DNA from: Candidatus Bathyarchaeota archaeon
Lineage (GTDB): Archaea > Thermoproteota > Bathyarchaeia > Bathyarchaeales > Bathycorpusculaceae
Length of the DNA: 35,958 bases
Direction: 5' to 3'
Assembly: GCA_017883615.1 (NCBI GenBank)
Contig: JADGNF010000040.1
Span: 1 to 35,958, forward strand
Shown: one piece after another, positions 1-35,958 of the stretch
How positions within the stretch are numbered: the first letter of the stretch is position 1
Layout of the letters: the number at the start of each line of letters is the position of its first letter
The notes under the pieces: generated by a model
Told to the model about the DNA's origin: nothing
What the model saw: the letters and a program-made list of their open reading frames with translations, nothing else
Databases searched by the model: none
Translations under genes and position numbers: made by a program

Positions 1-2
1 TG

Positions 3-284
3 ATTACTGCGTATGAACTCTTGAAAGGTGCATACATTTCTTCTCAACTTGATAGAAACCTGAATGAAGTTCACGATTTGTTATCCAACATGGAGATTCT
101 GGATTTGACGCTGCAAGCATGCGAAGAAGCCTCAAAAATCCAAGGACAGTTGAGGAAATCAGGTTGCTTGATCGGTGAATTCGACGTGCTTATAGCTGCA
201 ATCGCACGGGCACATTCCGAAATCATAATTACACGAGATGAACATTTTGATATGGTTCAAGGAATAAACGTGGCCAAATGGTAG
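3..284 (+). CDS. PIN-domain (VapC-like) protein, C-terminal part
   Basis: The frame is already open at the left edge of the window (ITAYELLKGA...), so the start and the first catalytic acidic residues lie outside. The visible 93 residues resemble the C-terminal half of VapC-type PIN nucleases. They include an acidic segment, 'IGEFDVLIAAIARAH', with the Asp at the usual third acidic position, and a terminal 'ITRDEHF' containing the last acidic residue. PIN proteins of this kind are Mg-dependent RNases, often paired with a small antitoxin. Any antitoxin gene would be upstream of the window. The family call is good; toxin function is inference. Confidence 0.7.
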   Translation: MTAYELLKGAYISSQLDRNLNEVHDLLSNMEILDLTLQACEEASKIQGQLRKSGCLIGEFDVLIAAIARAHSEIIITRDEHFDMVQGINVAKW

Positions 285-344
285 CAGCATAGTTTTGCCT
301 TAGTAAGCTGCTGGTCGTGGGTCCAAATCCCGCCGAAGGCTCCA
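283..344 (+). other. tRNA 3'-half-like sequence
   Basis: Positions 317-333 form a good T-arm: GTGGG stem, 7-nt loop TCCAAAT, CCCGC. It is followed by a 7-nt acceptor-like strand (CGAAGGC, 334-340), one base, and CCA (342-344). Upstream, AGCAGC (283-288) can pair with GCTGCT (307-312) around an 18-nt loop, which is too large for a normal anticodon loop. No convincing D-arm or 5' acceptor strand is present at the expected distance. It is most likely a tRNA remnant or an attachment-site scar. A split or otherwise unusual tRNA is possible but unsupported. Confidence 0.35.
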
Positions 345-680
345 AATTCATTTTTCCATCAATTCAAGGAACTCATCTTTGGTCAATCCCGCCTGTTGTA
401 TGATTGAGAGAAGTGTTCCTTTCCATGAAAGGCGAAAATACGTATTAAACTGTCAATTCCCTGTTTCTGAACGTTCATTTATATTTCGACACTCGCTCGT
501 CACGGCTGATGTACCCGAGACCGGGAGTTCGTTCCTCGTCTTCCATAAAGAGCCAAAAATGCCCGCGACACACAAGCCATACGAAGCCTAAATCTCTGAC
601 CGCGCAATGAAATTGCGACTAAGACCTCCTTCACCAATTCTCTCATCATTTTCTATCTTTGCACTCTAAAACAAAGACTC

Positions 681-1181
681 TTAACATGTTCTCCAACGCG
701 CCGCCTTTAACCTTCTCCCGTTGATTAACCAAGTAACAATGAAAACGAGTAGAGCAAAGAAAATAGCACTCTCCGAAGTTTTAATTGCAATCTCAAACTG
801 TCCCCAAATTAACATCGCGTATGGAAATGCCAAGTAGAGTAAAGGCAATACGAAGAATGCCAAACCCTCATAGAAAGCACGCTTAGTGTATGCGTCATCT
901 TTTGGCAATTCATGAAATATTAGAGTACTCAAAGTAATAGAAAATCCTACTATAATGCTTACAACCGTGGCTACTCCATTCACCATTGTAAATGCCGCGG
1001 AAACAGGAATCAATGCGCGTCCGTCGTTCGTGTAATTGATTCCAGTTGTGTCAATCGGTATGGGCGGACTGAACCAAAGTCCAATTAGAATTACCGCGAA
1101 AAAAACAATCGCCCCGATAGAAATCAGTAGATACTCGTCAACGCCCTTAAAAGAAAACTCGAATTCTTGTTTTCCCTTCAT
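681..1181 (-). CDS. Small membrane protein, unknown function
   Basis: About 166 residues with four predicted hydrophobic segments: near the N-terminus (YLLISIGAIVFFAVILIGLW), a central pair (VNGVATVVSIIVGFSITLS and the FYEGLAFFVLPLLYLAFPYAML region), and a C-terminal one (IFFALLVFIVTWLI) ending in a basic tail. I chose the ATG at 1181 because AGGGG lies 6 nt upstream and a TATA-like TTAAAT lies about 40 nt upstream, giving a leader of about 15 nt. An ATG at 1196 would instead give a leaderless mRNA. I do not recognise a family. It sits between two tRNA-3'-end-like fragments. Confidence 0.6.
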   Translation of the reverse strand: MKGKQEFEFSFKGVDEYLLISIGAIVFFAVILIGLWFSPPIPIDTTGINYTNDGRALIPVSAAFTMVNGVATVVSIIVGFSITLSTLIFHELPKDDAYTKRAFYEGLAFFVLPLLYLAFPYAMLIWGQFEIAIKTSESAIFFALLVFIVTWLINGRRLKAARWRTC

Positions 1182-1457
1182 TATGTGCCCCTGCATCTTC
1201 TTTCTTCGCCCAGAAAATTTAAGACTTATGCACGAAAATCTCCCCAAAGAGGATTCCCACAAAAGTGCCTTGTCTTCTCCATTTGCGGCTTCACGCCTAA
1301 ATTCTTTTTATTAACTCGTAATCGGATACCGCCTTTCCCAACTAACACAAAGTCACGATAAGTTCAGAATATCTACCTTTTTCTTTTGTCACAGAAGTAT
1401 AATCCGACCCTAAATTGAGCTATTCCTACTGTCCCTTTGAGAGGTAGCAAGCAAATC

Positions 1458-1484
1458 GGTCCAAATCCCGCTCTGAAAGCTCCA
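1458..1484 (+). other. Degenerate tRNA 3'-end-like fragment
   Basis: The 14-mer GGTCCAAATCCCGC (1458-1471) is identical to the T-loop and 3' T-stem at 320-333. It is again followed by an acceptor-like strand and CCA (1482-1484). The 5' side of the T-stem (1455-1459) no longer pairs well, so this copy looks decayed. Upstream GAGCT at 1417-1421 can pair with AGCTC at 1478-1482, but no full cloverleaf can be drawn. Confidence 0.3.
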
Positions 1485-1491
1485 GAATTTT

Positions 1492-1968
1492 TTAGTGATG
1501 ATTTAATTCTTTCAACAAGACTTTGGCGCTAGGCGGTAGTTGTGGTCTGTTTTTTCGGCTTAAAGTTAAGAACAAAGAGCCAATAACGATTAGTGCCACG
1601 CCGAAGAACGCCACGCTTTCTTTTGGCAAAAGTCCCACCGAAATCGAAAAAGTAAAGACCAATATGGCGATTCCCAAAACAATCATTATCGAGTTGCTTA
1701 TGGAAGCGGTTGAATGCAGGGCAAACTCCTTTTTTCCTTCGTCCGTTACCTGATAGTAGCCTTGTTTTTCCTCTATCATACCTGCATTCATTAAGTAGTT
1801 CCAGTCGTAGTGGAAATGTCCGTCAGACTTGTAACCCAGGGCAGAAGAAAGGTTCGATTTTACGCCTGATTCAGCCTTAATTCTGCCACTAGGAGCAGAG
1901 TAAATGAAGTACAGCAGTTTGGTTCTCGGCGACTGAATATCAGCGCTTATTCCACGTGACCTTGACAC
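1492..1968 (-). CDS. Winged-helix protein with two C-terminal membrane segments
   Basis: This 158-residue protein has an N-terminal winged-helix-like domain (about residues 12-82). The segment 'SSALGYKSDGHFHYDWNYL' is followed by 'MIEEKQGYYQVTDEGKKEF', the usual recognition helix and wing ending in 'T.EG'. Two hydrophobic helices follow (about 90-112 and 118-137), then a short basic tail. It starts with GTG. The layout suggests a membrane-tethered archaeal transcriptional regulator. DNA binding is inferred from the fold; the target is unknown. Its 3' end is 8 nt from a tRNA-like fragment. Confidence 0.65.
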   Translation of the reverse strand: MSRSRGISADIQSPRTKLLYFIYSAPSGRIKAESGVKSNLSSALGYKSDGHFHYDWNYLMNAGMIEEKQGYYQVTDEGKKEFALHSTASISNSIMIVLGIAILVFTFSISVGLLPKESVAFFGVALIVIGSLFLTLSRKNRPQLPPSAKVLLKELNHH

Positions 1969-2167
1969 TTGTATTCACTGACCTTGCTAATCTATAGCCG
2001 TAAAGATAAACAAAGCTCTGAAAACTAAATTCTCTCCCTATTTCGACCATTTTTTGCTGGTTTGCTTATGACTCTAACCCTTAGAGCCGCGTCTCTAAAT
2101 GTTAGGGCTATATCGCGCACGTAACTTGTAGTGCTGTCAGGAAAACAAAACTCAGGAGAAAAACAAA

Positions 2168-2887
2168 ATGGGAACAAGCTTCGAATATAGCAAAACCTTG
2201 GCCATGGAAGGCTCAATCTTGCTCCTGCTCGGCCTCGTTCCTTACGTTGGCTGGGTACTGGGCATAATCGGCGTAATCCTCCTACTCAGAGGCATGAAAG
2301 AGTTCGCAAACTACTACCAAGACGGAGAAATCTACCAGAACACCCTCACCGGCGTCAAATACTATATAGTGGCTTTAATCGCGTTGGCAGTTTCAGGCGC
2401 TGGATTCGTAGTTGGCTTCGTATTTAATGGCTTCGCAGCTACCGGCTTTGAGTCAGCTTTCGGAGTTGGCAATGCAGTTGGATTAGCAGTTGGCATCGCA
2501 TCTCTGGTTGTTGCATTCGTGTTTTATGTTCTTGCAGCCACGCACTTAAGAAAAACATTCAACACCCTCGCACAGAAAACTGGGGAACACTCGTTTGAAA
2601 CCGCTGGCATGCTGCTTTGGTGGGGCTCTATACTGACGATAATTGGGATCGGCGTATTGCTTATCGTTATCGCTTGGATATTTGCAGTAATAGGCTTCTT
2701 CACCATGAAATCCCCACAAATGCAATCATCAGCTTCACAACCATACAGCTACACTCCGCTAACAACCGTCCCGCCGACAACAAACCCGCCTACGCAAGCA
2801 ACGAGATTCTGCCCCAACTGCGGCGCCCCAGTGTCGATAGACGCAACGTTCTGCTCCCGCTGTGGAAAACAGTTGCCGCCTTCATAA
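2168..2887 (+). CDS. DUF996 membrane protein with C-terminal zinc ribbon
   Basis: This 239-residue protein has several hydrophobic segments in residues 15-185 and a Pro/Thr/Ser-rich linker (about 190-213). It ends in a compact zinc ribbon, CPNCG...CSRCG (about 214-236). The membrane part matches the DUF996 family of archaea, whose function is unknown. AGGAG at 2154-2158 is well spaced from the ATG at 2168 and supports the start. A T-rich tract follows the stop. It appears to be transcribed alone. Confidence 0.85.
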   Translation: MGTSFEYSKTLAMEGSILLLLGLVPYVGWVLGIIGVILLLRGMKEFANYYQDGEIYQNTLTGVKYYIVALIALAVSGAGFVVGFVFNGFAATGFESAFGVGNAVGLAVGIASLVVAFVFYVLAATHLRKTFNTLAQKTGEHSFETAGMLLWWGSILTIIGIGVLLIVIAWIFAVIGFFTMKSPQMQSSASQPYSYTPLTTVPPTTNPPTQATRFCPNCGAPVSIDATFCSRCGKQLPPS

Positions 2888-2892
2888 AATCC

Positions 2893-2920
2893 CCTTTTAT
2901 TTTTTTGTTTTTTCTATTTC
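2893..2920 (+). terminator. T-rich terminator
   Basis: Immediately after the DUF996 stop codon there are several T-runs interrupted by single bases (cttttatttttttgtttttt). Archaeal RNA polymerase terminates on such tracts without needing a hairpin. Confidence 0.5.
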
Positions 2921-3037
2921 TTAAGTTGAATCGTAACTATGAGCATTCTCGCCTAAACCGACTTTTGCATATACCTGCAGGGCCTGACATCTCGGAGTTA
3001 TGGTGGTCGTCGGTCCGCCGAAGCCTCGATTTTCTGT

Positions 3038-3379
3038 TTATGACGCCTTTAAAAGAAGAAACTCAGACGTGACTTCCGTTACGTTGAATTCTCCTTTACG
3101 AAGATAATTCACCATAACGTCGTGTTTTTCTTCGCCTATTTTCACTCCAGTTGAAAGAAGCATCTCTTGATCGATAATTTGAGGACTTGAAAAAACTAAG
3201 AACTGCTCGATTTGTGTCGACATGATCTTTTTTCCAGACACTAAGAAAGGCATATTCTTGTTATAAGGATCCACATAGCGTTCGCATAATTCTTGAGATG
3301 AAACATTGAAGGCCCTGAAACGCCTTACTTTCTTTTTGGTGCCAATATAATACTTTATAGCCAAAAGATAATATACCAT
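3038..3379 (-). CDS. Hypothetical protein, 113 aa
   Basis: A soluble, mixed alpha/beta-looking protein with a Lys/Arg-rich N-terminal stretch (GTKKKVRRFRAF), several aromatic residues and a hydrophobic C-terminus (EFLLLKAS). I do not recognise a family. The ATG is preceded by GTGAG at about 6 nt and by a TATA-like AATTAAAT about 30 nt upstream, which fits a short leader. It faces the DUF996 gene convergently. Composition and promoter make it likely real. Confidence 0.5.
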   Translation of the reverse strand: MVYYLLAIKYYIGTKKKVRRFRAFNVSSQELCERYVDPYNKNMPFLVSGKKIMSTQIEQFLVFSSPQIIDQEMLLSTGVKIGEEKHDVMVNYLRKGEFNVTEVTSEFLLLKAS

Positions 3380-3960
3380 TTTACTCTCACAACTGTTTTG
3401 ACGATTTAATTTGACATGAATTCAGCCCATCTGTTTCCGTGAGGTGAGCTTGTACTGTTTAACAAAATGCTGCATCAGCATTAAAGATTCTGCCCTGACT
3501 AAACATTTCTTCAGGGACAAAACACTCCCCGTTTTCCAAACCGTACCAAACAACTAGCGCCAATACTTCAAGCCGCTTCTATCTCTAAACTCTCGTTCCT
3601 AAGAGTCCCCGTTTATTCTCATAAGAAACTGACAATGAGCCAAATTCAATTAAATGAACTTTCTGCATTTTTACCTACATTTACCAAAACGCACCAGATT
3701 AACCCAATTCTACACATTTTAACCCTTTTTAAACCGTGGAAAAAACCCAAATCGAACGCAGAAACAAAAAATCAACCCAAAACGAACGCCGCGGAAAAAG
3801 GAGGGGAGGGGGTATAGGCTGAAAAACGCAAGAGTAGCAGTTGGCGACCAAGCAAATCACATAAAAAACGTTCCTAGAAAATCGATCAAATGTTAACAGG
3901 TTACTAGCCACAAAACAGCCAAAGAACCACCAAAATATGCGGATTGGTGTTGTTTGTTTA
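3380..3960. other. Intergenic region without a convincing gene
   Basis: About 580 nt separate the divergent genes at 3038-3379 and 4004-4768. A 60-codon frame at 3635-3817 has no SD and low-complexity Lys/Thr/Asn content, so I do not call it. The right end holds the promoter of the 4004 gene. I see no RNA gene, repeat array or mobile element. Confidence 0.5.
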
Positions 3961-3963
3961 ATT

Positions 3964-3971
3964 TTTATATA
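3964..3971 (+). promoter_or_regulatory. TATA box for the 4004-5473 operon
   Basis: TTTATATA lies 33 nt before the ATG at 4004. GAGG at 3994-3997 is the ribosome-binding site, giving a short leader. Confidence 0.6.
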
Positions 3972-4003
3972 CATCGTACGCAATGTGAGTACAGAGGAAA
4001 ATC

Positions 4004-4768
4004 ATGGCTCTCGACGACACCGCAATCATCATAGCACTAGCCGTAGTGGCGGCAATCGCATTAGCCGCTTGCGTAAGCCTAATCTTGCTAATGCGCAGAC
4101 GCAGCCAAAAACCCACCCTCAAACCCTCCAAAACCCCCGCTGAATTGGACCCCATGCTTACCGGGTCGCTTAGTTCTTCCCGCTACCGGTTAGCAAAAAG
4201 CGTCCAATCAACTGACGCCACCAAAGCCAAAGATGAACTGCGCATCCTCGATTTAGAACGGGAAATCGTCGCCGACGCCATAAGACACCTCTACGAAGCC
4301 CAAGCAGAAGGCAAAATCACCGAGATAGAGCGTGAACGCCTCGCCAGCAGCTACAAAAACCGCATGATGACAATCAAAGACTCCATGGCAAAAGACGAAG
4401 GCATCGTTGCCCTCCACGAATTGGAAAGCATGCAAGAAGACCTCATGAAACTGTTCAGTGAACGCTTCGGCGAAATAACTAGCAAAGTCGACGAACTCCG
4501 CACTCGAATCGACGTCAAACCCATCAAAGAAGTCAGAATCCAAATGCCCAAACCCCAAGCACCCACAATGCCTGACCAGATGGAGAAAGACGAAGAAGAG
4601 GAAGAAACAGCCCGGGAAGCAGGATCTGAAGAAAAAGAGAAACCCAAAAAACCCAAGAAAGCTCCCGCGGAGAAACAGAAAACCGAAGCGGAAATGCGTA
4701 TTGACGCTATCCGTAACCAGATTGACGAAGTTATGAATAAACTGGGACAAATGGAGATGGAATCATAA
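4004..4768 (+). CDS. N-terminally anchored coiled-coil protein
   Basis: This 254-residue protein has one N-terminal membrane helix (about 7-30) followed by RRR, which predicts a cytoplasmic C-terminal part. Then come a linker, a helical coiled-coil region (about 77-170; 'LDLEREIVADAIRHLYEA'), a Glu/Lys-rich low-complexity stretch (about 193-228) and a final short helix. No catalytic motif is visible. The TAA at 4766-4768 is followed directly by the rpiA ATG, so the two are translationally linked. It may be a scaffold, but that is speculation. Confidence 0.7.
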   Translation: MALDDTAIIIALAVVAAIALAACVSLILLMRRRSQKPTLKPSKTPAELDPMLTGSLSSSRYRLAKSVQSTDATKAKDELRILDLEREIVADAIRHLYEAQAEGKITEIERERLASSYKNRMMTIKDSMAKDEGIVALHELESMQEDLMKLFSERFGEITSKVDELRTRIDVKPIKEVRIQMPKPQAPTMPDQMEKDEEEEETAREAGSEEKEKPKKPKKAPAEKQKTEAEMRIDAIRNQIDEVMNKLGQMEMES

Positions 4769-5473
4769 ATGCAAACTTCACCCGACGCCCCCAAACGAAA
4801 CGCCGCATACGCAGCGGCAGAACACGTTAAAGACGGCATGATTGTCGGTTTAGGAAGCGGAACAACCGCCGCCTACACCATAATAGCCCTAGGCGAACGC
4901 AAAAAACACCAAAACCTCCAAATCCTTGGCATCCCCAGCAGCTACCAAGCCTTCCAACTCGCCGTCCAAAACGGTATCCCCATAACCACCCTTGAAGAGC
5001 ACCCAGAAATAGACGTAAACATCGACGGCGCAGACCAAATCGACCCCAACCTTAACCTGATAAAAGGCATGGGCGCCGCACTTGCCCGAGAAAAAATCGT
5101 AGCCTCATCCGCCCGAAAAAACATCTTCATAGCCGACGAAAAGAAAAAAGTCAAAGTCCTAGGCGAAAACGGCCAGCCCGTTCCCATAGAAATTCTTCCG
5201 TTCGCAATTGCCCTCGTTCAAAACCGCATTCAAGCACTCGGAGGAAGTCCACTGCTCCGAGAAACCAAAGGGAAGCTAGGACCCGTAATTTCAGATAACG
5301 GATGCGCCATCATGGACGCAACGTTTGGCAACATAAAAGACCCCAAATTGCTAGACAATCAGTTGAAAATGATTCCGGGGGTAGTTGAAACGGGCTTGTT
5401 CATTGGCTTAACCGACATTGTCTATATCGGAAAAGCCTCAACCGTCGAGAAGCTTGAACGCAAAAGAATCTAA
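4769..5473 (+). CDS. rpiA: Ribose-5-phosphate isomerase A
   Basis: Interconverts ribose 5-phosphate and ribulose 5-phosphate, supplying pentose for nucleotides. The 234-residue length is normal. Family motifs are present: GLGSGTT phosphate loop (27-33), DGADQID (86-92) with the catalytic-site Asp residues, KGMGAALAREKI (99-110) with the catalytic Glu and Lys, and the C-terminal PGVVETGLF. The start codon directly abuts the upstream stop. No transketolase or transaldolase is nearby. Confidence 0.95.
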   Translation: MQTSPDAPKRNAAYAAAEHVKDGMIVGLGSGTTAAYTIIALGERKKHQNLQILGIPSSYQAFQLAVQNGIPITTLEEHPEIDVNIDGADQIDPNLNLIKGMGAALAREKIVASSARKNIFIADEKKKVKVLGENGQPVPIEILPFAIALVQNRIQALGGSPLLRETKGKLGPVISDNGCAIMDATFGNIKDPKLLDNQLKMIPGVVETGLFIGLTDIVYIGKASTVEKLERKRI

Positions 5474-5567
5474 AACAAAAACCTTTTTTCAGCAACATTG
5501 ACAAGATTGGCCTTAGAGCTATTTATGCCGCAATCCAATCCAAAGAACTGTGCCGCAGGCGTTAAAG

Positions 5568-5573
5568 TATAAA
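5568..5573 (+). promoter_or_regulatory. TATA box for tRNA-Met
   Basis: TATAAA lies 38-43 nt before the 5' end of the tRNA, consistent with initiation 10-15 nt upstream of the mature tRNA. Confidence 0.45.
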
Positions 5574-5610
5574 TGATGCCGCACAAGTAAACTTATCCGC
5601 TAAAACGGTT

Positions 5611-5718
5611 GCCGGGGTAGCCTAGCCTGGCTAGGGCGCCAGACTCATAATCTGGAGATACAAAGGGCCATACGCTCTATACCAGAGGTCGCGGGCTCGA
5701 ATCCCGTCCCCGGCACCA
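5611..5718 (+). tRNA. tRNA-Met (CAT) with a 30-nt non-canonical intron
   Basis: The acceptor stem is GCCGGGG (5611-5617) with CCCCGGC (5708-5714); discriminator A and an encoded CCA follow. The D-stem is 5620-5623/5634-5637. The anticodon stem CCAGA/TCTGG (5639-5643/5651-5655) closes a normal 7-nt loop CTCATAA, anticodon CAT. The T-arm is 5691-5707. Between anticodon stem and T-arm there are 35 nt instead of about 5. Removing 30 nt (5656-5685, or 5658-5687) leaves AGGTC, the usual variable loop of archaeal elongator tRNA-Met. CCAGA at 5682-5686 can pair with TCTGG at 5651-5655, as expected near a bulge-helix-bulge splice site. Confidence 0.9.
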
Positions 5719-5773
5719 CCCAACTTCTCCAGTTTGCGGTACTCTCAAAAATGGGTTGCGGCACCAAACTTTT

Positions 5774-5785
5774 GGCGAATTCGCC
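5774..5785. promoter_or_regulatory. Perfect 12-bp palindrome upstream of the phosphatase gene
   Basis: GGCGAATTCGCC is a perfect inverted repeat about 100 nt before the ATG at 5887. It could be an operator for a dimeric regulator. No second copy was noticed in the window. Confidence 0.25.
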
Positions 5786-5886
5786 GTTTCTGTCAGCAGA
5801 ACTATTTTCCTTTCATGCTTTACCTGCTGCGATGAAATGGCAATCGTTATTTTGTTCCCTGCACATATCATCTTGAAGGTCAACTT

Positions 5887-6714
5887 ATGGAATTGAAAAA
5901 CGACTGGCTCCCTATCCTGCTTCAATGCAAAGATAATGTTCGAAAACATGTCTGTCCGCTATTGAAAACCCAAAAGGAACCACAACCTGACTTAGGCACC
6001 GGTGCCGGCGGAGATAAAATGAAGCTAGTCGATCTGGCAGCGGAGAAAGCTATAGTTGAAGTTCTCCTCCAACATGCCCTTTCTTTCACGTTAGTCAGTG
6101 AGGAGTCAGGCATAAGAGAATACGGTAACCGACCTAAAAGCTGCTATATTACAATTGATCCCATTGACGGGACCACAAACCTCATCCGAGGGTTACCCTT
6201 CTTCTGCTCCTCTATCGCCATTTCTAACAAACCCCAACTTTCCGACGTTCACTCCGGAATGGTGACGGATTTGTTCCACGGAACCACATACACAGCAGTA
6301 AAAGACAGAGGGGCATTTCGCGACAAAGCGAAAATCTCAACATCAACCGTTACGTCACTTTCAGAAGCCGTCGTAGGCTTAGACCTTAACACATACAAAG
6401 CCAAACAAATCGCCCTACAACTGTCGGATCTAATTCAGGAAACCAAGCACATCCGACATTTCGGTGCCAACGCTCTGGAGCTTTGTTTTGTAGCTGAAGG
6501 TTTAACCGACGCTTTTGTGGATATCCGCGGGAAACTGCGGACAACCGATGTGGCTGCGGGCTTTCTGGTGCTCAAGGAAGCTGGCGGAACAATTTCAACA
6601 CCGGAGGGGAAACCCGTCGAAGCCGAATTAGACCCTAAAAATACTCTAACGTTTGTGGCTTCAGGAAACTCCCAAATTCACAAAGAAATCTTAAGTCGAA
6701 TCAAGCCAAAGTAA
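5887..6714 (+). CDS. Inositol monophosphatase / fructose-1,6-bisphosphatase family protein
   Basis: A Mg-dependent sugar-phosphate phosphatase of 275 residues, the normal family length. Metal-binding motifs are present: SEESG (71-75) with Glu72, DPIDGTTN (91-98) with Asp91 and Asp94, and a C-terminal TDVAAGFLVLKEAGG with Asp221. Archaeal members often accept both myo-inositol 1-phosphate and fructose 1,6-bisphosphate; the sequence alone does not decide. GAAGGT lies about 6 nt before the ATG. The metallophosphoesterase gene follows after 9 nt, so they probably form an operon. Confidence 0.88.
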   Translation: MELKNDWLPILLQCKDNVRKHVCPLLKTQKEPQPDLGTGAGGDKMKLVDLAAEKAIVEVLLQHALSFTLVSEESGIREYGNRPKSCYITIDPIDGTTNLIRGLPFFCSSIAISNKPQLSDVHSGMVTDLFHGTTYTAVKDRGAFRDKAKISTSTVTSLSEAVVGLDLNTYKAKQIALQLSDLIQETKHIRHFGANALELCFVAEGLTDAFVDIRGKLRTTDVAAGFLVLKEAGGTISTPEGKPVEAELDPKNTLTFVASGNSQIHKEILSRIKPK

Positions 6715-6723
6715 GGAATTTCA

Positions 6724-7566
6724 ATGTTTAGTCTTCTGTTGCCCCACCCCGCAGCTCTAATCAAAACGGAAACAAAGAAGACGCTAGTTATTGCTGATCC
6801 ACATTTGGGTTGGGAGATGTCGCTTCAGGAAAAAGGCATTCACGTGCCAAGCCAAACTCCCAAAATTCTCAAGAAACTCGTCGACGTTTTCGTGGAGTAT
6901 AAGCCTGATGCTTTGCTAATCGTGGGCGACGTCAAGTACACAGTGATGACTTCAGAACCCGGCGAATGGCGAGACATCCCAGACTTCTTTAACGAAATCA
7001 AAAATCACGTTCGGGAAATCGGCGTAATCCGAGGCAACCACGACGCCAACCTGGAGCCTATGCTGCCTGAAAACGTCGAAATGCACCCAGCCACAGGCGT
7101 AACCGTGGGCGATGTAGGTTTGTTTCATGGACACAAATGGCCCTCTCCTGCGCTTTTAGGTTGCAAAACGCTAGTCATGGGGCATCTGCATCCAGTCGTA
7201 GTTTTCCGCGACCCAGCGGGTTTTAGACTGACGCGGCAAGCTTGGATGCGCGTCGACTGCAACGCTGAAGCCTTAGCCAAGACTCTACTACGAAAACACA
7301 AGGTCAAGGTCGAAGGGACCCTCGAAGAAACCCTTCAAAAACACTACAATGTTAAACTTCGGAGTGAGGAGATGTTCATTATGCCAAGCTTCAACGACTT
7401 CTTAGGTGGCAGACCGGTAAATGAAACTAGCCCCGGAAAAGAATTCGGTGCCGAAACACTCATCGGTCCGGTTCTCCGGTCAGAAGCAGTTAAAGTCGAC
7501 AATGCGGAACTGTATCTTTTGGACGGCACTTATCTTGGGACGCTAAATCAGCTTAGGCATGCATAA
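6724..7566 (+). CDS. Archaeal metallophosphoesterase (SbcD-related)
   Basis: A calcineurin-like dinuclear metallophosphoesterase of 280 residues. The motifs occur in order: DPHLG (25-29), GDVK (68-71), GNHD (104-107), HGHKWP (135-140) and GHLHP (153-157). This pattern belongs to the archaeal SbcD-related phosphoesterase family; the substrate is unknown. The C-terminal 80 residues are an extension beyond the catalytic core. AAGGA overlaps the upstream stop codon and serves as SD, implying coupling to the inositol-phosphatase-like gene. Confidence 0.88.
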   Translation: MFSLLLPHPAALIKTETKKTLVIADPHLGWEMSLQEKGIHVPSQTPKILKKLVDVFVEYKPDALLIVGDVKYTVMTSEPGEWRDIPDFFNEIKNHVREIGVIRGNHDANLEPMLPENVEMHPATGVTVGDVGLFHGHKWPSPALLGCKTLVMGHLHPVVVFRDPAGFRLTRQAWMRVDCNAEALAKTLLRKHKVKVEGTLEETLQKHYNVKLRSEEMFIMPSFNDFLGGRPVNETSPGKEFGAETLIGPVLRSEAVKVDNAELYLLDGTYLGTLNQLRHA

Positions 7567-7578
7567 CACAAGAATCGT

Positions 7579-9201
7579 TTATGGCAGTAACTCGCTCTTT
7601 TCTTGCTCGCCAGGATTTTGTAGTATTAGACTTCGTCCATCTTGAATTTGCATCTTTTGCTCAGCTGGTAGTGTGATGATAAATGTTGTTCCTTTACCCA
7701 AAATAGAGTCCACCGTGATTTTTCCACCGTGTGCTTCTGCGATGCGTTTGCAAATAGCCAAACCAAAACCCATGCCCTGAGCTTTAGTTGTGAATAGAGG
7801 CAGAAATATTTTGGCTTTAGTTTGATCCGTCATTCCTGAGCCTGTATCTTTAAAGGTAAAATCAACGTTTTCACCTTTCTGCTCGCTGGTTATTTCTAAA
7901 GCTCCGCCTTGAGGCATTGCGTCAACGGCGTTTTGTATTAAGTTAATGAAGACTCTCTCCATCTTGTTTGCGTCTAACCACATTGTAGGTTTATCCTCAG
8001 TGTGATCGTGGATTTTGACGTTCACAGGAATTTGGGTAATCAACAGAACGTAGTCAATAAGAGATTTCGGAGTACATTCTTCGATTTCAACTGTGATTTC
8101 CCTCGCATACTCGAGAAGGTTGCCAATGATCTTGTTTGCATGTTCAACGGATTTGTCTATTATTTCGAACATCAATTTCTCTTTTTCATCCGCCGACGTG
8201 CCCCGTCTCCGGTTGAGGTAGTAAGCAGCGTTCCTTATGCTCGTTAAAGGGTTTCGGAGGTCATGTCCAACCATACCCGCTAGCTCTCCAATGGCCGCGA
8301 ATCTTTCAGCTTTCAGAAGACGTTCATGAGTTTCCGTTAACTCTTGGGTTCGGCTGGCAACAGTTAATTCAAGACCCTCGGAGTGTTCTTCGATTTTCTT
8401 TTCGTTTTGTTTCTGTTCCGTAGTATTTTCGAACACTGTAGCGAAGAAGCCCTTTTTGGGGCTATAAACTGAAATTGACAACCAAATACTCAGTGGTTTA
8501 AAGTAAATCTCAAATTGTTCGGGCTTCCCTGATAAAGCTACCCTGGCATAAATTCCGAATAATTCTGGGTGGACCTCTTTAATGCCCGGAAATGCTTCGG
8601 TGGCTTTTTTCCCACAGACTTCTTTTTTCTTGATTCCGGTTAATCTTTCGAAGGCATCATTAACTTCGAGGTAAATAAAATCTGTTGGTTCCCCTTCCTT
8701 GTTTGTAATGATTCTACAATAGGCAAAACCGTTAATCATATGTTCGAACAAGTTACGGTATTTTTCTTCATTTTCTTTGAATTCCTGATCAGTTTTTCTA
8801 AGCTCCGTGACATCCCTGATCACAATGCTCACCTTCGTGACACCGTCGCAATCACCAAAGAAACTGATGGAAACTTCGCCTTCAAAAGTTAAGCCACCTT
8901 TGCGTTTGAAAGTGAAAACAGTCTTTGTTAAGTCCGTTTTTCTTTTCAACGCAGTTATCAACTCGTTACTTGATCCAGCTTCTTCGATGCCTTTAACTTT
9001 CAGTTCGTCCTCAGTCATGCCAAACATTTGGCAGGCTTTAGAATTTGCTGCGAGGACCCTTCCGTTAGGCGTCGCCAAAAGAGCAGCATCCTGATTCTTT
9101 TCAAAAAGCATATGGCAACGACGTTCCGCTTCATGAACGCATTTTCCACTATCGAATTGAGTTGAACTAGACTTTATCTGTTTCTTAGGGGTTGGATTCA
9201 A
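7579..9201 (-). CDS. Soluble PAS-PAS sensor histidine kinase
   Basis: This 540-residue protein has PAS 1 (about 28-138), PAS 2 (about 145-265), a short coiled coil, a HisKA domain with the H-box 'GHDLRNPLTS' (phospho-accepting His313), and an HATPase domain: N-box 'QNAVDAM' (Asn424), G1 'DTGSGM' (452-457), G2 'GMGFGLAI' (476-483), and a GKGTTF motif. There is no signal peptide or membrane segment, so it senses a cytoplasmic cue. No response regulator is encoded nearby, making it an orphan kinase. It starts with TTG. A TATA-like TATTTAATAT lies about 55 nt upstream. Confidence 0.93.
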   Translation of the reverse strand: MNPTPKKQIKSSSTQFDSGKCVHEAERRCHMLFEKNQDAALLATPNGRVLAANSKACQMFGMTEDELKVKGIEEAGSSNELITALKRKTDLTKTVFTFKRKGGLTFEGEVSISFFGDCDGVTKVSIVIRDVTELRKTDQEFKENEEKYRNLFEHMINGFAYCRIITNKEGEPTDFIYLEVNDAFERLTGIKKKEVCGKKATEAFPGIKEVHPELFGIYARVALSGKPEQFEIYFKPLSIWLSISVYSPKKGFFATVFENTTEQKQNEKKIEEHSEGLELTVASRTQELTETHERLLKAERFAAIGELAGMVGHDLRNPLTSIRNAAYYLNRRRGTSADEKEKLMFEIIDKSVEHANKIIGNLLEYAREITVEIEECTPKSLIDYVLLITQIPVNVKIHDHTEDKPTMWLDANKMERVFINLIQNAVDAMPQGGALEITSEQKGENVDFTFKDTGSGMTDQTKAKIFLPLFTTKAQGMGFGLAICKRIAEAHGGKITVDSILGKGTTFIITLPAEQKMQIQDGRSLILQNPGEQEKSELLP

Positions 9202-9476
9202 GACCTATCGAACTCGGAATTGGAATAATCGAATGAAACTTCATTTGTATCGTAATATTAAATACTTGTGGATTGCAACTAACTAAACAAAAAACCATCG
9301 CCAAAAAAGGCAAATCAATTCAAGAGTTCCCTTTGGATTCCAAGCTCAGTTGCTAAGGAAAAGCAGTAGTTGAAGTTTCATAACCATTCGCTTTGCAATG
9401 TTTGGTTAGCTTGTATTTCATGGCAAACCTTATTGGCGCGGAAAACGCACATGTTTCAATGTGGTGATTTGTAAAT

Positions 9477-10076
9477 ATGTCTTCAGACGATGAAGATTAC
9501 CCTGATTGGGCAAGACGTCGTCGACGCCCATTCGACCAAGACCCATTCTTTGGCGATATTGACCATGTATTCCGTGAAATGGAAAAAATGATGGATAAAG
9601 AATTAAAAAACTTCACCGAGAAAGTCCCCAAAGACTACGTTAAGGAACGCAAACTCCCAGACGGCAGCACCGTTAAAGAATTTGGTCCCTTCGTGTATGG
9701 ATACAGCATGAAAATTGGGCCTGACGGGAAACCTGAAATCCAGGAGTTTGGCAACATCAAAAAATCCCTTGAAGGGCTCCCACAAGTCAAAGAGGAACGT
9801 GAACCCCTGGTGGACGTGATGGAGACTAACGGTGATGTCCGCGTGGTTGTGGAGCTACCGGGCGTGGAGAAAAGCGACATAAAACTGCACGGGACCGAGG
9901 ATTCGCTGGAAATCAGCGTTGATACGGTCAACTACAAGTATGGCAAAGAAGTCAAGTTGCCCGCGAAAGTCAAAGTGAAAGAAGCCAAATCCACCTACAA
10001 GAATGGTGTGCTGGAAGTTGTTATTCCTAAAATGGAATCTTCCAAGCCGCATGATGAACCCATAAACATAGGCTAA
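9477..10076 (+). CDS. Small heat-shock protein Hsp20
   Basis: ATP-independent holdase chaperone of 199 residues. The acidic/Arg-rich N-terminal arm (DDEDYPDWARRRRRPF) is long for the family. The alpha-crystallin domain spans about 105-190 ('VVVELPGVEKSDIKL', 'YKNGVLEVVIPK'). The terminal 'EPINIG' supplies the I-x-I motif used in oligomer assembly. GGTGA at 9463-9467 is well spaced from the ATG. Confidence 0.92.
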   Translation: MSSDDEDYPDWARRRRRPFDQDPFFGDIDHVFREMEKMMDKELKNFTEKVPKDYVKERKLPDGSTVKEFGPFVYGYSMKIGPDGKPEIQEFGNIKKSLEGLPQVKEEREPLVDVMETNGDVRVVVELPGVEKSDIKLHGTEDSLEISVDTVNYKYGKEVKLPAKVKVKEAKSTYKNGVLEVVIPKMESSKPHDEPINIG

Positions 10077-10121
10077 AACCCAATTCCTGGTCCCTGTAAT
10101 CTGTGCAAGTATGTGCTTGGC

Positions 10122-10556
10122 ATGACGACAACCGATAAAACCGAAACCTCAGAAATTGACCAATTAAACCTGATATGTAAACATGCAAAAGCAGAAGACA
10201 AACTATCGGGCAAAAACCTAACCGACCTCTACGACCTTTTCGGGCAACGTTTTACCAAAGCGTTAGAAGCGCTTAAGGAGAATCGAATCAAAAAATATTA
10301 TTTTCGACCCAGCAACCGCGTCGTCTGGATAGTGGTGGGTCGCGAAAGAGACTACCTGCTGATGCCTGAAGCGGAGTTTTGTATGTGCGATGACTTTTAC
10401 TTCCGGGTTCTAGACAGAAGAATTCATTTGTGCTATCACTTGATTGCGCAGAAGATTGCGCGAAACCTGGGCTGGTTTGAGAACCTTGACGAGCGGGATG
10501 AGCTTTATGATTCGTTGATGAAAGAGTGGAAAACGCCCGCTAAAAATCACACGTAA
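10122..10556 (+). CDS. SWIM zinc-finger protein
   Basis: A 144-residue soluble protein. The C-terminal half contains CMC followed 16 residues later by CYH ('LCYHLIAQKIA'), matching the SWIM pattern CxCx(n)CxH, a zinc module that binds DNA or proteins. The N-terminal region is helical and Lys-rich. Archaeal stand-alone SWIM proteins of this size are known, but their roles are poorly defined. I chose the ATG at 10122; a GTG at 10113 is in frame. The gene lies 45 nt after Hsp20 on the same strand. Confidence 0.75.
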   Translation: MTTTDKTETSEIDQLNLICKHAKAEDKLSGKNLTDLYDLFGQRFTKALEALKENRIKKYYFRPSNRVVWIVVGRERDYLLMPEAEFCMCDDFYFRVLDRRIHLCYHLIAQKIARNLGWFENLDERDELYDSLMKEWKTPAKNHT

Positions 10557-10679
10557 ATTTCGCTTGAACATCTTTTCACGGAGACAGAAAAATCGGTCTA
10601 AGGTATCTGAAGTTGCTGGTTCATGTCTAAGTTTAAATACCTAAATGCTACATGAAATAGCATCCAAGAGGAACCTTGC

Positions 10680-10808
10680 ATGGACTTAGGTGGATACTTC
10701 CAGATACTCATCGGCGTTATGATGACTGCTACGTTTGTCACACTTGCGCTTATACTGCTGAACGCTTACTATGGCAGCGACGAAGAGAAAGAGTCAGAAA
10801 AAGAGTAA
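10680..10808 (+). CDS. Small single-span membrane protein, 42 aa
   Basis: A short gene with strong signals. GAGG at 10668-10671 lies 8 nt before the ATG, and a TATA-like TTTAAATA occurs at 10631-10638. The product begins MDLGGYFQ, has one hydrophobic helix (about residues 8-28), and ends in a highly charged tail (GSDEEKESEKE). No family is recognised. Position and architecture suggest a small membrane regulator or subunit, but there is no direct evidence. Confidence 0.6.
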   Translation: MDLGGYFQILIGVMMTATFVTLALILLNAYYGSDEEKESEKE

Positions 10809-10860
10809 ACTCAATTCTTTACATCTTTTAACTTTAGAACTAATTGCGTATTGTCAATCA

Positions 10861-11568
10861 TTAACTTTCTAAAAGGGCGATCGTTTCCATAACCAACCCC
10901 GCGTAAGTTTGACTTAGGGAGTAAGTTACATTCAATCCGTTTCGGCATTCTTGGACAAGCTCCGTTTTTCGCAAACGGTTCATCTGCCAAGTCAAACCCT
11001 GAGAAGAAATGCTTACTTGCATAGCCAATTCATGATGGGAAACACGTTTTCCGTTTAGCAACGCCTTCAAGATGTTCCTAACTGTATCTAGCCTCAGAGC
11101 TGCAATTGTATCCATCTCCTTGCGCGTGAATTTGCGTGCAGTAAAGAACCGCTTATATCGTCCTTTGCGGAAACTGGTTATTAACCCGCTTTTCTGCAAT
11201 TGCGCAAGGTGAAACTGGACCACGCCGATGGATAAGCCTAAGCCGCCGCATATCGCTCGGAATTGGATTCCTGGGTTGCTGTTGATGAAGTTGTAGATTT
11301 CTGTTCGGGTGTTATTGTCTTGGAGAGGTGCTTTTTCAAAAACTGTTTGGGTGTTGCTGGGCAGGGAGTAAACTAGTAACTCACCATATTGCAGGGGATG
11401 TTTGAGGATAGAATAAAGGGCTCTAACGCTTAGGTTCTGGGCATTAACGCCATGGACGGTAGACTGAAACTCCGCGTCTGCTTCTCTTTGTATATGAATC
11501 AAGCCAGCAACTGAGAAAACCATAACAAAAGCCAAACCCAACGCCAACACGCTTTTGTTTAGTTTCAC
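10861..11568 (-). CDS. Membrane-anchored regulator with two winged-helix domains
   Basis: This 235-residue protein has an N-terminal hydrophobic helix (about 7-26). A first winged-helix domain spans about 85-150 ('RTEIYNFINSNPGIQFRAIC' then 'VVQFHLAQLQKSGLITSFR'), and a second about 160-225 ('RNILKALLNGKRVSHHELA' then 'LTWQMNRLRKTELVQECR'). The linker (about 27-84) could be a sensing segment. GGAG lies 9 nt before the GTG start. Such double-winged-helix, membrane-tethered proteins are common in archaea. The target is unknown. The gene is divergent from the 11850 cysteine-rich gene. Confidence 0.8.
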   Translation of the reverse strand: MKLNKSVLALGLAFVMVFSVAGLIHIQREADAEFQSTVHGVNAQNLSVRALYSILKHPLQYGELLVYSLPSNTQTVFEKAPLQDNNTRTEIYNFINSNPGIQFRAICGGLGLSIGVVQFHLAQLQKSGLITSFRKGRYKRFFTARKFTRKEMDTIAALRLDTVRNILKALLNGKRVSHHELAMQVSISSQGLTWQMNRLRKTELVQECRNGLNVTYSLSQTYAGLVMETIALLES

Positions 11569-11664
11569 CTTGCTTATCTCCCCATGGTATTACTGGCGAT
11601 GCATTTTTAATCGTATCTGTAAATGAATGTACTACTCTGACGGTTTTGTCAGGTTAGGTGTCAG

Positions 11665-11824
11665 CCCCTTTCTCAAGGGGCAAGAAACGCAACACCAAAA
11701 ATAACGTCACATCAGAAAGAATGGTACCCAACCCACGTAACGAAAGTCGTAGGTAATTTGGATGGGCAGCGAAATACTGAAAACGGTTTCCCAATTTCCG
11801 AAACCTTAATTCGGCGGCAACGCC
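11665..11824 (+). promoter_or_regulatory. Leader region with three stem-loops
   Basis: Three short inverted repeats lie in the 280-nt gap before the cysteine-rich gene: CCCCTT-TCTC-AAGGGG (11665-11680), GGTTTC...GAAACC (11785-11805) and GGCG-GCAA-CGCC (11813-11824). The last ends 14 nt before the ribosome-binding site. They may form a structured 5' leader or operator sites. No known riboswitch is recognised. Confidence 0.3.
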
Positions 11825-11849
11825 ACCTTTTTGGTATAGAGGCGATTGA

Positions 11850-11990
11850 GTGAAAAAAGAAAATGATGATCTGCCTCGTTGTGAAAAATGCAGTCAACCA
11901 ATAGACGACTGCAAATGCGCATGTCCATACTGCGGCGAAACTTCTGGATGCAACTGCTGTAAAGGCTACGCTAGAGCAACGGGCGGATAA
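11850..11990 (+). CDS. Cysteine-rich mini-protein, 46 aa
   Basis: GTG start with GAGG at 11839-11842, 7 nt upstream. The 46-residue product has nine cysteines spaced CxxC-x6-CxC-x-CxxC-x5-C-x-CC (residues 11-37), plus a short charged N-terminus and a GYARATGG tail. It must bind metal, either zinc in a double ribbon-like fold or an iron-sulfur cluster. It lies 41 nt upstream of the ferredoxin oxidoreductase alpha gene on the same strand. That raises the possibility of an accessory or electron-transfer role, which is inference. Confidence 0.65.
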   Translation: MKKENDDLPRCEKCSQPIDDCKCACPYCGETSGCNCCKGYARATGG

Positions 11991-12031
11991 TCAGGCATCT
12001 CGTTCGTTTCATTTGTCTAGGTGAAATTTCA

Positions 12032-14912
<2,881 letters not shown>

Positions 14913-14943
14913 AGAAAAGATTGTGAAGGAAACTTCTGCTCCT

Positions 14944-15231
14944 CTATAGGGGCCCAGTTTCTTTTTCTTCGTGTTTCTGCCTCTCAACCAGTTCCGCTTC
15001 GGCGAATTTTCTGCTTATCCGCGTGATTCGAATGCGAGCGTGGTCACCAAGTTTAGCTTGAGGAACAAAAACGACTAACCCTTCTATGCGGGCTATGCCT
15101 TCGCCTCGTTGACTCATCTCTTTGATGTCTATTTCGTATTCTTCGTCAATCTTAACTGGTTTCGGGGAAAAACCGCGTGGTCCACGAGCGCCTTCTTCTG
15201 CTTCCCGGCCGCCTCCAATATCTTCTACCAT
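14944..15231 (-). CDS. TRAM-domain RNA-binding protein
   Basis: A 95-residue protein with a Gly/Glu/Arg-rich N-terminus and a single TRAM domain (about 33-84), recognisable from 'MSQRGEGIARIEGLVVFVP', 'LGDHARIRITRI' and 'FAEAELVE'. Stand-alone TRAM proteins are common in archaea, bind RNA and have been proposed to act as cold-shock-like RNA chaperones. GAGGTG lies 7 nt before the ATG. It follows the OB-fold gene on the same strand, separated by 62 nt that include a hairpin. Confidence 0.88.
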   Translation of the reverse strand: MVEDIGGGREAEEGARGPRGFSPKPVKIDEEYEIDIKEMSQRGEGIARIEGLVVFVPQAKLGDHARIRITRISRKFAEAELVERQKHEEKETGPL

Positions 15232-15272
15232 AATTTTATCACCTCGCGTTAAAACTGTGACTGTGAAATGAG

Positions 15273-15293
15273 ACGCCCTAATGTTTGGGGCGT
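15273..15293 (-). promoter_or_regulatory. Hairpin between the OB-fold and TRAM genes
   Basis: ACGCCC (15273-15278) pairs with GGGCGT (15288-15293) around a 9-nt loop, starting right after the OB-fold stop codon. It could stabilise the upstream transcript end or act as an attenuator before TRAM. No T-run follows directly, so it is not a classic terminator. Confidence 0.35.
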
Positions 15294-15584
15294 TTAGAGA
15301 ACTGTGAGTTTGCCGAACTTTCCCACGTTCAGCTGGATTTCACCCTTAAAGCTGGTAACATAACCGTTCTCTACTTTGATTTTATCTCCGACGTTGACTT
15401 GGTCGATTTGCTCGTTCCATAATGTCAACTTTATGTTTCCTGAGTCGTCTTGGATAACTGCGTCTGCTACGTTTAAAGTTTCGTTGCCGAATCGGGATTG
15501 GACTTGTCGTGGGTTGCCTTTGTCAACTACGTCGGCTTCTACTTCGACTTGTTTCATTCCGGTTTGTAATTCTTTTATTTTCAC
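15294..15584 (-). CDS. Single OB-fold nucleic-acid-binding protein (SSB/RPA-like)
   Basis: A 96-residue protein forming one OB fold of the archaeal RPA/SSB type: 'VEVEADVVDKGNPRQVQSRFG', 'VADAVIQDDSGNIKLTLWNEQIDQVNVGD' split over two strands, and 'VTSFKGEIQLNVGKFG'. Crenarchaeal SSBs use the same fold plus an acidic tail, which is absent here. AAGGAG lies 8 nt before the GTG start. It may be a single-strand DNA- or RNA-binding accessory protein. Confidence 0.85.
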   Translation of the reverse strand: MKIKELQTGMKQVEVEADVVDKGNPRQVQSRFGNETLNVADAVIQDDSGNIKLTLWNEQIDQVNVGDKIKVENGYVTSFKGEIQLNVGKFGKLTVL

Positions 15585-15753
15585 GTTAACTTCTCCTTGT
15601 TTTCTTGACTATGAGAACTTGCGGTTCTGACAGTTTGACTTTACTTTGCAGAAAAGCCCCCAATCATATAAATCTTGCTAACCATCGCTTCGTTAGTTTA
15701 TTGGGGACAAAGAAAAAGAAAAACGAGTTTTCCCGTTTTGACTATTTACTTTG

Positions 15754-16995
15754 CTAAACTAAGCCGAACGCTGCGAGTAAGCTCAAGATGATGTATGATA
15801 GGACGACGCTTGCTGCAGATGCGAGAATGCTTTTTGTCCATGTGAACTCTGTTAATGCGCGGATAATTGTTGAGCCTATGAGCGTTATCCACACATATAC
15901 TCCGATCGCTACGATTGTTGTGAGCAAAGTCAATGTTGAAAGGTCTATGGCTATGACTGAATTGTAGACGGTTTGAGAGGCTGCTGAAAACATTGACACG
16001 ATATCGGGGGTGTAGCTCAGTTGGAAGCTGTAGGTGAATTCAAAGGGGTAGTGAATTTGTGCAGGCAATGTTGCTGTGCCCGCGAGGAGAATCAAGGTTT
16101 CTACTACTAAAGTTACCAAGGAAAACGCAATGGCAACGAACAGTGGCTTCCAAGTTGCTTGTCCCTTCATGACTTTAAGTATCAGGAAAAATACCACTGA
16201 AAGGGCTAGCCACTGAACAATGAACGTAAATAAACCTGAGAAAAGTACGCTTGCAGTGAAACCCGCCGCGCCTATGGCTTCAATTGGCGTCTCGTACAAT
16301 CCTCGGAAGAATAATCCACCCATTCGGACCGTCGTATTAGTTGCTTCGGAATAGGACAGGTTCAGTTGAATACCTGTTATTTCTGACCAAGTTGGATTGC
16401 CCGTGATTTGCCAAGTTCCTTTGCCGACTGGAATGGTTATGTTGTTCCATACAGTTGACGTTTCGTTGGAGAGTATTGTCGTTAAGTCGGTTTGGAAGTA
16501 GCTGGAAGCGCCTGAATAAAGTTGAATTGTTGTGTTTGATGGAGCTCCATTGGGTTGGACGATTTTTATTTGCAGATACAAGTCTTGGAAACCGTCTTGT
16601 CCACAGTTCACGGAGCCGTTAAGGTTGCTTATTTTCATGGATAGTGTGCTGCTGTTTGTGACTTCGAATTGGAGGCTGTTATTTCCGTAAAACGTCGTAT
16701 TCATAATGTCAAGTACGTTGTTGGTCACTGAGGCCGTTGGAGTTGTTGCCCACAAAGCGGGGGTGTCGGTCCAAGCGGTCAGTTGACTGCCCGTTTGGAG
16801 ACCTCCGACTTGTGCAGTTGCGGGGTAGGTTTCTTCGTAGTATGTTCTTGAATACTGGGAATAGTAAAGTCCGGTTTGCAAGGCTGCAAAAATTATGATG
16901 ATGAGAAGTGGGCCCCAATATTTTGGGTTGTGGGTAATCTCCTTGAACACTTTGTGCGGTGCGTATAGTACTTTAAGGATGTCAGTAGCAAACAA
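15754..16995 (-). CDS. Yip1-like membrane protein with extracytoplasmic domain
   Basis: 413 residues. The N-terminus has the Yip1-family opening ('VLYAPHKVFKEITHNPKYWGP') and a first membrane helix (about 28-46). A Thr/Asn/Ser-rich domain of about 190 residues follows, rich in beta propensity and N-glycosylation-type NxT/S sites. Four or five more hydrophobic helices follow (about 240-413). The insertion resembles carbohydrate-binding jelly-roll domains, but I cannot assign it. The start is TTG, with GGAG 9 nt upstream. The frame also runs back to the upstream stop without any ATG. Confidence 0.7.
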   Translation of the reverse strand: MFATDILKVLYAPHKVFKEITHNPKYWGPLLIIIIFAALQTGLYYSQYSRTYYEETYPATAQVGGLQTGSQLTAWTDTPALWATTPTASVTNNVLDIMNTTFYGNNSLQFEVTNSSTLSMKISNLNGSVNCGQDGFQDLYLQIKIVQPNGAPSNTTIQLYSGASSYFQTDLTTILSNETSTVWNNITIPVGKGTWQITGNPTWSEITGIQLNLSYSEATNTTVRMGGLFFRGLYETPIEAIGAAGFTASVLFSGLFTFIVQWLALSVVFFLILKVMKGQATWKPLFVAIAFSLVTLVVETLILLAGTATLPAQIHYPFEFTYSFQLSYTPDIVSMFSAASQTVYNSVIAIDLSTLTLLTTIVAIGVYVWITLIGSTIIRALTEFTWTKSILASAASVVLSYIILSLLAAFGLV

Positions 16996-17046
16996 TTTGC
17001 TTAGGCTCCGCCTACCACTTTCACTTAGGGAACTAATAAGTTTTTG

Positions 17047-18555
17047 TTACATGCCTTGCTTTAAGCGTCGGTAAGTTGTGTAGTCAACGAATTGGGCAAA
17101 CGGGTTTTCGGTTAAGGATTTCACGCTGATTTTCTGGCGTTTCCTCTTATCAAGAAGCTGACTTGTCGTTCTTAGCAGGTATGCGTCGCTTCCGGCGCCT
17201 GAACCATAGCTTGCTAGCAATATTTGTTCGTCTGGCTGAGCTAGATCGAGCACGGCTGCTAGCCCTACTGGGGAGCATCCGCTGTAGGTGTTGCCAAACT
17301 TGTTCACCTGAAGTGAGCAGGTATATTGCTCGTCTCGGAACCCTAGTTCCTTGGCGACCTTAACTGGGAAAGCAGGGTTGGGTTGGTGAGGCACGAAATA
17401 GTTGACGTCATGTGGCTTCAAATTCATTTTCTCCATGAGTTTGGTGACAGATTTTCTGACATGTTTAAAGTACGCTGGGTCTCCGGTGAATCTTCCCCCG
17501 TGCATTGGGTAGGGCTCGCCGTCACGACGCCAGAAATCGGGCGTATCTGAAGTGACTGAATACCAGCCTTCGATTTCCGCAATGACATCATGTTTGCCAA
17601 GGACAAACGCTGCTCCGCCATAGCCGACAAAGAGGTCCAATTCCCCTCCTGGGCAGCCTCGGGGTGCTGCTTGACTGTTATCAGCGCCAATGACCATTGC
17701 GTTTCTGATGCCAGACCCGGGGTAGCTTACCAATGCAGCTGCATCTTTAAGCATGCTTGTGGCTGCTTTGCACGCAAATTCTGTGTCCACCGCGTCTACA
17801 CCTTGGACATCTCCGTCTTCTTCGCCGAGCTTTAGAACCTGTGCGACTTTGGAGGCGATGGGCTTAACAGCGTAAGGGTTGGATTCAGAGCCAACATAGA
17901 CTTTTCCTACATTTGCACTGTCTATGCCCGCATGTATAAGCGCTGTTTTTCCTGCTTCCACCGCTGCAGTTATCGAATCTTCGTCGGTGAATGGGACAGC
18001 TCGTTCGATACCGCCTTCTTTTATTCTGAACCTTGAAGTGTAGACACCATAGCCCACAATGCCGGGCAATTTGTATTCTTTGTTCTGTTCGCTAACCAAG
18101 TATTCCTGATGCGGGTAGTATTCGTCTGCCAAAGAGAATGCCAATGAAATAGTTGGGACAACGTCACTTTTATTTACAGTATACCGCCTGCGGAACCTTG
18201 GAATAACTTCTCTACCCTCCAAAGCAGAGAGATCGACTTCTTGGTCGGGTTTTATAATTTGGTCGGTGAGTCTGCCAGGCACTCGGATTTTGCCGCCATG
18301 GAAAGAAACGATTCCGTAGACGAAACTATCGAGCTTGGTGAATTTGTTAGTGGGTTCCGTGACAAGGGTACAAAGTTCCAGTTTTCCTTTATCGTTGAAA
18401 AGGTCAACTGAGGACATTCTCATGTAGCTTTTGCGTCCACAGTTACTGCAATAATCTCGAATCTCAAAATATTCTTTGCCGCATATTTGGCACTTGCTCG
18501 CCTTTAACCTGTCGCCGAGGTAGCTGACTCTGCGCTCTATTGGCTCGCTGCTCAA
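17047..18555 (-). CDS. HMG-CoA synthase with fused N-terminal DUF35 domain
   Basis: Condenses acetyl-CoA with acetoacetyl-CoA in the mevalonate pathway, which makes archaeal lipids. Of 502 residues, about 10-125 form a DUF35 module: a zinc ribbon with C22/C25 and C36/C39, then an OB fold ending 'VIPRFRRRY'. Residues about 160-502 are archaeal HMG-CoA synthase. The nucleophile is C262 (EFACKAAT), with H390 (VPHQPNP), GNTYSGCSP (421-429) and GSGAGSDA (451-458). In other archaea DUF35 is a separate protein bridging thiolase and HMGCS. The thiolase-family gene is 2 nt upstream. Confidence 0.9.
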   Translation of the reverse strand: MSSEPIERRVSYLGDRLKASKCQICGKEYFEIRDYCSNCGRKSYMRMSSVDLFNDKGKLELCTLVTEPTNKFTKLDSFVYGIVSFHGGKIRVPGRLTDQIIKPDQEVDLSALEGREVIPRFRRRYTVNKSDVVPTISLAFSLADEYYPHQEYLVSEQNKEYKLPGIVGYGVYTSRFRIKEGGIERAVPFTDEDSITAAVEAGKTALIHAGIDSANVGKVYVGSESNPYAVKPIASKVAQVLKLGEEDGDVQGVDAVDTEFACKAATSMLKDAAALVSYPGSGIRNAMVIGADNSQAAPRGCPGGELDLFVGYGGAAFVLGKHDVIAEIEGWYSVTSDTPDFWRRDGEPYPMHGGRFTGDPAYFKHVRKSVTKLMEKMNLKPHDVNYFVPHQPNPAFPVKVAKELGFRDEQYTCSLQVNKFGNTYSGCSPVGLAAVLDLAQPDEQILLASYGSGAGSDAYLLRTTSQLLDKRKRQKISVKSLTENPFAQFVDYTTYRRLKQGM

Positions 18556-18557
18556 TT

Positions 18558-19754
18558 CTAGTTCCTCCCCAATATCGAGACGTAGCTTTTGGTGCCAAAT
18601 CCTTCAAACTCCAGCGAACAACCAAACCGCGGTTCCTTATCTGTGATTGCTTGCCTATTGCCTGCTTCTCCCCGTAGCTGCTTGAAAATCTCGAAGAGTT
18701 GAGCACCGCCGGTTGCTCCAAGTGGGTTACCGTCTGCTTTCAAGCCGCCGTTAAGATTAGTAAAAAGTTTCCTGCCATTTACCTCATAGTAGCCTTTGTA
18801 GTCTTGGCAGCTGTCATAGATGCTCCTCCACGCGGTTCCCTGTTCGCAGAAACCCAAGTCTTCAAGGGAAACCATTTCCGCAAAAGTGGATTGGTCATAA
18901 AGTTGGAGTATCTCTATGTCAGAAAGTTTCACTTTAGCCATTTCGGTGGCTTTCTCCATGGCGATTTTGGTAGCCAAGAAACGGGTTAAGTCTTCTCTGG
19001 CTGGATAATTCAGGTAGTCAGTGGCTGAGGTCACTCCGCAGATTTGGACTGGCTTGTCAGTTAGCTTCCTGGCTTTCTCTGAGCTGGTGAGAATCAGGGC
19101 CGAAGCGCCGTCCGATATGGGTGCAAAATCGTAGAGTCCCAGCGATTTCCGCGCTGCTTTCCGTGCACTCAAAACTTGCTCAAGAGTTATTTTTCTTTGG
19201 AACTGGGCGTACTCGTTTTTTGTTGCGTTAGCGTGGTTTTTCACGGCAACCTGTGCTAGTGCAATATTGAGTTTTTCGAGGTTTTCGCCCGTTATTCCAT
19301 ATTTTTTGGTGTAAGCCCTAAGCATAAGCTCGTGGTTTGATTCTGGTGTGCATCCAGCGTAATAACTCCAGGGGTCTTCTAGTAGCATAAGGTCGTCGCG
19401 GATTTTGTCCCATCGGTCAGTCATTTTTTCTATGCCGCCAACGAGGACAGTGCTGTAGACGCCTGCGCGTATGGCGTGGCACGCAGTTAAAAGGGCGGCA
19501 CTAACAGAGCGGGTTACTTCCATGGGAACATGCAGTTCCGTCAATTCCGATAGGAAGCCTTCTTCTAAGCCGAGTTTGTTAGTGATTGGGAGAAAACAGT
19601 CTGACATATAGCAGGCTTCTAGATCTTTTCGTTCTAAACCGCATGACTGTGACGCGGCGAGCCAGGCTTCCTCAATCAGTTTTTCTGGCTCTTTGCCATA
19701 ATGTTCCCCAAACTTTGTTCGACCCACAGCCACTATCGCTGGACAATTCTGCAT
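18558..19754 (-). CDS. Thiolase-family protein lacking canonical catalytic residues
   Basis: This 398-residue protein has the archaeal acetyl-CoA acetyltransferase (SCP2-thiolase-like) fold, with 'AGVYSTVLVGGIEKMTD', 'PISDGASALIL', 'SLEDLGF' and 'QLRGEAGNRQ' conserved. By position the gene should make acetoacetyl-CoA for the adjacent HMGCS. However, the nucleophile segment reads 'EVTRSVSAA' (79-87) with no cysteine, HDCF is YDQS, GHP is GNP (342-344), and the THN segment is 'CSLEFEGFG' (379-387). I chose the ATG at 19754; a TATA-like TTAAAA lies about 48 nt upstream. A TTG at 19790 is in frame. Confidence 0.88.
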   Translation of the reverse strand: MQNCPAIVAVGRTKFGEHYGKEPEKLIEEAWLAASQSCGLERKDLEACYMSDCFLPITNKLGLEEGFLSELTELHVPMEVTRSVSAALLTACHAIRAGVYSTVLVGGIEKMTDRWDKIRDDLMLLEDPWSYYAGCTPESNHELMLRAYTKKYGITGENLEKLNIALAQVAVKNHANATKNEYAQFQRKITLEQVLSARKAARKSLGLYDFAPISDGASALILTSSEKARKLTDKPVQICGVTSATDYLNYPAREDLTRFLATKIAMEKATEMAKVKLSDIEILQLYDQSTFAEMVSLEDLGFCEQGTAWRSIYDSCQDYKGYYEVNGRKLFTNLNGGLKADGNPLGATGGAQLFEIFKQLRGEAGNRQAITDKEPRFGCSLEFEGFGTKSYVSILGRN

Positions 19755-19836
19755 AATATCGCTCTTCTCAGTAGCATTTACCCATTCCAAAACCGCTTTT
19801 AAGTGTTTGCCAACTCACTTCCGATTCACGCCTTCA

Positions 19837-21243
19837 CTACTGCTTCTCAGGTTGGTCGGCAATGATTTCGTTTTCCGTTATCTTTCTTTTCAGGTTGGCA
19901 ACCAAATCTTCCAAGGCTTGGCTTAACTCGACAGGATACTGTGAGTGGCTAGTCAATTGCTTGTATTTGGCGGGAAGTTTTGCGATGTTTGCGGCAGCTG
20001 AGGTTCTGATATCGTTTAACGAAGGCAGATTGTACGTGAGTTTTCCGTTTTCCATTACCTTCACTAGTAGCGGTTCTCCCTTGGACTGTTCGTTTGCCAA
20101 CGCTATGATGTCATTAATGTAGTTGCCTTTTGCGTCTGTGACTCGATAAACTTGTTTTCTTCCAGGTAGAGTGTTCTTGTTTTTGCTCAGTTTCATAATG
20201 GGGCAAAATTCTCCTTTGCCGTTCATGGTTTCGCACAGCTTGTAAATGACATCTATATAGGGATAGTCGGCGGAGGTCCCCATTTTTGTTCCTACCCCGA
20301 AGGCGTCAATCTTTGCACCCGTGTTTTGGAGTTCAGATATTTTATATTCGTCTAGGTCTCCACTGGCGAAAATGATAACATAGCCCAAATCTTTCGCATC
20401 TAGGAGAATCCGAACTGCTTTGCTAGTATCCGCCAAGTCTCCACTGTCTAATCGAACGCCGATAAGCTTCATGCCTTTCTTCTCGAGTTCCTTTGCGATA
20501 ATAGTTGCTTTTTGTGCTCCTGCTTTGTCATCATATGTATCGATGAGCAGTGTGGCTTTAGCGGGGAAGGTGTTAGCGAATGCACGGAACGCGTCCAGTT
20601 CCTTTTCATAAGACATAATGAAGCTGTGTGCCATAGTTCCGTAAACTGGAATTTCGTATGCCATGCCTGCAAGAACGTTGCTGGTGCCTTGACATCCTGC
20701 AATGTAACTGCTTCGTGCAACTTTCATACCTGCGTCAATGCCGTGTTCTCTACGTAGTCCAAACTCAACAACAGATTTACCTTTTGCCGCATACACAACT
20801 CTGGAAGCTTTGGTGGCAATCATTGTCTGCAAGTTAACTGTGTTTAGTAGGAAGGTTTCGATAAGTTGTGCTTCAATTATTGGTGCAGTTACTCGAATTA
20901 GAGGTTCGTTGGGAAAAACTATTGAGCCTTCAGGGACTGCGAACACGTCGCCGGTGAATTTGAAGTCCTGCAGATAAGCCAAGAACTTCTCGTCAAATCC
21001 TTGCTTACGAAGGTAGGCTGTATGCTCTTTGGTGAACTTCACACTTTCTAAGTAGCCTAGAACCTGCTCTAAACCAGCAAACATAAAGTAAGAGCGGCCT
21101 GGAGGCAATCTGCGGATGAACACATCAAAGGTGGCAGGTTCAAATTTCTTATTGTCAAAATAGGAGGCACACATGGTTAATTCATAGAGGTCCGTAAACA
21201 AGCCCATGTTTTCCTCGTTCTGGTAAGCCAAAAAACCCTTCAT
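19837..21243 (-). CDS. pncB: Nicotinate phosphoribosyltransferase
   Basis: First step of the Preiss-Handler NAD salvage pathway: nicotinate plus PRPP gives nicotinate mononucleotide. The 468-residue length is normal. Recognisable motifs are 'LFTDLYELTM' at the N-terminus, 'EFGLRREHG', 'GTMAHSFIMSYEKE' and 'IGVRLDSGDL', followed by 'FASGDLDEYKI'. The last part (about 400-468) is helical and variable. It lies 82 nt upstream of the thiolase gene on the same strand; whether they share a transcript is unclear. Confidence 0.93.
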   Translation of the reverse strand: MKGFLAYQNEENMGLFTDLYELTMCASYFDNKKFEPATFDVFIRRLPPGRSYFMFAGLEQVLGYLESVKFTKEHTAYLRKQGFDEKFLAYLQDFKFTGDVFAVPEGSIVFPNEPLIRVTAPIIEAQLIETFLLNTVNLQTMIATKASRVVYAAKGKSVVEFGLRREHGIDAGMKVARSSYIAGCQGTSNVLAGMAYEIPVYGTMAHSFIMSYEKELDAFRAFANTFPAKATLLIDTYDDKAGAQKATIIAKELEKKGMKLIGVRLDSGDLADTSKAVRILLDAKDLGYVIIFASGDLDEYKISELQNTGAKIDAFGVGTKMGTSADYPYIDVIYKLCETMNGKGEFCPIMKLSKNKNTLPGRKQVYRVTDAKGNYINDIIALANEQSKGEPLLVKVMENGKLTYNLPSLNDIRTSAAANIAKLPAKYKQLTSHSQYPVELSQALEDLVANLKRKITENEIIADQPEKQ

Positions 21244-21523
21244 AAGCTAAACTTAGTGAGGAGCCGATTTAATCTTTTCCAACAGTCAATTGACTTACCA
21301 TCTTTGTTCAAAGCATTTAGAGCCAAGTAGTCAAAACTGGTGAGAAACATTTGCTGAGGTAAGCTCATGTGGTTTTTGCAGAATTTTCCATGAGAAACAG
21401 TTTTCATGTTGAATTTCCAGCAGGGTTTGCGCATTCCTTATAAGTGAAAATTAACTTAGAAAAAGGAAATTCAGGCTGAATGTTTTCTACTTTCAACCTA
21501 AGGAAGTTGGGATTGAGGGCTTG

Positions 21524-22618
21524 ATGGCTGAATCTAAACAGAGCGAAAATTTGCCAATGGAGAATTTACAGCCCCAAGAAGCACTTCTAGTTCCAGTGGA
21601 TCTGATACGCTCTGTCGCGATTTTCTTAGTTATCCTTCTTCACTTATCCATTGAGCCAGTTGCGGTTCCTACTAATATGATTAACCTAGCTTGGTGGTCA
21701 TCTGATTTCTTCAACTCTATTGCTCGTCCATGTGTTCCTCTCTTCGTTATGTTGACTGGGTACTTACTGCTTCAACCTTCAAAAGTCAATGAGCCCCTCA
21801 AAGTGTTCTTCAAGAAACGTTGGGCTCGGATCGGCTTGCCGTTTATCTTCTGGGGTGCAGTTTTTCTTATTTGGCTTGTAATATTCGATAAAGCGACCCT
21901 CTCGTGGAACTATATTGTGACTGCAATGTTGCAAGGACCATACGTTACTTTCTGGTACCTTTACATGCTTGTCGGTCTTTACCTTCTGACCCCAATTTTG
22001 CGTGTGTTCGTAGCTTATGCAAGCGACAACATAATGAAATTACTTCTTGTTGTTTGGTTTGTTGGCTCAGGGCTTGTTCCTTTAGGATATGTCTTCGGGT
22101 ATAGCCTGAACAATAATGTGTTCGTCCTTCCTGGTTGGATAGGTTATTTCCTTTTGGGTGCTTACCTCCCAAAGATAAAGATGAAGCCGCGTCGTTGGCG
22201 CCTGTTCGCGTTGCTAGCGGTTGGTTTCGCTTGGACGATGATTGCAAGTGCCTTAATGCAAATATATCCTGGACCAGAAACCTACTACTTCTACGATTAT
22301 CTCACAGCAAACGTAATTGTGGCTTCGGTCTCGTTGTTTCTGCTCTTGACCTCTGTTCCAGTGGCATCTTTCGAAAAGATCCCTGCCAGCGCAAAACGAC
22401 TGATTCACATTATAGGGAAAACCACCTTGCCGGTTTACCTTTTTCACATGATTCTTGTGGAAGCGTTTGAAAAAGGCCTGTTTGGGTTCACTCTAAACAT
22501 CATGTCATTAAACCCGATAATCATGACACCTCTGCTGGCTGTTATAGTGCTCTTCATTAGTCTAGGTGGCGTAGTTGCTATGAAGCAAGTGCCCATTTTA
22601 AGAAGAATAATAGGCTGA
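21524..22618 (+). CDS. Acyltransferase family 3 membrane protein (copy 1)
   Basis: An integral membrane O-acyltransferase of the OafA/YrhL type with about ten helices and 364 residues. The signature N-terminal helix is 'DLIRSVAIFLVILLHLS', with the conserved R and the catalytic-type His. 'KKRWARIGLPFIFWG' and 'FWYLYMLVGLYLLTP' follow. Such enzymes acetylate or acylate surface polysaccharides. It is clearly paralogous to the gene at 25711. I prefer the ATG at 21524 over the TTG at 21521; GAGGG lies nearby upstream. It is convergent with an SGNH hydrolase gene. Confidence 0.9.
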   Translation: MAESKQSENLPMENLQPQEALLVPVDLIRSVAIFLVILLHLSIEPVAVPTNMINLAWWSSDFFNSIARPCVPLFVMLTGYLLLQPSKVNEPLKVFFKKRWARIGLPFIFWGAVFLIWLVIFDKATLSWNYIVTAMLQGPYVTFWYLYMLVGLYLLTPILRVFVAYASDNIMKLLLVVWFVGSGLVPLGYVFGYSLNNNVFVLPGWIGYFLLGAYLPKIKMKPRRWRLFALLAVGFAWTMIASALMQIYPGPETYYFYDYLTANVIVASVSLFLLLTSVPVASFEKIPASAKRLIHIIGKTTLPVYLFHMILVEAFEKGLFGFTLNIMSLNPIIMTPLLAVIVLFISLGGVVAMKQVPILRRIIG

Positions 22619-22679
22619 AAATTTTATTTGTCTGGATTTAACGATTCAAAAATGGATTTCTTGTCAAAAACAAAATAAT

Positions 22680-23348
22680 TTATGCCGGGTTCACTATTGC
22701 TCGATAGACTGTCATCGCGATTATCTCGGCTCCTATTTCGTCAGGATGTAAACCATCCCAGAAATCCTGAGGTTTATTGAGAAGCGCTGAATTGACGTCG
22801 ATCGTGGGCAAATTAAGGTCACTAGCTATTTGTTGAATTCTCGGAATTATTCCTTGTACAAGGTTTTCGTTGCTAGGCCCAATTGAGCTGTTGAAAATTG
22901 GCGGCGGTATGACAATCCAAATCTTGGGGTTGGAGACCTCAAATTGCGCGATCAGCGTTTTGTAGTCTGAAGTGAAATTCTCACTTTGGGAGTAGTACTT
23001 TGGGTTTGCGTCGTTAGTGCCTAGCATTATGATGACTATCTTAGGTTCGAAGGCTATTGCGTTCTGAAACGCTTGGCTATTTATGTATGGTTTGTCAGCA
23101 TTTTCCAAGACCGTTCTCCCGCTAGCTCCAAAGTTTCCCACTTCATAATTGTGACCGAGAAGTATTTGGAGGTCAGACGGATAATAGGTTCCTTCCGTTA
23201 TGCTATCGCCAACACATGCAACTTGAATACGGTTAAAAGGATGGAAACCCCCAGACTGGTCAATGATGAGGGCACTAACGAAAGCCGCTGACAGTATGAC
23301 AAGTAAAATCACTGCCGCCAAGACGTATTTTTTTCGAATGTTCAACAA
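22680..23348 (-). CDS. Extracytoplasmic SGNH/GDSL hydrolase
   Basis: A 222-residue serine esterase with an N-terminal signal anchor (about 9-28), so the catalytic domain faces outside. The SGNH blocks are complete: GDSITEG (Ser in block I), GASG (Gly in block II), GTND (Asn in block III) and DGLHPDE (Asp and His in block V). It may remove or transfer O-acyl groups on glycans, which fits its place between two membrane acyltransferases. The start is TTG, with only a weak ribosome-binding site. Confidence 0.9.
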   Translation of the reverse strand: MLNIRKKYVLAAVILLVILSAAFVSALIIDQSGGFHPFNRIQVACVGDSITEGTYYPSDLQILLGHNYEVGNFGASGRTVLENADKPYINSQAFQNAIAFEPKIVIIMLGTNDANPKYYSQSENFTSDYKTLIAQFEVSNPKIWIVIPPPIFNSSIGPSNENLVQGIIPRIQQIASDLNLPTIDVNSALLNKPQDFWDGLHPDEIGAEIIAMTVYRAIVNPA

Positions 23349-23736
23349 CTAGGGTCACTTTACTTGTTTTTGGTCTTCTGAAAGCTTCTTCGCTTGATTG
23401 CTCATATTGGCGTTCCCTTTAGAAAAGCTTTCTAGACACAGAGGACAATATTGCATCATTTCCCCTTTTAGGTTCTTATGGGAAGAAATAAATTATCATT
23501 AGGATTCAACAAGTGTATTCGATCATTTTTTTTCTATCAGGGATTCAAGGACAATTGGAGTTATTACCACTTCCAAAGCCAAACCAAAATGAACAAGAAA
23601 AATCAAGCAACATCAAACCACCAAAAAAAACTTTGTGCAGCTGCCGGTTCTGTAACAGTGAGCGGCATTAACATTTGTTGAAACGGCAAACAAAAAAGAT
23701 TGCGTCAAAAAATAAACGTTGATCCTTCTTAAACTC
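23349..23736. other. Intergenic region without a convincing gene
   Basis: This AT-rich stretch between divergent genes contains a 67-codon frame (23478-23681) with no ribosome-binding site and an improbable composition. I see no tRNA, repeat or mobile element. Its right end holds the aIF1 promoter. Confidence 0.5.
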
Positions 23737-23744
23737 TTATATAT
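23737..23744 (+). promoter_or_regulatory. TATA box for aIF1
   Basis: TTATATAT lies 33 nt before the ATG at 23777, giving a leader of about 10 nt. Confidence 0.65.
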
Positions 23745-23776
23745 CTGCTCATCACAATTCTAATGTGAGAACTGTC

Positions 23777-24085
23777 ATGGCTGAAGTTTGTACGACTTGT
23801 GGACTCCCCAAAGACCTGTGTGTTTGTGGCGAAATAGAAAAAGAGCAACAGAGAATCCGAATACGCCTCGAAACACGGAAATTCGGCAGACCCACCACCG
23901 TTATCGATGGCATGGATGAGAAGACCACTGATTTGGCAGACATGGCACATAAACTCAAAACATATTGTGCATGTGGCGGAACATCTAAAGCAGGAGCGAT
24001 CATGTTGCAAGGCGACCATCGTGACCGCGTAAAAGAATTTCTGATCAAAACAGGGTACCCCGCAGAAAACATAGAACGCCAATAA
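23777..24085 (+). CDS. Translation initiation factor aIF1 (SUI1 family)
   Basis: Start-codon-selection factor bound to the 30S subunit, 102 residues. The N-terminal CTTCGLPKDLCVCG forms a small Cys-rich knuckle. The SUI1 core follows: 'IRIRLETRKFGRPTTVIDG', 'LKTYCACGGTSK', 'IMLQGDHRDRVKEFL' and the terminal 'GYPAENI'. The ATG at 23777 is chosen from the TATA spacing and a GTGAG upstream; a GTG at 23765 would be leaderless. A zinc-ribbon gene follows after 28 nt. Confidence 0.93.
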   Translation: MAEVCTTCGLPKDLCVCGEIEKEQQRIRIRLETRKFGRPTTVIDGMDEKTTDLADMAHKLKTYCACGGTSKAGAIMLQGDHRDRVKEFLIKTGYPAENIERQ

Positions 24086-24113
24086 CACCAAACACCCTTT
24101 AGAGTCATATAAA

Positions 24114-24332
24114 ATGAAAACGTTAGTCAACGTTCGCGATGTATTCAAATCAATAAAACACAGCAAGCCCAAACACATTTACTGCCCAAGATGTGGCAGC
24201 CCAAACCTCCAGTTATCCAGCAGCCTAGACTATTTTTTGACGCCTCAAAAATACTTCTGCAACAAATGCAGCTATATGGGCACGGTTTTTATGGAACTTG
24301 AAAAAGAAGAAACAAAAGAAACTGAGGAATAA
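24114..24332 (+). CDS. Small zinc-ribbon protein
   Basis: A 72-residue protein with one zinc ribbon, CPRCG (24-28) and CNKC (49-52), separated by a hydrophobic/aromatic segment 'LSSSLDYFLTPQKYF', and a Glu/Lys-rich tail. The fold recalls archaeal ribosome- or RNA-polymerase-associated zinc ribbons, but I cannot name a family. It probably shares a transcript with aIF1. It ends 6 nt from the convergent tfb stop codon. Confidence 0.75.
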   Translation: MKTLVNVRDVFKSIKHSKPKHIYCPRCGSPNLQLSSSLDYFLTPQKYFCNKCSYMGTVFMELEKEETKETEE

Positions 24333-24337
24333 CCCGT

Positions 24338-25288
24338 TTAATCGGGCAATTCTAAACTTAGTTGCTTTTTAAGCGTCTTGTATCGGTTTCTTACTGTGAC
24401 TTCTGTTACTCCGGCTGCTTCGGCTATGTCTTTTTGTGTTTTCTTCTCATTGTTTTGCAAGCAGGCAATGTAGAGTGCTGCAGCAGCCAACCCCATAGGA
24501 TCTTTTCCAGCCGCTGCACGTTTTCGCCTTGCCTCCCGCAGGATCGCGATGGCTGCACCTTGTGTTTTCCCTGAAATTCCCGTTTTCTCAGCAATCTTGG
24601 AAACATAAGTCAACGGGTCAGCAATCGGCATATGAACGTCAAGCTCGCGCAACAGCAGTCTATAGCACCGTGCAACGTCTTTTTTGTCAACTAAGCTGGC
24701 TTCGGCAATTTCCCGCAGTGTTCTTGGAGTTCCGCTTCCACGGCAAGCAGCATACAAGGCGGCTGCAGCAATGGCGGCAATTGATCTGCCCCGTACTAGG
24801 CCTTTGTCGAGGGCTTTGCGGTAAATTACAGCGGCTTTTTCTTTGATTGGTGGCGGGATGTAAACTTTGTCAGAAAGTCTATCTAGCTCAGCCATGGCTT
24901 GAGCCAAGTTTCTATCAATAGATGAGTGTACCCTGCTGCGTATTTGCCATTTCCTTAGACGCCACATTTGTAATCTGGTAGCAAGGGGAAGTTTTCTTCC
25001 AAATGCGTCCCGGTCAACTTGGCTGATGGCTGTGGATAAGCCTTTATCGTGAACTGAATACGAGGTTGGGACACCAACGCGGCTTCGGGAAGCTTTCTCT
25101 TCCTGTGTGAAAGCACGCCATTCTGGTCCTTTGTCAAGCATCTGCTCATATAAAACTAGTCCGCAATCTCCACATACAGTTTCACCTGTGTCATAATCGT
25201 GAACGAGGTTTTGGCTGCCGCATTCTGGACATTTATCGACTAAGCGTTGATGTGTGCTGGGGGTGGCTTCTTTTTTTGGTTGACTCAT
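24338..25288 (-). CDS. tfb: Transcription initiation factor TFB (TFIIB)
   Basis: Recruits RNA polymerase to TBP-bound promoters. The 316 residues have an N-terminal zinc ribbon (CPECG...CGDCG), the B-reader/linker region ('GPEWRAFTQEEKASRSRVG', 'SYSVHDKGLSTAI') and two cyclin repeats, the second ending in the recognition helix 'EAAGVTEVTVRNRYKTL'. I chose the ATG at 25288 (MSQPKK). A 15-bp palindrome lies about 55 nt upstream over the likely TATA box, so the gene may be autoregulated or controlled by a dimeric repressor. Confidence 0.95.
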   Translation of the reverse strand: MSQPKKEATPSTHQRLVDKCPECGSQNLVHDYDTGETVCGDCGLVLYEQMLDKGPEWRAFTQEEKASRSRVGVPTSYSVHDKGLSTAISQVDRDAFGRKLPLATRLQMWRLRKWQIRSRVHSSIDRNLAQAMAELDRLSDKVYIPPPIKEKAAVIYRKALDKGLVRGRSIAAIAAAALYAACRGSGTPRTLREIAEASLVDKKDVARCYRLLLRELDVHMPIADPLTYVSKIAEKTGISGKTQGAAIAILREARRKRAAAGKDPMGLAAAALYIACLQNNEKKTQKDIAEAAGVTEVTVRNRYKTLKKQLSLELPD

Positions 25289-25340
25289 TTTAACTTCGAC
25301 TCCATTCCACACTTCGCAGAGCCGTCACAGAATCGTCATT

Positions 25341-25355
25341 CCCTTAAGTTAAGGG
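25341..25355 (-). promoter_or_regulatory. Palindromic operator-like site over the tfb TATA box
   Basis: CCCTTAAGTTAAGGG is a perfect inverted repeat with a one-base centre. Its TTAA core sits about 57 nt before the tfb ATG, where a TATA box would give a leader of about 30 nt. Binding of a dimeric factor here would block TBP. Confidence 0.45.
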
Positions 25356-25406
25356 CTGAGAAAAGTGTATATTCGGCCCGCGTATTCTAAGCAAATGAAC
25401 AGACCT

Positions 25407-25490
25407 CATATAAAAGCCTTGTGGTTTTAACAAGCAGATTCGGTGTTACAACCCCGAACATGTAGGTTAATAGTGCGCATCCTTAAAAAC
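25407..25490 (+). promoter_or_regulatory. Strong TATA-like box followed by a hairpin; possible small RNA
   Basis: CATATAAAAG (25407-25416) is among the best TATA matches in the window, yet no open reading frame follows for 290 nt. About 23 nt downstream, TTCGG (25439-25443) pairs with CCGAA (25454-25458) around a 10-nt loop, which would lie at the transcript's 5' end. It could start a small RNA or a long leader for the acyltransferase. Confidence 0.2.
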
Positions 25491-25710
25491 CTTCTCAGAA
25501 AAGAATTTAAGTGTTCATTCTGAGCGTTTTTGTTTCTGGTTTTTCGAGTTTGTGATTTGTTTACTTGGCAATTGGTGTCTGGTTATGGGATTTGCTTCAG
25601 GTTGCGTGTGCAATAATAAATTTGTGTTTTTGCCACGTTAACTCTTATTAGCGTAAATGTTGCTAAGCTGAAGGTATATTCGGCGAGGAGCCACCAGTCA
25701 GGGGAAGAAT

Positions 25711-26835
25711 TTGGGTGAAAATGGAAAGCTTCCTATTCCTGTGGATTTAATTCGGACCATAGCTATCTTAGGAGTCATCCTGCTCCATGCCTCCAACGAC
25801 CTCACAACCCAATCAATGGGTCTAATTAGCCAGCAGGCGATGACGCTAGAAATTTTTCGCTGGACAACTGTTGATGTTTACCAAAGTATTGGGCGTATCG
25901 GGGTTCCGCTGTTTGTAATGTTGACGGGTGCGCTATTGCTTCAACCCTCAAAAAACGAAAGTATAGGCGTCTTTTTGAAAAAGCGATGGAGGCGGATTGG
26001 GTTGCCTTTCATATTTTGGGCTTCAGCTTATTTTGCCTGGGACTTTTTGGTTGAACATCAAGCGTTCACTTCAAGTGCCGTCATCCAAGGCATCTTGTCC
26101 GGTCCTTTCTTCCAGTTTTGGTACATTTACATGATAGTTGGCCTTTACCTGCTGACTCCGTTCTTGCGTATAATGGTGGCTCACGCAGACCCGAGCCTTT
26201 TCAAGTATTTCATAATTATTTGGTTTACTGGTTCAGCCATTCTGCCGGTTTTCAATCTGTTAACACACTTTTATCTAGACAGCAACGTCTTAACGATTCC
26301 CGGCTTTGTAGGATATTACGTTCTGGGCGTATATCTCTTAAACGTACAGATTCGCCGCTCAATCCTTGCGCTTTTCATGTCAGTCGGAATTGCTTTGACG
26401 GCAATTGCCACGTACTTTATGGCCAGAAGCATCGGCGGTCCACAAACCTTCTTCTTTCAAGAATATCTCAGCCCAACCCTAATCTTAGCCTCAGTCACCT
26501 TCTTCCTGCTACTAACAAGCATTAAGACAACGCCTAACGTGAAATTGACAAACCCACCGGCAACGAATCTGAACGCGCCAAATGAAGAAAAAAGCAGCCC
26601 CTCCAAAGTCAGCAAACTGCTAAAATTAATAAGCCAGAACACTTTGCCGCTGTTCCTATTCCACGAAATGATCCTTCTTTCCCTTCAAAGAGGCTACTTC
26701 GGTTTCACAATTAACGGCGACACCATAAACTCCATAATTGGAGTTCCTTTGATTACTGTCATTACTTTTGCCATTTGTCTAGCTGTGATTGTTCCGCTAA
26801 AAAAGGTGCCTGTCTTGAAGGAATTGCTTGGTTAA
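25711..26835 (+). CDS. Acyltransferase family 3 membrane protein (copy 2)
   Basis: A paralogue of the gene at 21524, 374 residues with about ten membrane helices. It shares 'DLIRTIAILGVILLHAS', 'KKRWRRIGLPFIFWA' and 'FWYIYMIVGLYLLTPFLR'. A hydrophilic insert (about residues 275-305; Asn/Pro/Lys-rich, 'NPPATNLNAPNEEKSSPSK') separates helices near the C-terminus and is missing from copy 1. The start is TTG, with AGGGGAAG just upstream and a TATA-like GTATATT about 38 nt before it. Confidence 0.9.
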   Translation: MGENGKLPIPVDLIRTIAILGVILLHASNDLTTQSMGLISQQAMTLEIFRWTTVDVYQSIGRIGVPLFVMLTGALLLQPSKNESIGVFLKKRWRRIGLPFIFWASAYFAWDFLVEHQAFTSSAVIQGILSGPFFQFWYIYMIVGLYLLTPFLRIMVAHADPSLFKYFIIIWFTGSAILPVFNLLTHFYLDSNVLTIPGFVGYYVLGVYLLNVQIRRSILALFMSVGIALTAIATYFMARSIGGPQTFFFQEYLSPTLILASVTFFLLLTSIKTTPNVKLTNPPATNLNAPNEEKSSPSKVSKLLKLISQNTLPLFLFHEMILLSLQRGYFGFTINGDTINSIIGVPLITVITFAICLAVIVPLKKVPVLKELLG

Positions 26836-26932
26836 GCAGCATAGTGGCAATCGGCGCGCTGAATATGTCTGCTGGGTGTAAGAACGCTTATTAGGAAAAA
26901 ACCTGTCCTTAAAGCCTAGCATCAAAGCCTGA

Positions 26933-27008
26933 AGCCCGTTGGTGTAGTGGTCAAGCATAGTGGCCTTTGGAGCCATTGACGAGAGTTCGAATCTCTCACG
27001 GGCTACCA
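26933..27008 (+). tRNA. tRNA-Gln (TTG)
   Basis: The acceptor stem AGCCCGT/ACGGGCT is perfectly paired, with discriminator A and an encoded CCA. The D-loop contains AGTGGT. The anticodon stem TGGC/GCCA closes CTTTGGA, anticodon TTG. The T-arm is GAGAG-TTCGAAT-CTCTC. No intron. A CTTAAAG about 23 nt upstream may be its promoter element. Confidence 0.95.
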
Positions 27009-27330
27009 TTCTGTTTTCTTTCTTCTGGTGGAAGCGAATTCCTTAGCCTTACTTTTTGGGTTGTGTTTGGTTGCTGGGTTGGTTTTTGGTTGTTGTTGGA
27101 AATGAGGCGAACTCTTTTGTTCACTTCTCCATGGGCGCGTAGTGGGTGGGTTTTTCTGTTGTGGATGTGAATATGCCTGTAGACGCGACTTCTGTCTCAA
27201 TTGTTGGCCGGTCGCATTTAGACATTAAAACGTCAAAAGTGGCTACCATTCCGCGGCGACTTCGAAGATTCGAAGCAAACCGAAGTGACCCACAAAAACC
27301 GTTATACTCTAAAACCTTCAAGTCATATGC

Positions 27331-27450
27331 ATGACAAAATTCGCCTCGATTAAACCCATCGATGAAGATCAAAAGCTGAACCCTGCTTTATTGGAAACAT
27401 TAGGCAAAGCGATGGGCGTTCTGCGAAACTTAGAAAGCAACATATCCTAA
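27331..27450 (+). CDS. Possible leaderless small ORF, 39 aa
   Basis: ATG at 27331 lies 28 nt after a TATA-like TTATAC (27302-27307), the spacing expected for a leaderless archaeal mRNA. The product starts MTKFASIKPIDEDQKLNPAL and is hydrophilic and helical, with no recognised motif. Its last 4 nt overlap the end of the DUF1801 gene on the other strand. It could also be a remnant of a longer gene. Confidence 0.35.
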   Translation: MTKFASIKPIDEDQKLNPALLETLGKAMGVLRNLESNIS

Positions 27451-27827
27451 GCTGCGTCCTGATTGCCCCTTTTAGCGAGTTTGAGGGCTTCTTGTAGAAG
27501 TTGCCTTAGAGACCGGTTTTGTGCTTCCTCTTCGGATTTGATTTTTATGTGACGTGCTTCTTTTCCCATCCCCGAGAGCAGGTTTGCAGGGTCTGGGATT
27601 CGCGCGCCGTTGCTGAAGATGAGGCTGATATGTTTCATATTAACGGCAATAGCGAAAACCCAAGTGCTCCTTTCTGAAGGTGAGCTGTAGGTTATCATTC
27701 CGGTTTTTGCTTCGATAGACTCGTCTGCTTTGGGGAAAACTTCGAGGAGGAGTTTGCGCAGGCAAAGAGTATTTTCGCGGCTTTCGCGGCTGTAGGCGGC
27801 GAGGAATTTGTCCAATTGGGCGCTCAT
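27447..27827 (-). CDS. DUF1801 (YdhG-like) protein
   Basis: A 126-residue soluble protein with the DUF1801 pattern: 'LRKLLLEVFPKADESIEAKTGMITY' split around the conserved E..K/G region, then a beta strand 'WVFAIAVNMKHISLIF' and a C-terminal 'KIKSEEEAQNRSLRQLLQEA'. The family is widespread and its biochemical role is unsettled. The ATG at 27827 is preceded by a weak AGAGA. Confidence 0.8.
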   Translation of the reverse strand: MSAQLDKFLAAYSRESRENTLCLRKLLLEVFPKADESIEAKTGMITYSSPSERSTWVFAIAVNMKHISLIFSNGARIPDPANLLSGMGKEARHIKIKSEEEAQNRSLRQLLQEALKLAKRGNQDAA

Positions 27828-28142
27828 TTTGGTCTCTTGAGATTACCGGTTTGTCGTTAAAATGCGCTTCTGGTAGTTAGGTTACCCTTATCCTTCTTCG
27901 TTTTTTCAACGTCCTATTGAGCTTAAATTCGCCAATAGCGACCCCTACCCTAACTTTTTTACCTGAAAACAGCTCCTGACCTATCCCTCCCCCTTTTTCT
28001 GCATACATTGGGTATTAGGCGCCAAACATGACCGCTTTTCTTTTGGGGCGACTCGCGTTTTTATGTGGAGTTAGATGACGGCTCTCCGTAAAACTTATCT
28101 TCTGAGATGCCTCATCGTGCGTTGTTCGCGAGGTACATTGTT
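27828..28142. other. Intergenic region without a gene
   Basis: About 315 nt between divergent genes. A TATA-like TTTTTATGT occurs near 28058-28066, and GAGGT at 28130-28134 is the ribosome-binding site of the next gene. Nothing else is recognised. Confidence 0.5.
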
Positions 28143-29099
28143 ATGGGTAACTTGATGGTTGCAGTCATCGGAACAGCAGGCTATGCCAGCGGCTTAGCCA
28201 AAAAAGGCACCTCCACAGACATCACACTGTACAATTTGAAGAAAGGCGAAGACACCGTTACGCTCATCGAACCCACAAGGTACCCAGAGCGACTTGCGCC
28301 CCTATTCTATGCGGCGTCAGAAGCCACCAAAGCCGTCGTCGTGGTAGACGAGTTAAATGCGGCGCTTGGCGAAAGCCTCGTTATGCTGCAATGCTGCGGT
28401 GTAGACAGTGGCTACTTCGTACTTAGGAACTATTTGCCCAAGGAAAAGATTGAACCCATTATCAAAGGAACCATTTTGGAGAAATACGAGTTCCTCTCAG
28501 ATGACATTAATGCTTTGCGGGAAAAACTACTCACCGATGCTGCCCAACAGAAACCAAAGCCAGCAACAGCGGGAACAGTTCCCGTGGATCATGCATTTAA
28601 CGTGAAAGGCGTTGGCGTTGTCGTTCTTGGCGTCGTTGTAAACGGGTCAATTGCTAAACATGATGCACTAACCGTATTCCCGGGCGGAAAAAAAGCGCAA
28701 GTGCGCTCTATCCAGAAGCACGATGAAGACTTTGATTCGGCAGTTGAAGGAGACCGTGTTGGACTTGCACTCAAAAACGTAGATGTTGAAGACGTCGATA
28801 GAGGTGCCGTACTGACTACCGACCAGGCCATTAAGTCGTCGAAAACCTTCAAAGCAAAAGCGTCTTTGGTAAAGTATTGGCCGGCACCAATCAAAGCCGA
28901 CATGGTCTTGCATATTGGTCATTGGATGCAGTTCCTTAATAGCAAAATTGAAGCCGTCTCTGACGAGGGGGACTGGCGTAAACCCACCTTGACGTTAACC
29001 TTGGAAAAGGAACTTGTCTATCGATCAGGAGACAAAGCAGTGCTCATGTACCTGGAAGGCGGCAAACTGCGCGTCGTAGGAACCTTAGAGTTGGCTTAG
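28143..29099 (+). CDS. EF-Tu/SelB-like protein with degenerate GTPase domain
   Basis: 318 residues. The N-terminal 130 residues have the topology of a translational GTPase, but the P-loop reads 'IGTAGYASGLAKKGTSTDI' instead of GxxxxGK(S/T), and DxPG and NKxD are absent. From about 150 a domain-2-like beta barrel ('VKGVGVVVLGVVVNGSIAKHD', 'SIQKHDEDFDSAVEGDRVGLAL') and domain 3 follow as in SelB/EF-Tu. A pseudo-GTPase family of this kind exists in archaea; its role is unknown. GAGGT 8 nt upstream fixes the ATG at 28143. Its stop overlaps the convergent PPC gene by 4 nt. Confidence 0.8.
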   Translation: MGNLMVAVIGTAGYASGLAKKGTSTDITLYNLKKGEDTVTLIEPTRYPERLAPLFYAASEATKAVVVVDELNAALGESLVMLQCCGVDSGYFVLRNYLPKEKIEPIIKGTILEKYEFLSDDINALREKLLTDAAQQKPKPATAGTVPVDHAFNVKGVGVVVLGVVVNGSIAKHDALTVFPGGKKAQVRSIQKHDEDFDSAVEGDRVGLALKNVDVEDVDRGAVLTTDQAIKSSKTFKAKASLVKYWPAPIKADMVLHIGHWMQFLNSKIEAVSDEGDWRKPTLTLTLEKELVYRSGDKAVLMYLEGGKLRVVGTLELA

Positions 29100-29521
29100 C
29101 GAACTTCAAGGAACTCAAAACCTGTTTTCTTATCTACGGCTCTTTTTGCCTCTGTATCTGTTAGTTCGAAGATTATTACTTCTCCAATCTGCCAAACATC
29201 TACACCCAAGCGGACGCATCCTGTGATGGTTTCCTGTTGTCTTCCGAAAGCTGCATGCATGTGTAGCTTGGGGGTCCCTTCCTCGTTCCGGAAAATAGTG
29301 CCGACTCCACACGCTTCGTGGACGCCCTTAAGAAGAGTGGACATAGGTTCGGGTGGGAGAAAGTTACCGTCTTTGGGTCCTACAACGACTCGGCTGTTCT
29401 CTTTGGCTCCGCCTAGAAAAAAGCAGAGGGCACTTTTGATTTGCTGGTTTTCCGCGAAGCCTTCAAGCACATCAGGTATGCGTTCGCCATCGTGTAGTCT
29501 GATGATGAATATTCTGCCCAT
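29096..29521 (-). CDS. PPC/DUF296-domain protein
   Basis: A 141-residue single PPC domain: 'MGRIFIIRLHDGERIPDVL', 'SALCFFLGGAKENSRVVVG', 'HEACGVGTI', the metal-binding-type 'PKLHMHAAFG', and 'GCVRLGVDVWQIGEVIIFEL'. Archaeal and bacterial PPC proteins form trimers. Some bind DNA, but the function of stand-alone forms is unclear. A TTAAG box lies 27 nt before the ATG at 29521, which suggests a leaderless mRNA. Confidence 0.88.
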   Translation of the reverse strand: MGRIFIIRLHDGERIPDVLEGFAENQQIKSALCFFLGGAKENSRVVVGPKDGNFLPPEPMSTLLKGVHEACGVGTIFRNEEGTPKLHMHAAFGRQQETITGCVRLGVDVWQIGEVIIFELTDTEAKRAVDKKTGFEFLEVR

Positions 29522-29648
29522 TTTCGCTTCTGTGAACTGCAAACTTAAGCCTCACCGGTAAGAGGAGGGGTTGGATATAAAAACAATTTCAACCAGAAAA
29601 CTGCACTAAAACTTGAAGTGAAGGCTCTTTTGAGCCTTCGCTGCGTGT

Positions 29649-29849
29649 TTACATTCGGTTTAGGTAAATGGGTTCTTCGGCTTGTTTTTTGCTTTTCTCA
29701 AGAAACGCACTATTGGGGCTTTTGCTTAAAGCTGAAGCGTTTTCAGATGTTGCGGAAACTGTTGCATCTGTGAAAGCGGCAAACTTGGCCTTTGACTTCT
29801 GTGGCACTTGTCTATCCTCCTTTTTGGGAACAGACGGAGTAGTCACCAC
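29649..29849 (-). CDS. Possible small Lys/Ser-rich protein, 66 aa
   Basis: A hydrophilic frame starting GTG, rich in Lys, Ser and Ala (VPKKEDRQVPQKSKAKFAAF..., SALSKSPNSAF), which looks like a basic, perhaps disordered protein. The ribosome-binding site is poor. An 82-codon frame on the opposite strand (29668-29916) competes, and neither is certain. The rest of 29543-29934 shows nothing. Confidence 0.3.
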   Translation of the reverse strand: MVTTPSVPKKEDRQVPQKSKAKFAAFTDATVSATSENASALSKSPNSAFLEKSKKQAEEPIYLNRM

Positions 29850-29934
29850 GCCTAATAAATATTATGGATGGGAAGTTCACCTTGAAAATGTAAATCTGGC
29901 GTTTATTGGGTGCTGAATGGACGAAGAGGCACGT

Positions 29935-30543
29935 TTAGCGGTTATAACGTTGGTTATTCCAAACATCAGCTTGGTCGCTATAGCCGCGGCGCTCCCAGAA
30001 ACCCAGCTCTTTTCGTCTGGTGAACTTCAGATGCGTAACCCAGAGGGCGCTTTTGTAGGCGTACTTGCTTGGCACTATGAGCCGCACTGGAAAACCGTAG
30101 CCTTCTTCAAGCGGTTCTGCGTTGAGTTTTGACGCCAAAATCACGTCATCGTCCGCAAGTTCTTCTCGGAAAAGCGACGTGGTGTAGTTGTCGGCGCATT
30201 CGACTGTAATTGCCTTTGCGGTTTCTTTTGGTTCAACGAGCTTTTCTAATTCGCGAATGTGTACTCCTTCCCATCTGCAATTTAGGACGCTCCAGCCTTC
30301 CACGCAGTGAAAATCACTTACCGAAACCACCGACGGCAACGCCGTAAACTCCGCCCAGCTAAGAGTTACAGGCTTCTCGACCTCGCCATCTACAGTTAGA
30401 GCGTAGGTTTCCAGCTTGATTTTTGGATTAGCCGAGGTGATGCCTGGGTGGTCGGTTCCCCATCTCAAAATTCGTTTGATGGGTTTTTGTCCAGGTGGCA
30501 ATTTTTTCTCTTTTGGTGTTTCAGAAGACAACGCGAACCCCAC
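29935..30543 (-). CDS. Sulfite-oxidase-fold molybdopterin-binding protein
   Basis: A 202-residue oxidoreductase molybdopterin-binding domain. The molybdenum-ligand cysteine is in 'SDFHCVEGWS', followed by 'WEGVHIRELEKLV', 'CADNYTTSL', 'GYGFPVRLIVPSKYAYKSALW' split over two strands, and the terminal 'GFWERRGY'. These match the YedY/sulfite-oxidase family. No Tat or Sec signal is visible from the GTG start, so it is probably cytoplasmic, unlike bacterial YedY (MsrP). No membrane partner is encoded nearby. Confidence 0.87.
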   Translation of the reverse strand: MGFALSSETPKEKKLPPGQKPIKRILRWGTDHPGITSANPKIKLETYALTVDGEVEKPVTLSWAEFTALPSVVSVSDFHCVEGWSVLNCRWEGVHIRELEKLVEPKETAKAITVECADNYTTSLFREELADDDVILASKLNAEPLEEGYGFPVRLIVPSKYAYKSALWVTHLKFTRRKELGFWERRGYSDQADVWNNQRYNR

Positions 30544-30582
30544 TAGATGGGCGTAGGGCAGAAAAATAAACGTTGCTGGCAG

Positions 30583-31695
30583 CTAAGATTCAGCATAGAA
30601 GAAGCTGGAGAGTTGCTGTTGTTGACGTTCTTCTTTGCTGAAAACTGCGACTCTTACGCCGACACGGCGAATTTCCAAATCGGTTTCCACGAGGTATTTT
30701 TCGAAAAGTTCTCTTGCGGCTTTTCGGATTGTTTCTTTGTCTTTTGCCGGTTTCTCAAGCGTCTTCGAACGGCTTTTCCCAGATAAGTTTGTCATGACGG
30801 CGGATATGCCGACTTGGCGGTAGCTGAGGTTCTTTTGGGTGAATTCGGCGTAGATTTCTTCGATTTGTTGGTTGATTTTTTGCATGATGAAGTCGAGGTT
30901 GCGGCTGTTCTCTTTAAGGGTGCTCATTCGGCCGATGGATTCCGCTTCGCCCGCTTCCTGCACGGGTTCGTTGTCGACGCCGTTGGCTGCGTTATGGAAA
31001 TAAATGCCCAGTACTTTGCCGAAAACCTCCAACAGGCGTTGCACATCGTATTTTGCGAGGTCGCCGACGGTTTGGATGCCCATCTCCGACATCTTTGCGA
31101 CGGTTTTTTTTCCGACGCCGAGGAGCACGTCGACGGGCTTAGGTGAGAGGAACGATTCGACCTGTTCGGGGCACACGATGGTGACGCCGTCGGGTTTATG
31201 GATGTCGGAGGCGATTTTGGCGATAAGCATGTTGGGTCCAATGCCGACAGAGAAGGTGACCTGGACTTCCCGCTTTACAGCTTCCTTCATCTTGCAAACA
31301 AGCGCTTCTGCTTCCTCGTAGCTTCCCTGCGTCTTTTTAGTTACATCCAAATAAGCTTCGTCTATGCCGCCAACCTCCAACGCATCCGCAAAACGGCGAA
31401 GAATCGCCATAATCTTGTCGGAAACCTGTTGATAATAATCGTAATCCACCGGCAAGAAAACCGCGTCTTTGCCCTCCAACCGTTTCTGAGCCAAAAACAG
31501 CGGAATTCCTGATTTGACGCCGTATTTGCGGGCTAGGTAGTTGCTGGTGCTCACAGCGCCGCTGGTTTCTGTGCGCCCGCTGTACATGCCGACCACGACA
31601 GGTTTGCCCTTCAGCTCAGGGCGGCGTTGTTCTTCGATTTGGGCAAAAAAGTAGTCCAAATCAACCAGCATCACAATCCGCGCTTGGGTGGGCAT
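30583..31695 (-). CDS. dinB: Y-family DNA polymerase IV
   Basis: Translesion polymerase, 370 residues. Catalytic acidic residues are D12 (VDLDYFF) and D112/E113 (GGIDEAYLDVT). The steric-gate position is F17, where Dpo4 has Tyr. Helix-hairpin-helix 'LLGVGKKTVAKMSEMGI' and the little-finger domain follow. The C-terminus QQQLSSFF (359-366) fits the PCNA-interacting peptide QxxLxxFF. The ATG lies 5 nt from the stop of the upstream radical SAM gene, indicating an operon. Confidence 0.95.
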   Translation of the reverse strand: MPTQARIVMLVDLDYFFAQIEEQRRPELKGKPVVVGMYSGRTETSGAVSTSNYLARKYGVKSGIPLFLAQKRLEGKDAVFLPVDYDYYQQVSDKIMAILRRFADALEVGGIDEAYLDVTKKTQGSYEEAEALVCKMKEAVKREVQVTFSVGIGPNMLIAKIASDIHKPDGVTIVCPEQVESFLSPKPVDVLLGVGKKTVAKMSEMGIQTVGDLAKYDVQRLLEVFGKVLGIYFHNAANGVDNEPVQEAGEAESIGRMSTLKENSRNLDFIMQKINQQIEEIYAEFTQKNLSYRQVGISAVMTNLSGKSRSKTLEKPAKDKETIRKAARELFEKYLVETDLEIRRVGVRVAVFSKEERQQQQLSSFFYAES

Positions 31696-31699
31696 CGGG

Positions 31700-32572
31700 T
31701 TACCTCTTGGCGGGCGGAATCAGCCATGAGCCGTCGCATGCCGCCGTGTTCAGTTTCGGGAGTCCTTCGCGGCAGACTCCAAACTGCATCCCCCGTGCAA
31801 TCGCCAACTCACGCACGTTCGACAACAATCGCAGCCTGAGATCTTTTGGCAGCAAAGTGTTCCCGCCTACTCTTTCTCCCTGTTGGAAGTAAAGTGGCTT
31901 AAGTTTTTCGGCGATTTTTGGCATGGCCTCAGAGAGGCGGCGCCAGTTGTCAGGTTTGGGTTTGTAGGTTGAGCTAGTGATGTGTTTGACGCCGATGGCC
32001 GCAAGGGTGGCGATGAGGGTTTGAGGGTCATCGTTTACAAGTGGGACGATTGGGTCGATGCGGACAGAGACAGGTATGCCTTTGGCGAGGAGGTCTTGTA
32101 CGGCACGGATGCGCTGGGTGGGCGAGGGCGCGTTTGGTTCGAGGGTTTTCGCAAGTTTGTCGTCGTCTGTCGTTATTGTCAAAGCCACCGCACATGGTGT
32201 CCTGCTGAGAATGTCATCGTCGCGCGTTACGATGTCGGATTTAGTTATGATTTGGATCCTACAGTTGCTTTCGGCCAATATTTCGAGACATAGCCGCGTC
32301 CAGCCAATATTGGCTTCCATCCGCGGATAGGGATCCGAAGAGTTGGAAATAGAAACGATCTCTCCTTTCAACTTCGTCGCTTCCCTGCGCAGCGCCGCCA
32401 CGTGGTCTTTTTTGGGTCGGCAATCCGCGAAGTTCTGTACATAGCTACTCGCGTAGCAATAGAGGCACCCATGATCGCATCCACTGTACGGATTGAACGT
32501 CAACTTGCGAGGACACGCGCACATGCCGTTTTGCCAGGGATCGAAACTCGAAATCAAAGGCATTAAGTTCAC
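31700..32572 (-). CDS. SPL-like radical SAM protein
   Basis: 290 residues. The [4Fe-4S] motif is C32-x3-C36-x2-C39 within 'YSGCDHGCLYCYASSY'. 'VSISNSSDPYPRME' and 'IQIITKSDIVTRD' follow, as in the spore-photoproduct-lyase-like/Rv2578c group. True SPL repairs UV thymine lesions, but most relatives are uncharacterised. Here the gene directly precedes dinB, which supports a DNA-damage role by context. The start is GTG, with TTAGGA about 7 nt upstream; an internal ATG at codon 4 is an alternative. Confidence 0.88.
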   Translation of the reverse strand: MNLMPLISSFDPWQNGMCACPRKLTFNPYSGCDHGCLYCYASSYVQNFADCRPKKDHVAALRREATKLKGEIVSISNSSDPYPRMEANIGWTRLCLEILAESNCRIQIITKSDIVTRDDDILSRTPCAVALTITTDDDKLAKTLEPNAPSPTQRIRAVQDLLAKGIPVSVRIDPIVPLVNDDPQTLIATLAAIGVKHITSSTYKPKPDNWRRLSEAMPKIAEKLKPLYFQQGERVGGNTLLPKDLRLRLLSNVRELAIARGMQFGVCREGLPKLNTAACDGSWLIPPAKR

Positions 32573-32753
32573 TCATCAAATCCTAAGCAAACCGCTAAAC
32601 AAAAACTATTCTTCGCTTAACTGATTAACTTAATGGTCAATGAGTGCGCAAGATTTCGAGTAAAACAAAAGTTTTGCAGCACAAAAATGCTAATTATTCG
32701 TGCCTTTAAATAAGGGGGGTATAGAACAAAAATCGCAATAGAGACGAGACCTG

Positions 32754-33310
32754 TTGGTCAACGCATTCACAGTTCAGAAACTTTCAATGGCGCTCAAGCC
32801 AGTTACCGATAACAAGGAGCAAATGCGGCAGTATCATTGCTCCTTAAACCCGCAGTTGACGATTTCGCGATTTTGCTCGTCAAGCGTGCTTTGCATCCGG
32901 CGGATGTTTGGTCTGGACAAATGGCGCTTCCGGGTGGAAAACGCGAACCACAAGATGCAACGCTTTGCGATACTGTAGCCCGTGAAACTATGGAAGAAAC
33001 ATCCATAGACATTAATCAAGCCAGTTTTCTGGGAGTTCTCAACCCAGTCCAATCTCTTCCAAGACGTGACCTTCGGGTTCTGCCGTTTGTCATCCGAATG
33101 GAAAAAGAGCCGAAAATCACTTTGAACAAAGAACTTAAATAGCATACTTGGGTTCTCTACGAGAAAATTGTTCAAAGCAAAGGAAAAACTGTGAAGCCGC
33201 TTTTCGGCGAAGTCTCTGCTTTCCTGCTTCCGAACGCGGTTGTTTGGGGAATAACCTACAAAATCATAAACGACCTAATCAGAACCGTTGAAAGGCTCAA
33301 GATAAAGTAA
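32754..33310 (+). pseudogene. Broken Nudix hydrolase (CoA-pyrophosphatase-like)
   Basis: The Nudix core 'LPGGKREPQD...ARETMEETSI' and 'VKRALHPADVWSGQM' is intact in one frame (32813-33139). The likely N-terminus ('FTVQKLSMALKPVTDNKEQ') is in another frame starting TTG at 32754, implying a frameshift between about 32813 and 32835. An in-frame TAG (33140-33142) then interrupts 'LNKELK-HTWVLYEKIVQ', after which the family C-terminus continues ('NAVVWGITYKII') to a TAA at 33308. Two lesions point to a pseudogene or assembly errors. A TATA-like TTTAAATA sits at 32705-32712. Confidence 0.75.
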
Positions 33311-34697
33311 CAGAAGACTCTTCTTTCTTAACCGTCACAGTTGGGTACCCGAGTTTCTGCCAAGCCGTCATGCCGCCAAGCACATTAGTCACCTCAAAAC
33401 CTCTCCGTTTCAAAATGCTTGCCGCAATACTGGAACGTTTCCCGACCGAGCAAACCACGGCATAACGTTTGTTTCGGCTCAATACGTCAATTTTCTGGGG
33501 CAAATCAGCAAAGAAAATCCTTTGGGCGCCTTCAATTGTGCCTTCCTCGCGCCATTCGCTCGGTTCCCGCACGTCCAAAATCACATAGCGCGCCAAATTT
33601 TCCTTCAATTCAGCAGCGGAAATGGTGTGGATGTGACCGATTGGTTTGCCCTGTTCTTGCCACTCGCCAATGCCGCTGCATAGGAACCCGTAAATGTTGT
33701 TGAATCCAACACGCCAAAAATGCCTCGCCACACGCGCAACATCCGCTTTACGTTCGACCACAAACAGTATTCGCTGATCATAGCTCAGAATCCAGCCTGG
33801 GTAAACGGCTGTTCCACCTCCAAACCACAAACTCAACGAGTTGGAAATGTGTGATCCTGCGAAAGCATTTGGCTGCCTCGTGTCCACAATGACTGAATCC
33901 GTTTCTGTCATTGCGGCTTCGAATTCGGCAACGCTTAGTGATTTAGGTATTGGGAGACCACGAAGTTGCGGCGCACCCGAAAGGTTGTAGGTTTCCATCT
34001 TAGCAAAGTATGCTGGCACAATCATTTCCTGCATTGAGCAGCGTTTCACGAACTCCTCTTTGTCCAGCTTTAGGTAAGGGTTAGTTTTCTTTTCGTAACC
34101 CAATGTACTAAACGCTTGCTCTCCGATTGAGCTGCCACAAACGCTTCCAGAACCATGCGCAGGGTAAATGACCACTTGGTCGCCAAGAAGCATCAGTTTT
34201 TCATTTAAACTAATGAACAGTTTTTCTGCTTGTTTTGTCTGCCCTGATTTGCCCTGCAAGTCGGTTCTTCCAACGGAACCCACAAACAGCGTATCTCCTG
34301 TGAAAACCATCAATGGCTCAGCCGATTTTTCCAAATCGCTAACGGTATAGCACATAGATTCGTCTGTGTGTCCTGGTGTGCTGACTGCCTTGACTCTTAA
34401 CTTGCCCAAATTGGAAGCTTCGCCGTCTTGGAGGTTGTGTTCGCCGTATTTGAAACCAAGAGCTTTGCTGTGGCAGATCTGAGCATTCGATAGGTTTTGT
34501 AGCTCCCGTGAACCTACAACGTAGTCTTCGTTTCGATGCGTTTCAAAAATGTAGCAGATTTTGGCGCAGTTTTTGCGTGCAAGGTGCACATAGATTTGGC
34601 AGTCACGTCTCGGATCAACGACGGCTGCATCTTCGCCGTCAACGAGCATGTAGCTATTGTGGCTGAGTCCTTCTGATTTGACCGTGTACAACTTCAT
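33297..34697 (-). CDS. Metallo-beta-lactamase fold / double rhodanese sulfurtransferase
   Basis: 466 residues. The MBL domain (1-240) resembles persulfide dioxygenases but has THRNEDY (53-59) in place of THxHxDH; H110, D135 and H181 are kept. Rhodanese domain 1 (about 253-355) lacks the active cysteine ('FVVERKADV'). Domain 2 (about 360-455) has C416 in CSVGKRS and is predicted active. The protein probably handles persulfide or thiosulfate sulfur. The ATG at 34697 has GAGGT 8 nt upstream. Its 3' end overlaps the Nudix remnant by 14 nt. Confidence 0.9.
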   Translation of the reverse strand: MKLYTVKSEGLSHNSYMLVDGEDAAVVDPRRDCQIYVHLARKNCAKICYIFETHRNEDYVVGSRELQNLSNAQICHSKALGFKYGEHNLQDGEASNLGKLRVKAVSTPGHTDESMCYTVSDLEKSAEPLMVFTGDTLFVGSVGRTDLQGKSGQTKQAEKLFISLNEKLMLLGDQVVIYPAHGSGSVCGSSIGEQAFSTLGYEKKTNPYLKLDKEEFVKRCSMQEMIVPAYFAKMETYNLSGAPQLRGLPIPKSLSVAEFEAAMTETDSVIVDTRQPNAFAGSHISNSLSLWFGGGTAVYPGWILSYDQRILFVVERKADVARVARHFWRVGFNNIYGFLCSGIGEWQEQGKPIGHIHTISAAELKENLARYVILDVREPSEWREEGTIEGAQRIFFADLPQKIDVLSRNKRYAVVCSVGKRSSIAASILKRRGFEVTNVLGGMTAWQKLGYPTVTVKKEESSVTLS

Positions 34698-34786
34698 AAA
34701 TAAAACCTCAAAAGCAGAAACACTAGAAAAAAGGTGAACATACAGAAATGTGTTGTGCTGGACGTTTAGTGAATCAACAAGCACAG

Positions 34787-34794
34787 TTTATAAT
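34787..34794 (+). promoter_or_regulatory. TATA box for the DUF2096 gene
   Basis: TTTATAAT lies about 40 nt before the ATG at 34831. Just upstream, TGTGCT (34754-34759) and AGCACA (34780-34785) form an inverted repeat in this divergent promoter region. Confidence 0.5.
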
Positions 34795-34830
34795 GATGCA
34801 AATCCAATAGGTTTCTTCGGTGAACTTAAC

Positions 34831-35367
34831 ATGAGTCACGTTGCCAAATCCAAGATTCTGGAAGAAATCATCGTAGAACTCCGAGGGAAAGGCCTTGAAA
34901 TTCCAGCAAACGTTTTGTCCGACCTAAAATCCGCGAGAATCCTCATGAACATTGAGAAGGCAGATGCGCGGGGACGCGGAGAAACCGAACCTAAAATTGA
35001 TGAGTATCTTGGCAACGTTGAAGCTTATGTTATCACGGAAGCAGGCAACCAGTTTACAGCTGAAAAAGTGGAGAAATGGCTAACAGAGCTGGATTTAGCA
35101 AGCTGCGAAAGCTGCATATCCGTAGTAGAGGCGAAGGAAGAGATGCGGATGATTCCGGGAGTTCCACGCGACCAAAAATGGATTCGGGTCGAGCCAATTG
35201 ACTCATTGCCAACAGAGAAATTGGAACAGATGGCAACAGATGTTAAACTGAATTTTCGACGCGAAAAAAACGGGCGTTTAATTGTTTATGGGAGTCAGGA
35301 ACACATCAAGGATTATCTTAAAAAAATGACTGAGGCAGCAAACGGAAAAACGGAAAACAAAACCTGA
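34831..35367 (+). CDS. DUF2096-like archaeal protein
   Basis: A 178-residue soluble alpha/beta protein. Its features are a helical N-terminus ('LEEIIVELRGKGLEIPANVLSDL'), a central 'YVITEAGNQFTAEKVEKWL', and a C-terminal 'VEPIDSLPTEKLEQMA' followed by 'RREKNGRLIVYGSQEHI'. These resemble DUF2096, an archaeal family of unknown function. GGTGA 6 nt upstream supports the ATG at 34831. It is divergent from the MBL/rhodanese gene. Confidence 0.75.
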   Translation: MSHVAKSKILEEIIVELRGKGLEIPANVLSDLKSARILMNIEKADARGRGETEPKIDEYLGNVEAYVITEAGNQFTAEKVEKWLTELDLASCESCISVVEAKEEMRMIPGVPRDQKWIRVEPIDSLPTEKLEQMATDVKLNFRREKNGRLIVYGSQEHIKDYLKKMTEAANGKTENKT

Positions 35368-35481
35368 AACCGGCTTGCGTTTTCTGTTTACTACACAGTT
35401 TTCTGCAAAACACATTTGCTTGCTTTTCCGATTTTACGGCTCCAAAACAGGGAAATAGCAGACAGCCTACAAAAGAGGGCT

Positions 35482-35958
35482 TTATGGTAGTTTAAGTTTT
35501 GACAAATAGGTCTTCTGGAGCTTTGCGATTTTTGGGCCAATAACCACTTGGCAATATGGCTCTTTGGGGTGCTTCTTGAAGTAGTCTTTATGGTAGGTTT
35601 CCGCCCGGTAAAACGCTTTCAACGGCTCCACAGCTGTAACTATTGGCTTATCATAAACTTTTTCTGCAGCGAGTTCCGCAATAAGCTGTTCCGCTGCTGC
35701 TTTTTGATCTGGAGTACGGTAGAATATGACGCTACGATACTGAGTTCCCACATCCGCACTTTGCCTATTTAACTGGGTTGGATCGTGGGTGCCAAAGAAA
35801 ATCTCTAAAACCTCTCGAAAACTTATCGCACCTGGGTCAAACGTGATGTTTGCAACTTCCACGTGTCCCGTTCTACCAGTTGACACCTGCTCATAAGTTG
35901 GGTTTGGCAAGTCTCCGCCCGCGTAGCCAGGGTCGACTTTTTCGACTCCGCGGATTAA
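35482..35958 (-). CDS. msrA: Peptide methionine sulfoxide reductase MsrA, N-terminus cut by window
   Basis: Reduces methionine-S-sulfoxide in proteins. The frame is open to the last base of the window ('IRGVEKVDPGYAGGDLPNPTYEQV'), so the catalytic GCFW cysteine near the N-terminus lies outside. Visible MsrA features are PGYAGG, NPTYEQVSTGRTGH, 'FFGTHDPTQLNRQSADVGTQYRS' split over two segments, and 'FYRAETYHKDYFKKHP'. The resolving cysteine would be in the C-terminal 'EPYCQVVI' if used. Confidence 0.95.
   Translation of the reverse strand, partial: LIRGVEKVDPGYAGGDLPNPTYEQVSTGRTGHVEVANITFDPGAISFREVLEIFFGTHDPTQLNRQSADVGTQYRSVIFYRTPDQKAAAEQLIAELAAEKVYDKPIVTAVEPLKAFYRAETYHKDYFKKHPKEPYCQVVIGPKIAKLQKTYLSKLKLP

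Follow-up and report, generated by a model that had tools for sequence, protein, structure and literature searches.

A thiolase homologue without catalytic residues next to a DUF35-HMG-CoA synthase fusion in Bathyarchaeia

What does a thiolase homologue do that has lost its catalytic residues and is encoded directly in front of HMG-CoA synthase (HMGCS)? The question is raised by a contig of a Candidatus Bathyarchaeota archaeon (JADGNF010000040.1, assembly GCA_017883615.1), of which a stretch of 35,958 nucleotides, the window, was analysed. It concerns a large group of uncultured archaea in which the operon enzyme for the first membrane-lipid intermediate is without catalytic residues.

The pseudo-thiolase and its lost catalytic sites

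The gene is located on the minus strand (18558..19754) and has an intact reading frame. From an ATG start at position 19754 it encodes a protein of 398 aa, MQNCPAIVAVGRTKFGEHY. This start position is shared by the majority of orthologues; a longer alternative from the ORF list, starting with TTG at 19790, is unnecessary. The earlier note on this DNA had assigned an archaeal thiolase scaffold to the product, and this is borne out by scores above the cut-off for both Pfam Thiolase_N and Thiolase_C_1 and by the solved relatives, which are, best first, the Methanothermococcus thiolase 6ESQ_A (E 1e-48), 7YVY and 4YZO. PRK06064 matches at E 1e-83, yet with 281 bits below its cut-off of 420. By fold and sequence family, the protein belongs to the thiolase superfamily (archaeal / SCP2-like acetyl-CoA acetyltransferases). 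An AF2 model of the single chain, computed from a shallow input alignment of 18 rows, has a pLDDT of 81 and a pTM of 0.86, is confident apart from residues 112–136 and 340–344, and finds 6ESQ_A as its top match in the PDB. As a thiolase fold without catalytic residues it is called pseudo-thiolase here.

The catalytic sites were compared with those of two references, the thiolase in the solved Methanothermococcus complex and an intact thiolase encoded elsewhere in this genome. The earlier note had reported that nucleophile, HDCF, GHP and HN sites are all lost, and the alignment confirms these four losses. In the nucleophile segment EAACASG aligns with R----SVS and TEAACASS with TR----SV; four residues are deleted between R82 and S83 (19506..19511, minus strand), and the loop AACA including the equivalent of Cys85 is gone. 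HDCF is replaced by YDQS (residues 286–289; 18888..18899, minus strand), with an invariant DQS and a variable Tyr. In place of GHP there is GNP (342–344; 18723..18731, minus strand), its Asn, aligned to the His, being invariant in 98/98 orthologues. The HNVGG-type motif has become LEFEGFGTK (381–389; 18588..18614, minus strand), in which LEFEG stands for HNVGG and LE for HN; the EGFGTK part is nearly invariant and present in nearly all orthologues whose sequence extends to the C terminus.

The search for homologues, mostly in MAGs, yielded 92 distinct orthologues in Bathyarchaeia and six from other classes (L135–L140), in total 98, which share the deletion, DQS and GNP. Within the Bathyarchaeia the deletion, DQS and N343 each occur in 92/92, and the first position of YDQS is Tyr in 76/92, Asn in 14/92 and once each His and Cys. 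The nucleophile Cys, the His and Cys of HDCF and the His of GHP are replaced or deleted across all orthologues, that one His at the first position of YDQS aside, and no invariant Cys is left among them. In the taxonomic order to which the window belongs, 105 genomes carry the pseudo-thiolase gene and 11 are listed without it. Close pairs of pseudo-thiolases give a median dN/dS of 0.076, compared with 0.057 for the fused HMGCS. Because the 92 plus six orthologues share the losses and dN/dS is about 0.08, the losses are due neither to decay, as the earlier note had also argued, nor to sequencing error. One assembly, CP070835.1 (bin106; L015 and L072; also G138), contains two dead-thiolase copies, one of them before a truncated fusion, and has 13 thiolase matches, which may reflect duplication or a chimeric assembly.

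Gene neighbourhood and order of events

With the pseudo-thiolase stop codon ending at 18558, the following gene starts at 18555, leaving 2 nt between them, the distance given in the earlier note. This downstream gene (17047..18555, minus strand, TTG start, 502 aa) had been read as HMGCS, with its N-terminal DUF35 domain overlooked. The DUF35 domain (18136..18555, minus strand, limits approximate; match to 6ESQ_E, E 8e-7) consists of a rubredoxin-like zinc ribbon (Cys22/25/36/39) and an OB part, the four Cys being invariant in 104/104 orthologues. The HMGCS domain (17050..18063, minus strand, limits approximate) carries the catalytic residues Glu224, Cys262 and His390, likewise invariant in 104/104 fusion orthologues. 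Judged by these residues, the fused HMGCS is predicted to be catalytically competent, as expected for the HMGCS of a thiolase/DUF35/HMGCS complex. Wherever the flanking DNA suffices, the fusion follows the pseudo-thiolase, with a truncated copy (L015, bin106) as sole exception. All three families are thus present in one gene cluster, DUF35 as a domain of the fusion. Pfam assigns the other neighbours to, among others, ferredoxin oxidoreductase subunits, TFIIB and a histidine kinase; they are not mevalonate genes, and the upstream gene (19837–21243) looks by eye like a nicotinate phosphoribosyltransferase. HMGCS is the only pathway gene at this place and HMG-CoA reductase is found on a different contig (C4) of the same genome; therefore, the term "mevalonate locus" used in the earlier note is too strong.

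An independent fusion with the opposite order, DUF35 being C-terminal, occurs elsewhere (L192:3307–4815, G172), in a family that has several HMGCS loci without a thiolase gene (also L162, L175, L189). Near-complete genomes of the phylum, some of them Bathyarchaeia (G173, G181, G150, G054 and others), gave no archaeal-type HMGCS match at E 1e-60.

The same three families and the same gene adjacency are known from the thiolase/DUF35/HMGCS complex of Methanothermococcus thermolithotrophicus (6ESQ, 6ET9), the source of the best solved relatives. The Methanothermococcus thiolase is an active enzyme (Cys85), and its DUF35 partner is a protein of its own with 130 residues, whereas here the thiolase is devoid of catalytic residues and DUF35 is fused to HMGCS. 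With these residues absent, the pseudo-thiolase is not predicted to be the active thiolase of such a complex.

Four genomes (G177, G198, G205, G212; L141–L144) share both the gene order and the DUF35-HMGCS fusion, yet their thiolase is fully intact (CASS/HDCF/GHP/HNIGG). In a tree of 41 rows these four intact sisters and 15 dead sequences group together at 100/100, each of both being monophyletic at about 100/100, and the stem leading to the dead clade is long (0.6 changes per site). Since intact sister lineages share the fusion and the gene order, the fusion is older than the catalytic loss. The conclusion that catalysis was lost after the fusion assumes a loss and not a regain, and intact thiolases on all sides make a loss far more likely. 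Descent of the dead gene from the paralogue on contig C32 was rejected, as the dead gene groups in the tree with intact thiolases of fused operons at 100/100.

There are 19 near-invariant residues common only to the dead clade and the intact thiolases of the fused operon, most of them in the motifs TNKxGLxxG and DRxxKIxDDLM. The former (residues 58–66; 19557..19583, minus strand) is exclusive to the dead clade and the intact thiolases beside the DUF35-HMGCS fusion and is a candidate partner interface. The latter, here DRWDKIRDDLM (113–123; 19386..19418, minus strand), is specific for the fused clade, partly present in the intact sisters and of low confidence in the AF2 monomer, and is a further candidate interface. 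The 19 residues may well be contacts to the fused partner. Together, intact sisters and dead clade provide a natural before/after pair for studying the role of a pseudoenzyme subunit.

A second thiolase and the role of the pseudo-thiolase

The earlier note had reasoned that acetoacetyl-CoA must come from elsewhere unless the complex makes a different product, and a candidate source is available in the same genome. A second, intact thiolase on contig C32 (L001, G000:C32), 35–39% identical to the pseudo-thiolase, has CASS, HDCF, GHP and HN and adjoins a stand-alone DUF35 gene. Such a Cys-bearing thiolase, usually beside its own DUF35, is carried elsewhere in the genome by 16/17 of the dead-clade genomes tested; in G031, a 97% complete MAG, no second thiolase was found. 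In the four sister genomes the operon thiolase is the sole copy. Further Cys-less thiolase-like genes (L273:159, L274:2827, L277:2918, L265, L266) read TVSGDG and HDMFAY or are divergent, and several of this group are divergently transcribed beside an intact thiolase-DUF35 pair.

Our preferred explanation, to which we assign a probability of roughly two in three, is that the pseudo-thiolase is a subunit of a thiolase/DUF35/HMGCS complex for which another thiolase supplies acetoacetyl-CoA. Its strong conservation next to the gene for the following pathway step makes retention as a non-catalytic subunit probable. It would descend directly from the thiolase that is the active subunit of the archaeal complex: DUF35 would first have become the N-terminal domain of HMGCS, and the nucleophile loop and every general acid/base residue would then have disappeared from the thiolase. 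Most likely it would still be the core dimer or tetramer that carries DUF35-HMGCS. By keeping its half of a shared CoA-binding cleft, it may help HMGCS to keep its fold and its oligomeric state and to accept acetoacetyl-CoA, made by the separate intact thiolase that usually has its own stand-alone DUF35. We infer a physical complex, binding of CoA or acetoacetyl-CoA and this substrate route. The closest precedent is the reverse case, PpATase/PhlACB (5M3K), a complex of the three families that cannot do without one of its two thiolase-fold subunits although this subunit is catalytically empty (PMC6392133). It is a mirror image: PhlA, the HMGCS-like subunit, lacks the key Cys and Glu and PhlC, the thiolase-like one, is active, whereas in the present case the thiolase is the empty partner and HMGCS is intact.

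The idea of a structural partner, proposed in the earlier note, agrees with the invariant operon, its DUF35-HMGCS fusion and the existence of intact sisters. However, it is not obvious why a mere scaffold should need a pocket that is constrained as in active enzymes. In hand-chosen windows around the four motifs and the loop 132–142, the mean entropy of the dead clade is 0.43 bits versus 1.16 elsewhere (p 2e-8). The ratio of pocket to rest is 0.49 in the dead clade, 0.55 in active thiolases and 0.82 and 0.70 in two other Cys-less clades, a comparison that is indicative only because group sizes and divergence differ. Several fixed residues replace one that is fixed in the active enzymes: F>S289, H>N343, N>E382, G>E384 and A>E142. 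This suggests that the pocket still has a function. The simplest would be to bind acetoacetyl-CoA or CoA in the shared cleft; new chemistry at the site, the other suggestion of the earlier note, is the more daring reading.

That reading we consider unlikely. It holds that the invariant set E138, N140, H141, E142, D287, Q288, S289, N343, E382, E384 and K389 binds or converts another, possibly acyl-CoA, substrate, still within the HMGCS complex. The constraint, as tight as in active thiolases, and the newly fixed residues speak for it, and so does a precedent: the thiolase-fold aldolases Ltp2 and Sal (6OK1, 9MYR) work with a DUF35 partner and without nucleophile chemistry and also have YDxx for HDCF, showing by analogy that a thiolase site can be re-tooled (PMC12329534). 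However, a catalytic Tyr and a Cys/Tyr are essential in these enzymes, whereas in the pseudo-thiolase the matching Tyr is replaced in 16/92 (by Asn in 14/92) and no Cys is invariant; moreover, DUF35 sits on HMGCS and not on a MaoC-type hydratase partner. An aldolase of the Ltp2/Sal type using the Tyr of YDxx is therefore disfavoured. Nor does any gene of the operon point to another product, HMGCS being intact and HMG-CoA reductase present, and cavity filling or a partner interface could also explain the conservation.

Less probable still is a regulatory sensor, in which the pocket would bind acetoacetyl-CoA or CoA without turnover and tune HMGCS. It draws on the same pocket conservation and on TbSLP of T. 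brucei, a fold relative of the model that according to the entry titles was solved with acetoacetyl-CoA and malonyl-CoA, but the sequence cannot separate a sensor from the shared-cleft idea. That the protein is still a thiolase by means of a shifted Cys is very improbable. C92, the obvious candidate, is kept in 88/98 but absent in 10 orthologues, and both catalytic His are also gone. It was rejected as nucleophile, since intact sisters carry the helix Cys beside the true nucleophile (L141 ASSSSALHNAC, L144 ASGSSALFNAC). A pseudogene, a frameshift or an assembly or sequencing error is ruled out for all practical purposes by 98 orthologues in the same state with open frames and a dN/dS of about 0.08.

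Nucleophile loss elsewhere in the phylum

In a phylum-wide sample of thiolases from HMGCS operons with a separate DUF35, the nucleophile Cys is kept in 20/53 and absent in 33/53, where it is replaced by Asp (15), Gly (7), Glu (6), Ala, Ser, Thr, Gln or Leu. Mapped on a quick tree, in which clade B has long branches and some placements may be wrong, the Cys state changed at least four times, three of these within operon thiolases. A single loss for all Cys-less operon copies is therefore not favoured; beyond the dead fused clade the tree points to at least two further losses in HMGCS-operon thiolases. These copies from other families resemble the pseudo-thiolase in their operon partner, the missing nucleophile and, usually, the presence of another thiolase, but they go back to separate losses, have a separate DUF35, mostly keep the HD His and show a relaxed pocket conservation. 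In the operons of other families (L148–L204) Asp or Glu stands for Cys in 21/53, often with the HD His kept, which could be more than a plain loss.

Among the genomes with an unfused Cys-less operon thiolase, 23/26 have a verified Cys thiolase of SCP2 or classical type elsewhere; of the remaining three, G230 is ambiguous, and G215 and G277 hold only a Ser-type thiolase. Genomes with an intact operon thiolase have another thiolase in 3/23. Raw counts associate a dead operon copy with a second thiolase at a Fisher p of 3e-9, a value that comes from a previous tally whose cells differed slightly and that includes related genomes. A tree-aware test offers 3 independent pairs, too few for power, and gives p 0.25 at best. 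Because the genomes are related and only three transitions are independent, this link is a pattern and not a proven rule.

Direct hand-over to HMGCS reportedly pulls the unfavourable thiolase step, which is the rationale given for the archaeal complex. As the dead clade and about 60% of the sampled unfused operon thiolases are without the residues for the first step, the intermediate should come from another thiolase, or the coupling differs. The annotation of an HMGCS-operon thiolase as a working acetoacetyl-CoA thiolase by gene context becomes doubtful for many archaea. A bolder proposal, which we put forward tentatively and hold to be doubtful, has two parts: the re-tooled pocket, with its new acidic/His/Asn set, would perform a new ligand-binding or catalytic step that feeds HMGCS, an undescribed function of the thiolase fold, and in the phylum, lineages that already possess a second thiolase would repeatedly have lost the nucleophile from their HMGCS complexes. 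In the open-access literature that was searched we found no mention of Cys-less members of the thiolase/DUF35/HMGCS complex; an earlier notice elsewhere is possible.

The near-complete genomes G277 and G215, in which no Cys thiolase was found, encode Ser-type thiolase-like proteins (L267, L268) with the motif NTSGSGG and with HD and GHP kept. ST0096 of Sulfolobus tokodaii (4YZO) is of the same type: this archaeal thiolase-like protein has Ser instead of Cys at the nucleophile position of the alignment, but it keeps HD and GHP and appears on a different branch of the tree from the pseudo-thiolase.
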